This document shows, in pieces, positions 1-45,820 of a stretch of 45,820 nt of DNA (the stretch's first letter is position 1; the number at the start of each line of letters is the position of its first letter). Origin of the DNA: Desulfobacterales bacterium. Lineage in GTDB: Bacteria > Desulfobacterota > UBA8473. The stretch lies in the NCBI GenBank assembly GCA_016209225.1, contig JACQWO010000059.1:1-45820 (forward strand). The letters run 5' to 3'. Below the pieces are notes generated by a model. That model had not been told where the DNA came from. It did not search any database and was given only the letters and a program-made list of their open reading frames with translations. The position numbers and the translations under genes were made by a program.

Positions 1-1
1 A

Positions 2-208
2 GCCTTGAAGCAACGGGTCAAGATCGAGCCGATTATCGGTCATCTCAAGTGCGATCACCGGCTGAATCGGTGCCGATACAAGGGGGCTGTTGGGGATACC
101 GTCAACGTTGTCTGGGCCACCCTGGCCTGGAACACGAAAAAGATCGTCCATCTCCACACGCAAAAGGAAGAAAAGCAAGCCTTAAGGGAGATGAAACGGG
201 CGGCATAG
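2..208 (+). CDS. IS5-family-like transposase, C-terminal fragment (runs off left edge)
   Basis: The reading frame is open from the window edge to a TAG at 206-208 and encodes the C-terminal end of a DDE transposase. The stretch IEPIIGHLKCDHRL followed by RCRYKGAVGD resembles the conserved C-terminal region of IS5-group transposases, where the E of IEP is the last catalytic acidic residue. Only about 68 residues lie inside the window, so I cannot tell whether the element is complete. The following 100 bp contain no gene and end near a possible terminal inverted repeat around 297-313, beside a CTAA that could be a target duplication. Family-level identity is fairly secure. Subgroup is not. Confidence 0.8.
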   Translation, partial: ALKQRVKIEPIIGHLKCDHRLNRCRYKGAVGDTVNVVWATLAWNTKKIVHLHTQKEEKQALREMKRAA

Positions 209-313
209 GGGAAATCGCCCCGGAAATCCTTTCTCATCCGCAATTATCTTCAGTTGTCAAAGAACAGTATCAATATTTACGCGGGTTTCATGCCGCATTT
301 TTCAGGGTGAACT
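209..313. mobile_element. probable right end of the IS element
   Basis: This is the noncoding tail between the transposase stop and a TTTTTCAGGGTGAA-like end at about 298-311. The following CTAA fits the target preference of some IS5-family elements. The left end is outside the window, so the inverted repeat cannot be verified. The inferred boundary lies only about 20 bp upstream of the -35 box of the next gene. Confidence 0.4.
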
Positions 314-334
314 AATTAATAAATAATAAATTTC

Positions 335-363
335 TTGACAGGTATGCGTCATTGACGTATATT
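335..363 (+). promoter_or_regulatory. sigma70 promoter with embedded palindromic operator for the HigBA-type module
   Basis: TTGACA at 335-340 and TATATT at 358-363 are separated by exactly 17 bp. The spacer and the start of the -10 box form a near-perfect palindrome at 344-360: ATGCGTCA, a central T, then TGACGTAT, with one mismatch. A palindrome between -35 and -10 is where an autorepressing XRE antitoxin would bind. The toxin ATG at 369 is about 6 bp past the -10 box, so the transcript would be essentially leaderless. Confidence 0.7.
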
Positions 364-368
364 AGGGC

Positions 369-687
369 ATGCGCTTTATTGAGACACCAATCTTTACGAG
401 AGAGGTTCACAACTTCTTCCAGGATGAAGAGTACCGTGTTCTACAGCTTGTTCTGCTCCTTCGCCCTGAACAAGGGGTTATAATTCCGGGTACTAGTGGC
501 CTTCGTAAACTCCGATGGGGCTTAAAAGGAAAAGGTAAAACTGGGTTGATGCCGGGTCATTTATTACTGGGATAAAAAACATGAAGCTTTTTATATGCTG
601 TTTGTGTACCCCAAGAACAAGCAAGATGACCTAACTCCATCGCAAATAAGGGTGCTGAGCAAGTTAGTCCAGGAGGAGTTCAAATGA
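369..687 (+). pseudogene. HigB/RelE-superfamily toxin, frameshifted
   Basis: The first part (369 to about 548) encodes an N-terminus typical of NadS/HigA-linked RelE-superfamily toxins: MRFIETPIFTREV, then DEEYRVLQ, then GLRKLRWGLKGKGKTG. The expected continuation, CRVIYYWDKKHEAFYMLF followed by YPKNKQDDLTPSQ, is present but one base out of frame from 550 and runs to TGA at 685-687. Joined, the two parts give about 105 residues, the normal family length. The reading frame as it stands would stop at 575 after 68 residues. The stop overlaps the antitoxin start by ATGA, so the operon layout is intact. Either the toxin is inactivated by a one-base insertion near 546-549 or there is a sequencing error. 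Programmed shifting seems unlikely because no slippery run is visible. Confidence 0.8.
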
Positions 688-974
688 AAAAACAAGATTT
701 CGATAACCTTGCAGAGAGTATTAAACAGGCTGGAAAAATCAGACGTGGAGAAATGAAGGCTGGCAGAATTTTCCAATTTAGCCCCACTGACATTAAAGGC
801 ATTCGCCTTCGATTGCAAAAGTCACAGTCAGAATTCGCCATGATGATTGGTGTAAGTGTATCAACGCTTCAGAATTGGGAACAAGGCCGTCGTAACCCCG
901 AAGGTCCTGCTCGTGCCTTGCTCAAGATAGCAGCTGAAAACCCCGAGGCTGTTATTGAGGCACTAAGCACCTGA
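684..974 (+). CDS. XRE-family antitoxin (NadS/HigA-like)
   Basis: This 96-residue protein matches the NadS/HigA antitoxin pattern. It has an N-terminal segment KKQDFDNLAESIKQAG, a central SP-D-I-KGIR-RL-SQ-EFA motif, and a helix-turn-helix around residues 38-75 containing GVSVSTLQNWEQGRRNP. Such proteins neutralise the upstream RelE-type toxin and repress the operon through the HTH. The start overlaps the toxin stop by ATGA, which implies translational coupling. The preceding AGGAGG at 671-676 is a strong ribosome binding site. The antitoxin frame is intact while the toxin frame is broken. Confidence 0.88.
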   Translation: MKKQDFDNLAESIKQAGKIRRGEMKAGRIFQFSPTDIKGIRLRLQKSQSEFAMMIGVSVSTLQNWEQGRRNPEGPARALLKIAAENPEAVIEALST

Positions 975-991
975 GGGGGGGATCTTTCCGC

Positions 992-1141
992 TTGACAAAA
1001 CTCCCTGAAAAATATGGCACGACCATCAGGGCGGTGGGGATAAAGAGAGGGAGTAATGGGCTCACATCTTCATATGTCATTATTTTTCTTGACAAGAATC
1101 AATGTCTTAGCGGTCAAGCGTTGCCTATCTCTGAGTTTTAA
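992..1141 (+). CDS. small hypothetical ORF or gene fragment (49 aa)
   Basis: A TTG-initiated frame runs 49 codons after the antitoxin. It begins LTKLPEKYGTTIRAVG and ends GQALPISEF. The composition looks protein-like but I recognise no family. A G-rich stretch about 12 bp upstream is poorly spaced as a ribosome binding site. It may be a degraded fragment of a larger gene. It fills most of the otherwise empty 975-1272 interval. Confidence 0.2.
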   Translation: MTKLPEKYGTTIRAVGIKRGSNGLTSSYVIIFLDKNQCLSGQALPISEF

Positions 1142-1272
1142 TGTTGCGCCTGTAAAATAAGTCCATTTTTAAGATTTTTCAAAAATAATATTCAATAAAA
1201 ACAGTAGGTTACAAAGCGCCCAATTCTTGATTCAGGGGTTTTTCTATATGGGTATTGTGGAGGTTTTAATAA

Positions 1273-1488
1273 ATGATACATAATGAAGAAGAGTATAAAA
1301 CAACCTTAGATCGGATCAGCCAATTTCAAAGGCAGGTTGAGTATCTTCGCGAAGTGGAGAAAATTTCGGAGAACTATCACCTATCAGCTTCAGGTTTTTT
1401 AGCAGAACTGGATCGAATGAATCTGGAAGTTCGGGAATATTTATGGTCACATCCAAGCCAATTCAGTGAAGATCGAAGGACTGCATGA
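1273..1488 (+). CDS. small hypothetical protein (71 aa), helical
   Basis: This is a charged, Glu-rich, probably all-helical 71-residue protein beginning MIHNEEEYKTTLDRI, with EYLREVEKISENYH in the middle. The start is preceded by GTGGAGG at 1257-1263, a good ribosome binding site about 9 bp away. I do not recognise a named family. Its size, charge and position in a toxin-antitoxin-rich patch would fit an orphan antitoxin or regulator, but no partner toxin follows, so that is only a guess. Confidence 0.5.
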   Translation: MIHNEEEYKTTLDRISQFQRQVEYLREVEKISENYHLSASGFLAELDRMNLEVREYLWSHPSQFSEDRRTA

Positions 1489-1627
1489 AAGCCGAACAAT
1501 TCGAGCAGACGCCTGAATCCTCGCGGCTTCAACGGCTGTAAGACTATTTACTTTTTTGGAAAATTCAATAGTGTTCCATTAGTCCGGTGCTGCTCAACTC
1601 CGCATTAGGTTTTTAACAGGAGCAACT

Positions 1628-1786
1628 ATGGCAGGTGACGAACAAAAGAAGGCTCTCGAAGGCATACGCAATCCGCTAAATGATATCGTCAAAGGATTTA
1701 TGGCGCCCGCCGCACATGCCCGACCGTTCTCCGGCATAGACCACTACACAAAAGCGAATATTATTATCAGACAGTCCTGTTTATAG
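1628..1786 (+). CDS. small hypothetical ORF (52 aa)
   Basis: The ATG at 1628 is preceded by ACAGGAG at a good distance and opens 52 codons beginning MAGDEQKKALEGIRNP and ending IIIRQSCL. I see no recognisable domain. It is the only candidate gene in 1489-1821, which otherwise shows nothing convincing. It may be the start of a decayed gene. Confidence 0.25.
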   Translation: MAGDEQKKALEGIRNPLNDIVKGFMAPAAHARPFSGIDHYTKANIIIRQSCL

Positions 1787-1821
1787 GCCGATCTGTGGTC
1801 AGGTGATTTTATGAGGAGGAT

Positions 1822-2040
1822 ATGGTGAAAAAAAGACAACAGACAAAGCTCGTGCACGAGGGACAATATATTGCTGAGGTTGATGTAGAATTGATCGACA
1901 TGGATAAAGGATGGTCACCTTATTTATCCCTTGATGATGCATATAAGCCGGATGATATTCGTGATGCATTGCGCCGGGGAGACGTTAAGAGTGCGGCACA
2001 ACTTGCTCGCATTTTTACTCTCACTCCTGTCGCAGTATAA
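1822..2040 (+). CDS. small conserved-type hypothetical protein (72 aa), possible antitoxin
   Basis: This 72-residue protein contains EGQYIAEVDVELI, then GWSPYLSLDDAYKPDDIR and ALRRGDVKSAAQLARIF. I recall this pattern in short hypothetical proteins widespread in bacterial accessory regions, often beside a small toxin-like partner. It is preceded by GAGGAGG at 1811-1817, an excellent ribosome binding site. There is no adjacent toxin here, so a toxin-antitoxin role is unproven. Confidence 0.6.
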   Translation: MVKKRQQTKLVHEGQYIAEVDVELIDMDKGWSPYLSLDDAYKPDDIRDALRRGDVKSAAQLARIFTLTPVAV

Positions 2041-2107
2041 CGACTTGCCGGAGAACAAATCGTTTCACTCGGATGGCTGTATGCAAGGAAGGTTATTTTA
2101 AGTTCAG

Positions 2108-4315
2108 ATGTTTACCAAAAAAACAAAGACAAAACATACCTTTACAAATGCGATACTGCACAGCACAGTTCTGTCTCTCAAACTTTTGGAAAGATTTATA
2201 AAAGCGGATATACATATAGCCGGCGATAAAAACATACCTGATAACCCTATCCTCTATGTTGTAAACCACTTTACCAGGACTGAAACCTTTCTTCTCCCCT
2301 ATATAATCAAAAAAACAACAGACAATATACCCAATTCTCTGGCAGATTCATCCTTTTTTAAAGGAAAACTGGGAGATTATTTAACGGCTGTAGGTGCCCT
2401 GTCAGTGGATGACCCCAATCGAAACAATATCATAATAGGTGACCTCATCACCGGGAGAAAAAATTGGGTTATCTTTCCTGAAGGAGCGATGATAAAGACC
2501 AAAAAGGTAAATCGCTCGCGAAATTTCATGGTTAATTACCCGGGGAGAGAAGGCCCGATACATACGGGGTCTGCTTACCTCGTAGTCCTTTCGGAGTTCT
2601 ATAAAAGAGAGATTATATCTGCTCATAGAAAAGGGGACAAAGAAAGGGTCTCGGATTATTTGAAGAGGTTTTCCATTGAGACAATGGACGAAATCTCTAA
2701 TAAAGAAACCGTTATCATCCCTACCAACTTGACTTACTTTCCCATAAGGGCAGGAAAGAACATCATACAAACCCTGGCATCCAAGTTTGTAAAAGGGATA
2801 CCGGAACGGCTGGAAGAGGAATTGGAGATAGAGGGGAATCTGCTCTTTTCCGATTCTGATATACATGTGACTTTTGGGACACAGGTAAGGGTAAGGGAGT
2901 TTTTGGATCGTTACTATTTCAGGAAGAATAAACCTCTTTCTTCCTTAACAGAATATCTAAGAAGGCTCCTTTACGGCGATGACCCGGCAGGTTTCAATCT
3001 GGCGAGTATTTCCCGTCGGTTAACGAATCATTTTATGGATAGAATATATTCCATGGTAACGGTCAACATGGATCACCTCTTTTCATGTGGGTTACTCTCT
3101 CTGAATAAAAAAAAGACATTGGATTATCTCTTTAAATGTAAACTATTTTTAGCCTGTGAGGAGATTAAGAATGAGAAAAGGTTCAATCTTCACCCTTCCC
3201 TTGATAATCTACCCATCGAGCTGGTAGCGGATGAAAGAGAAAAAGACTATGACAATTTTGAAGATCTTGCTATAAGAGAAGGGATCATTAAAAAAAGCGA
3301 TGGCACCTATTTCATTGATACCAGTAGACTTGAAATGCCCCATGAATTCCACAAGATACGTGTAGAAAACACCATCGGGGTTATAGTTAACGAGATAGAG
3401 CATGTAAAGGATTTGTATAGAGCCATCAAGAAGGAATTTAGCCGTTCCCATAAGAAGGTTAGGTCCAAAATGGCAAACCTTCTTTCCAAAATGGATCAGG
3501 AGATGTTTAAAGAGGATTATGACAGGTATTATAAAGAGGAGCTGTCAAAACCCAGGGAAGTGGGGGCACCGTTTTATTTAAACCCAGCTAAATCAAAAAT
3601 AGGTGTACTTATCTGCCACGGTTACATGTCGGCACCCGAAGAGGTAAGACTTCTGGGAGATTTTCTTGCCAAATCCGGATACTCTGTCTATGGCCCACGC
3701 TTGAGGGGGCATGGCACCTCACCTTACAACCTGGCGGATGTTACGTGGAAGGATTGGTACGACTCTTTTAACAGGGGGTATACGGTTTTAAGGAATGCCT
3801 GTGAACGCATAGTAATCGGTGGATTTTCTACAGGAGGTACCCTGGCACTTTTGGCTGCGGCGAACAAAGAAGGTAAGATTGCAGGTGTTTTTACCGTCAA
3901 TGCTCCCTTACAGCTTAAAAGCATAAAGACGAAGTTAATCGGCCCCATTCACTTCTGGAATGAACTACTGGAGAAGTTCAATATAGAAGAAGGGAGACTG
4001 GAATATGTGGACAACCAGGCTGAGAATCCTGAAATCAACTACTCCAAAAACAGCATCAAAGGTCTGAGAGAACTGAGCCTTTTAATGGATAAAACCAGAG
4101 ACTCTCTGGTTAAGGTCTCTGCTCCTGCTCTTGTAATCCAGGAGAAAAACGATCCTGTTGTAGACCCGCGAAGTGCTTCCATTATCCTTGACAGTATCAG
4201 TTCAAAGGAAAAGGAGATATATTCATTCCAGTTCAACCGCCACGTAATCCTGCGTAAAGAAGGATGTGAAGAGGTGTTTGTTAGAATAAGAGAATTTGTT
4301 GATAGGGTTGTTTAG
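2108..4315 (+). CDS. PlsC-like acyltransferase fused to alpha/beta hydrolase
   Basis: This 735-residue protein has two enzyme domains. Residues about 30-260 resemble lysophosphatidate/glycerophosphate acyltransferases: NHFTRTE at 53-59 corresponds to the HX4D motif (His54, but Glu59 instead of Asp) and FPEG is at 123-126. Residues about 495-735 form an alpha/beta hydrolase of the lysophospholipase/carboxylesterase kind: HGYMSAPEE from 504, nucleophile GGFSTGG with Ser574, a likely acid at Asp682 in EKNDPVVD, and His712 in NRHVIL. The middle (about 280-490) matches no family I know. A plausible role is acyl transfer to, or remodelling of, membrane lipids, with the hydrolase releasing or transferring an acyl group. 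No signal peptide is obvious. It lies 21 bp before the CvpA-like gene's ATG and probably shares its transcript. Confidence 0.85.
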   Translation: MFTKKTKTKHTFTNAILHSTVLSLKLLERFIKADIHIAGDKNIPDNPILYVVNHFTRTETFLLPYIIKKTTDNIPNSLADSSFFKGKLGDYLTAVGALSVDDPNRNNIIIGDLITGRKNWVIFPEGAMIKTKKVNRSRNFMVNYPGREGPIHTGSAYLVVLSEFYKREIISAHRKGDKERVSDYLKRFSIETMDEISNKETVIIPTNLTYFPIRAGKNIIQTLASKFVKGIPERLEEELEIEGNLLFSDSDIHVTFGTQVRVREFLDRYYFRKNKPLSSLTEYLRRLLYGDDPAGFNLASISRRLTNHFMDRIYSMVTVNMDHLFSCGLLSLNKKKTLDYLFKCKLFLACEEIKNEKRFNLHPSLDNLPIELVADEREKDYDNFEDLAIREGIIKKSDGTYFIDTSRLEMPHEFHKIRVENTIGVIVNEIEHVKDLYRAIKKEFSRSHKKVRSKMANLLSKMDQEMFKEDYDRYYKEELSKPREVGAPFYLNPAKSKIGVLICHGYMSAPEEVRLLGDFLAKSGYSVYGPRLRGHGTSPYNLADVTWKDWYDSFNRGYTVLRNACERIVIGGFSTGGTLALLAAANKEGKIAGVFTVNAPLQLKSIKTKLIGPIHFWNELLEKFNIEEGRLEYVDNQAENPEINYSKNSIKGLRELSLLMDKTRDSLVKVSAPALVIQEKNDPVVDPRSASIILDSISSKEKEIYSFQFNRHVILRKEGCEEVFVRIREFVDRVV

Positions 4316-4336
4316 TTTAACTTGGGGGGTAAAATT

Positions 4337-4801
4337 ATGAACTCGCTGGATATAGTAATTATTTTCATAGTAGGTATAAGTATCGTCTTTGGGGTAAAAA
4401 GGGGACTGATTAAGGAGAGTTTTACTCTCTTTGCCTTGATCTTAGGTATAGTCATTGCCAGCAGGTCATATATAGGCGGGGCAAAGATCCTGGGAAAAAT
4501 AATTCATAACCCTAATGTCGCCAATATAGCGAGCTTTGTTGCAATATTTCTAATAGTAGCTATTCTGCTAACCTTCATCGGCATGCTTCTAAAAAAGCTG
4601 GTCAGGTTGGTTCAACTGGGCTGGATTGACAGGTTGGGTGGGGCAGCCTTTGGTTTTATAAGGAGTGCCATTATTGTAGGTGTATTCCTGATACTTATAA
4701 CCAAATATCCTATCCTTGGTTGGGACAAATGGGCTAAGGGGGCAAAAACGGCCCCCTTTTTCCTCCACTTAATCGAATCTTTACAGAAACTGATCCAGTA
4801 A
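4337..4801 (+). CDS. CvpA-family membrane protein
   Basis: This 154-residue integral membrane protein has about four hydrophobic segments and opens MNSLDIVIIFIVGIS, followed by GVKRGLIKESFTL. That layout is characteristic of the CvpA/colicin V production family. In other bacteria such proteins are linked to envelope homeostasis, and their exact biochemistry is unclear. I chose ATG at 4337 because TTGGGGGG at 4322-4329 sits at ribosome-binding distance. The TTG at 4322 would bury that site. It follows the acyltransferase-hydrolase fusion closely, consistent with an envelope-related operon. Confidence 0.85.
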   Translation: MNSLDIVIIFIVGISIVFGVKRGLIKESFTLFALILGIVIASRSYIGGAKILGKIIHNPNVANIASFVAIFLIVAILLTFIGMLLKKLVRLVQLGWIDRLGGAAFGFIRSAIIVGVFLILITKYPILGWDKWAKGAKTAPFFLHLIESLQKLIQ

Positions 4802-4859
4802 GACCTTTTTAAGTTCTCCCCTGCCCTCGACTGATTCCATAACTAACCAAAGATTTTTG

Positions 4860-4889
4860 TTGCAATTAGCCCCCTGATTATCTTATAAT
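4860..4889 (+). promoter_or_regulatory. sigma70-type promoter for the RHH/MazF module
   Basis: TTGCAA at 4860-4865 and a perfect TATAAT at 4884-4889 are separated by 18 bp. The AAAGGAGG ribosome binding site follows at 4901-4908. The promoter lies over the upstream in-frame ATG at 4888, which supports ATG 4915 as the true antitoxin start. Confidence 0.6.
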
Positions 4890-4914
4890 GAATAAGATTG
4901 AAAGGAGGTTAATT

Positions 4915-5190
4915 ATGCCATCTACAAGTACCCTGCGTAAAGCAAAACTGACAGTAACAATCAGCGGTGATGTGGTTAATGAAATAGACGAGATTGCAAA
5001 AGAAAAAGGAACTCCAAGAAGTCAGGTAATGGAAGAAATGCTGCGCGATTGGCTGCTGAAATCAAAAAAGAGAGCGATTGAAAAAGACATTGAGGCTTAT
5101 TACCTGTCTCTTACGGAAAAGGAGGAGACGGAAGACAGAGAATGGACCAAGATAGCGGCTGAAAGTGCAAAGAGGACATGGAATGACTGA
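4915..5190 (+). CDS. ribbon-helix-helix antitoxin
   Basis: This 91-residue protein has an N-terminal ribbon-helix-helix fold. A short beta strand, KLTVTISGDVVNEIDEIA, is followed by KGTPRSQVMEEMLRDWL, then a charged tail ending in KRTWND. MazE/CopG-type antitoxins have this order: the N-terminus binds operator DNA as a dimer and the tail wraps the toxin. The start at 4915 is set by AAAGGAGG about 7 bp upstream and by the promoter position. The end overlaps the toxin start by a few bases, so the pair is translationally coupled. Confidence 0.85.
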   Translation: MPSTSTLRKAKLTVTISGDVVNEIDEIAKEKGTPRSQVMEEMLRDWLLKSKKRAIEKDIEAYYLSLTEKEETEDREWTKIAAESAKRTWND

Positions 5191-5527
5191 GTATCCAAAA
5201 AGAGGAGAGATATATTTAGTTAATCTGCCTTCAAAGCCAAAGGACATGAAGAATCGCCCTGCCCTGGTAGTTTCTTTAGATATTCGGAATAAGTTAGCTA
5301 ATGATATAACTGTTGTTCCTTTATCTACAAATCTCAGGCCATCTCCTACCCATGTTTTGCTTCAAGAGGGTGAAGGTGGTTTATCAAAGGCATCTATGGC
5401 TAAATGTGAACAGGTAACAACCATGGACAAATCCTTACTTATAAGAGGCCCTTTTGCAGGCAAGATAAATGACGGAAAGATGAAAGAAATAGAAAAGGCA
5501 ATTATGATAGCCATTGGGGTAATATAA
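5183..5527 (+). CDS. MazF/PemK-family toxin, mRNA interferase
   Basis: This 114-residue protein has the MazF/PemK layout: KRGEIYLVNLPS near the N-terminus, NRPALVVSLD, then VVPLSTN, and KCEQVTTMDKS in the last half. In the family the Arg of the first strand and the Ser/Thr in the PLST region contribute to sequence-specific RNA cleavage. The length is typical. I chose ATG 5183, overlapping the antitoxin TGA at 5188-5190 and preceded by AGAGGA. The upstream GTG at 5165 is less likely. The gene end overlaps a truncated universal stress gene on the other strand. Confidence 0.9.
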   Translation: MTEYPKRGEIYLVNLPSKPKDMKNRPALVVSLDIRNKLANDITVVPLSTNLRPSPTHVLLQEGEGGLSKASMAKCEQVTTMDKSLLIRGPFAGKINDGKMKEIEKAIMIAIGVI

Positions 5528-5732
5528 GCCATCCCCCAACCAACCCTGGCAAGGAAATCTTTTCGATCCTCGTCATTACGAAATATGGTGCATGATAGAG
5601 AGTCTCTTCTATCACATGAATGATGTACAATGCGGCTGAGAACTTCTCCGCCATTAATATAGCATAGGGAAAAACGAAGTCAGCCGTATCAGAAAAATCA
5701 TGACAAAACAAAATACGATTTATCTCTACCAT
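5502..5732 (-). pseudogene. universal stress protein (UspA family), truncated
   Basis: From ATG 5732, preceded by GAGGAG, about 53 residues match the N-terminal half of UspA: MVEINRILFCHDFSDTA, then FPYAILMAEKFSAALYIIHV. The similarity then stops and the frame ends after 76 residues. Full-length family members have about 140 residues and end with an ATP-binding G-2X-G-9X-G(S/T) motif that is missing here. The 3' end overlaps the last 26 bp of the mazF-like gene, so arrival of the toxin-antitoxin module probably replaced the 3' half. It is encoded just downstream of the nitronate monooxygenase gene and on the same strand. Confidence 0.75.
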
Positions 5733-5742
5733 AATTATCTCC

Positions 5743-6690
5743 TCATTTATTAAGAACCTTATTCCTAACCACTTCGACCAATTCTTCAGCCTCTTTGACG
5801 ATTCTCTCAATCAACTCCTTACATGTTGGAATGTCTTTGATAAGACCCGCAACCTGACCGCAACCAGTAGACCCCCATTCTAAGTCGCCTTCTTGAAAAG
5901 CCTTCCTGAACCTGTCCTTTGCATGTTGCATCATCTCCCAGGGATCGGCCTTCCGCTCAGCCATATCCAACATGCTTTCGGCGAACTTATTCCTTAAAAC
6001 CCGTGCCCTAAACCCAGTGAGGTTGTCAGTAACTACAGTATCCTCTTCGCTGCTGCGTATTATCCATTCCTTAGCGGCTAATCCAACCGGACATTCCTTA
6101 GTTACAATAAATCTGGTCCCCATAGAGATACCCCCTGCTCCTAATGCCAGAGCAGCCAGGAGGCCCCTTCCATCGGCAAATCCGCCGGCAGCCACTACTG
6201 GGATATTAATATTTTCTGTAACTTTTGGCAATAATACAGAACTGGCAACAAAGCCGGTATGACCTCCGCCCTCGGTTCCCTGTACAATAACTATGTCAGC
6301 GCCATCACGTTCTGCTTTAATCGCATGTTTTGCTGCCCCCATCGTAGGCATATTTATCATACCAGTGGGCTTAGTCCTTTCTATGATTCTCTGGGGATTC
6401 CCCTTGCCATAACTGGCCACCTTTATCTTCTCATCTATTATGACATCCAGGAGCAAATCGAGTTCAGGGTTTTCAGGCAAGAAGTTAACGCCAAAGGGTT
6501 TGTCAGTAAGTTCTTTCACCTTTTGGATATTCTCTCTTAATTCATCAGGCCGCATGAATGCGGCACCTAAAATTCCTAGACCTCCAGCATTGGAAACTGC
6601 AGCAACCAGTTCAGGCCACGAAACCCATGACATAGCACCCTGAATAATGGGGTGTTTTATTCCCAGAAGCTCTGTTACTCTAGTCTTCAT
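5743..6690 (-). CDS. nitronate monooxygenase / 2-nitropropane dioxygenase family FMN protein
   Basis: This 315-residue TIM-barrel flavoprotein has family motifs in order. PIIQGAM is at 14-20 and GGLGILGAAF around 36-45. GTEGGGHTG at 138-146 carries the active-site His in this family. AAGG at 167-170 and GAGGISMGTRF at 184-194 bind the FMN phosphate. Relatives oxidise alkyl nitronates or, as FabK-like proteins, reduce enoyl thioesters. With acyl-CoA ligases next door, an enoyl or unusual acyl substrate is possible. The start has an AGGAGG site upstream (6698-6703 on the plus map). It may share a transcript with the upstream ligase, though a long hairpin separates them. Confidence 0.88.
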   Translation of the reverse strand: MKTRVTELLGIKHPIIQGAMSWVSWPELVAAVSNAGGLGILGAAFMRPDELRENIQKVKELTDKPFGVNFLPENPELDLLLDVIIDEKIKVASYGKGNPQRIIERTKPTGMINMPTMGAAKHAIKAERDGADIVIVQGTEGGGHTGFVASSVLLPKVTENINIPVVAAGGFADGRGLLAALALGAGGISMGTRFIVTKECPVGLAAKEWIIRSSEEDTVVTDNLTGFRARVLRNKFAESMLDMAERKADPWEMMQHAKDRFRKAFQEGDLEWGSTGCGQVAGLIKDIPTCKELIERIVKEAEELVEVVRNKVLNK

Positions 6691-6774
6691 CTGAAATACC
6701 TCCTCTTTCTAATCACTTTAGATTCAAATGCAGTCTCAATTACGTCATGCCACCTCCACATATTCTTCCTTCTC

Positions 6775-6814
6775 AGTCAACTACTATCCCGACTTGTCGG
6801 GATGGCAGTTGACT
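6775..6814. repeat. two-tier perfect inverted repeat (hairpin)
   Basis: AGTCAACT (6775-6782) pairs with AGTTGACT (6807-6814). Inside it, ATCCCGAC (6786-6793) pairs with GTCGGGAT (6796-6803) around a TT loop. It lies just after the stop of the acyl-CoA ligase gene and upstream of the nitronate monooxygenase gene, so it could act as a terminator or RNA-processing hairpin. No U-run follows on the minus strand, so an intrinsic terminator of the classical type is not supported. Confidence 0.7.
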
Positions 6815-6817
6815 GTG

Positions 6818-8404
6818 TTACCGCTCCTTATGCCATTTCTCTATTTCGTAACGTAGAACCTTACCCGTCGTGCTTCGGGGGAACTTGTCCAAAGGAATAA
6901 ATTCGATATAGCGGGGCCTCTTATATCCGGCCAGGTTTTTCTTGCAGAACTCCATAAGCTCATTTTCATCAACCGGGCCACTGGTGGCGATATAGGCCTT
7001 TGGGGTCTCCCCCCATTTGGGATCCGGAAATCGGACTACAACCGCTTCCTGAACCAGGGGGTGACTCAGCAAGACCCGTTCTATCTCGGCAGGATAGATG
7101 TTTTCGCCACCGCTCTTGATCATATACTTTCTGCGATCAACGAAATCGATGGTCCCATCGGGATTCATGGTAAAGACGTCTCCCATGTGAAACCATCCGC
7201 CACGAAAATCCTCCTTATTTGCTTCTTCGGCGTTCCAGTAGCCACTGAAGAGGGATGGTCCCTGGAGGGCCATTTCACCGGGTTCCCCCAATGGAACGTC
7301 ACGGTCTTCCAGATCCACCAGCCTGATTTTAACGGTCGAGTTGACCCGTTTGGAAAGCCTCGTGGGGACCTTTCCCACAGCAAGGGTTGAGTTAGATCCC
7401 GGAGGTAGTCCAGTCTCGGTGGATCCGAAGCTATTCACGAAGGGAGCATTGACTAGTTTCGTGATCTCAGCAATGGTCATGGGAGGGGTAAGGTCGGCCA
7501 TGGCGCCCACCAATCTTACACCAACGGGCTTCTTGTTCGATCTGGTCAAGACATCGAACATGGGTTCGTACGTCCCCGGCATCAAGACAAGCCAACCCAA
7601 CCGTTCGGTCCAGATATAGTGGGCAATCTTTTCCGGTTCAAAAGCGGGCACGCAGATGAACTTCCCCCCTATGATGTTAGTCACGAGCATCTGGTCCATT
7701 GATGCCATGTGAAACATAGGCGCCCATCCAAGAAAGGTATCCTGATCCGTGAGTTTCAGATCGGCCACCCAGGTCCATGCCCTGCCAAAGATAGCACGAT
7801 GGGAGATAATCGCGGCCTTTGGATATCCGGTGGTTCCACTGGTATAGATTATGGTAAAAGCATCTTCGGGTAACACTTCTATGGAAGGTTCGGAGTCGGA
7901 CCCATGATCAAAGAGGGAACCGTAGGTCATTTCGTCCTTGGCCTCTGGTTTTTCATCCAGAAGCGCAACGGTTTTTATAAAAGGAAGATCTCTTCTGATT
8001 GCTTCGAATTTGTCTCTGTACTGGCCAGAGATTAGAATGGTCTCCGGTGTAGTCAGTTGAATACAATGTCTTAGTTCATCTGAGGAGAGGCGCCAGTTGA
8101 GGCAAGGGACAATGACGCCTATCTTGGAGGCGGCATAGGTGGTCTCACAATATTCCACCCTGTTTTCGGACAGGATGGCAACCCTGTCGCCCCTGACCAC
8201 GCCTCTTGAAAGCAGGGCATTGGCGAGACAGCATGCTCTGGCATTAAGCTGGCGAAAGGTGAGTTGGCCTCCTTCATATTGTATCGCCACTCTATCCGGA
8301 AATATTCTTGCATTATTCGTCAAAGCCTCTCCAACGGTTATATACCCTGCTCTGAGAATAGACTTACCGGTTATTTCGGTGCCAAGGCTGAAATTGGTTT
8401 TCAT
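6818..8404 (-). CDS. AMP-dependent acyl-CoA synthetase
   Basis: This 528-residue adenylate-forming enzyme activates a carboxylic acid with ATP and CoA. Motifs: YTSGTTGYPK (187-196, ATP phosphate loop), GSTETG (327-332), GGWFHMGD (402-409), the hinge-region RKYMIKSGGENIYP (425-438), and a C-terminal TTGK with Lys515 as the likely catalytic lysine. Similarity is to medium/long-chain fatty-acid and cyclohexanecarboxylate-type ligases. The substrate cannot be read from the sequence. The start has AAAGGAGG at close distance. The TRAP transporter genes lie directly upstream on the same strand, so I infer that this ligase activates the acid they import. Confidence 0.9.
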   Translation of the reverse strand: MKTNFSLGTEITGKSILRAGYITVGEALTNNARIFPDRVAIQYEGGQLTFRQLNARACCLANALLSRGVVRGDRVAILSENRVEYCETTYAASKIGVIVPCLNWRLSSDELRHCIQLTTPETILISGQYRDKFEAIRRDLPFIKTVALLDEKPEAKDEMTYGSLFDHGSDSEPSIEVLPEDAFTIIYTSGTTGYPKAAIISHRAIFGRAWTWVADLKLTDQDTFLGWAPMFHMASMDQMLVTNIIGGKFICVPAFEPEKIAHYIWTERLGWLVLMPGTYEPMFDVLTRSNKKPVGVRLVGAMADLTPPMTIAEITKLVNAPFVNSFGSTETGLPPGSNSTLAVGKVPTRLSKRVNSTVKIRLVDLEDRDVPLGEPGEMALQGPSLFSGYWNAEEANKEDFRGGWFHMGDVFTMNPDGTIDFVDRRKYMIKSGGENIYPAEIERVLLSHPLVQEAVVVRFPDPKWGETPKAYIATSGPVDENELMEFCKKNLAGYKRPRYIEFIPLDKFPRSTTGKVLRYEIEKWHKER

Positions 8405-8479
8405 ATCACAACCTCCTTTGAAAAACTATCATTTCTCGTGAAAATGAATACTATGCATATTAATGAAGATGCTATGGTT

Positions 8480-9865
8480 TTATCGGTATGTCACAGCCGG
8501 TAACCATGTGACCAATTGAGGCCAAAGGAGTACTAATATTACACAGATCATCTGTAAAACAATAAACGGAATCACGCCTCGATAAATATGGCTGAGGGTC
8601 ACCTCCGGTGGAGCAACGCCTTTCAGGTAAAATAGCGAAAAGCCCACCGGCGGCGTGAGAAAAGAGGTCTGTAGAGTTACCGCAATAAGCACGGCAAACC
8701 AGACCAGGGAGGGATTATCAACGACGCCAAAACCCGGAATCCCCAGACCCAGTTTGGGGATAACGGGAGCCACCAATGGCAGGACTATGAGGCTTATTTC
8801 AATCCAATCAAGGAAAAACCCAAGAAAAAAGATACAGAAAACAACAAAGATGATCACTCCATAAGACCCGAAAGACATTCCCACCAGAATACGTTCTATG
8901 AACTGATCACCGCCCAGACCACGCAGCACAAGGGCGAAAAAGCTCGCACCTATTAAAATACCAAAGATATATGCGGTAATATTATAAGTATTGTATAAAA
9001 CCTCTTTAAATCCGGCAAAGCTTATCTTTCGATTCATGAGGGCCAAAATGAAACTCCCAAGGACACCAACCCCGCTGGCTTCAGTAACTGTAGCGATTCC
9101 AAAAAAGATGGATCCCATGACCCCCACGATCAATATGGCGGGCGGAATTATGTTTTTCAGCACAGACAAAATCGTCATTAGGGAGATATGGACACGTTCG
9201 GCAGGCAAAGGAGCGGCTTTTGGTTTTAGATAGCAGTAGATCAAGAGATAAACAACGTACATAGCCGAAAGCATCAGGCCCGGAAAGACGGCTCCCATGA
9301 AGAGGTCTCCCACGGAAAGGGCCAATTGATCAGCCATCACTACCAGCATGACACTGGGAGGAATCAGGATTCCCAGAGTCCCGGCGGCTGCAATCGTACC
9401 AAGGGAGAGTTCCTTTGAATATCCTTGTTTCAACATGATCGGCAGGCTCAACAAACCCAACAAGACTACCGAGGCGCCGACAATACCGGTACAGGCAGCA
9501 AGGATTACCCCAATTAACGTTACAGTAACCGCAAGACCTCCTCTTACCCGGCCAAACAGTTCCTGAAGGGACTTCATGAGGTTTTCGGCAATACCCGAGC
9601 GGTCCAGCATCAGGCCCATGAAGATGAACAGGGGCAGCGCTATAAGAACCCAGTTGGTCATGGTTACATAGATTCGGCTTACGATAATTCCTATGAAATT
9701 GTAGTCGAGTCCCGTCACAGTGCCAAGGTACTGGTCGGAGAGATATCCCACGAAAGCGAAGATCATCCCCGTACCGGCCAGACAGTAGGCGATAGGGATG
9801 CCTGTCATGATAAGACCCACAAATGTCAAGAACATCAGAATGACAAGATAATCAGTCAGTGGCAT
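8480..9865 (-). CDS. dctM: TRAP transporter large permease (DctM)
   Basis: This 461-residue, very hydrophobic protein has the repeated helices and re-entrant segments of the DctM subunit, which carries solute across the inner membrane using the sodium gradient. It begins MPLTDYLVILMFLTFVG and contains GVILAACTGIVGASVV and GTLGILIPPSVMLV, typical conserved blocks of the family. It overlaps the start region of the small-permease gene by 14 bp, so translation is coupled. Length is normal. Confidence 0.92.
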   Translation of the reverse strand: MPLTDYLVILMFLTFVGLIMTGIPIAYCLAGTGMIFAFVGYLSDQYLGTVTGLDYNFIGIIVSRIYVTMTNWVLIALPLFIFMGLMLDRSGIAENLMKSLQELFGRVRGGLAVTVTLIGVILAACTGIVGASVVLLGLLSLPIMLKQGYSKELSLGTIAAAGTLGILIPPSVMLVVMADQLALSVGDLFMGAVFPGLMLSAMYVVYLLIYCYLKPKAAPLPAERVHISLMTILSVLKNIIPPAILIVGVMGSIFFGIATVTEASGVGVLGSFILALMNRKISFAGFKEVLYNTYNITAYIFGILIGASFFALVLRGLGGDQFIERILVGMSFGSYGVIIFVVFCIFFLGFFLDWIEISLIVLPLVAPVIPKLGLGIPGFGVVDNPSLVWFAVLIAVTLQTSFLTPPVGFSLFYLKGVAPPEVTLSHIYRGVIPFIVLQMICVILVLLWPQLVTWLPAVTYR

Positions 9866-10388
9866 AGTTTTTCCTTTTCAGATAGGTTATGGCGCGAATG
9901 ACTCTTGATACCGCGGATAGTCCCCAAAGGGCAAAGCATATCGGGATAAATGACTTAATCAACCACCGATAAGGAAGCCCCATGGGAGCCATGGAACGCT
10001 CACTATGGGTCCAGGAATCCCCGACAAAATTTAAACTATGGAGAATGACAAGGATGATGAATGGGATCAAAAGAAAAACGATACCGAAAATCTCCACCCA
10101 TTCACGGGTTCGGTAGGGAAACCGTGGTGTTAAGATGTCTACTCGGACGTGGGAATTTGTAACCAGCGCATATGAAAGACCCATCAGAAAGGCAATGGCA
10201 TAGAGGTGCCATTGCAGCTCTTCAAGGGCAACCTTCCCCTGGGCAAAACCATAGCGAAGCGCTACCTGCAAGATAACGATTGCCACCAGCACCGCACACA
10301 ACCAACTGGTGACTCTTCCAATGCGTAAGACAAAATTATCCAACGCGTCGGCCACTCTTGACCTCGGAGCTTGCTTTTTCGCATTCAT
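9852..10388 (-). CDS. dctQ: TRAP transporter small permease (DctQ)
   Basis: This 178-residue protein has about four transmembrane helices (for example VTSWLCAVLVAIVILQVALR and the region around GIVFLLIPFIILVILHS). A central ALEELQWHLYAIAFLMG is a hallmark of DctQ subunits (E-LQW-L). It forms the membrane complex with DctM and receives substrate from DctP. It sits between dctP and dctM in the usual family order and overlaps dctM. Confidence 0.92.
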   Translation of the reverse strand: MNAKKQAPRSRVADALDNFVLRIGRVTSWLCAVLVAIVILQVALRYGFAQGKVALEELQWHLYAIAFLMGLSYALVTNSHVRVDILTPRFPYRTREWVEIFGIVFLLIPFIILVILHSLNFVGDSWTHSERSMAPMGLPYRWLIKSFIPICFALWGLSAVSRVIRAITYLKRKNYATD

Positions 10389-10545
10389 TTCATCGGTCCA
10401 CCTTTCGGGTTTGCCCTGTTTTTCACATGTAAAGTCTTCCTTAAACTGTTGTTATCCACGACAACGCCTCTTGACCCTGTCAAGGAGAGCCATCGAAAGG
10501 CCTTTCCTCGACAGGGCCTGATGTTGGATTCCTTGAAATTCCATC
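10389..10545. other. dctP-dctQ intergenic region
   Basis: This gap of about 157 bp between dctP and dctQ has no gene. TTGACCCTGTCAAGGAGAGCC-like and CCTTTCCTCGACAGGGCC-like stretches contain partly complementary CTGTC/GACAG blocks (about 10470-10520). They could form a processing hairpin that favours the binding-protein message, as is common in transporter operons. The pairing is imperfect. Confidence 0.35.
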
Positions 10546-11628
10546 CTACTTCTTGGGTCTTGGCGGCCGAGGGAGATATCCAAACGCCTCCCAGTAATCA
10601 TGCTCTACCATGAAAGCTTGCAAGTCATCCCAGGTCTTCTTGAACATGGGATCCTTGGCCGACATCTCCTTTGCCACCTCTAACCAGGCCTTTTTGAGTG
10701 CTTCCAGCATTTTACCAGACCAGTAAAGGTTGTGCACCCGGTGTTTTTTCGCGTTCTCTTTGATGATCTTGCCCTGTATGGCTTCGGAATTGGCCAGGGT
10801 ATAACTATTGGCAGCGCGTACAGCCAGCTCAATAATCGCTTGTTGACGTGGGCTCATGCTATTCCACGTATCCTTGTTGATGATCAGCTCGCACTGGGAG
10901 GCAGGTTGGTGCCATCCTGGGAAGTAGTTATACTTACATACCTTCGAGAAGCCGAGCTTTGCATCTATTGCAGGCTGGGAAAATTCTGTTCCTTCAATCG
11001 CTCGTTTTTCCAGCGCCGGGAAGATCTCACCGCCGGGAATCAGGCTGACTGAAGCCCCGACCTTCTGCATGACCTTGCCGCCAAGGCCGAAAAAACGGAT
11101 CCGTAGGCCCTTAAGATCTTTCGGCTCTTCAATGGGTTTTGTGAACCAGCCTCCGGTCTCAGGACCGATGAACGCAAAGGGAAAAACCTTGAAATTATAT
11201 CCGGCCTTGTCAAATGCCTCCTGAAAAAGAGCCCTTCCATTCCCTTCATAGAACCACGCCAGATATGCCAAGGGGCCCGGGCCGAAGGGAGCAGCGGTGA
11301 ACAGATCGGCGCTAGGCACCTTGCCGGCTGCATACCCCGTGACCGTGTATCCGGCGTTGACCTTGCCCGTGGAAACGGCATCGTGAATCTCGAAAGGGGG
11401 AACCAGTTTTCCCGGTTCATAGATGATACACTTGATACTACCGCCGCTCGCTGCTTCAACATTTTTCGCAAACCAGGGCAAGGCGGTGCCTATAGAAGGC
11501 AGGGACGTGGGGAACGCAACGGGGATCTTGAGCAGAACCTGTTCTTCCTCTGCCATAGCAAAGGGGCTTATTGTTGCCAATGCCAGGGACACAATCAAAA
11601 CCATTAGAATTAATCCAAATTTTTTCAT
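10546..11628 (-). CDS. dctP: TRAP transporter periplasmic substrate-binding protein (DctP)
   Basis: This 360-residue protein starts with a Sec signal peptide (about residues 1-26, ending AMA before EEEQ). A DctP fold follows, with WFTKPIEEPKDLKGLRIRF (the Arg that binds the substrate carboxylate is expected in this G-L-K-I-R block) and GGEIFPALEKRAIEGTE. Family members bind organic acids such as C4-dicarboxylates, 2-oxo acids or aromatic acids. The specificity is unknown here, but a nearby acyl-CoA ligase suggests a carboxylic acid. Ribosome binding site AAAGGAGG is clear. The gene precedes dctQ by about 160 bp. Confidence 0.92.
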   Translation of the reverse strand: MKKFGLILMVLIVSLALATISPFAMAEEEQVLLKIPVAFPTSLPSIGTALPWFAKNVEAASGGSIKCIIYEPGKLVPPFEIHDAVSTGKVNAGYTVTGYAAGKVPSADLFTAAPFGPGPLAYLAWFYEGNGRALFQEAFDKAGYNFKVFPFAFIGPETGGWFTKPIEEPKDLKGLRIRFFGLGGKVMQKVGASVSLIPGGEIFPALEKRAIEGTEFSQPAIDAKLGFSKVCKYNYFPGWHQPASQCELIINKDTWNSMSPRQQAIIELAVRAANSYTLANSEAIQGKIIKENAKKHRVHNLYWSGKMLEALKKAWLEVAKEMSAKDPMFKKTWDDLQAFMVEHDYWEAFGYLPRPPRPKK

Positions 11629-11959
11629 AACTTACCTCCTTTTTTAATTTAATCTCTTAGGGTATAATTCCCCGCTGCTTGCGGCGGGGTAGTTCATTGA
11701 CTTTTAGCTCCCCGAAACTTCTTTAAAGTCTTTTCATTTTAAGGAGATTTCCACGAAATATCGAGGCATCTAAACCAATTCTGTTGGTATTGAAAACTAA
11801 GGAGAATATGAGTAGTCGCCCTTATTACCGGCTACTCTGTTTTTTTGAAACCCTGAATTTATCTTGAAATGAGCTAGAAGTGGAAGAAGAGGAATAAAAC
11901 GAGTAGGAAAAAGAACAAAAACAGGAACGAGAAAAAGGAAAATACATCTGTGTTAATTT
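11629..11959. other. intergenic region between dctP and XRE-cupin regulator
   Basis: No gene is seen. A hairpin lies at 11670-11689: CCCCGC pairs with GCGGGG around a short loop, extendable to 9 bp with one wobble. On the minus strand it precedes dctP, so it could end upstream transcription or lie in the dctP leader. The part near 11880-11945 is strikingly purine-rich on the plus strand, with no repeat I can define. Confidence 0.5.
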
Positions 11960-12511
11960 TTAAGGATTGTATATTACCGCTAGAACTTTTGCAGTACAAT
12001 CATTACAGCCACGACCCCCATGGGGAAACTCAGGTTCGAAATATATGCAGTCCCCTTGTTCAAGAATGTACTTTTGGTCTCCATGAATAAATTCTAACTT
12101 ACCCTCCAGAACATATAATGCCTCTTCACCCCCATGCTGTAACAGGGTAATTTCCATAGTGCTTGGGGGAAATTCTGCAACAAAAAGCTCCATTTTCTTA
12201 TTACGTTTTTTATAGGCGATTGATTCATATGAATAACCATACGGCGTACCTCTGCCGGCAACTACTTTCCTTTCCTTTTTTTTAACTACTGTACAGGCAA
12301 GATCTGTCTTTGAATAAGGGAAAAATTGCGATATATCAACACCCAATCCACTTGCAATCTTGACTAATGTGGCAAGAGGTGGGGAACTATTCTTGGTCTC
12401 TATCTTTGAGAGATAGCTCTTTGTAAAACCCGTTCTGGATGCCAACTCTTCTAATGTTATCTTTCTTTCCAATCTCAGCTTTTTTATCTTTGACCCTATA
12501 TTCATTTTCAC
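11960..12511 (-). CDS. XRE-family transcriptional regulator with C-terminal cupin (copy 1)
   Basis: This 183-residue protein has a helix-turn-helix at about residues 8-62 (LEELASRTGFTKSYLSKIE) and a cupin fold at about 110-181 (HGGEEALYVLEGKLEFIHG, then GDCIYFEPEFPHGGR). Such proteins repress catabolic operons and sense a small molecule or metal ligand in the cupin. GTG at 12511 is likely the start, with AAGGAA about 8 bp before it. ATG 12505 is possible. It is closely similar to the regulator at 21725-22276, and the two flank the block of ligases and liv genes. Its promoter shares 17 bp with that copy. Confidence 0.9.
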   Translation of the reverse strand: MKMNIGSKIKKLRLERKITLEELASRTGFTKSYLSKIETKNSSPPLATLVKIASGLGVDISQFFPYSKTDLACTVVKKKERKVVAGRGTPYGYSYESIAYKKRNKKMELFVAEFPPSTMEITLLQHGGEEALYVLEGKLEFIHGDQKYILEQGDCIYFEPEFPHGGRGCNDCTAKVLAVIYNP

Positions 12512-12559
12512 AGCTTTTATTCCTTATGCCTGCCAGATTTGTCACCTATTAGTTGATAA

Positions 12560-12588
12560 TTAGTATTCTAATAGGAAACTTTTGTCAA
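12560..12588 (-). promoter_or_regulatory. sigma70-type promoter of XRE-cupin regulator copy 1
   Basis: On the minus strand TTGACA (12583-12588) is followed after 17 bp by TACTAA (12560-12565). The spacer starts AAAGTTTCCTA, identical to the copy-2 promoter at 22315-22343. CCTATTAG within the spacer and CTAATAGG downstream (about 12545-12552 on the plus map) form an inverted repeat that could be an autoregulatory operator. Confidence 0.6.
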
Positions 12589-12727
12589 GGAAAAAAAATA
12601 GAGTCTACAAAAAATTTATTGAACATGGTGACAACAAGCTGAATTTATAGAAGAAAAAAATATAGTGAGAAGCGGGAATGGGTTTTATGTGGTGGCTAAG
12701 GCTTGTGAGTGAGGGCCTCCTTCAGAA

Positions 12728-14251
12728 TTATTGGGGAGAAGATGCCCTTTTCTTTAGCTCCTTTTTGTCAATCTTTCCTATTGCTCCCAGTGGAAGGGAA
12801 TCTACAAATTCCACCATTCTTGGTATCTTAAATTTGGCTATCTTTTCCCTGCAGTAGTCTATTATTTCCTTTTCAGTTGCCGTTTCTCCTTTTTTTAATA
12901 CAATATATGCCTTTGCTAACTCTTGTTTAACCTTATCAGGTATTCCTACTACGGCAGCCATTGAAACCTTAGGATTGGTATATAATATATCTTCTACCTC
13001 TCGAGGGTATATATTGGCCCCACCTGTAATTATAATATCCTTTTTTCTGTCAATAAAATAATAGTGTCCTTCTTCATCCAGCATACATATATCCCCTGTA
13101 TGGAACCACCCGTTTTCCCATGCCTCATTACTGGCCTCTGGTTTGTTCCAGTAGCCTTTTACTATAGAGTCGGATATGGCAACGAGTTCTCCTTCATGTC
13201 CCCTGGGGATTTCGTTGTCGTTTTCATCTACAATACGAATCTTTATGTCCGGAAGGCACATTCCAATAGAGGCTGGTTTCGGATTGCTCTCAGGATGTAA
13301 ACCCGTTATGGCCTGTGTCTCTGTCATTCCATAGAAATTAAGTAAAGGAGTTTTAAACTTGTCTTCAAACTCCTCGATGTTCTCGACAGCCATAGCTGCC
13401 CCTGCTGTGAGGGCTAAGCGGAAGTCTGGGAGCTTATATTTCCCTGATTCGAACGCCTGGTTTATATATATGTACATAGTTGGGGTTCCAGCCATAAATG
13501 TAATTTTATATTTCTCCAGGTATTCTAAAACCATCTGTGGATCAAATCTTTCCAAAACAACCACAGTTCCACCATAAAGTAGGATATTAAACATTAAACC
13601 TGTACACCCAAAGTTATTAAAGAGGGGAAGAACTGCCAAAGCCCGATCTTTTTCATCTATATTTGCCAGCGCCTTTAACCCTTTTGCCCCAAAGAAAAGG
13701 TTCTTATGACTCTGCATTGCCCCTTTGGGAAAACCGGTGGTTCCTGATGTGTACATAATGATGGCAACATCCTCTGGATTGCAGCTCACGGTGGACAACT
13801 TGTCAGAAGAGGTTTTCAAAAGATATTCATAAGGTGAGACTCTTAATGATTTTTCACCATTTTTAACTATCATGTTATTAAGACCTGACAATTCTGATGA
13901 TATCTTTTCTAGATTCTCCTGCCCCAATGCATCGGTAATTACAATAGTAATCCCAGCATCATTGAAGATGTAGGAAAGCTCTTTGCCAATAACCATGTAA
14001 TTTATAACCACGGCCACTGCTCCGATCTTTTGAATGGCAAAATAGGCCACACCTATCTCCGGCCGGCTGGGTAGATATACCCCCACCCTGTCACCTCTTT
14101 TAACCCCTAAAGATAAGAGACCATTACCCATCCTGTTTACTAACATATCAAGTTCTTTATAACTTATCTCCTTATCCTCAAAGATAAAGAATGTTTTGTC
14201 ACCATATTGCTTTGCCCTGGTTTCTAATAATAGTCCAATGTTTTGCTCCAT
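12728..14251 (-). CDS. AMP-dependent acyl-CoA synthetase (second)
   Basis: This 507-residue acid:CoA ligase has YTSGTTGFPKG (167-177), YGMTET (307-312), WFHTGD, the RKKDIIITGGANIYP hinge block, and a C-terminal GAIGK with the catalytic lysine near residue 493. It resembles long-chain and aryl acid ligases. The substrate is not readable. Ribosome binding site AAGGAGG is clear. It lies directly downstream of the livF-type gene on the same strand, so the ABC importer and this ligase probably share a transcript and act in sequence. Confidence 0.9.
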   Translation of the reverse strand: MEQNIGLLLETRAKQYGDKTFFIFEDKEISYKELDMLVNRMGNGLLSLGVKRGDRVGVYLPSRPEIGVAYFAIQKIGAVAVVINYMVIGKELSYIFNDAGITIVITDALGQENLEKISSELSGLNNMIVKNGEKSLRVSPYEYLLKTSSDKLSTVSCNPEDVAIIMYTSGTTGFPKGAMQSHKNLFFGAKGLKALANIDEKDRALAVLPLFNNFGCTGLMFNILLYGGTVVVLERFDPQMVLEYLEKYKITFMAGTPTMYIYINQAFESGKYKLPDFRLALTAGAAMAVENIEEFEDKFKTPLLNFYGMTETQAITGLHPESNPKPASIGMCLPDIKIRIVDENDNEIPRGHEGELVAISDSIVKGYWNKPEASNEAWENGWFHTGDICMLDEEGHYYFIDRKKDIIITGGANIYPREVEDILYTNPKVSMAAVVGIPDKVKQELAKAYIVLKKGETATEKEIIDYCREKIAKFKIPRMVEFVDSLPLGAIGKIDKKELKKRASSPQ

Positions 14252-14283
14252 TTTTATTTCCTCCTTTTTAAAAGGCTATAATA

Positions 14284-15006
14284 TCAACCCCCCAAATAAG
14301 CGTCTCTTACATGTGTATTGTTCAAGAGAGAATCTGCTATCCCATCTAGTGCCACCTTACCGGTTTCCAGTACATACCCAAAGTGGGCCAGTTGGAGCGC
14401 CATTTTAGCATTTTGCTCAACAAGAATTATACTGACGCCTTTTTTATTGATCTCTCTTATTATCTTAGCAACCTCCAATACCAACAGTGGTGAAAGTCCA
14501 AGGGACGGTTCATCCAATAAAAGCAATTTTGGCTCTGCCATGAGTGCCCTTCCTATAGCAACCATTTGCTGTTCACCACCGCTTAGGGTTCCAGCAGCCT
14601 GATTTATCCTGGCTTTAAGCTTTGGGAAATAATGAAATACCTCATCCATGTCTTTCTTTAACTCTTCCTTATCCTTCCTGATATAGGCTCCCATTTTAAG
14701 GTTTTCCAGTACCGTCATTCGGGAAAATAGTCTTTTCCCCTCTGGAACATGAGAAATCCCTAACTTCACAATATCCTGCGGGAGAAGGCTATCTATTCTA
14801 TGGTTCAAAAACCATATTTCTCCAGATACTATTGGATTGAGCCCAGAAAGTGCTTTTAGAACTGTGCTTTTCCCTGCTCCATTTGAGCCAATAAGTGTAA
14901 CTATAGACCCCTTTGCGACCTCTAGTGAAACTCCTTTAATGGCCTCAACCTTGTTGTAGCGGACCCTAATGTCCTTTGTCTTAAGTAAAATCTTGTTCTC
15001 TTCCAA
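14284..15006 (-). CDS. livF: branched-chain amino-acid type ABC transporter ATPase (LivF)
   Basis: This 240-residue ATPase has Walker A GSNGAGKS (40-47), signature LSGGEQQ (141-147) and Walker B LLLLDEP (161-167), followed by an H-loop-region change VEQNAKMALQLA typical of LivF (Gln in place of the usual His). It energises uptake through LivH and LivM. The likely start is TTG 15006, with GAGG about 6 bp upstream. It overlaps the end of livG by 26 bp. Confidence 0.92.
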   Translation of the reverse strand: MEENKILLKTKDIRVRYNKVEAIKGVSLEVAKGSIVTLIGSNGAGKSTVLKALSGLNPIVSGEIWFLNHRIDSLLPQDIVKLGISHVPEGKRLFSRMTVLENLKMGAYIRKDKEELKKDMDEVFHYFPKLKARINQAAGTLSGGEQQMVAIGRALMAEPKLLLLDEPSLGLSPLLVLEVAKIIREINKKGVSIILVEQNAKMALQLAHFGYVLETGKVALDGIADSLLNNTHVRDAYLGG

Positions 15007-15751
15007 GATAAGCCTCTATTACAGCATTATTGTCTTTGACCTCAGCCGGTAAGCCCTCAACTATTTTCACGCCATTATTGAGCACTATAATCCTATCAGA
15101 GAGAGTCATGACTGCCTTCATATCATGTTCAACCAGGAGAATCGTTGTTCCCTTGGCACGTATCTTCCTTATTGTTTCAATCATATCATTTGTCTCTGTG
15201 TTGTTCATTCCCGTCATGGGTTCATCCAGCAACAGTAGCTCGGGACCCGCTGCCAGAGCAATTGCAATTCCAAGGATACGTTGATAACCATGAGGAAGAT
15301 TCTTGGCCAACTCATTTCTTATTTCTTCTATGCCCAGAAATTTAAGTATTTCCTCAGTCTTTTCCTGGGTTTTCCCCTCACCTTTCCTGACACCCGAAGT
15401 ATTGAGCAAGTTACCCCAAAACCCTGTCTTTGCGCTTAAATGACAGCCAATCAGCACATTATCAAACACAGAATAACTCTTAAAAAGCGTTGTCAGTTGA
15501 AATGTCCTGCATATACCCCTTTGAGCTATTATGTTTGTCTTAAGTTTTGTGACATCTTCTCCTTTAAAATATATCTTACCCTTTGTGGGCGTTAAGACCC
15601 CGCTTATCATATTAAACGCAGTAGTTTTACCGGCACCATTAGGTCCAATCAGCCCCAGTATCTCTCCTTCATTGATTTCAAAACTCAGATTGTTAATGGC
15701 TGTCAAGCCCCCGAATTGCTTGGTGATATTTTTTAGTTCTAGTAAATTCAT
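14981..15751 (-). CDS. livG: branched-chain amino-acid type ABC transporter ATPase (LivG)
   Basis: This 256-residue ATPase has Walker A GPNGAGKTT (36-44), the LivG-type signature LPHGYQRILGIA (151-162, in place of LSGGQ), Walker B LLLLDEP (171-177) and an H-loop VEHDMKAVM. It pairs with LivF. Its start follows livM by about 10 bp, with AAGGAA as ribosome binding site. In an anaerobe with CoA ligases around it, the transporter may carry aromatic or fatty acids rather than leucine. This is known for related Hba/Liv-type systems but is inference here. Confidence 0.92.
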   Translation of the reverse strand: MNLLELKNITKQFGGLTAINNLSFEINEGEILGLIGPNGAGKTTAFNMISGVLTPTKGKIYFKGEDVTKLKTNIIAQRGICRTFQLTTLFKSYSVFDNVLIGCHLSAKTGFWGNLLNTSGVRKGEGKTQEKTEEILKFLGIEEIRNELAKNLPHGYQRILGIAIALAAGPELLLLDEPMTGMNNTETNDMIETIRKIRAKGTTILLVEHDMKAVMTLSDRIIVLNNGVKIVEGLPAEVKDNNAVIEAYLGREQDFT

Positions 15752-15761
15752 TTCCTTAGAT

Positions 15762-16754
15762 TTAACCCTTAATGCGTTTAAAGAGTTCTTGTACCTTGAC
15801 TATAATTCTTTCGAGTAGGCTGATAATACCACTCGGCAAAAATAGCATTACCAAAATTAGGGCAATTCCATAACCGATTGATTCATAGTGCCCAAATTTA
15901 CGCAATATTTCCGAGAAAAGGGTCAGGACAGAGGCACCAAGTATAGGTCCCAGGAAACTACTTTCCCCTCCGACAACCACATATATAAGTATGTATACAG
16001 AGTGGTAAAAAGAAAAATCGATAGGGGTTACGACCACAAAAGAGTGCGCGTACAGACTGCCTGCAATACCTGCAAAGAAACATCCCACGGTGAAAGCCAT
16101 TACCTTATACTTCATGATATCAATTCCAATACACTCTGCCAGAAGATCCCCCTCTTTTAAGGCGCCGAAAGTCAACCCCAATCTTGAGTTCTTTAGTCTG
16201 TAAATAGTGAGTACAGTAATCAGCGTCAAGGATAATGCCAGATAATAAAGAGGAACCTTAGAGACAAAACGGACTTGTGGGATAAAGGGAATTGAAATGG
16301 GATCGGGAGGAGGAACCCCTATTAGACCGCTTACACCGCCAAATAGAGACTCCCAAAAATTGCTGAAAATCAGGATTACAATTTCGCCAAAGGCAAAAGT
16401 GACAAGGAGAAAATAGGCACCTTTTAATCTTAGGGTAATTGACCCAATTACCAGGGCTAAAATGGCAGCCATTATTCCAGAGGCAGGCATCGCCAACCAG
16501 AAAGGCAGCCCCAATTTCATTACCAACAGAGCAGAGGTATATGCACCAACGGCCATAAAAGCTGCATGGGCAAGACTCAATTGTCCTACAGTCATTATTA
16601 CCCATAGGCTGATGGCAAGGATAATATTAAGGAGTAATACCATCAAAACTTGTAAATGATATGGATCGCTGGATAATAATGGTATAATTAACAGGAAAGC
16701 TATTGTTCCAAGTATGATAAAATTTTTTGTGTAATGCTTTCTATTCATGCCCAA
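15762..16754 (-). CDS. livM: branched-chain amino-acid type ABC transporter permease (LivM)
   Basis: This 330-residue permease has about eight to ten hydrophobic helices, with typical LivM blocks GQLSLAHAAFMAVGAYTSAL, GSITLRLKGAYFLLVTFAFG, and GGESSFLGPILGASVL near the C-terminus. It forms the channel with LivH. The start overlaps the last 14 bp of livH (ATG 16754), so translation is coupled. Confidence 0.92.
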   Translation of the reverse strand: MGMNRKHYTKNFIILGTIAFLLIIPLLSSDPYHLQVLMVLLLNIILAISLWVIMTVGQLSLAHAAFMAVGAYTSALLVMKLGLPFWLAMPASGIMAAILALVIGSITLRLKGAYFLLVTFAFGEIVILIFSNFWESLFGGVSGLIGVPPPDPISIPFIPQVRFVSKVPLYYLALSLTLITVLTIYRLKNSRLGLTFGALKEGDLLAECIGIDIMKYKVMAFTVGCFFAGIAGSLYAHSFVVVTPIDFSFYHSVYILIYVVVGGESSFLGPILGASVLTLFSEILRKFGHYESIGYGIALILVMLFLPSGIISLLERIIVKVQELFKRIKG

Positions 16755-17601
16755 ATAATCCTGAAGGTTTAAATAATAGTACCAATATAATGATTATAAA
16801 ACCCAATAGGTTGGAGGCTGGAACGCTTAAGAAAAGAGTCCCAAAGCTCTCTACGGTTCCCAGGATCAGACCTCCGACAACTGCGCCCAAAAGACTTCCC
16901 ATTCCTCCCAAGATTATAATTATAAACGCCTTCAACAGAGGTAACCCACCTATGTATGGATTTACGTAAAAAACTGGCGCAATCAGGACACCGGCTGCAG
17001 CAGCTAAGGCACATCCCAGACCAAAGGTAAACGAACAGATACGATCAATATTCACACCCTGTAATGCAGCCGCCTCTCTATCTTCGGCAATGGCTCGAAT
17101 AGCGCATCCTATCTTAGACCGTTGAATGAGGAGGTAAAGCGAAAGAATAAAAACGATACACGTAATAACAATTGCCAGCCTTTCTTTCGAAAATAATGCG
17201 CCTAAAAAGTTGATCATCCCGGGAAAAACCGTTGACACTGATTGGTCTTCAGTCCCAAAGTTTAAAAGCGTTAAAGTCTGTATGGTCATTGAAAGGCCTA
17301 ATGAAACTATCAATGCCGGCAGTAACTCACCCCTAAAAGGGCGAAAAAAAAATTTCTCAACAACTATCCCAAACACTCCCACCAGGATCATCGCTAAAAC
17401 CAAAATTAACATATAGGGTATTTGAAGTTGTTCGGAGAAATAATAGGCTACAAGTCCACCCAGCATGTACATCTCACCGTGGGCAAAATTTATTACATTC
17501 ATAATGCTGAAGATGAGTGTAAGACCAAGGGCTACCACTATATAGATCATCCCAAGCATCAAACCATTTAATGTAACCTGCAACAAAAGGGTCATATCCA
17601 T
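16741..17601 (-). CDS. livH: branched-chain amino-acid type ABC transporter permease (LivH)
   Basis: This 286-residue permease has the conserved INFAHGEMYMLGGLVAYY block near residues 37-53 and GCAIRAIAEDREAAALQGVN, the EAA-like cytoplasmic loop that contacts the ATPases. GGMGSLLGAVVGGLILG is in the C-terminal part. It precedes livM with a 14-bp overlap. A strong hairpin (17626-17669) separates it from livK upstream. Confidence 0.92.
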   Translation of the reverse strand: MDMTLLLQVTLNGLMLGMIYIVVALGLTLIFSIMNVINFAHGEMYMLGGLVAYYFSEQLQIPYMLILVLAMILVGVFGIVVEKFFFRPFRGELLPALIVSLGLSMTIQTLTLLNFGTEDQSVSTVFPGMINFLGALFSKERLAIVITCIVFILSLYLLIQRSKIGCAIRAIAEDREAAALQGVNIDRICSFTFGLGCALAAAAGVLIAPVFYVNPYIGGLPLLKAFIIIILGGMGSLLGAVVGGLILGTVESFGTLFLSVPASNLLGFIIIILVLLFKPSGLFGHE

Positions 17602-17625
17602 AACTAATATGTCTCTCTTTATAAG

Positions 17626-17669
17626 TGCATTAACTGACTGACCACATTCTGAATCAGTCAGTTAATGCA
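17626..17669 (-). promoter_or_regulatory. perfect 16-bp hairpin between livK and livH
   Basis: TGCATTAACTGACTGA (17626-17641) and TCAGTCAGTTAATGCA (17654-17669) are exact reverse complements around a 12-nt loop. The hairpin lies in the 83-bp gap between the livK stop and the livH start. There is no U-run on the minus strand. It looks like an RNA-stabilising or processing hairpin, which in many ABC operons keeps the binding-protein message more abundant than the permease message. Confidence 0.75.
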
Positions 17670-17684
17670 TAAAAGACTCTCTAT

Positions 17685-18650
17685 TTATTGAATTTCTAAA
17701 GGTTTTAACCTGGCTACAGGAGTACTTTTTCCGTCTTTTACCGCGGTAATAACTACAGGATAAAGGAATTGATGTTTTATGCCGTAGGTTTTCTCTCCCC
17801 CCATAACAGCTTCACCCGCCAGGGATTTAAATTTCATTTTTTCCATGGTATTCCTCACCTTCGTTGTATCTAAACTCTTGGCCTTTGTAATTGCCTGTTC
17901 TAAAAACCATACTGCATCGTAAGCCGCCCCTGTAATAAAATTCATTGGCTCGCCATGCTTCTCTCTAAACTTTTTTGATGCCTTTTTTTGTGTCGCTGTT
18001 GCATACACTCCATCATAGTCACCCTCAAGGCTCATCACAACCTCTTCAGATGCCTCCTTGCCGGCAATCTTAACCAGTGCAGCAGCATTCGATCCCGTTA
18101 ACCAAAGCTTCACACCCCTAAAACCCAGTTCATATAACTGCTTCCATATCAGCCCTCCCTCGCCCATAGGAGCAGCATCTATATCTATCATGTCAGGCTT
18201 TTCAGCCATAATCTTTGTAAGCAGGGGGAAAAAGTCCGTCGTTCCTCTATTGTAATACTCTTCCGCTACTACTTCATATCCCAGGCTTTTAGCTGTGGGT
18301 TTTGTCTGCTTCATTTCATCCTTGCCGATGCTTACAATATATTTAACCTTATCCTCGTAGACCAGTTTATTTGCTGCGGTTGTTCCGCCTGATGCGGTAT
18401 AGTTGTTGTCATATCCAATTATTTTAATCTTATATATATCGGCGCCAACCTTTACCCCCCCTGCGTTGTTTATTTCTTCAGCCCTTAGCTCAGCGCCTCT
18501 CATAAGGTTCAGCCCCCATGAGGCAGCCGGTCCTGACATAGGGGCGTGAAGACCTAAAGGCAACACCTTTTCTCCGGCAAATACAGGGGAACTCAAAGCA
18601 AAAACCATGGTCATAAAAAATCCCAAAAAAACTGTAACTCTTCTTTTCAT
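17685..18650 (-). CDS. livK: ABC transporter substrate-binding protein (LivK type), internally shortened
   Basis: This 321-residue periplasmic protein has a Sec signal peptide (about 1-25, ending VFA before GEKV) and a Peripl_BP_6-like fold: LGLHAPMSGPAASWG, then GAELRAEEINNAGG. It is short for the family (usually about 380-400). After KVKYIVSIG (residue 109) the sequence jumps to KDEMKQTKPTAKSLGYEVV. In relatives, about 60-70 residues (a conserved segment running from just after VVGPIGS to a Y-G-type strand) lie between these blocks. The frame is kept. The gene may therefore encode a protein lacking part of lobe 1 and the hinge, or an assembly collapse may explain it. It begins the livKHMGF block. 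Confidence 0.85.
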   Translation of the reverse strand: MKRRVTVFLGFFMTMVFALSSPVFAGEKVLPLGLHAPMSGPAASWGLNLMRGAELRAEEINNAGGVKVGADIYKIKIIGYDNNYTASGGTTAANKLVYEDKVKYIVSIGKDEMKQTKPTAKSLGYEVVAEEYYNRGTTDFFPLLTKIMAEKPDMIDIDAAPMGEGGLIWKQLYELGFRGVKLWLTGSNAAALVKIAGKEASEEVVMSLEGDYDGVYATATQKKASKKFREKHGEPMNFITGAAYDAVWFLEQAITKAKSLDTTKVRNTMEKMKFKSLAGEAVMGGEKTYGIKHQFLYPVVITAVKDGKSTPVARLKPLEIQ

Positions 18651-18718
18651 TTCAATCCTCCTTGTTTCAATTAAAGATGTTAAAACAATAAGTTATACTT
18701 TCACCCCCTTTCGTCTAC

Positions 18719-18774
18719 TTATATTTCACCCTCTTCCTTCAAACTGGAGAGGTTTTCCTTGTTAAACTTTAATG
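18719..18774 (-). pseudogene. relic 3' end of a CaiB/BaiF CoA-transferase gene
   Basis: A minus-strand stretch reads ENLSSLKEEGEI-stop, matching the C-terminus AGLKEEGVI-stop of the intact CoA-transferase at 20303-21496. At the DNA level 24 of 27 bases agree between 18719-18745 and 20303-20329. No upstream portion remains, and the acyl-CoA ligase gene ends at 18775, directly against the relic. It suggests a second copy of the CoA-transferase gene once preceded livK and was lost, or that this end was duplicated with the junction. Confidence 0.6.
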
Positions 18775-20301
18775 TTACCCCTCTTTCAGCACCTGATCCC
18801 TCAAAGTCCTTCGCAATATCTTCCCCACCGCATTTAGCGGAAGTTCCGCACGAAATTCAACGGCCACAGGCACCTTATAGACTGCCATCTTTTCCCTGCA
18901 GTATTGAATCAGTTCCTGTTCGGTGCAGGTTTCATTTTCATGAAGCACCACGTACGCCTTCGGCAATTCACCCTTCACGTGATCCGGAATGCCGATGACC
19001 GCGGCCATTTTGACCTTGGGATGGCTGTGGAGGGTCTCTTCAACTTCGACCGGAAAGATGTTCGCCCCCCCTCGAATAATCAGGTCCTTTTTCCGATCCA
19101 TCAGGTAGAGATAGCCGTCCTCATCCAGATAACCGACATCGCCGCTGAACCATCCCTGCTCTCGAAATGCAAACTGCGTGTTCTCCGGATCGTTCCAGTA
19201 TCCCTTGGATTTCATGTCCGTTTCGACCACCACTTCGCCGGTTTCGCCAGGTCCGAGCTTCTGCAAATCGTCATTTAGTATCTGAATTTCAACATCTCCG
19301 ATGGGAACACCGACGGAACCCAGCTTTCTGACACCGATGAGGGGGTTGGTGGTCACGAATCCACACAGTTCAGTAGCGCCGTATCCTTCAACAAGCGCCA
19401 CATGGGAAAATTTCTCATTAAATTCCTCTATGACATCCAGCGGACACTTAGCCCCTGCAACGAAAGCCATCCGCAGGGATACCTGATGCCTGTCCGGTTT
19501 GAACCCATCCATCAGGTAAATATACATGGTCGGCGTACCGCCGAAATAGGTGCAGTTCCATTTTGTCATGGTCCGGAGCACCCTGTCTGTATCCCATCTT
19601 TCGAGCAGAACCAGGGTACCGCAGTTATTGATCGCTCCCATTAAACTTATTGTCCGGCCGAAATTGTTAAAAAGCGGCATGGGGCATAGAAAGTTTTCCC
19701 GGCCGAATCTGAATTTGTGAGAAGAAGCCATATGGGTGATACCGTAAAACAGGCTTTTCTGTGTTTGCATGGTCCCTTTTGGCGAGCCGGTTGTTCCCGA
19801 TGTATAGAGCACCCCCACCACATCATCGGGATCGCACTGCACAGCCGCCATTTGATCTGATGCCTTTTCCATAATGTCATCATAGGCGAGCGCATCGTCC
19901 GGCTTTTCATCGCTTTTAATAATAACGTGATCGAGATGCGGCAACTGCCCCCTTACCTCACTCACGGTTTCATATCCGTTTTGATCGGTAAGAATCGCCT
20001 TTACATCCGTATTGTTGATGATGTGTTTGACCTCTTTAGACTTGGCCATCGAATTTATGGGAACAGCGACCGCGCCGATCTTTTGAATCCCAAAATCACA
20101 TAGGGCGATCAATGGTGTGTTTGGGAGAAAATAGGCGATACAGTCCCTCTTCTTAAGACCGAGATGGGACAACCCATTGGCAACCTTACTGGTAAGACGA
20201 TCAAATTCACGGTAGGTGATGATGTTATCATTATAGATAATCAGAGGTTTTTGGGGCACCAGTTTTACTGCCCTTTCTAATAGTTTTGTTAGTGTAATCA
20301 A
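18775..20301 (-). CDS. AMP-dependent acyl-CoA synthetase (third)
   Basis: This 508-residue acid:CoA ligase has YTSGTTGSPKG (166-176), YGATELCG, GWFSGDVGYLDEDG, RKKDLIIRGGANIFP, and a C-terminal NAVGK with the catalytic lysine. It is clearly paralogous to the 507-residue ligase (same GTPTMYIY and FPVEVE/YPREVE blocks). It likely starts at TTG 20301, right after the CoA-transferase stop at 20303, so the two are coupled. This implies a transferase/ligase pair for CoA-thioester metabolism of one acid. Confidence 0.9.
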   Translation of the reverse strand: MITLTKLLERAVKLVPQKPLIIYNDNIITYREFDRLTSKVANGLSHLGLKKRDCIAYFLPNTPLIALCDFGIQKIGAVAVPINSMAKSKEVKHIINNTDVKAILTDQNGYETVSEVRGQLPHLDHVIIKSDEKPDDALAYDDIMEKASDQMAAVQCDPDDVVGVLYTSGTTGSPKGTMQTQKSLFYGITHMASSHKFRFGRENFLCPMPLFNNFGRTISLMGAINNCGTLVLLERWDTDRVLRTMTKWNCTYFGGTPTMYIYLMDGFKPDRHQVSLRMAFVAGAKCPLDVIEEFNEKFSHVALVEGYGATELCGFVTTNPLIGVRKLGSVGVPIGDVEIQILNDDLQKLGPGETGEVVVETDMKSKGYWNDPENTQFAFREQGWFSGDVGYLDEDGYLYLMDRKKDLIIRGGANIFPVEVEETLHSHPKVKMAAVIGIPDHVKGELPKAYVVLHENETCTEQELIQYCREKMAVYKVPVAVEFRAELPLNAVGKILRRTLRDQVLKEG

Positions 20302-20302
20302 T

Positions 20303-21496
20303 TTATATTACGCCCTCTTCCTTCAAACCGGCAATTTTTTCCAGGCTATAGCCAAGCAGGCTTGAATATATCTCCTCATTATGTTCTCCTAATTGCGGTG
20401 ACCGTTTCAATTCAACAGGAGAATCCGATAGCTTTATAGGTGACCCTATAAATGGAAAAGTTCCCCTTTGAGGGTGCTCAAGTTCTACAAACATCTGTCT
20501 TTCTTTGAGGTGTGTGTCCACAAGCAAATCTCCTGTATCCATGACTATACCGGCAGGCACACCTGCCTTAAAGAATTCATCCATCGCCTCTTTTTTAGTC
20601 CTTTTTCTTGTCCACTCTTCTATCATCGGATCAATTACATCATCAGCATACCCGGCTCGTTTCATCGAAGTCTCAAATCTTGGGTCGCCTATTAGGTCTT
20701 CCCTTTTCAGTAATTTGAGAAGATTTCCCCACTGATGATCGAAAAGACAACAAACAACTATATAACCGTCTTCTGTTTCATACGAACTCCAAGGCGCAGC
20801 CATTCCACCACCTTTGTTGCCTAGCCTCTCGAGTGGCTTCCCAGAACTAAAATGCACGGTATACAGAGCTCTTAGAAAATTGACCATAGCATCTTGCATA
20901 GAAAGCTCAACTTCTTGTCCCTTACCGGTCACACTCCTTTGGATTAATGCTGCCAGGATGCCTATTACCCAGGTAATCCCGGAGCCACAATCCCCTATAG
21001 TCGGCCCATATCTCAGAGGCGGCCGGTCTGGATACCCTGTGAAACTCATGCCTCCACCCATAGCCTGAGCTATAAAATCGAGAGATGGGTAATCTCGATG
21101 TGTACCGTAACTTCCAAATCCAGTAATGGAGGCGCATATCAACTTTGGATTGATCTCCCTCAAAACCTTAAAGCTGAGACCAAGCTTATCCATCGTTCCA
21201 CAGGCAAAATTTTCCGCGATTACATCTACTTTCTTTACCAACTCCTTAACTATTTCTTTCCCCTTTTCGCTGGCTAAATTTAGAGTTATACTTTTCTTAT
21301 TAGCATTCAGATTCAAAAAATAGTAAGCATCAAATCCTTGCTTTTCGGAAAGAAGCCATCTTCCCTCATCACCTGTTTCAGGCCTTTCCACTTTAATTAC
21401 CTCTGCACCCAGTAAGGCTAACAATACCGTGCCGGCCGGCCCCGCCTCTATATGTGTTAAATCAAGTACTCTTATACCTTCTAATGCTTTTTTCAT
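20303..21496 (-). CDS. CaiB/BaiF family (class III) CoA-transferase
   Basis: This 397-residue class III CoA-transferase moves CoA between carboxylic acids without an acetate-activated intermediate. It opens GIRVLDLTHIEAGPAGT, has GAEVIKVERP, and carries the conserved catalytic Asp in PTIGDCGSG at residue 169, the same position as in well-studied members. GKGQEVELSMQDAMV follows. Family members act on carnitine, bile acids, arylsuccinates or formyl/oxalyl-CoA. The substrate here is unknown. It lies first in a minus-strand series with a downstream acid:CoA ligase. The AAGGGAG ribosome binding site is good. Confidence 0.9.
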   Translation of the reverse strand: MKKALEGIRVLDLTHIEAGPAGTVLLALLGAEVIKVERPETGDEGRWLLSEKQGFDAYYFLNLNANKKSITLNLASEKGKEIVKELVKKVDVIAENFACGTMDKLGLSFKVLREINPKLICASITGFGSYGTHRDYPSLDFIAQAMGGGMSFTGYPDRPPLRYGPTIGDCGSGITWVIGILAALIQRSVTGKGQEVELSMQDAMVNFLRALYTVHFSSGKPLERLGNKGGGMAAPWSSYETEDGYIVVCCLFDHQWGNLLKLLKREDLIGDPRFETSMKRAGYADDVIDPMIEEWTRKRTKKEAMDEFFKAGVPAGIVMDTGDLLVDTHLKERQMFVELEHPQRGTFPFIGSPIKLSDSPVELKRSPQLGEHNEEIYSSLLGYSLEKIAGLKEEGVI

Positions 21497-21724
21497 TTGA
21501 ATTTCTCCCTTCTTTCACTCCTTTATATCTAACCTAAAAGTGGCGAATGGAGCTCGGTCCCTTTTTAATATGCAATGGCCAGTTTTAGATATAAAATGTG
21601 GGATGAGATATGAAGAACATCAGTTGGGATATAGGAAATGTCGGTTTCAGTACCACTGAGAGCCGGAGCAGAGGAGAAAGAGAAAAGTAGAGTTATAAAG
21701 CCATCCCTAAATTTTATACATTGT

Positions 21725-22276
21725 TTACGGCATATAAAGGATGTCTAAAATTTTAGCAGTCACGTCCCCATAACATCTGCCACCATGGGGGTATTCACAT
21801 TCAAAATACACACAGTCCCCCTCTTCAACAATATGCCTTTCGTCTCCGTGAACGAATTCCGATTTACCTTCCAGCACATAGAGGATCTCTTCACCTTCAT
21901 GCTGAAAGATAGTAATTTCACCGGCATCTGGGGGAAATTCCAAAAAGAAGACATGCATCTTTTTGTTTCGTTTTTTATGAGCCATAACTTCACACGAAAA
22001 GCCATAAGGATTTAAGGGGTCGTTTACCTTTTTACCCTCATTTTTTTTTACTATAGAACAGGGTGGGTCAGTTTTGGAAGTCGGGAAAAGATCAGACATG
22101 TTGATTTTTAGGGTACCGGCTATTTTTACAAGTGTAGAGAGTGTCGGCTGGCTTTTATTGTTCTCAATTTTTGAAAGGTAACTTTTTGTAAGCCCAATTT
22201 TTAAAGCTAGTTCATCTAGGGTCATTCCCTTCTCTAATCGGTTTTTCTTTATCTTTGCGCCTAACTTAATCTTCAT
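21725..22276 (-). CDS. XRE-family transcriptional regulator with C-terminal cupin (copy 2)
   Basis: This 183-residue protein has the same architecture as the regulator at 11960-12511. The helix-turn-helix (LDELALKIGLTKSYLSKIE) is at about 8-62 and the cupin (HEGEEILYVLEGKSEFVHG, then GDCVYFECEYPHGGR) is in the C-terminal half. Equal length and high identity point to a duplication. It stands upstream of the CoA-transferase, ligase and liv genes and is divergent from the small protein at 22462. A repressor role for the block is likely but inferred. Confidence 0.9.
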   Translation of the reverse strand: MKIKLGAKIKKNRLEKGMTLDELALKIGLTKSYLSKIENNKSQPTLSTLVKIAGTLKINMSDLFPTSKTDPPCSIVKKNEGKKVNDPLNPYGFSCEVMAHKKRNKKMHVFFLEFPPDAGEITIFQHEGEEILYVLEGKSEFVHGDERHIVEEGDCVYFECEYPHGGRCYGDVTAKILDILYMP

Positions 22277-22314
22277 AGTAACTATTTTCCATGATAAATT
22301 TCATTAGGCTCAAT

Positions 22315-22343
22315 TTAATATCCTGGTAGGAAACTTTTGTCAA
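22315..22343 (-). promoter_or_regulatory. sigma70-type promoter of XRE-cupin regulator copy 2
   Basis: TTGACA (22338-22343, minus strand) and TATTAA (22315-22320) are separated by 17 bp. The 17 bp beginning at TTGACA are identical to those of copy 1 (TTGACAAAAGTTTCCTA). The spacer holds TCCTACCAGGA, a small palindrome with TCCT and AGGA arms. Confidence 0.6.
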
Positions 22344-22365
22344 GGGAAAAATGAAAACGCGTGAA

Positions 22366-22381
22366 AACTTTTTAAAAAGTT
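22366..22381. repeat. 16-bp perfect palindrome AACTTTTTAAAAAGTT
   Basis: A perfect palindrome lies between the divergent regulator copy 2 and the small ATC-hydrolase/V4R-like gene. It could be an operator for the divergent promoters or a simple AT-rich hairpin. No partner copy was found elsewhere in the window by eye. Confidence 0.4.
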
Positions 22382-22461
22382 ATTGCAGTAATGGTCCCCC
22401 TTTGTTACTATCTCCCCAGTTCCTTTTTGCAAAAGCAGTATTTGAAAGGAGGAGTTTAATA

Positions 22462-22899
22462 ATGAGCGATATAACCAGTGCCAGAGATGCCCTGGTACTA
22501 TTGAGCCGTCTTGTCTATGACAAATACGGAGATGAGTCCCTTCCCCTTATCACAGAGGCATGGTATAGACTTGGTCTGGGGACAGGAGAAAAGAGGAAAA
22601 GGGATTTGCCATCAACTGATATCGGGACCGCCTCCAATGCTTTCTGGGGTTCGTTTGAGGGGGTAGAAATAAAGGCTACGGAAAATGATGCCCGGGTATT
22701 TAGTAACAACGGGAAGTGTCTTTTGGGCCTTGAAAATGCCGGCAGGGTGCTCTGTGAGGCAATGATGTGTCTTGACAAAGGGATTCTCGAAGCCGTTACA
22801 GGGGGAAAAGTAGAGATGAAGATACTCCGTACTGTTGCCGATGGTGATGGTATCTGTGATATTGTTTACTCTATAAAACCTCCAAATTCAAAGCCTTAG
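22462..22899 (+). CDS. small ATC-hydrolase / V4R-like domain protein
   Basis: This 145-residue protein begins MSDITSARDALVLLSR, and its end has ADGDGICDIVYSIK, reminiscent of the final GDG-C-EF/V-F block of ATC hydrolase (L-2-amino-thiazoline-4-carboxylate hydrolase) and V4R-type small-molecule-binding domains. Other family features are weak, so function is uncertain. I chose ATG 22462 because GAAAGGAGG sits just upstream. The upstream ATG at 22351 would read through a palindrome and unlikely sequence. It is transcribed away from regulator copy 2 and might be one of its targets. Confidence 0.6.
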   Translation: MSDITSARDALVLLSRLVYDKYGDESLPLITEAWYRLGLGTGEKRKRDLPSTDIGTASNAFWGSFEGVEIKATENDARVFSNNGKCLLGLENAGRVLCEAMMCLDKGILEAVTGGKVEMKILRTVADGDGICDIVYSIKPPNSKP

Positions 22900-22936
22900 C
22901 TGCTCCCTATGCCTTTATAGGACTTAAGCGTCCACC

Positions 22937-23305
22937 TTATTCCCACATAACGTAATATACCTTGTTGCCTATCTTTGTTCCCTTGGCTAATCCAAGCCTT
23001 CTAAGTACGATGAAATTTTTCCTAAGGTCTAACTCCCCTAAACCCAACTCTCCCGCAATTTCCTCTGGCAACGCCTTGCCTTTTTCCTTAATAAATTCAT
23101 AAATCTTTTTCTGTGTCTCAGAAAGCTCTTCCATCGGCGATCTTTTAAACGTTTCCATGAAATTTTCCGTTACCATCTGTGCTATTGGATCACAGGGATT
23201 TTTAGGCAGTGTAGAGTTTATATAACAGTCTTCACAGACCTTTTCCCATCGTATCTTGTACTTGTATTCACTATCCAGCTCAGCCCCACAATTATTGCAT
23301 TTCAT
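22937..23305 (-). CDS. zinc-ribbon protein with winged-helix-like C-terminus
   Basis: This 122-residue protein begins MKCNNCGAELDSE and has KVCEDCYIN, so a CxxC pair and a second CxxC pair form a likely zinc ribbon within residues 1-30. The C-terminal part (ETQKKIYEFIKEKGKALP, then GELDLRKNFIVLRRLGL and KIGNKVYYVMWE) looks like a winged helix. A zinc-dependent transcriptional regulator is plausible. I know no named family. The AGGAGG ribosome binding site is good, and the MFS gene ends 26 bp before its start. Confidence 0.65.
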   Translation of the reverse strand: MKCNNCGAELDSEYKYKIRWEKVCEDCYINSTLPKNPCDPIAQMVTENFMETFKRSPMEELSETQKKIYEFIKEKGKALPEEIAGELGLGELDLRKNFIVLRRLGLAKGTKIGNKVYYVMWE

Positions 23306-23331
23306 TATACACGCCTCCTAGCTTTAACGCG

Positions 23332-24702
23332 TTATCGCAGCTTACCTCTTGCAAGAGATGCGAATATGCCTCCAAAACAAAGGGTAGCAAAAATTATGAA
23401 AACCACCTTTAAACCTTTTAAGAAAAGCAGATGGTATTCAGATGTAATTTGAACCCTTCCGATGTACAAGGCAAATATAAGCATTGCAATCCCCATACTG
23501 AACATCTGTCCAATCAGGCGCATGGTCCCAGCCATTCCAGAAGCTACCCCATAATATCTCTTGTCAACAGAACTCATAATTGCATTCATGTTCGGGGATG
23601 AAAAAAGGGCAAAGCCAAAACCAACGAGGATTAGACTGGCCACAATGAACGCTAAAGGCGTTTCCCCCTCCAGAAAGGTGAACAGAAAAAGCCCTAAAGA
23701 GGTCAGCATCATCCCAATTGAAGCAACTATTCTTGGTTCAATTCTGTCTGAAAGTCTGCCTGCAAGAGGGGAGAAAATAGCCATTACAACAGGTTGGGAT
23801 ACTAGAACAAAGCCTGCGTTTTGAGGACTAAACCCTTTTATATACTGCAAGTAAAGGCTTAAAAGGAAACTTATGGCAAATGTCGCACTATAATGAATTA
23901 AAGCTGCCAGGTTAGAGAAAGCGAAGACCGTGTTATTTAGGAAGAGTTTTATGTCTAGAACAGGGGTTTTCGCCTTTATCTCCCACTTGACAAATGAAAA
24001 TATTCCTAAGGCACCCATTAGAATCAGCCATACACCCGATATCTTTGGCAAAAGAGAAAAACCGTACATTATTGCCACAAGGGTAAGACCGTAGAATATA
24101 GACCCTATAAAATCGAACTTCTCCCCCTGTGCTTCAGCCCATTCCCCTTTCAATTTCCAGGGAATAAAACCGATTATTATCACGCCTAGAGGTACAGTTA
24201 TAAGAAAAATGCTCCTCCAACCAAAATGCTGTGTTAAAAATCCACCTAAAAATGGTCCAAGAGACAGCCCTAAATAGACCGCAGCAACAGTTATTCCCAA
24301 AGCTTTGCCTCTTTCTCCAACAGGAAATACTGAAGTTAAGATGGCCATACTAGTCCCAAATATCATCGCACTTCCTACTCCCTGCAAAACTCGGAAGGCT
24401 ATAAGTACGATAGCAGACGTTGAAATAGCAGAAAGGAAGGATGAAACGGTAAAAATCAATATGCCGTAAGTAAAAATCCTCTTTCTCCCGTGTATATCTG
24501 CTATTCTTCCAAAAGGGACAAGGAACATTGCAGCGGTTAATAGATATGCGGTGGCAACCCAACTTAACAAAACCGCATCCATGGCGAATTCTTTCCCAAT
24601 CGAGGGAAGGGCAATGTTAACAGAAGAGCCCATAAAAGGCGTAAGGAAAGATGCCAACGCAGCAACGAGTAAAGCGGAGCTTTTGTCTACACCATTGTCC
24701 AT
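23332..24702 (-). CDS. MFS transporter, DHA2 (EmrB/QacA) type
   Basis: This 456-residue major-facilitator protein begins with MDNGVDKSSALLVAALASF and has the family's GRIADIHGRKRIF motif A near residues 65-78, plus several hydrophobic segments consistent with the 14-helix DHA2 type. Members expel drugs or hydrophobic compounds by proton antiport. It lies just before the zinc-ribbon gene, which may be its regulator, but no direct evidence shows it. Confidence 0.88.
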   Translation of the reverse strand: MDNGVDKSSALLVAALASFLTPFMGSSVNIALPSIGKEFAMDAVLLSWVATAYLLTAAMFLVPFGRIADIHGRKRIFTYGILIFTVSSFLSAISTSAIVLIAFRVLQGVGSAMIFGTSMAILTSVFPVGERGKALGITVAAVYLGLSLGPFLGGFLTQHFGWRSIFLITVPLGVIIIGFIPWKLKGEWAEAQGEKFDFIGSIFYGLTLVAIMYGFSLLPKISGVWLILMGALGIFSFVKWEIKAKTPVLDIKLFLNNTVFAFSNLAALIHYSATFAISFLLSLYLQYIKGFSPQNAGFVLVSQPVVMAIFSPLAGRLSDRIEPRIVASIGMMLTSLGLFLFTFLEGETPLAFIVASLILVGFGFALFSSPNMNAIMSSVDKRYYGVASGMAGTMRLIGQMFSMGIAMLIFALYIGRVQITSEYHLLFLKGLKVVFIIFATLCFGGIFASLARGKLR

Positions 24703-24728
24703 ATTTATTTTCTCAAGCTTCTAAGACC

Positions 24729-25073
24729 TCAGTGATAATCATGCGTTCCCAATATGACTTTGATGCCTGTCCTTTCCTCCAGGATTTTTGCCAGGTCCTC
24801 TGCTTTGGTGTATGGACATCCGGGTTTGGCTTCGGCCAGACATGAACTAAAATGAATTACATCCGGTTTAATCTCGGATAATCTCATAGCCATGCCCAAA
24901 TTGGGAACAACTGTACGACCGGGACATTCGCAGGCAATAAAGGCTGTTACCTGATGTGGTTCTTCGAATTTGCCTTCTCCGAGAGCCGCTGCTTTCAGGC
25001 ATCGCCACTCGCCAGGACAGCCGTAACCACTATCCATATAAGCGCCACAACTTAGAATAGCAACTTTTTTCAT
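24729..25073 (-). CDS. CGGC domain-containing protein
   Basis: This 114-residue protein contains the cysteine pattern of the CGGC domain: ILSCGAYMDSGYGCPGEWRC at about 7-26, ACECPGR in the middle, then HFSSCLAEAKPGCPYTKAED. It probably binds a metal or handles redox, but the molecular role of the family is unknown. The AAGGAGG ribosome binding site is clear. It precedes the DHA2 transporter on the same strand with a short gap, so the three minus-strand genes may form an operon. Confidence 0.85.
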   Translation of the reverse strand: MKKVAILSCGAYMDSGYGCPGEWRCLKAAALGEGKFEEPHQVTAFIACECPGRTVVPNLGMAMRLSEIKPDVIHFSSCLAEAKPGCPYTKAEDLAKILEERTGIKVILGTHDYH

Positions 25074-25318
25074 CCCAACCTCCTTGTATGGTATTTTAAC
25101 TGTTATGTTCTACTCTTAATTCATTGGATGTCAAGAAGGGAATAGGGGGTTATTATCTAAATTACCATAGAAAAAGGTAAATAAGCAATAGCCCGAAACT
25201 TCTTGACACCTCACTCTTTTTATAATAAGCATGGATTATCTCCAAAAAAGTTGGCAAAACATAAGGAGTCAAGGGGGCAAGGATTCAAAACTATCTTTGG
25301 TGGATAAAGTATATCTTT
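25074..25318. other. intergenic region with a dispersed repeat-like stretch
   Basis: I see no gene. Around 25230-25285 a stretch (GGATTATCTCCAAAAAAGTTG, then AAGGAGTCAAGG and AGGATTC) resembles 31826-31890 in part, suggesting an old dispersed repeat. The start of the next small membrane protein lies at its end. Confidence 0.3.
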
Positions 25319-25507
25319 TTGATATTTGTCATACTTGGTTTTTTGGCATTCGGCATAAATTTGTTAATCAGTTCATACTACATGAAAAATGCCCATGAAT
25401 TCGTTATGCTTTTTTTCTCTTCTAGTTTCATCATATTGATTTGTATATCTTTGGTTGTAGGGGTTATTTCAAGGATGACCTATAAAATCGGGAGTCGAAA
25501 GTCGTAA
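25319..25507 (+). CDS. small two-helix membrane protein
   Basis: This 62-residue protein starts at TTG 25319. Two hydrophobic segments, IFVILGFLAFGINLLIS and MLFFSSSFIILICISLVV, flank a short hydrophilic loop. In-frame upstream codons back to 25268 (including YLWWIKYIF) also look membrane-like, so an unusual ATT start at 25283 with AAGGGGG upstream is possible. The last residues GSRKS and the stop lie in a heptanucleotide-like repeat shared with the convergent MFS gene. I recognise no family. Confidence 0.5.
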   Translation: MIFVILGFLAFGINLLISSYYMKNAHEFVMLFFSSSFIILICISLVVGVISRMTYKIGSRKS

Positions 25508-25550
25508 ATAAATAAAAAATCCATTCACGATTTACGATTTACGATTCACT
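25492..25550. repeat. heptanucleotide repeat cluster (ATTTACG/ATTCACG units)
   Basis: Four consecutive 7-bp units of the form ATT(C/T)ACG occur at 25523-25550. Degenerate AGTCGAA and AGTCGTA units lie at 25494-25507. The repeat sits between convergent genes and provides the last residues and stop codons of both: KVNRKS-stop of the MFS gene at 25532 and GSRKS-stop of the small membrane protein. Confidence 0.75.
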
Positions 25551-26722
25551 TTGGAGAAGGCTGGAGCACGAAGAATAAGCATGGTTATGGTTACGCAGAG
25601 GGCGAAACCGGCCATAACCCCGAAGCTCATATTGTAAGAACCTGTCCAATCTCTGATCAACCCAACAGCATAAGGACCCACAACCATCCCCACGCTTAAA
25701 CAGGTGGATATAACACCAAAACCAAAACCGAGATTCTGAGGTTTCATAAGATCCGATGGCAAAGAGAATACTGGGGCAGGGACTAATGCCACTGAAACCC
25801 CGATTAGTGCCATCAAGAATATGAGTAAAGTAGTAGCATAGGGAATGAAGAACATAAGAACTCCTAAAGCAAGACCACCCATGGCTATCAGAGTCTCTTT
25901 AAAGCCGATTTTATCTATAAGGTAGCCAACCACAGGACTGAAAATAAGGGATCCCCACATGACGAAACTGGCAAGAAATCCAGCAAACTCTATGCTGAAA
26001 CCCTTATCCGCTATAAAGAAGTCTGGCCCAAAGGTAGTAAAGGAGATTATTGATGCGTTAAACCACATCCATGCGATCCCTACAAGCCATATTGAAATGC
26101 CCGCTTCCTTAAAGTTGCCCAGCCCTATCCTTTTCTCAGTAAAAGGCTTGCCCGTAATGGGAGGAACTGGTTTATACAAGATAAGGAAGACTATCAGGGC
26201 TACAAAGGTGAGAATGCCGCTAACTGAAACGGACGCCTGCCAACCCAGTTTCTTTCCCAACCATCCCAAAGTGGTAAAAGATATTATTGTACCCAGCGGC
26301 ATGGCGGTATTATATATCCCCATGGCTAGGCCCAACTCTTTCCCGTTGAACCATTGAGCGAGAAATTGAGGCAGACCTATTGCAAGAATTAAAGCGCCAA
26401 CTCCTGAGACTGTCCTCCCCAGGGCAAGAAGGAAGAAGGTTTTCCCAAAAATTACTGTGAGGGTGCCAATAATCATCAAAATAAAACAGAAAACGGTTAT
26501 CTTTCTTGTCCCATAGAGATCAAAGAGTATTCCCCCAGGAATGGACAGGAATATTCCCGGCAGGGCAAAGAGACCCATAAGAAGTCCTGCCTGGGTGTGA
26601 GAGATGTGCAATTCCTGGATAATCAGACTTAAAATAGGGGGGATAGCCTGGAATACAAAAGCGAAGGCGAGCATAGATATGTAGGTTAAGACCAGAATAT
26701 TCCATCGGTATCTTTCATCCAT
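25532..26722 (-). CDS. MFS transporter (oxalate/cyanate-like or unassigned)
   Basis: This major-facilitator permease, about 396 residues if started at ATG 26722, begins MDERYRWNILVLTYISML. It has GGILFDLYGTRKI as motif A, and the repeated 6+6 helix layout. The best start is ATG 26722, preceded by AGGAAG. ATG 26761 would add 13 residues and overlap a small ORF. The substrate is unknown. The 3' end reads into the heptanucleotide repeat, which supplies its last four codons and stop. Confidence 0.85.
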   Translation of the reverse strand: MDERYRWNILVLTYISMLAFAFVFQAIPPILSLIIQELHISHTQAGLLMGLFALPGIFLSIPGGILFDLYGTRKITVFCFILMIIGTLTVIFGKTFFLLALGRTVSGVGALILAIGLPQFLAQWFNGKELGLAMGIYNTAMPLGTIISFTTLGWLGKKLGWQASVSVSGILTFVALIVFLILYKPVPPITGKPFTEKRIGLGNFKEAGISIWLVGIAWMWFNASIISFTTFGPDFFIADKGFSIEFAGFLASFVMWGSLIFSPVVGYLIDKIGFKETLIAMGGLALGVLMFFIPYATTLLIFLMALIGVSVALVPAPVFSLPSDLMKPQNLGFGFGVISTCLSVGMVVGPYAVGLIRDWTGSYNMSFGVMAGFALCVTITMLILRAPAFSKVNRKS

Positions 26723-26750
26723 AAAACCGCTTCCTCTCTTTTCTGGGGGA

Positions 26751-26879
26751 TTACTTAGCATAACTATTTTCTCTAATTAATTCCATTACAACAGGGTTCT
26801 CTGGGTCAGGACAGGCTATATGGGCTGTATCTTTATCCCTCTCCCATGGCATACTGCCCCCCCCCACCATTAATGCCAT
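26751..26879 (-). CDS. small ORF (42 aa) with a G9 tract
   Basis: An ATG at 26879 (or 26868) opens a 42-codon frame containing a run of nine G residues (three Gly) and reading MPWERDKDTAHIACPDPENP and then VVMELIRENSYAK before TAA at 26751. It lies directly after the stop of the 26895 gene and stops 29 bp before the MFS start. I do not recognise it. The composition looks coding. The homopolymer makes frame changes easy, so a phase-variable or sequencing-error origin is possible. Confidence 0.3.
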   Translation of the reverse strand: MALMVGGGSMPWERDKDTAHIACPDPENPVVMELIRENSYAK

Positions 26880-26894
26880 AATGAAGGGATATGT

Positions 26895-27659
26895 TCAATT
26901 CCTCCTTTTGTGAAGAAAAAACCTTCTATATTCCTCTAAGTCATTCTTACTAACCTCTTTACTATCCTTTATGTCCTTATATACCTCAGCGGAGTCCTCA
27001 GTTATTCTTTCACATACTTCTCTGGCAGTAGAGATATAAGATAATAGTTTTCTGTCTAAAACCATCCTTGCTAGAGGTTTAAAAACCTTAATTATCAACT
27101 CAACAAACCTGTTGTTTGCCTTCAGATAGATGTACAAGACATTTTCAATGAATTTTCCCTTACGGTCTTCTCGGTATTCCACAATTATTACTGCCTTCCC
27201 CATGAGTTTCTTAATGACATTCCCGTTGTATTGGCCATTCCCATAAAATACAATGGTTTTTGGATACTTGTGTATCAATCTGAAGTCTCCGGTTATACTT
27301 TCTCCATCTTTAAAATGAAAGGATTGGTCTTTGTTCCTGGTGATGACGAGGTTACGAATATTCAATCCTCGGATGATGTCCGTTGCGAGAGGGAGTCTAT
27401 CCAGGAGATATTTATATATTGATGAATTAGTTTCAAACCTTACACCTCTTATTTCCTTGAATACACTACACTCCTCAATAACCTTTATAATCTTATCTCT
27501 GTCAGTATCTGATAATACTGAAGGGGGGATATGGTGTTTCCTTTCCGTTCCCCCCAGGGCCTCATCTGCTAAATTATAAACTGTACTGGCAAGGAGACAG
27601 ATCAAGGTGATTGACGATATAACTAGTTTATTTCCCACCTTATCCAGCCACCTGTGCAT
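26895..27659 (-). CDS. hypothetical secreted or membrane-anchored protein
   Basis: This 254-residue protein (ATG 27659) has an N-terminal hydrophobic segment VISSITLICLLASTVYNLA that could be a signal anchor. The rest is basic and hydrophilic and shows no family I know. ATG 27659 is better than ATG 27674 because AGGAG lies 5 bp upstream. Near its middle is HKYPKTIVFYGNGQYNG, then AVIIVEYREDRKGKF. It overlaps the end of the 74-residue gene (27623-27847), so the two are probably co-transcribed. Confidence 0.55.
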   Translation of the reverse strand: MHRWLDKVGNKLVISSITLICLLASTVYNLADEALGGTERKHHIPPSVLSDTDRDKIIKVIEECSVFKEIRGVRFETNSSIYKYLLDRLPLATDIIRGLNIRNLVITRNKDQSFHFKDGESITGDFRLIHKYPKTIVFYGNGQYNGNVIKKLMGKAVIIVEYREDRKGKFIENVLYIYLKANNRFVELIIKVFKPLARMVLDRKLLSYISTAREVCERITEDSAEVYKDIKDSKEVSKNDLEEYRRFFLHKRRN

Positions 27660-27847
27660 AGTTCTCCTGAGCAAAAATGCTCAATAACAGCATCGTTGTC
27701 ATCTTCTCTTATTTTTCTTGAGATTTCATTAATACTATTGTACGGACAGTCATGATAATAATCCAGAAGCTTTCCATCTCTATATACCATAATGTCGATA
27801 CTCTTATCAAAGTTTATGTACTGTTCTATGCAGATCCTTTTGGTCAA
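27623..27847 (-). CDS. small hypothetical protein (74 aa)
   Basis: The frame opens with TTG 27847, with GGAG about 7 bp before it, and gives 74 residues beginning MTKRICIEQYINFDKSIDIM and ending CSGELCTGGWIRWEIN. A pair of cysteines near the end could bind metal. I recognise no family. It overlaps the start region of the 254-residue protein and seems to be the first gene of a two-gene unit. Confidence 0.45.
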   Translation of the reverse strand: MTKRICIEQYINFDKSIDIMVYRDGKLLDYYHDCPYNSINEISRKIREDDNDAVIEHFCSGELCTGGWIRWEIN

Positions 27848-28050
27848 AGGTTTTCTCCAATAGTCATACAGCTTTCGGGTTAATGTTACGAAAGTGGTGT
27901 TATTAAGCTAATTTGGCGTAGATAATAATAAAATGCCAGCAACATGTCAACTTGAACTTGTAAGTTGTAGGGTTTATGTGGTATCATCTGGGGAACTATC
28001 TAATTATATTGTTAGCTCTAATCTACTCCAGAATATTGAAAAGGGTTTTT

Positions 28051-29550
28051 ATGAAAAGTATCAAAAAGCATATAATTATTCTTTCTGTCTTGTTTCTGTT
28101 CTTGCTGACTGCCTCTCCCACATGGGCGCTGAGTCTTAAGGGTCGTGTGGAGGAGCATACCCTGAAAAACGGCATGAAGATTCTCATGCTTAAGCGGCAT
28201 TATTCTCCCACGGTATCCTTCTTCATGAGCTTTAAAGTTGGGTCGGTAGAGGAGTATTCCGGGATTTCCGGGACAGCCCATCTGTTGGAACACATGCTGT
28301 TTAAAGGCACAAAGGTATTGGGGACAAGGGACTACATAAAGGAAAAGAAAGTGTTGGATGAAACCGACAGGATAGCTGTAAGGCTTGATAACGAGATACT
28401 TAAGGGTAAGAAAGCAGACGAGGCTAAGATAAGCAAGTTAAAGGCTGAATTGGGAAGATTGCAGAAAAGGCATAAAAGATATGTGGTAAAGGATGAGATA
28501 GATTCAATATATTCAAAAAACGGAGGGGTTGGTTTAAATGCCTCGACAAGCTATGATGTTACAAGGTACATGGTTAGCCTTCCATCGAACAGGGTCGAGC
28601 TTTGGGCCAAAATAGAGTCGGACAGGATGTCGAACCCGGTACTTCGGGAATTCTACTCCGAGAGGGATGTGGTTATGGAAGAGAGGAGGCAGAGGATCGA
28701 GTCTGACCCTGATGGGAAACTCTATGAAAACTTTATGGCATCGGCATTTATAGCCCATCCGTATCGAAGGCCGATAATTGGCTGGGTATCAGATTTAATG
28801 TTTTTAAAAAAGAAAACAACCGAGAGGTTTTTTAAGACCTATTATGCTCCAAATAACACTGTAGTGGCAGTAGTGGGTGATATAGACCCCTCAAAAACTT
28901 TAGAGATTATAAAAAAATACTTTGAACATATTCCTTCTCAACCTATTCCATCGTTTATTCCCACAAAGGAACCGGAACAGATGGGGGAGAGAAGGGTAAA
29001 GGTGAAATTCGACGCAAATCCCAGCTTGATTATAGGTTACCACAAACCAACTGTGCCTGATTTTGACGATTACGTATTCGATGTTATAGACAGCATACTG
29101 TCCAGGGGTCGAACCTCCAGGTTTTATAAAAGGTTGATAGAGGAGGAAAAGATTGCTGTCAGTGCAGAGACGGCTAACGGGCTTCCGGGTGCAAGATACT
29201 CCAATCTTTTTGCTGTATTTGCTACTCCAAGACACCCACATACCACTGCTGAGTTAGAGCATTTCATCTATAAGGAAATAGAGACATTGAAAAGAGAACC
29301 GGTAACGGAAAGGGAACTTAACAAGGTAAAAAACCAGTTACAGGCTGATTTTATAAGAGCGCTTAACTCTAATTCCGGGTTGTCAGGTAAGCTCTCTTAT
29401 TACCAGACCGTTGCAGGAGATTGGAGATATATAGAGGATCAATTGGATGTAATAGAACGAATAACCCCTCAAGATATAATGAAGGCTGCCAGGAAGTATC
29501 TTATCGAGGATAACAGAACCGTGGCAGAGCTGGTAAAAAAGGGCAAATAG
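28051..29550 (+). CDS. M16-family zinc peptidase, active subunit
   Basis: This 499-residue protein (ATG 28051) has a signal peptide (about 1-26, ending TWA) and a catalytic HxxEH motif (HLLEH, 77-81) with the downstream EERRQRIESDPDG as the likely third-ligand region. It is an M16 (pitrilysin-like) peptidase of the PqqL/YmxG type and acts in the periplasm. The upstream TTG/ATG at 27976 would add a poor N-terminus, so I chose 28051. The second gene starts 1 bp after its stop. Confidence 0.9.
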   Translation: MKSIKKHIIILSVLFLFLLTASPTWALSLKGRVEEHTLKNGMKILMLKRHYSPTVSFFMSFKVGSVEEYSGISGTAHLLEHMLFKGTKVLGTRDYIKEKKVLDETDRIAVRLDNEILKGKKADEAKISKLKAELGRLQKRHKRYVVKDEIDSIYSKNGGVGLNASTSYDVTRYMVSLPSNRVELWAKIESDRMSNPVLREFYSERDVVMEERRQRIESDPDGKLYENFMASAFIAHPYRRPIIGWVSDLMFLKKKTTERFFKTYYAPNNTVVAVVGDIDPSKTLEIIKKYFEHIPSQPIPSFIPTKEPEQMGERRVKVKFDANPSLIIGYHKPTVPDFDDYVFDVIDSILSRGRTSRFYKRLIEEEKIAVSAETANGLPGARYSNLFAVFATPRHPHTTAELEHFIYKEIETLKREPVTERELNKVKNQLQADFIRALNSNSGLSGKLSYYQTVAGDWRYIEDQLDVIERITPQDIMKAARKYLIEDNRTVAELVKKGK

Positions 29551-29551
29551 A

Positions 29552-31012
29552 ATGAAGAGAAGAAAGGCATCGCTTATCTCGTTATCTTTGGTAGTCATAG
29601 CAGTAACAGCCTGCCTGTGCTTAGTAGTCGCAAGCAGACAGGCATCTTTTGCAGAGGATGCTAATCCACCAAAGCATCCAGGGGATATGGCATTTAAACC
29701 CCTGGCTTTTTCTCCTCCAAAAGGGCAGAGGGTGGTGCTGGATAATGGTGTGATTCTATATATTCTGGAGGACCATGAGCTTCCTGTGTTGAATCTGTCT
29801 GCAGTTATCAGGACAGGCTCGGTTTACGAACCTGCGGATAAGACAGGTTTGGCTGAGTTAACCGGTACGGTTATGAGGACAGGGGGTACCCGTTCTATGA
29901 ACCCAGACGAGATAAACGACCAATTGGAGTATATTGCAGGTTCTGTAGAGACAGGTATTGGAAGCGAGTCCGGGTCTGCCTCCCTTTCTGTGATGAAAAA
30001 GGATACAGACATTGGTCTCAAGATATTTGCTGACATTATGATGAACCCAAGATTTGATCAGGAAAAGCTAGACCTGGCTAAAAAACAGGAGATTGAAGTT
30101 ATAAGACGCAGGAACGACAATCCGGACAGCATAGCCTTCAGAGAATTCAGAAGGCTTTTATACAAGGATAATCCCAGAGGCAGGATATCTACAGTTGAAT
30201 CAATTAATGCCATTACCAGAACAGATTTAGTTGAGTTTCACAACAGGTTCTTCCGCCCGGAAAATGTAATGCTTGCTATCTCCGGAGACTTTCAGAAGGA
30301 TGAGATAGTGAAAAAGGTCGAGAAGTCTTTCCAGGGCTGGGAAAAAACCGGGACAAAGATACCCAAAGAGCCTCCCCCTTTATATTCCTTTGAAAAATCC
30401 GTAAATTATGCCTTTAAGGATGTACCTCAGTCCACAATTATACTTGGGCATCTGGCGGTGAGAAAAACCCATCCTGACTATTTTACATTTAAGGTATTGA
30501 ACTTTATCTTAGGAGAATCTGGTTTCAATTCCAGGTTGACTTCAGAAATCAGGTCTAATAGAGGTCTTGCGTACAGTGTGGGGAGTATTTACAGGGGTGA
30601 TGTGGAATATGGGGTGTTTGCTGTCATATGCCAGACCAAGTCCGTCACTACCTCCAATGTCATATCCCTGATCTATAACATTATAAGAGACCTAAAGAAA
30701 AATGGCGTCACAGAAAAAGAGCTTCGGTGGGCAAAAGAGTCTATCGTTAATAAATTCATCTTTTCTTTTACTTCTTCTGCCAGTGTAGTTAACCAGCAGA
30801 TGATCGTAGACTATGACAACCTGCCGGAGGATTTTTTAGAGAGGTATCAGGAAAACATATCCAAGGTTACCCTTGAGGATATTAAAAGGGTGGCAAAAAA
30901 GCATCTTTACCCGGATAGATCCATTCTTGTTGTGGTGGGTAAGAGTAAGGATTTTGATAAACCACTGTCTGAGTTTGGCGAGGTTCATGAGATAGAGTTG
31001 AAGGGTGAGTAG
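29552..31012 (+). CDS. M16-family peptidase-like protein, inactive partner
   Basis: This 486-residue protein has an N-terminal hydrophobic signal-like segment (about 8-33) and is homologous to M16 peptidases. The position of HxxEH reads GLAELTGTVM (99-108), so no zinc ligands remain. SNRGLAYSVGS in the C-terminal half matches the Arg/Tyr pair that M16 beta subunits use for substrate binding. Thus it is probably the non-catalytic subunit of a heterodimer with the upstream peptidase. The two genes are 1 bp apart. Confidence 0.9.
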   Translation: MKRRKASLISLSLVVIAVTACLCLVVASRQASFAEDANPPKHPGDMAFKPLAFSPPKGQRVVLDNGVILYILEDHELPVLNLSAVIRTGSVYEPADKTGLAELTGTVMRTGGTRSMNPDEINDQLEYIAGSVETGIGSESGSASLSVMKKDTDIGLKIFADIMMNPRFDQEKLDLAKKQEIEVIRRRNDNPDSIAFREFRRLLYKDNPRGRISTVESINAITRTDLVEFHNRFFRPENVMLAISGDFQKDEIVKKVEKSFQGWEKTGTKIPKEPPPLYSFEKSVNYAFKDVPQSTIILGHLAVRKTHPDYFTFKVLNFILGESGFNSRLTSEIRSNRGLAYSVGSIYRGDVEYGVFAVICQTKSVTTSNVISLIYNIIRDLKKNGVTEKELRWAKESIVNKFIFSFTSSASVVNQQMIVDYDNLPEDFLERYQENISKVTLEDIKRVAKKHLYPDRSILVVVGKSKDFDKPLSEFGEVHEIELKGE

Positions 31013-31093
31013 AGATACAAGAATAAATTCCCCATTGGGGAACCCGGACACTCTGTTATATGAAATACCCCCCACGGAAGACAGGACAAAATC

Positions 31094-31816
31094 ATGACAG
31101 AATTTGATAAAACCCGATGGGCAGAAAAGGACTTTGCCTATGAGTATCTTGAAACGGCAGACATCCGAATCTTAGAGCGGAGAAGGCTGCTGGAAGTATT
31201 TAAATCGTTCTATAGGTATTTCCTGGGAAACAAGCAACAAAATACAGTCTTGGACATGGGGTGTGGAGATGGCATCCTAATCCATGAGCTTCTAAAAATC
31301 GACGATTCTATATCAGCCACGTTGGTTGACGGCTCAGAGGATATGCTGAACAAAGCCAGAGAAAGGCTGGCCGGCTTTAAGAATATCCACTTCATTAAAG
31401 CAAGTTTTCAGGAGCTATTATACAAAGACATTCCACTTCCGGATTTCGGCTTTGTAGTCTCATCCCTTGCTATTCACCATCTGGCAATGAATGAGAAGAA
31501 ATCCATCTTTAATTACATTTATTCCCGCTTAAGAGAAGGGGGCTATTTTGTAAACACAGATGTTATCCTCTCGCCGACAGAAACCCTTGAGAAATGGTAT
31601 CTGGAATTATGGAAGGAATGGATAATCGAGAAACAGACTGTGTTGAAATTAGAAAGCAGGTATGAGGACATTATCAGTAAGCATGCAGAAAAGGAGCATC
31701 ATAGTAAGCTCGACATATTAACCGATCAATTGAATGGCTTAAAAGATGCAGGATTCAAAGATGTAGATTGTTTCTATAAATATGGAATATTTGCAATGTA
31801 TGGCGGCAGGAAGTAA
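31094..31816 (+). CDS. class I SAM-dependent methyltransferase
   Basis: This 240-residue protein has the SAM-binding motif VLDMGCGDG at 52-60, VDGSEDMLNKAR as the acidic second loop, and SSLAIHHLAMNEK as motif IV. It is a Rossmann-fold methyltransferase of the Methyltransf_25/TYLCV type. The acceptor cannot be deduced. The start has few features. A small TTCCCC/GGGGAA hairpin lies in the gap behind the M16 gene. Confidence 0.85.
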   Translation: MTEFDKTRWAEKDFAYEYLETADIRILERRRLLEVFKSFYRYFLGNKQQNTVLDMGCGDGILIHELLKIDDSISATLVDGSEDMLNKARERLAGFKNIHFIKASFQELLYKDIPLPDFGFVVSSLAIHHLAMNEKKSIFNYIYSRLREGGYFVNTDVILSPTETLEKWYLELWKEWIIEKQTVLKLESRYEDIISKHAEKEHHSKLDILTDQLNGLKDAGFKDVDCFYKYGIFAMYGGRK

Positions 31817-31974
31817 TATATGGGGGATCATCTCCAAATTAGTTGATGGATTATGAGGATTCAAGGAGTCAAGGATTCTAGTGAAATGCTGAAATTGAAA
31901 GGATTCGAGGATAGTTTATAGGGTGGTATAGGCAATTACTTAATAAGGCACTTTATTAAAAAGGAGGCAGTATA

Positions 31975-32844
31975 ATGGATGAAAGAGATGTTTACAAGGC
32001 TAAGGAGGCAATGCAGTCTGCAATGAAGAAAGGCCCTATGAGGGTGGCAGTGATTATTGGAGCGATTCTATTGTTTTTATTGATTTTAAGGCCATGGGTT
32101 CAGATTGGGGCAGGTGAAAGAGGGATTGTCCTTAATTTTGGCGCTGTTCAGAAGGATGCACTTGGAGAAGGGCTGCATTTCAGGGTACCTATAATGCAGG
32201 ATATCGTCCCGATGGATGTCAAGGTTCAGAAATCTTTAACAAATGCCGCCGCTTCATCGTCTGACCTTCAGGAAGTGAGTTCAGAGGTTGCGCTTAACTA
32301 TCATATAGTTCCAGACAAGGCAAACATTGTCTATCAGTCCATCGGCATACAATTTAAAGAGCGAATCATAGACCCTGCAGTGCAGGAGGTGGTAAAGGCT
32401 GTGACAGCCAAGTATTCGGCAGAAGAGCTTATTACAAAGAGACCGGCGGTAAGCGAGGCAATGAGAGCAAACCTTGCTGAAAGACTTTTGGCGCACAACA
32501 TAGCAGTTGATGCATTTTCTATCGTAGGCTTCAGCTTCTCCAAGATATTTATGGAGGCCATTGAGTCAAAGCAGACAGCAGAACAGCTTGCACTAAAGGC
32601 AAAGAGAGACCTGGACAGGATAAAGATAGAGGCAGAGCAGAAGATTACAGCAGCCAGGGCAGAGGCAGAGTCCTTGAGGCTGCAGAGAGCGAATATTTCA
32701 ACAGATCTTATAGAGCTTAGAAAGATAGAGGCAAATCTCAAGGCTATAGATAAATGGAATGGGATACTCCCACAGGTTACCGGCGGTGGGGCTGTGCCAT
32801 TTATCGGGGTAGGTGAAACACAGAAGAGTAGCATAAAAAGGTAG
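31975..32844 (+). CDS. SPFH/prohibitin-family membrane protein
   Basis: This 289-residue protein has one transmembrane helix at about 22-39 followed by a prohibitin-like SPFH domain (GERGIVLNFGAVQ, then GEGLHFRVPI) and a C-terminal coiled coil (ALKAKRDLDRIKIEAEQK). SPFH proteins form membrane-bound rings that shield proteases or organise lipid domains. The AAAGGAGG ribosome binding site is excellent. The preceding 150 bp contains a dispersed repeat-like stretch, not a gene. Confidence 0.9.
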   Translation: MDERDVYKAKEAMQSAMKKGPMRVAVIIGAILLFLLILRPWVQIGAGERGIVLNFGAVQKDALGEGLHFRVPIMQDIVPMDVKVQKSLTNAAASSSDLQEVSSEVALNYHIVPDKANIVYQSIGIQFKERIIDPAVQEVVKAVTAKYSAEELITKRPAVSEAMRANLAERLLAHNIAVDAFSIVGFSFSKIFMEAIESKQTAEQLALKAKRDLDRIKIEAEQKITAARAEAESLRLQRANISTDLIELRKIEANLKAIDKWNGILPQVTGGGAVPFIGVGETQKSSIKR

Positions 32845-32884
32845 AGAACCCCATTGTTCAGGTATATCTATACAAGGAACAACC

Positions 32885-33775
32885 GTGAGAGTTAGCAGAC
32901 TCCCTTCGTGGCTCAAAAAGGATATTTCCCGAGGAAAAGGTTTATTCAAGGTTAAGGATACACTCTCGGAGCTGGGATTAAATACCGTGTGCCAGGGCGC
33001 TAAATGCCCGAATATTGGAGAGTGTTTTGGGGAAGGAGTCGCTACATTTATGATTATGGGTAGTATCTGTACCAGGAACTGCCGATTTTGTGCTGTAGAG
33101 GGTGGAGACCCAAATCCTCTTGAGTTAGATGAACCAGTTAGGATAGCGCAGGCAGCAAAGATTCTGGGATTAACCTATGTGGTTGTTACCTCTGTAACCA
33201 GAGATGATCTGCCGGATGGAGGTGCTGAACACTTTTCAAAGACTATTACGGCTATACGAGAAAGTTTGCCCTACTCTAAAGTTGAAGTGCTGGTCCCTGA
33301 TTTTAAAGGTAGTCATGATGCTGTATGGGAGGTGGTCAAATCAAGCCCCACTGTCTTCAGCCACAACATGGAAACGGTTTCTCGCCTTTACCCACGGATT
33401 CGGCCTGGTGCAGATTATTGCCGTTCTTTAAATGTCCTGGAGTTTGTAAAAGACTTTGACAGTAAAATTGTAACCAAATCGGGTCTAATGCTGGGCTTGG
33501 GAGAGACAAGGGAAGAGGTTCTCAGCTCCATGAAAGACCTGAGGAATGTTGGATGTGATGTCCTGACCATGGGGCAGTATCTTCGCCCCTCTGATTACCA
33601 TTTTCCAGAAGAAAGATTTCTCCATCCCGAGGAATTCAAAGAGCTTGAGTCAATAGGCAAAGAGATGGGGTTTCAGGAGGTGGCCTCAGGTCCATTTGTT
33701 CGAAGCTCCTACCATGCTGGTAGGCTTCTAGAGAGGATCCTTCCACGACAGGAGAAGGATAATGGAGGAAGATAA
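32885..33775 (+). CDS. lipA: lipoyl synthase (LipA)
   Basis: This 296-residue radical-SAM enzyme inserts two sulfurs into the octanoyl group of carrier proteins. It has the auxiliary-cluster cysteines 36, 41 and 47 (CQGAKCPNIGEC), the radical-SAM triad CTRNCRFC (62, 66, 69), and the C-terminal RSSYHAG. It starts at GTG 32885, preceded by AAGGAAC. It overlaps the downstream LipM-like gene by 14 bp, so the two act together to make lipoyl cofactor. Confidence 0.95.
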   Translation: MRVSRLPSWLKKDISRGKGLFKVKDTLSELGLNTVCQGAKCPNIGECFGEGVATFMIMGSICTRNCRFCAVEGGDPNPLELDEPVRIAQAAKILGLTYVVVTSVTRDDLPDGGAEHFSKTITAIRESLPYSKVEVLVPDFKGSHDAVWEVVKSSPTVFSHNMETVSRLYPRIRPGADYCRSLNVLEFVKDFDSKIVTKSGLMLGLGETREEVLSSMKDLRNVGCDVLTMGQYLRPSDYHFPEERFLHPEEFKELESIGKEMGFQEVASGPFVRSSYHAGRLLERILPRQEKDNGGR

Positions 33776-34637
33776 ACCCCCAAAGTGGCGTCTATTGACC
33801 ACCGGTTTTCTGAATGCCTTTGAAAACATGGCCATAGATGAGGCTATATTAACGGTCTGCGGTCAAGGTAAGTCTCCGCCTACCATTAGATTCTATGGTT
33901 GGAAGCCCCATGCAGTCTCTCTTGGGTATTCTCAACAGGTTGAAGGCGCTATAAACTTACAGGCATGTGATAGGTTGGGAATCGATATCGTTCGCCGTAC
34001 TACAGGGGGGAGGGCAGTTCTGCACGAGGAAGAACTGACCTACTCACTGATTTGCCCTTCAAATAATCCCCTATTCCCCTCCAGTATCCTGGGAGCCTAT
34101 AGAAAGATAAGCTCCTGTTTAATCGAGGGGTTTAAGAGGCTGCACATCAATGCCCAATTAGTTATACCGAGAAAGACAAGTAACGGTTTATCCAAAAGGA
34201 AAGTCAATCCAAGTTGCTTTTTATCCCCTTCATGGTACGAGATAATGATTGATGGGAAAAAGATTTGCGGAAGTGCTCAAAGACGAGTAGGTGGCGCTCT
34301 CCTACAGCATGGTTCTATTTTAATTGGATTTGATGCCCAAAAACTCTCCCAGATCATGGTGTTTAAGGGATTAAAGAGAGAGGTGGTGGTGGATTATCTG
34401 ACCGGAAATATAACTTCGGTGAATGACCAGGTAGGTAAAGACATAGATTTCTTTGAACTCCAGGGGATATTCATTGAGGGTTTTCAGGAGGGGTTGGGAA
34501 TAGAATTAAGAAAGGGAGAACTCAGTCATCAAGAACACCAATTAAAGGAACAGTATCTAAAAGAACGCTACCTGAACCCAGAGTGGAACTTCGGTATGCC
34601 AGGCCTGCTTAGGAGATTGGCACCAAACAGGGTCTGA
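33762..34637 (+). CDS. octanoyltransferase, LipM/LplA-like
   Basis: This 291-residue BPL/LplA-fold enzyme contains RRTTGGRAVLHEEELTYS (78-95), and PSCFLSPSWYEIMIDGKKIC with Cys152 followed by GSAQRR. The Cys in this position is the acyl-enzyme nucleophile of LipM-type octanoyltransferases, while the lipoate ligase LplA lacks it. It transfers octanoyl groups onto carrier proteins, providing the substrate for LipA. It overlaps lipA by 14 bp. Confidence 0.85.
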   Translation: MEEDKPPKWRLLTTGFLNAFENMAIDEAILTVCGQGKSPPTIRFYGWKPHAVSLGYSQQVEGAINLQACDRLGIDIVRRTTGGRAVLHEEELTYSLICPSNNPLFPSSILGAYRKISSCLIEGFKRLHINAQLVIPRKTSNGLSKRKVNPSCFLSPSWYEIMIDGKKICGSAQRRVGGALLQHGSILIGFDAQKLSQIMVFKGLKREVVVDYLTGNITSVNDQVGKDIDFFELQGIFIEGFQEGLGIELRKGELSHQEHQLKEQYLKERYLNPEWNFGMPGLLRRLAPNRV

Positions 34638-34666
34638 CACAAACTAACATTAAAAGGAGGATTTAC

Positions 34667-35944
34667 ATGGAAGAAAGAAAATTTTGGAATGAAGAGATCG
34701 AGACTATGCCTTTGGAAAAGCTTCGCAAGCTGCAAGAGGAAAGACTACAACATACAGTAGAATGGGCTTATACCAGGACAAAGTTCTATCGCCGTTTATT
34801 TGACCAGGCCGGGGTGAAACCAGAGGACATAACAACCCTGGAGGATATCCGCAAGCTTCCGTTTACAATGGACATAGAAGTAGATACGGATGTTCCTTTG
34901 AAGGATAGACTGGCTATCCCTGAAGATGAGATTAAGATGTTTCACTCCACATCGGGAACCGTTGGCGCAGTTGTTCCCATCCCTTTTAGCAAAAAAGAGA
35001 CGGAATTCTTCTTCACTGAAGGTGAAGCACGTGCACGTTGGACAATGGGTGTAAGACCTTCGGATGTGGTACAGGTTCTCACCCGATTTGATTGTTGCTT
35101 TCAAGGATATAGAGAATTAGGGGCATCCCTCATTCTGATGTCCGCTGGAAGATACAATCCGGATCACCAGATACAATTGACCAGGGATGGAAGGGTTACA
35201 ATAATTGAGCACATGCCTTCACTGCTTCTTGGCTACTTTGAAAGGATGGAACAACTGGGAGCAAAAGTTCAAGAAACGAACATAAGGATGATAAGTGGCG
35301 TCGGTGAAGGATGGGCTGAATCTTATAAGAGAAAGGTTGAGGAAAAATATGGGATTCCCTTCATGACACTCTACGGCGCAGTAGAAACCTCTCCCTGCTT
35401 TGCTTCTGAGTGCGAAGCAAGGAAAGGCATGCACATTTCTTCCGATGCAGGCATCATAGAGGTTGTAGACCCAAAAACCGGAGAACCCCTTCCAGAAGGT
35501 GAGGAGGGTGAATTGGTCTTCACTATTCTGGCGAGAGAGGCTATGCCCCTTCTTCGGTACAAAGTAGGAGACGTGGGGAGTCTCCTTCCTTATGAACCTT
35601 GCTCTTGTGGTCGTACATTACCGAGGATGTCTTACGTAAAAGGGCGTGTTTCGCAACTCATGAAGATCGGTGAAAAGAAAATACTGCCTATAGACGTGGA
35701 GGAGGTTATTGCCAAGATTGAAGGACTTGAGGGTGAGTTTAGGATAATACTGGAAAAGCCTGAGATGGACAAGTTGAAGCTCAAATTAGAACACAAACCT
35801 GAAGTGAAAGAGCTAAAAACTCTGAGGGAGAAGGTAGAAGAAGCGATCTTGAACGAAATAGGGGTAAGGTCAGAGCTGGAGCTTGTGCCGCAGGGGAGTT
35901 TGCAGCGCGTTACATTCAAGGCACAAAGGGTGGAGAAACTATAA
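34667..35944 (+). CDS. phenylacetate-CoA ligase-like protein (PaaK family)
   Basis: This 425-residue adenylate-forming ligase is shorter than the AMP ligases above. It has HSTSGTVGAVVP at about 93-104, where the ATP loop lies (Val in place of the usual Thr of SSGTTG), YGAVETSPCFASEC as motif 2, YKVGDVGSL, and the PaaK-type zinc/cysteine-rich patch PCSCGRT. Members activate phenylacetate, other aryl acids or amino acids. The preceding gene is lipoylation, so it may be a separate unit. AAAGGAGG is upstream. A 182-bp inverted-repeat element begins 16 bp behind its stop. Confidence 0.88.
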   Translation: MEERKFWNEEIETMPLEKLRKLQEERLQHTVEWAYTRTKFYRRLFDQAGVKPEDITTLEDIRKLPFTMDIEVDTDVPLKDRLAIPEDEIKMFHSTSGTVGAVVPIPFSKKETEFFFTEGEARARWTMGVRPSDVVQVLTRFDCCFQGYRELGASLILMSAGRYNPDHQIQLTRDGRVTIIEHMPSLLLGYFERMEQLGAKVQETNIRMISGVGEGWAESYKRKVEEKYGIPFMTLYGAVETSPCFASECEARKGMHISSDAGIIEVVDPKTGEPLPEGEEGELVFTILAREAMPLLRYKVGDVGSLLPYEPCSCGRTLPRMSYVKGRVSQLMKIGEKKILPIDVEEVIAKIEGLEGEFRIILEKPEMDKLKLKLEHKPEVKELKTLREKVEEAILNEIGVRSELELVPQGSLQRVTFKAQRVEKL

Positions 35945-35960
35945 TAGAAGGTACAAAGTT

Positions 35961-36142
35961 GATGGACTTGTAAAAAGTCCATCTGCGGCGTTGCCTGCCT
36001 GTGCGTTCCGCACGCAGACAGGCACTGCATCCTTCGTCGTTGCGGCGTACCCCTAAGTACGCTTCACACCTTAGGATTTGCGCGCCTTGCATCTGGAGCT
36101 TTTTACTTTGCCATCCCAATTTTGACTTTTTACGAGTCCATC
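35961..36142. mobile_element. 182-bp inverted-repeat element (MITE-like)
   Basis: The sequence begins with GATGGACTTGTAAAAAGTC (35961-35979) and ends with GACTTTTTACGAGTCCATC (36124-36142), perfect inverted repeats but for one base. The interior holds shorter near-repeats, including a TGCCTG...CAGGCA stem near 35994-36024, and no gene. I recall similar elements in many deltaproteobacterial genomes, which is family memory, not a search. It supplies the stop codon of the HigA-like antitoxin at 36141-36143. It is probably mobilised in trans. Confidence 0.7.
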
Positions 36143-36443
36143 ATCCTTGATTATGAAGCAATTCTGTTGAAATAGGTTTGACCATTTGCCATGCTTCTGA
36201 AATATGCTCTGCTTGCCATAAATCATAATTTTTCTGTAAATTTAGCCAAAAGATAGGTGTGGTATCGAAAGCACGGGATAAACGCAATGCCATATCAGGA
36301 GTAATTGAGCCTCTTTCATTAATAATTTTTGATAATGTTTTTCTGGAAACACCGAGGGATTCAGACATATCTTTGATTGTAATGGATAATGGCTCCAAAT
36401 AATCTTCCTTTATAATCTTCCCAGGATGTGTAGGTTGTTTCAT
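36141..36443 (-). CDS. HigA-type addiction-module antitoxin, orphan
   Basis: This 100-residue protein (ATG 36443) begins MKQPTHPGKIIKEDYLEPL and carries the VapI/HigA helix-turn-helix at about 20-60 (SESLGVSRKTLSKIINERG), then ALRLSRAFDTTPIFWLNLQK, the classic family end. No HigB toxin is adjacent. Its ATG overlaps the stop of the four-helix membrane protein as ATGA. The stop TGA lies on the edge of the 182-bp inverted-repeat element, so the final residues may have been reset by its insertion. Confidence 0.85.
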   Translation of the reverse strand: MKQPTHPGKIIKEDYLEPLSITIKDMSESLGVSRKTLSKIINERGSITPDMALRLSRAFDTTPIFWLNLQKNYDLWQAEHISEAWQMVKPISTELLHNQG

Positions 36444-37579
36444 CTTCTCTCTTCTTCGTAACAACAGGCATTACAATCGAGATTCTGCAAAATTTCGGGG
36501 ATCAAGATCAACCATTCAAGATCCACGAAAAATGATTTCGGTCTGGTCTTATCTCTGCGGACAAGCATGTTCGATGTCCTATATAGTTGAACCAGTTCTA
36601 CCCATAAATCTCTTTCTTCCTTTGCTTTATATTTAATCTTTTCAAATTCAGCTACCCTTTCGGAGTGAGTCCTGTTAAATTCTATCCTCGCGTTGGCTAA
36701 CCCCTCAGCAGCCTCTTCAAGGTCTGCCGCCTCTGCTTTAAGCTTATTTGCTCCATCTTCAAATGCCCTCTTAGTCTGTCTGTATTTAAGCGGGTCTTTG
36801 TGTCCCGCTTGGTAGGCAAGAACCACTATAACAGCAAATAAAAGAATATTTACAATAAAAAATGCAAAAACCATACTGTTGATATCCCATCTTATGTCCA
36901 GGGCTTCCACTATTTTATTAGCCTCAAAAATATTTTCCCTTAATACTGCAATTACAATAAGACCGGCAAAAACCACTAAGGCGGCGCTTGTCATCAATAC
37001 TATGGTGGTTTTTGATTTATTCTTCATGCGTAATTTCTTGCCAATAAAATCTGAAAGCCATGGTATGGACACCATTACGCCAATTGCCATTATAAGGGTG
37101 TCTGATTGACTCTGTCCAAAGACATTGAACACCAATGCATTAAAGGCAACCTCAGCAACCGTTATTATTATAAAAAATATCCAGAACAATGTGTTTGATA
37201 TGCGAGGCTTTGGGTAGTTATAAAAACTTGCTTTAGCAGTTTCGTAATACTTAATGGCATCTTCGTGTTCACTACTCTCTTTTTTAACTGCCGCCTTTGC
37301 CGTTCTATATTTATCTTCAGCATATCTACAATTCTGATGCAGTTCTTTATCAATATCAGACCATTGCTGGGAGATATGGGTCAGGTTTTCATTTGCTCTT
37401 CGAAGGAGTTCTCCTTCAAATTCGGTGTGTTCTTCCTGGTCAAGGGAAGGGTCTGGTTGTTTGGTCTCTTGAAATGGCCATTTGGGAGGGAAAAATTTCC
37501 ACTTCCAATCCCTGCCATCTTGCTTACCCCTTTTTTTAACCTGCCGGCTTGAATAATAGCGTATATTTTTGCCTGCCAT
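36440..37579 (-). CDS. four-helix membrane protein with coiled coils
   Basis: This 379-residue protein has a basic N-terminus, a coiled-coil-like charged region at about 55-118, four predicted helices (about 128-152, 160-179, 191-213, 234-257), a second charged/coiled-coil region at about 262-325, and a Cys-rich tail (CNACCYEEERR). No catalytic motif is seen. It may act as a membrane-anchored sensor or effector scaffold. The GGGGGGG-rich ribosome binding site is strong. It starts 16 bp after the NYN-LOTUS gene and overlaps the antitoxin. Confidence 0.6.
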   Translation of the reverse strand: MAGKNIRYYSSRQVKKRGKQDGRDWKWKFFPPKWPFQETKQPDPSLDQEEHTEFEGELLRRANENLTHISQQWSDIDKELHQNCRYAEDKYRTAKAAVKKESSEHEDAIKYYETAKASFYNYPKPRISNTLFWIFFIIITVAEVAFNALVFNVFGQSQSDTLIMAIGVMVSIPWLSDFIGKKLRMKNKSKTTIVLMTSAALVVFAGLIVIAVLRENIFEANKIVEALDIRWDINSMVFAFFIVNILLFAVIVVLAYQAGHKDPLKYRQTKRAFEDGANKLKAEAADLEEAAEGLANARIEFNRTHSERVAEFEKIKYKAKEERDLWVELVQLYRTSNMLVRRDKTRPKSFFVDLEWLILIPEILQNLDCNACCYEEERR

Positions 37580-37595
37580 ATCCCCCCCTAGTGTT

Positions 37596-38393
37596 CTATG
37601 CGATCAAACTAACTAAATGGTCGTGCGCTCCGGGCTTGACCTTAAAGCTCTTGGGATATTTTTTAAGTAATTCTGAGAATGTTTTACATTCGTAATTTGA
37701 TTCATCAAACGTGGGATCAAGTCGCTTTACTACGGGCCTGATTGCTGCCTTAACAACCCATTCATCGCCGGTTCTCTTAGAAATTTGCTTAATCGCTTTT
37801 GATAAAAGTTCAACAGGATCTTTGATCTGTATTATATCTGATTCAGCATCTTCATTCCCAATATTTTCATCTGTTTGGCTATCAACTACGAGAGCATCGT
37901 AATATTTAAAGTCCGAGCAACTGTTAGCCCAGTGTTGATTTGTCGATGATTTACAACCAATACCGATTAGGTCTTTCCCCGCAGCCTTAATTTTCTGTGC
38001 CAGGGGAATAAAGTCACTATCGCCACCTATGACAATAATTGAGGAAATATGTGGGAATCTCAACACATCCTCAATTGCATCAAGAGACAACTTAATGTCA
38101 GCTCCGTTTTTGGCTGATGCACCTGGAGGGAATATTTGGATTAGTTCGACAGCACATTTAAGCAAGGAATGCCTATATTTTGCAAACCATTGCCAATTGC
38201 AATAGGCCTTATTGATTGCCACATTTCCGTATGTTGTAGCAAAATCATATAGCGCTTGTACATCAACCATCAAGTCTTGCTGTTTGTTCCTGTTTTGAGT
38301 TCTCCCATAGCCACCACTGCCGTTAGCCGAATCATATAAACTGGCGTGAATATTTTCAAAGTCCCAATAAACCGCTACTGTTTCTTTTGCCAT
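37596..38393 (-). CDS. NYN-domain nuclease with LOTUS/OST-HTH domain
   Basis: This 265-residue protein has a PIN-like NYN domain (LabA/DUF88) in the first 150 residues. Acidic residues are Asp11 (YWDFENI), Asp99 (NGADIKLSLD), and Asp125/127 (GGDSDFIPL). Residues about 190-265 resemble a LOTUS/OST-HTH RNA-binding domain (LLSKAIKQISKRTGDEWV, then VVKRLDPTFDESNYECKTF). Such proteins may cleave RNA. The AGGAGG ribosome binding site is good, 16 bp before the membrane gene. This leads an operon with that gene and the HigA-like antitoxin. Confidence 0.85.
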   Translation of the reverse strand: MAKETVAVYWDFENIHASLYDSANGSGGYGRTQNRNKQQDLMVDVQALYDFATTYGNVAINKAYCNWQWFAKYRHSLLKCAVELIQIFPPGASAKNGADIKLSLDAIEDVLRFPHISSIIVIGGDSDFIPLAQKIKAAGKDLIGIGCKSSTNQHWANSCSDFKYYDALVVDSQTDENIGNEDAESDIIQIKDPVELLSKAIKQISKRTGDEWVVKAAIRPVVKRLDPTFDESNYECKTFSELLKKYPKSFKVKPGAHDHLVSLIA

Positions 38394-38415
38394 ATCTTCC
38401 TCCTATTTCAGATGG

Positions 38416-38592
38416 CTAACGAGCCTGTTGAAAAACCCTTTGGCAGAGAATTAGTTTTCCGATCAGCTTAGACTTTTTTTGGTTGTTAATTTGATTCAGG
38501 GAATACTCAAAGGTGCCTGGGAGGATTTGTTTGTCAAAAAAGACGGGGATGAACTTTCCCTGGGAATAGGAGTAATCTTTGTACCTAGCCAC
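38416..38592 (-). pseudogene. IS1182-like transposase, N-terminal remnant
   Basis: Starting with GTG 38592, preceded by AAGGAG, the frame reads VARYKDYSYSQGKFIPVFFD, then KQILPGTFEYSLN. This is the N-terminus of IS1182-type transposases. The similarity stops after about 35 residues and the frame ends at 38416. The rest of the transposase is missing. A 13-bp inverted repeat (38609-38621 and 38658-38670) lies just upstream and may belong to the element end. CCTGTTGAAAAACCCT near 38422 resembles it. Confidence 0.75.
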
Positions 38593-38608
38593 TGCAATCT
38601 CCTTGTGT

Positions 38609-38670
38609 ACCCTGTTAGAGAACCCTCTCTGAAAGGTGTGCCCCATTAGATAACCCCTCTCTAACAGGGT
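38609..38670. repeat. 13-bp inverted repeat near the transposase remnant
   Basis: ACCCTGTTAGAGA (38609-38621) and TCTCTAACAGGGT (38658-38670) are perfect reverse complements with a 36-bp spacer. Position just upstream of the remnant fits an IS end or hairpin terminator. The similar CCTGTTGAA motif also occurs in the hairpin at 44520-44550. Confidence 0.6.
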
Positions 38671-38700
38671 GTAAAGGTTAACCGGTTTGAAAATAATTTA

Positions 38701-39360
38701 TTAATTAGGAACAACGACCCCAGGTATCTCCTTTTTATGTCTTTCTTTAGCTACGTCTATATATTTTTTGTCTAATTCTTCAATCTCTTTTTCTGATTTG
38801 AAGAAAAGAAGCAATTTTTTATGCGATTGCTCATCGGCGGCCAATTTGTAAAATGTACGTGCAAATATAGCAGCTTGTTGATTTCCTTGTTTTGCTAGCG
38901 ATATTTGTTCATTTATTTGTTCAAAATTCCACATTTCCTCAAATATTTTATTGAAAGGGTCTTCAACTCCAAGCATAAGAAATTCGTTGTTTTCTTTTAA
39001 ATTTGCCCAATATTTTAACTTTAATTCTGCTGGTATATGGCCCTTGAGCTCTGGGGGAGTGTTAGGAGACTTCATCATTCTATCGTATGACCAAATAATT
39101 CTGTATATGCTTTTTGCATCTTCCTCCAGAAGTTTTAGTGATATTTTTCTAAATTTTTGTTTTTTCAATAAATCATCTAGTCCCCGTTTAGTTAAATCTG
39201 CAGAAAATCCTAAAATTATACCTAACATAACACCCAAAACGAGACGAGATGTTTCCTGATTTTTTACATCTATGGAATTAAATATGAAAAAAACAGTAAC
39301 AATTATAAGTATAAATGGAATTGAAAAAGACTTCAATATTTCAAGAACCCAATACTTCAT
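38701..39360 (-). CDS. two-helix membrane protein, hypothetical
   Basis: This 219-residue protein begins MKYWVLEILKSFSIPFILI. It has two N-terminal hydrophobic helices (about 11-30 and 39-56), then a soluble, mostly helical C-terminal region (FEEMWNFEQINEQI, AAIFARTFYKLAADEQSHK). It has no family I know. The GAGGAAAAG ribosome binding site is good. It may belong functionally to the neighbouring NYN operon (38393 onward) but an IS remnant separates them. Confidence 0.5.
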   Translation of the reverse strand: MKYWVLEILKSFSIPFILIIVTVFFIFNSIDVKNQETSRLVLGVMLGIILGFSADLTKRGLDDLLKKQKFRKISLKLLEEDAKSIYRIIWSYDRMMKSPNTPPELKGHIPAELKLKYWANLKENNEFLMLGVEDPFNKIFEEMWNFEQINEQISLAKQGNQQAAIFARTFYKLAADEQSHKKLLLFFKSEKEIEELDKKYIDVAKERHKKEIPGVVVPN

Positions 39361-39401
39361 ATCTTTTCCTCAACTGCCGCATTCTCCCCGAGACTATATG
39401 A

Positions 39402-39462
39402 TATAATGTCAAGTATAGTAACCTCTTTTTGTTAGATGAGTGATTTAATACTTGATATTATA
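39402..39462. repeat. 15-bp near-perfect inverted repeat upstream of 38701-39360
   Basis: TATAATGTCAAGTAT (39402-39416) pairs with ATACTTGATATTATA (39448-39462) except for one base, with a 31-bp spacer. It sits about 45 bp from the start of the two-helix membrane protein gene. It may be a regulatory site or a hairpin. Confidence 0.5.
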
Positions 39463-39551
39463 CATAGCAGCAGCGGAGCGAGGGGAGAACCGCGCGGACT
39501 CACTGGCCGCTTCTTTTGCGGTCTGGTGGAATTTGATGTTATGTGATCCTG

Positions 39552-39824
39552 TCATGGGAAAAGCCTGTATATATCCTTTCGATGGGCAATTCGGTTACAG
39601 ACCACAACCTTCTTCTGTTTATCTACTGTAATCCCGATTCTGTACTGTCCAATGCGGATCTTGTATTTTCCAGTGTATCCTCTCATTTGCTCAAGGTATT
39701 CGAGATCGAACGGGTTCTCACATATGAGATCCTCAAAGACGATCTTTTCCGCCTGAGCCTGGACATCCCCAGGAAGTTTAGAAAGTTCCTTTAAAAAACG
39801 CTTCTTATATTCAACTTCCCACAT
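39552..39824 (-). CDS. RelE/ParE-superfamily toxin
   Basis: This 90-residue toxin begins MWEVEYKKRFLKELSKL and has KYKIRIGQYRIGITVDKQKK followed by VVVCNRIAHRKDIYR, the typical C-terminal RelE pattern. Relatives cleave mRNA on the ribosome or act on gyrase. Its start lies 1 bp after the upstream antitoxin stop on the minus strand, so they form one operon. A 10-bp inverted repeat (ATGTTATGTG) flanks the pair. Confidence 0.9.
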   Translation of the reverse strand: MWEVEYKKRFLKELSKLPGDVQAQAEKIVFEDLICENPFDLEYLEQMRGYTGKYKIRIGQYRIGITVDKQKKVVVCNRIAHRKDIYRLFP

Positions 39825-39825
39825 C

Positions 39826-40020
39826 TTATTTCAAAGACCGATAGAACTGTTTCGCCTCATGCACGGAAAGCTGTTCATCATCGGCCACTTCATCCATCAG
39901 TTTTGCCAAGCCATAGTTCTCAATAACTTCTTCCATACGTTCAAATTCCTCAATAGGAATCTGAACGGCTATGGGTTTCTGATTCTCATCAAGAACGATG
40001 TTTTTGTGGAGTTCAATCAT
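39826..40020 (-). CDS. antitoxin for the RelE-type toxin
   Basis: This 64-residue protein (ATG 40020) begins MIELHKNIVLDENQKPIAVQ and has IPIEEFERMEEVIENYGLA. It resembles short Phd/StbD-type antitoxins with an N-terminal DNA-binding strand and a helical toxin-binding tail. GGAGG 6 bp upstream sets the start. Alternative ATG 40059 would add 13 doubtful residues. Confidence 0.8.
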   Translation of the reverse strand: MIELHKNIVLDENQKPIAVQIPIEEFERMEEVIENYGLAKLMDEVADDEQLSVHEAKQFYRSLK

Positions 40021-40148
40021 GTCATACCTCCGAATATAGAGTTCATTGTTCTTCCACATAACATAATATTAGCCAACACTTATAGCCCGTAGTTTATGAT
40101 ATTGAAAGACAAAATGCAACAGGGAAAAATAAGAAAAGCCGCGTTAAA

Positions 40149-40223
40149 TGGTGGAGATGGGGGGATTCGAACCCCCGACCCCTGCCTTGCGAAGGCAGTG
40201 CTCTCCCCCTGAGCTACATCCCC
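40149..40223 (-). tRNA. tRNA-Ala (CGC)
   Basis: The minus strand folds as a complete tRNA. GGGGATG pairs with CATCTCC in the acceptor stem, the D-arm contains AGCTCAGGGGGAGAGC, the anticodon loop TTCGCAA sits on a CTGCC/GGCAG stem giving anticodon CGC (Ala, codon GCG), and the T arm contains GGTTCGAATCCCC. The genome encodes the CCA end. The length is typical. Accessory gene blocks lie on its 3' side, a common integration site, but no attachment repeat was seen. Confidence 0.95.
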
Positions 40224-40283
40224 TAAGTAGTTAGAGAGTGAAGAGTGAAGAGTTAAGGAGTTAGAGAGTGCAAATCTGAAAAT

Positions 40284-41633
40284 TCAACTGCAAAAGTCGG
40301 ACACTATGTCGTACAGCACCCTCGTCCCATACAGAAGACCTTCCACAGATATCCTTTCGTTATGTCCATGCATTTTTTCAAGATGAGATGAGAGGGATTC
40401 TCCTATCTTTAAAGGCGCAAATCCATAAGCCGTAATACCCTTTTCTCTGAAGAATCTCGAATCGGTTGCCCCAGACGATATAAATGGGATCAGTCTGGCA
40501 TCAGAATCGTGTCTTTTAACACACCTTTCGATAGTAGAATAGAGTTCGGTGGGGATTTTTGACTCTGTGGGGGTGGATGAACCGAGGATCTCCAAATCAA
40601 AACTTGTAATATCTCCCAAGGCTGCTTTTAATTCTCCAATGATGCTTTCTGGATTTTCACCGGGAAGCATCCTGCAATCTATCTCGCAGTAGCACTCGCT
40701 GGGAATAACATTGGTCTTTTTCCCACCCTGGACAACCGTAGGAACAAAGGTATTACGGAGCATGGTATTCAGGATTGTTTTCAATCCCTTGTCAGGAATT
40801 CTATCAAGGACATTAAAAGACAGGGACTCATCAAGCAACCCCATAAATATCTTTTCTTCCATAAAGCTCTGTTCTTTCGCAAGACCTTCAATTAACCTGA
40901 CTGTTATAGGAGATTGTTGCAGTCGGGATTGGTACTTGCTTATCCGTTCAATAGCCGTGGCCATATCCGATATACAGTTCTTTCCATCGGGCATAGATGC
41001 GTGGCCAGGGGTCCCTTTGAAGGTCAGCCTCACCCAACAGACACCCTTTTCTGCCGTCTGACACATATAAAGGTTCTTGTTATTTACAGAAAACCCGGCG
41101 AGCCCCCCTTCGTTTATAACAAAGTCTGTTTTCATTAAATCAAAATGGTTCTCCACCATCCATTCAACACCGTATTTGCCTCCTGCCTCTTCATCACTGG
41201 TAGCAGCGAATATTATATCTCTCCTGGATTTGAAGCCGGATCTCTTAAATAATAGCAGCACCATCAGTTCCATTACCCCAAGAGATTTGCAGTCAAATGC
41301 CCCTCTCCCCCATATTTCTCCATCCAGCACTTTCCCTGAAAATGGAGGATGAAGCCACTTATCAGCTTCGGCCGGCACCACGTCTATATGGTGTAACAGG
41401 AGAAGTGGGGATAGTGTTCCATCACCTTTATACCTGGTAACAATATTTCCCCTTCCTTTTTCAGACTCTAAAACTACGCACTCAAGCCCTTCTCTTTCCA
41501 GTCTCTCCTTTAAGAACAGCGCCCCCTTTATTTCGTTGCCAGGCGGATTGGTTGTATCTATCTGGATGTATCTACTCAGAATTTCTACAGCCTCGTCCTC
41601 TACCTGCTCCCAATTGATTTCTCTTGTTTTCAT
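40284..41633 (-). CDS. M20-family metallopeptidase (ArgE/DapE-like)
   Basis: This 449-residue M20 enzyme has the metal ligands in HHIDVVP (His82, Asp84), GRGAFDCKS (Asp114) and SDEEAGG (the catalytic Glu and its neighbour at 148/149). It resembles acetylornithine deacetylases and succinyl-diaminopimelate desuccinylases. Next to argG and argH, a role in arginine synthesis or peptide cleavage is plausible but not proved. The frame is clean with GGAG about 14 bp upstream. Its 5' end is flanked by the 28-bp tandem repeats. Confidence 0.85.
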   Translation of the reverse strand: MKTREINWEQVEDEAVEILSRYIQIDTTNPPGNEIKGALFLKERLEREGLECVVLESEKGRGNIVTRYKGDGTLSPLLLLHHIDVVPAEADKWLHPPFSGKVLDGEIWGRGAFDCKSLGVMELMVLLLFKRSGFKSRRDIIFAATSDEEAGGKYGVEWMVENHFDLMKTDFVINEGGLAGFSVNNKNLYMCQTAEKGVCWVRLTFKGTPGHASMPDGKNCISDMATAIERISKYQSRLQQSPITVRLIEGLAKEQSFMEEKIFMGLLDESLSFNVLDRIPDKGLKTILNTMLRNTFVPTVVQGGKKTNVIPSECYCEIDCRMLPGENPESIIGELKAALGDITSFDLEILGSSTPTESKIPTELYSTIERCVKRHDSDARLIPFISSGATDSRFFREKGITAYGFAPLKIGESLSSHLEKMHGHNERISVEGLLYGTRVLYDIVSDFCS

Positions 41634-41660
41634 GGAATTCTTTACTCCTCAACCCCTCAG

Positions 41661-41744
41661 TATGGGCAGGCTTAAAACCTGCCCCTAGTATGGGCAGGCT
41701 TAAAACCTGCCCCTAGTATGGGCAGGCTTAAAACCTGCCCCTAC
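41661..41744. repeat. three tandem 28-bp palindromic repeats downstream of argH
   Basis: The unit TATGGGCAGGCTTAAAACCT plus GCCCCTAG occurs three times in a row (41661-41688, 41689-41716, 41717-41744; last copy ends TAC). Each unit holds inverted repeat GGGCAGG and CCTGCCC with a CTTAAAA loop, so a tandem hairpin structure forms. The array begins at the stop codon of argH (41741-41743) and ends before the M20 start. It may stop or stabilise argH RNA. No spacers are present, so it is not CRISPR. Confidence 0.85.
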
Positions 41745-43087
41745 ATCTTCAACTCTTCAAGCTTTGCTTCAAATGCTCTCTTTTGCTTTCCAACCCACTC
41801 CATCTTGCTGTCGATCTGATCCTTTAACATGGGGAGCCCCAGATTTCCGGCAGCACCAATATGTTTTCTGGAAAGAATATCCTTATAGGAGGCGGTTATC
41901 TCCAGCTTATCTAAGTTGGCGGCAACCTCCCTATAGGCGTCCCTAAAGGGTTTCCCTTCTTTTACCAACTCCAGTGCTCTATCCGTTGCAAAGACCTCAG
42001 GGGTACATGCCCGGTCTAAAACCTCTTCATTTACCTTCAAACCGGAGATAACCAGATCACAGACCTTAATAGAAGATTCTACCAGGTCCATACCCTTTAA
42101 TAGCGGAGACTTGGTCTCCTGAAGGTCCCGGTTATACCCTGACGGTAATGCCTTAATAGTGTTTGCAACCTGGAATAGATAGGAAAGCATAGTGGATGTC
42201 TTTGCCCTTATCAACTCCATACCGGCCGGGTTCCTCTTTTGAGGCATTATGCTGCTGCCACAGCAGAACTCTTCCGGTAGACTAAAATAACCGAATTCTC
42301 TGGTACTGAACAGAATCAGGTCCGTTGCCAATTTACTGAGATCCAACATAACCTGGGAAAGAGCAAATAAGACAATTGACTCCATCTTTCCCCGGCTGTT
42401 ATTTGCATATAAAACATTATTCTGAACCTTCTCAAAACCTAAAAGGTCAGAGGTTAACTGTCTGTCAATGTCCAGAGGCACTCCATAGCTTGCCGCCGAT
42501 CCTAAAGGACACTGATTGTTTATATCGTAAGCAGTCCTCATTAGTATGAAATCATCTAAAAGAGATTCTAACAAAGCAGACGCCCACAATCCCACTGAAG
42601 ACGGCATGGCCGGCTGCGTATGGGTGCGCCCGGGCATTATAACCCCCTCATTTTCTTTACTGAATTCCCATAGGGTTTCACAGAATCCCAGGAGAGCCGT
42701 CAGTATCTCCAGAAGTCTTTCTTTGGTGTAAAGCCTGATATCAACTATTACCTGGTCATTCCTTGAACGGGCCGTATGAATCTTTTTGCCGAGATCACCA
42801 AGTCTATCGGTTAGATAGTTCTCAACCTTTGTATGAACATCCTCATCTTCCAATTGGATATGAAATTTATCTTCACTATAGAGCCTTAGTATCTCCAATA
42901 ATGCGCCTTTGAGCATGGCAAATTCATCTTCTTTCAATATCCCTATTTTGGCAAGCATCTTCGCGTGAGCTATACTTCCAATTACATCCATTTTTACCAG
43001 TTTTTGATCCAGTAAAAAGTCGTCTCCGACCGTAAACTTTTCCATCTCATCGTTTAATGAGTAACCCTTTTCCCATAGCTTAGTCAA
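41741..43087 (-). CDS. argH: argininosuccinate lyase
   Basis: This 448-residue lyase converts argininosuccinate to arginine and fumarate. Family motifs are HTARSRNDQ (104-112), THTQPA (155-160) and GSSIMPQKRNP (277-287, the fumarase/lyase signature with the catalytic Ser). I chose TTG 43087 with GAGG just upstream. The open frame back to 43153 reads through a heptanucleotide repeat and lacks family similarity. It lies 69 bp after the argG stop and probably shares its transcript. Confidence 0.93.
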   Translation of the reverse strand: MTKLWEKGYSLNDEMEKFTVGDDFLLDQKLVKMDVIGSIAHAKMLAKIGILKEDEFAMLKGALLEILRLYSEDKFHIQLEDEDVHTKVENYLTDRLGDLGKKIHTARSRNDQVIVDIRLYTKERLLEILTALLGFCETLWEFSKENEGVIMPGRTHTQPAMPSSVGLWASALLESLLDDFILMRTAYDINNQCPLGSAASYGVPLDIDRQLTSDLLGFEKVQNNVLYANNSRGKMESIVLFALSQVMLDLSKLATDLILFSTREFGYFSLPEEFCCGSSIMPQKRNPAGMELIRAKTSTMLSYLFQVANTIKALPSGYNRDLQETKSPLLKGMDLVESSIKVCDLVISGLKVNEEVLDRACTPEVFATDRALELVKEGKPFRDAYREVAANLDKLEITASYKDILSRKHIGAAGNLGLPMLKDQIDSKMEWVGKQKRAFEAKLEELKM

Positions 43088-43165
43088 TTTTTTACCTCTC
43101 TGTCTAAGTTCGTAAATCGTAAATCGTAAGTCGTAAACCAATTCACGATTCACGACTCACGATTT
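43088..43165. repeat. heptanucleotide repeat cluster between argG and argH
   Basis: Four CGTAAAT/CGTAAGT/CGTAAAC-type units (43111-43138) face three ATTCACG/ACTCACG units (43141-43161) in mirrored order around CA. The outer units match those at 25523-25550. The right edge provides the last residues KKS-stop of argG (TGA at 43157-43159). Confidence 0.8.
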
Positions 43166-44389
43166 TTTATCCCTCTTTGCCAGTATCTCAAAGGGCAATC
43201 CACGGATGTGGGCAGCATCAGCACACATCCTCTGATCGAACCCCCCGGTCTTAATCGACCTGATCTCCGGATAGAATAACCCTGTATCGCTTTCTCTCTC
43301 TAAGATATCTATATTCCCCCTGTAAAGTTTTACCCTGTACCTGCCATTCACCACCTTTTGAGACTGTTTAATAAAGGCATCCAGATCCCCTTTCAGTGGA
43401 TGGTATGCCATACCGTGATAGATCAGGTATGCCCATTTTTGGTCAACTCTGCTCTTAAACTGAATCTCATCCTTAGTCAGACAAAACTGTTCCATATCTC
43501 TATGAAGCTTGAGTATTATAGTGGCAGCAGGGGCCTCGTACAGCTCCCTGCTCTTCAAATCCATAATCCCGTCTTCAAACATGTCAATCTTACCAATAGC
43601 ATTCCTTCCACCAATCTCATTTAACTCCGGCACTATATTCCCAAGGGACATCTCTTTCCCATTTAAAGCAGTAGGGATCCCCCCCTTAAACTTCAATTCA
43701 ACAATGTCACCCTTATCCGATGCCAACTCCGGAGGCTGATACCACATCCATATATCTTCCGGTAGTTCCTGGTTTAAGTCAATTGCCCCACTGGCAATGG
43801 ATCTACACCACATGGTCTTGTCATCTCCACCGGTTATCTGCTCTGTTACCGGAACGCCCCACTCCCTGCATAACTCCATCTCTTCCAATCTGGTCAGATC
43901 GAAATCTCTAACAGGAACCAGTATCTCCAGATTTGGGGCAAACATCTTAAAGACGTTGTGCATTCTATACTGGTCATTCCCCTTACCACTGGAGCCCTCC
44001 ATAATGGCATCACAGTTATTGGCAACTGCCACCTCCGCGACCTTTTTTGCTATTAACTGGCGTGTCATAGAGGTAGACACCGGGTATCCAAGGTAGTTTG
44101 AATTCGCCTGGATTGCCATTGCTATCCACTCTTCGGTAAACTCTTCCTTGGCTTCTAACCAGATAAGTTGAATACCCAACTGAGATGCCTTGGTCTTGCC
44201 TTCTTCAATCTCTTCTTCTCCCTGACCTACATCCACGGTTATAGGAACGATCTCTTTTGCCTTGTATTTCCTTCTAAGGAGTTCTATCCCTAAAGCGGAA
44301 TCCAGTCCTCCGGAAAAGGCCACAGCAACCTTCTTCACTTCTGGAATCTTAGTATCCTCTATCTTCTTTAGTATGTCTTTTATGCCCAT
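43157..44389 (-). CDS. argG: argininosuccinate synthase
   Basis: This 410-residue enzyme joins citrulline and aspartate with ATP. It has AFSGGLDSA at 24-32 (the ATP pyrophosphatase P-loop) and the YPVSTSMTRQLIAKK and EGSSGKGNDQYR blocks that bind citrulline and aspartate. The GAGGAGG ribosome binding site lies about 11 bp upstream. It is followed by argH. Its 3' end reads into the heptanucleotide repeat, which supplies the final KKS and stop. Confidence 0.95.
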   Translation of the reverse strand: MGIKDILKKIEDTKIPEVKKVAVAFSGGLDSALGIELLRRKYKAKEIVPITVDVGQGEEEIEEGKTKASQLGIQLIWLEAKEEFTEEWIAMAIQANSNYLGYPVSTSMTRQLIAKKVAEVAVANNCDAIMEGSSGKGNDQYRMHNVFKMFAPNLEILVPVRDFDLTRLEEMELCREWGVPVTEQITGGDDKTMWCRSIASGAIDLNQELPEDIWMWYQPPELASDKGDIVELKFKGGIPTALNGKEMSLGNIVPELNEIGGRNAIGKIDMFEDGIMDLKSRELYEAPAATIILKLHRDMEQFCLTKDEIQFKSRVDQKWAYLIYHGMAYHPLKGDLDAFIKQSQKVVNGRYRVKLYRGNIDILERESDTGLFYPEIRSIKTGGFDQRMCADAAHIRGLPFEILAKRDKKS

Positions 44390-44472
44390 CTTTCTTTAAC
44401 CTCCTCTTATTCCGTAACTATTCAGCCACCGATCTACACTGATCATCACTGATATTTTTTCTTTTATTATAT

Positions 44473-44496
44473 AACAGCGGGCTTAAGCCTGCTGTT
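44473..44496. repeat. 24-bp palindrome upstream of argG
   Basis: AACAGCGGGCTTAAGC followed by CTGCTGTT is an almost perfect palindrome (one G-T mismatch pair). It lies in the argG leader, about 85 bp before the start, and its core resembles the GGGCAGGCTTAAAACC unit behind argH. Possibly an operator or hairpin. Confidence 0.5.
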
Positions 44497-44519
44497 GTAA
44501 TTCTATCTGCGTTTACCTT

Positions 44520-44550
44520 GTTGAATAGGGTTCCCTACGGGAAATTCAAC
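44520..44550. repeat. hairpin GTTGAAT / ATTCAAC with GC-rich inner stem
   Basis: GTTGAAT (44520-44526) pairs with ATTCAAC (44544-44550). Inside it, TTCCC (44531-44535) pairs with GGGAA (44539-44543) with a TAC loop. It lies behind the DUF6282-like gene stop at 44585 on the minus strand and may end its transcript, though the minus-strand tail lacks a U-run. The CCTGTTGAA motif recurs near 38422. Confidence 0.5.
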
Positions 44551-44584
44551 AGGGTGAATCTGTGTGAATCTGTGGCTGAATCAG

Positions 44585-45496
44585 TTACATCCCCAGTATT
44601 GTTTCCGGGTTTTTTATCAACATCTTCTCAAACTGTGACTTTGTTATCCCCTCTTTTAAAAGCAATTTGACGAATTCCTTCAATGATTCACTGGGGCCTG
44701 GATTTCCCATTTGCCCTGCATCAGAGCTCAGGATACATTGGTCAGCGCCCACCTCGTTGATCTTGTCTGCCATCTCATCCAATGGGTAGTCATCCTTATT
44801 GTCTCTATCAAGATACATTACATAACAGTGCTCTATATATGCCCCCTTTTTTGCCAGATCCTTTTGAGTCCTTAAAGGCATTGCAATATCCTTCTGATTT
44901 GGGTGAGTGATTATTACTTTAATATCCTCTTTCAATGCCTCTGTTGCCAGAACCTCTGTCTCTTCCCATGACAGATGTCCTGTTGCCATGATACAACCCA
45001 TCTTCTTGATCATCTTTAAGACCCTTACACACTTATCAAACAGGGAATTGTTCCAGTCTGTTACCCTCACGGCTTTAAGTTCCGTCTTAATCCGGGGTTT
45101 AAACTCCGGATCCTTAACCCACTCAGGAGGGATTTCATAATTACTGTAGTTATGCCTCAAGTGATTTTCCGCATGTATAGTTGGAAACCATACTATAATC
45201 GGAAAGTTCTTAGACATGGTAGATGAAGCATAGATTGCGCTGGGGTTAAATCCTCCCATAAAATAGTTCATAGTAACAGAGCCAAATAATTTCAGGGCAC
45301 TTTCCCCCTCCCCAGAGGCAATTATACCGGTGATTGTTGGAAAACTATGGGACTTTAAAGCAACCCCCGCTATTTTCCCTTGCTCCTGCTGGATTAACTC
45401 CCGAACGTTGTATTTACGGGGAAGAATGTCAGGTCCTATGTGAAAGTGAAGATCGTATGATCTTTGTATAATCTTGTCTATCTCATCATCACGCAT
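44585..45496 (-). CDS. DUF6282-like amidohydrolase-fold protein
   Basis: This 303-residue protein begins MRDDEIDKIIQRSYDLHFHI, with the HxH metal motif at His17 and His19, then further His residues in ATGHLSWEET and ITHPNQKD, and an Asp in LSSDAGQMGNPGPSE. That is the arrangement of metal-dependent hydrolases of the DUF6282/PHP-like group. The substrate is unknown. A GGGGAG ribosome binding site is 7 bp upstream. It precedes argG on the same strand with a gap of about 200 bp and lies behind an amidohydrolase. Confidence 0.8.
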   Translation of the reverse strand: MRDDEIDKIIQRSYDLHFHIGPDILPRKYNVRELIQQEQGKIAGVALKSHSFPTITGIIASGEGESALKLFGSVTMNYFMGGFNPSAIYASSTMSKNFPIIVWFPTIHAENHLRHNYSNYEIPPEWVKDPEFKPRIKTELKAVRVTDWNNSLFDKCVRVLKMIKKMGCIMATGHLSWEETEVLATEALKEDIKVIITHPNQKDIAMPLRTQKDLAKKGAYIEHCYVMYLDRDNKDDYPLDEMADKINEVGADQCILSSDAGQMGNPGPSESLKEFVKLLLKEGITKSQFEKMLIKNPETILGM

Positions 45497-45558
45497 ACAA
45501 ACTCCCCATTGTAACTAGTTAAGCGCCTAAAGTGAGCTAAAGTTATTGGTATCCGTTC

Positions 45559-45594
45559 CCAATTTACGGTTTACGGTTCACGGTTCACGGTTTG
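45559..45594. repeat. heptanucleotide repeat cluster at the right end
   Basis: Four 7-bp units TTTACGG, TTTACGG, TTCACGG, TTCACGG occur at 45563-45590. They are a G-rich variant of the ATTTACG repeats at 25523 and 43111. The amidohydrolase stop (TGA, 45578-45580) and its final residues NREP lie inside the cluster. Confidence 0.8.
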
Positions 45595-45820
45595 TACTTA
45601 CCACTCTCCCATTCTTTACCACATAAGGGATAATTTCCTGACTGCTTATCACCCCTCTTTTCGTAGTGGAACCGGTAATAAGCAGGTCAGCCTGTCTCCC
45701 TACATCAACTCCATAATCCAGATTTAATATCTTAGCGCCGTTCAAAGATGCCATATCAAATATATGCTCTACATCCTCGACCCTGCTCATTCTGGTGGCA
45801 GTCGCCAAGACATGCATCTC
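45578..45820 (-). CDS. amidohydrolase, C-terminal part (runs off right edge)
   Basis: About 81 residues are visible in a frame open to the window edge. It reads MASLNGAKILNLDYGVDVGR, QADLLITG and PYVVKNGRVV, the characteristic end of cytosine-deaminase or dihydroorotase-like amidohydrolases. The final metal ligands lie outside the window. The last four residues NREP and TGA come from the heptanucleotide repeat. The downstream DUF6282-like gene may be in the same transcript. Confidence 0.8.
   Translation of the reverse strand, partial: EMHVLATATRMSRVEDVEHIFDMASLNGAKILNLDYGVDVGRQADLLITGSTTKRGVISSQEIIPYVVKNGRVVSTNREP

Follow-up and report, generated by a model that had tools for sequence, protein, structure and literature searches.

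The window, by which we mean the whole 45,820-nucleotide stretch analysed here (contig JACQWO010000059.1 of a Desulfobacterales bacterium), carries a single open frame in which an LPLAT/GPAT-like acyltransferase is followed by a GPAT_C-like region and an alpha/beta hydrolase (Table 1). The start codon of this fusion gene is uncertain, the similarity in two close relatives starting only at about position 2121.

Table 1. Features of the fusion gene and its downstream neighbour, in positions of the window.
Feature	Coordinates	Strand	Remarks
Fusion gene: LPLAT/GPAT-like acyltransferase, GPAT_C-like middle, MGL-like alpha/beta hydrolase	2108..4315	+	735 aa
LPLAT catalytic domain, ~aa 24-215	2177..2752	+	PF01553; alignment A4
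Motif I NHFTRTET (HX4E)	2264..2287	+	His54 2267-2269; Glu59 2282-2284
Motif III FPEGxxxKxK, aa 123-132	2474..2503	+	P124, E125, G126 45/45; K130 44/45
Motif IV region PTNLTYFPIR, aa 205-214	2720..2749	+	P205, N207, P212 in 44/44 rows having the residue
GPAT_C-like middle third, ~aa 216-445	2753..3442	+	PF19277; hhalign
Alpha/beta hydrolase domain, aa 486-735	3563..4312	+	Closest solved relatives are bacterial monoacylglycerol lipases
Nucleophile elbow GFSTG	3821..3835	+	Ser574 3827-3829
Asp682, predicted triad acid	4151..4153	+	Alignment with solved lipases
His712, predicted triad base	4241..4243	+	Alignment with solved lipases
CvpA/colicin V production-like membrane protein gene	4337..4801	+	PF02674 E 2.7e-34; directly downstream of the fusion

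In a Pfam scan of the fusion protein, Hydrolase_4 (PF12146) matched residues 497-715 (E 1.5e-19, 70.7 bits), and hmmscan placed the Acyltransferase family PF01553 on residues 35-160 with E 2e-4 and 21.6 bits, which does not reach the cut-off of 23; a six-frame search of the genome gave the same region 25.5 bits, above the cut-off. When ten homologues were scanned singly, seven passed the PF01553 cut-off, and all 39 family members gave a match at E<=1. The open frame, the Pfam matches and the relatives all agree with the core of an earlier note on this DNA, which had described an acyltransferase with an HX4E motif I fused to a hydrolase with Ser574. Relatives of as little as about 25% identity keep the full architecture, and the fusion is therefore not a product of chance; an assembly or frameshift artefact was also considered as its source, and was ruled out by the many genomes with intact frames. 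AlphaFold2 models were of low confidence, with a mean pLDDT of 38.4 for the full protein (6 rows) and 39.7 for the N-terminal 456 aa (7 rows).

The distribution of the fusion was surveyed in 395 sampled genomes of one phylum. A search with the full protein returned 76 of these at E<=1e-15, many through the hydrolase only, and A4, a 28-row profile of the N-terminal two thirds of the fusion, returned 54 at E<=1e-8. Strong A4 matches (E<=1.4e-57) numbered 45, in 44 genomes; 43 of them sit in frames of 667-1055 aa that extend to the Ser574 position, and the other two (G232 and G201) are fragments truncated at contig edges. The remaining eleven matches have E values of 3e-14 or higher and span about 100 positions; ten are in frames of 217-315 aa and one is in a 698-aa frame. 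The acyltransferase module free of a hydrolase domain was not found in this 395-genome sample, with at most four candidates scored per genome. A scan of named genomes, which reaches close relatives only, added five MAG contigs labelled Deltaproteobacteria whose proteins are 69-94% identical to the fusion. The fusion had initially been called unusual, a description that holds in part: it recurs in 44 of the 395 genomes, and plant and algal chains of reverse order exist according to the available part of PMC12526585.

Among plasmids, 112 records matched, none of them with a single place that spans 80% of the query; the 20 listed of the 112 match on the hydrolase side. Of 11 loci in viral contigs, ten matched on the hydrolase side and one by the N-terminal part, and a second scan returned the same N-terminal contig only. 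A contig filed as viral and carrying phage-like frames ends in a gene for the module (L084:4797-6440; NHFARFET, 25% identity), and may represent either the junction of a provirus or an assembly chimera.

An alignment of the 45 homologues has His54, Arg57, Glu59, Pro124, Glu125 and Gly126 each in 45/45. The residue equivalent to Glu59 is Asp in all 34 GPAT relatives examined, which comprise the 20 best-scoring PlsB loci of the phylum, 13 short GPATs (~500 aa) and E. coli PlsB. The 13 are those returned by a pattern-free choice with the PlsB profile from 15 short-form loci, and the remaining two (L133, L134) read RHLSEFDW, likewise HX4D. Three further PF01553 genes of the source genome also carry Asp (NHISYLD, NHLSFLD and NHQSWVD). 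The earlier note had proposed that Glu59 may mark a distinct subfamily, and had suggested looking for Glu at this position in homologues with the same fusion; that search, with Glu in every homologue against Asp in every GPAT relative, bears the proposal out. Judged from the alignment, Glu59 is a family-fixed trait of the fusion, and its reading as an outlier mutation is ruled out. As a pattern, HX4E fits the LPLAT superfamily (HX4D/HX4E) and fails the HX4D of the PlsB class.

Evidence that such a pair may be catalytic comes from LpxL and LpxM. In the available part of PMC6286764, alanine at H132 or E137 of LpxL brings activity down 1000- or 3000-fold, respectively, E127 of Acinetobacter baumannii LpxM is critical, and the crystal structure of the latter enzyme places His and Glu 7.6 angstrom apart, so that the exact role of the Glu can differ from that of the Asp in a dyad. 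The accessible portion of PMC3087551 gives HX4D for E. coli LpxL and HX4E for LpxM, with which PMC6286764, in its own available part, disagrees (LpxL being H132/E137); the mutant data favour the latter. By analogy with these two enzymes, a His/Glu pair can work. The usual motif III carries an arginine (FPEGTRS or EGxRSR), which motif III of the fusion is without, and glycerol-3-phosphate is for this reason only a putative acceptor.

The middle third, which the earlier note had left unassigned, resembles the start of the C-terminal region of PlsB/GPAT enzymes. In hhalign comparisons with PlsB plus the short GPATs, A4 gave a probability of 96.6% (E 4.8e-10, 298 columns), the middle alone 94.0% (E 1.4e-7) and the catalytic part alone 61.3% (E 7.9e-5); controls, made for the whole module only with a reversed and five column-shuffled profiles, each against three targets, stayed at or below 1.1% with E values of at least 0.048. 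Against E. coli PlsB alone the match was weak (probability 12%, E 0.0023) and collinear through motifs I-IV into GPAT_C, and the one solved structure matched by A4 was a bacterial PlsB, at E 0.3. At E<=1, PF19277 (GPAT_C) was found in 19 of the 39 members, with a best E of 2.3e-6; with a cut-off of 25 bits, L032 passes (27.6), and L046 (21.2) and the fusion protein (12.7) are below. The match is restricted to profile positions ~33-145, about the first third of GPAT_C, and Y314, H323, R418, N421 and N428 of the middle third are invariant across the rows that reach them. From these profile comparisons we read the N-terminal two thirds as GPAT/PlsB-like, more PlsB- than PlsC-like, and we do not file the module as PlsB because its motif I departs from HX4D. 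The initial label 'PlsC-like' was thus right as to an acyltransferase and too narrow, the N-terminal two thirds being collinear with PlsB-class GPATs. Alongside full-length PlsB, the phylum has stand-alone GPATs of ~500 aa with the motif NHRSNxDY (L120-L132); the two that were scanned (L126 and L129) have PF01553 and the first half of GPAT_C.

A2, a 39-row profile of the family, has its best solved-structure matches in bacterial monoacylglycerol lipases, through the hydrolase part (7e0n, E 2.7e-60). Ser574, Asp682 and His712 are all present in the fusion protein and align with the solved lipases, as in an MGL-like hydrolase. Of 43 rows that reach the Ser574 position, 34 have Ser and nine have Gly, with HX4E intact in all nine. 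In the family f42 (L046-L053, all eight recovered) the aligned Ser, Asp and His are all gone, HD replaces HG after the first strand, and the domain is still full-length; going by these residues, f42 is a predicted pseudo-hydrolase clade. Among the rows outside f42, two (L043 and L045) have Glu at position 682 and one has Asn. G092 has the fusion in tandem (L041:1103-5510), and the ninth loss of the serine is in one of the two copies, where Ser is replaced by Gly and Asp by Asn; the sister copy has an intact triad and an altered FPEG-K motif, and the decay of the pair is partly complementary. The two losses lie in separate, fully supported clades, and at least two changes are forced in a program count that excludes unlabelled rows.

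Mean identities of the hydrolase and catalytic domains in f42 are 0.54 and 0.68, a ratio of ~0.79 that is the lowest of six groups; in the other five they are 0.76/0.77, 0.61/0.67, 0.84/0.80, 0.63/0.55 and 0.61/0.71 (ratios 0.86-1.15). The apparent relaxation of the f42 hydrolase domain is modest, its ratio being little below the 0.86 of the next group. As far as the alignments tell, the acyltransferase motifs are the invariant part of the protein, and some relatives have dispensed with the hydrolase triad; with the serine gone in nine homologues, hydrolysis would not be required everywhere. G037 has an additional stand-alone hydrolase (L019:1495-2406) about 40% identical to the C-terminal domain of the fusion, and similar stand-alone hydrolases are present in several other sampled genomes.

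A cvpA-like gene is also found 3' of the fusion in G002, G004 and G006, which belong to the same family as the window. It is followed in the window by a ribbon-helix-helix/PemK-MazF-type toxin-antitoxin pair (4888-5527), with related genes at the same place in one relative, G002 (the genome of both L059 and L002). On the other side, the genes directly upstream of the fusion in G002 and G005 are presumably ruvC-ruvA-ruvB, and a gene that we take to be ruvB-like lies ~3.7 kb upstream in G004. Similarity between the window and L059 (G002) ends at ~2084, where the ruvB-like gene of L059 has its 3' end and 21-24 bases remain to the start codon of the fusion; positions 1-2087 of the window differ from L059, with an open frame (1-315) that resembles a transposase remnant and a small helix-turn-helix gene (684-974) among them. 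The sequence between the ruvB-like gene and the fusion is different in G004 too, and the comparison suggests insertions or rearrangements just upstream of the fusion.

Clustering of the neighbourhoods of 25 stretches found no partner conserved family-wide; the gene calls were crude, some stretches came from the same genome, and the fusion was recognised in 23 stretches and missed in L073 and L075. Seven of 42 fusion-bearing genomes have a GDPD gene immediately adjoining the fusion and co-oriented with it, upstream in G037, G134, G249, G310, G346 (f31) and G032 (f26), and downstream in G284 (f88). The search of these 42 genomes, from which G201 and G232 were excluded as holding fragments only, gave 35 GDPD matches in total, and all seven adjacent genes exceed the PF03009 cut-off. 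With crude gene starts, GDPD and fusion share 4 bp in L056 and have a 3-bp gap between them in L063. Random placement at an assumed 3000 genes per genome would give ~0.02 adjacencies, and three independent origins would have P 2e-6; the adjacent rows lie at three places of the tree (the f31 clade, L014 and L035), for which the program counts two changes with unlabelled rows excluded. GDPD frees glycerol-3-phosphate from deacylated phospholipids, and glycerol-3-phosphate is the GPAT acceptor; the gene pair is therefore chemically sensible.

The adjacency is absent in 35 of the 42 genomes, GDPD was not detected in 16 of the 42, and the GDPD of the source genome is on another contig than the fusion. 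Detection was 25/34 in genomes outside f42 against 1/8 in f42 (Fisher P 0.0026), a scarcity that is suggestive, being one contrast between related genomes, some of them incomplete, with f42 a single clade. A second recurring neighbour, a divergent gene with the motif SGGVDS accompanied by others, stands beside the fusion in G110, G164 and G294 (f57, f70 and f90; L067, L068 and L069). We take the SGGVDS gene to resemble an ATP-pyrophosphatase and its companions to resemble ferredoxin genes, and we see no lipid role in this pair. Because a gene pair with no apparent lipid role thus also recurs in three families, adjacency alone is a weak argument.

On balance we lean towards the view that the fusion is a conserved two-enzyme glycerolipid protein, in which a GPAT/LPLAT acyltransferase and a lipase recycle or remodel phospholipids. 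Glu59, standing where Asp is usual, would form the dyad with His54, the putative general base, and FPEGxMxKxK would supply contacts to the acceptor or its phosphate, the GPAT_C-like part coming next. The Ser574/Asp682/His712 serine hydrolase would free acyl chains from a mono- or lysoglycerolipid, the putative substrates, and in some lineages the neighbouring GDPD would yield glycerol-3-phosphate. The resulting cycle would deacylate, regenerate the glycerol(-phosphate) acceptor and re-acylate; its pathway, direction and role in vivo are those that we infer from the predicted activities. PlsY and three other PF01553/LPLAT genes are present in the source genome, which makes it unlikely that phosphatidate depends on the fusion alone. 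With distinctly less confidence, we tentatively propose a hitherto undescribed class of bifunctional bacterial glycerolipid recyclers, in which a His/Glu GPAT-like enzyme and a lipase might couple deacylation to re-acylation within a single chain, linked to GDPD in some lineages and with pseudo-hydrolase descendants that may keep the acyltransferase only.

A different weighting of the two halves would make the acyltransferase the essential activity and the alpha/beta domain accessory or regulatory, partly a pseudo-enzyme, even where the triad is intact. All eight f42 members are triad-less with the domain still full-length, one tandem copy in a separate, well-supported clade has also lost Ser and Asp, and the identity ratio of f42 is the lowest of the six, if only slightly under 0.86. 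We nevertheless regard this as unlikely, since Ser574 is retained in 34 of the 43 rows, the ratio stays at 0.86-1.15 across the five other groups, and GDPD, frequent outside f42 and scarce inside, is distributed as though the deacylation pathway had been lost there, in what is a single comparison. The opposite weighting, in which Glu59 inactivates the acyltransferase half, leaving a mere lipid-binding platform on a hydrolase, would account for the departure from the Asp seen in 34/34 GPAT relatives, for the complete triad of the fusion protein and for its marginal PF01553 score of its own (21.6 against 23 bits). A dead site should drift, however, and His54, Arg57, Glu59 and the PEG of motif III are kept in 45/45 while Ser574 is lost in 9/43; a His/Glu pair is moreover used by LpxL and LpxM in the available part of PMC6286764. 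We find this reading improbable, and the fallback of the earlier note, that only the hydrolase is active, is contradicted by the same pattern, in which the nine homologues that lack the serine keep HX4E.

Two further schemes would join the halves in one reaction. The single chain with both sites, and a module of which the sample yielded no hydrolase-free form, would suit a CoA-independent transacylase that passes an acyl group from a lipid via Ser574 to an acceptor in the acyltransferase half; the f42 members have no serine with which to do so, and we consider this scheme the least credible of all. Scarcely more plausible is a synthase of neutral lipids or of the wax/phytyl-ester type, on the model of plant PES, for which the available part of PMC12526585 describes an alpha/beta hydrolase with an acyltransferase-like region whose motif 1 has His and Asp/Glu; the domain order of PES is opposite to that of the fusion, and the middle of the fusion is GPAT_C-like. 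The two-enzyme glycerolipid protein thus remains the reading that we prefer.

Among known systems, PlsB-class GPATs (PF01553 with GPAT_C PF19277, including short forms of ~500 aa) have the collinear motifs I-IV and the start of GPAT_C in common with the fusion, which differs from them in Glu for Asp, FPEGxMxKxK, the first third of GPAT_C only and the added C-terminal hydrolase. PlsC-type LPLATs share HX4[D/E] and FPEG, and a two-row profile of the source genome's PlsC-like proteins matched the fusion with E 1.1e-7 over 117 columns (hhalign); the three other PF01553 proteins of that genome have Asp, occupy frames of 214-329 aa and are without a hydrolase. Monoacylglycerol lipases and Est30-type carboxylesterases (7e0n, 3rm3 and 1tqh) align with nearly the whole C-terminal domain, triad conserved, and are, unlike the fusion, stand-alone chains of ~250 aa. 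We know of no fusion for LpxL or LpxM, whose acceptor differs from the putative glycerol acceptor of the fusion. The likeness to them, drawn by description only, lies in the experimentally supported His/Glu (PMC6286764, in its available part). Plant and algal PES, also compared by description only, combine a hydrolase and an acyltransferase-like region in one chain as the fusion does, with the hydrolase before the acyltransferase where the fusion has the opposite order (both according to the available part of PMC12526585); they are predicted chloroplast proteins and the fusion is bacterial.

A literature search by titles among open-licence papers, which does not imply absence from print, did not find the fusion described among the titles listed. 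Hydrolase-acyltransferase chains (PES, in the available part of PMC12526585) and His/Glu pairs (LpxL/LpxM) are already known; apparently new, in that it was not found among those titles, is a His/Glu acyltransferase-hydrolase combination fixed across a phylum sample, with pseudo-hydrolase descendants. The decayed-hydrolase clade and the tandem duplicate offer natural experiments on which half is indispensable. If active, the fusion would join deacylation and re-acylation in a single-chain enzyme of Deltaproteobacteria, a group in which phospholipid turnover has, to our knowledge, been little studied. Whether or not it is active, it displays a lineage-fixed Asp-to-Glu difference at the catalytic-dyad position of a GPAT-like enzyme, beyond the lipid A acyltransferases in which His/Glu is known.
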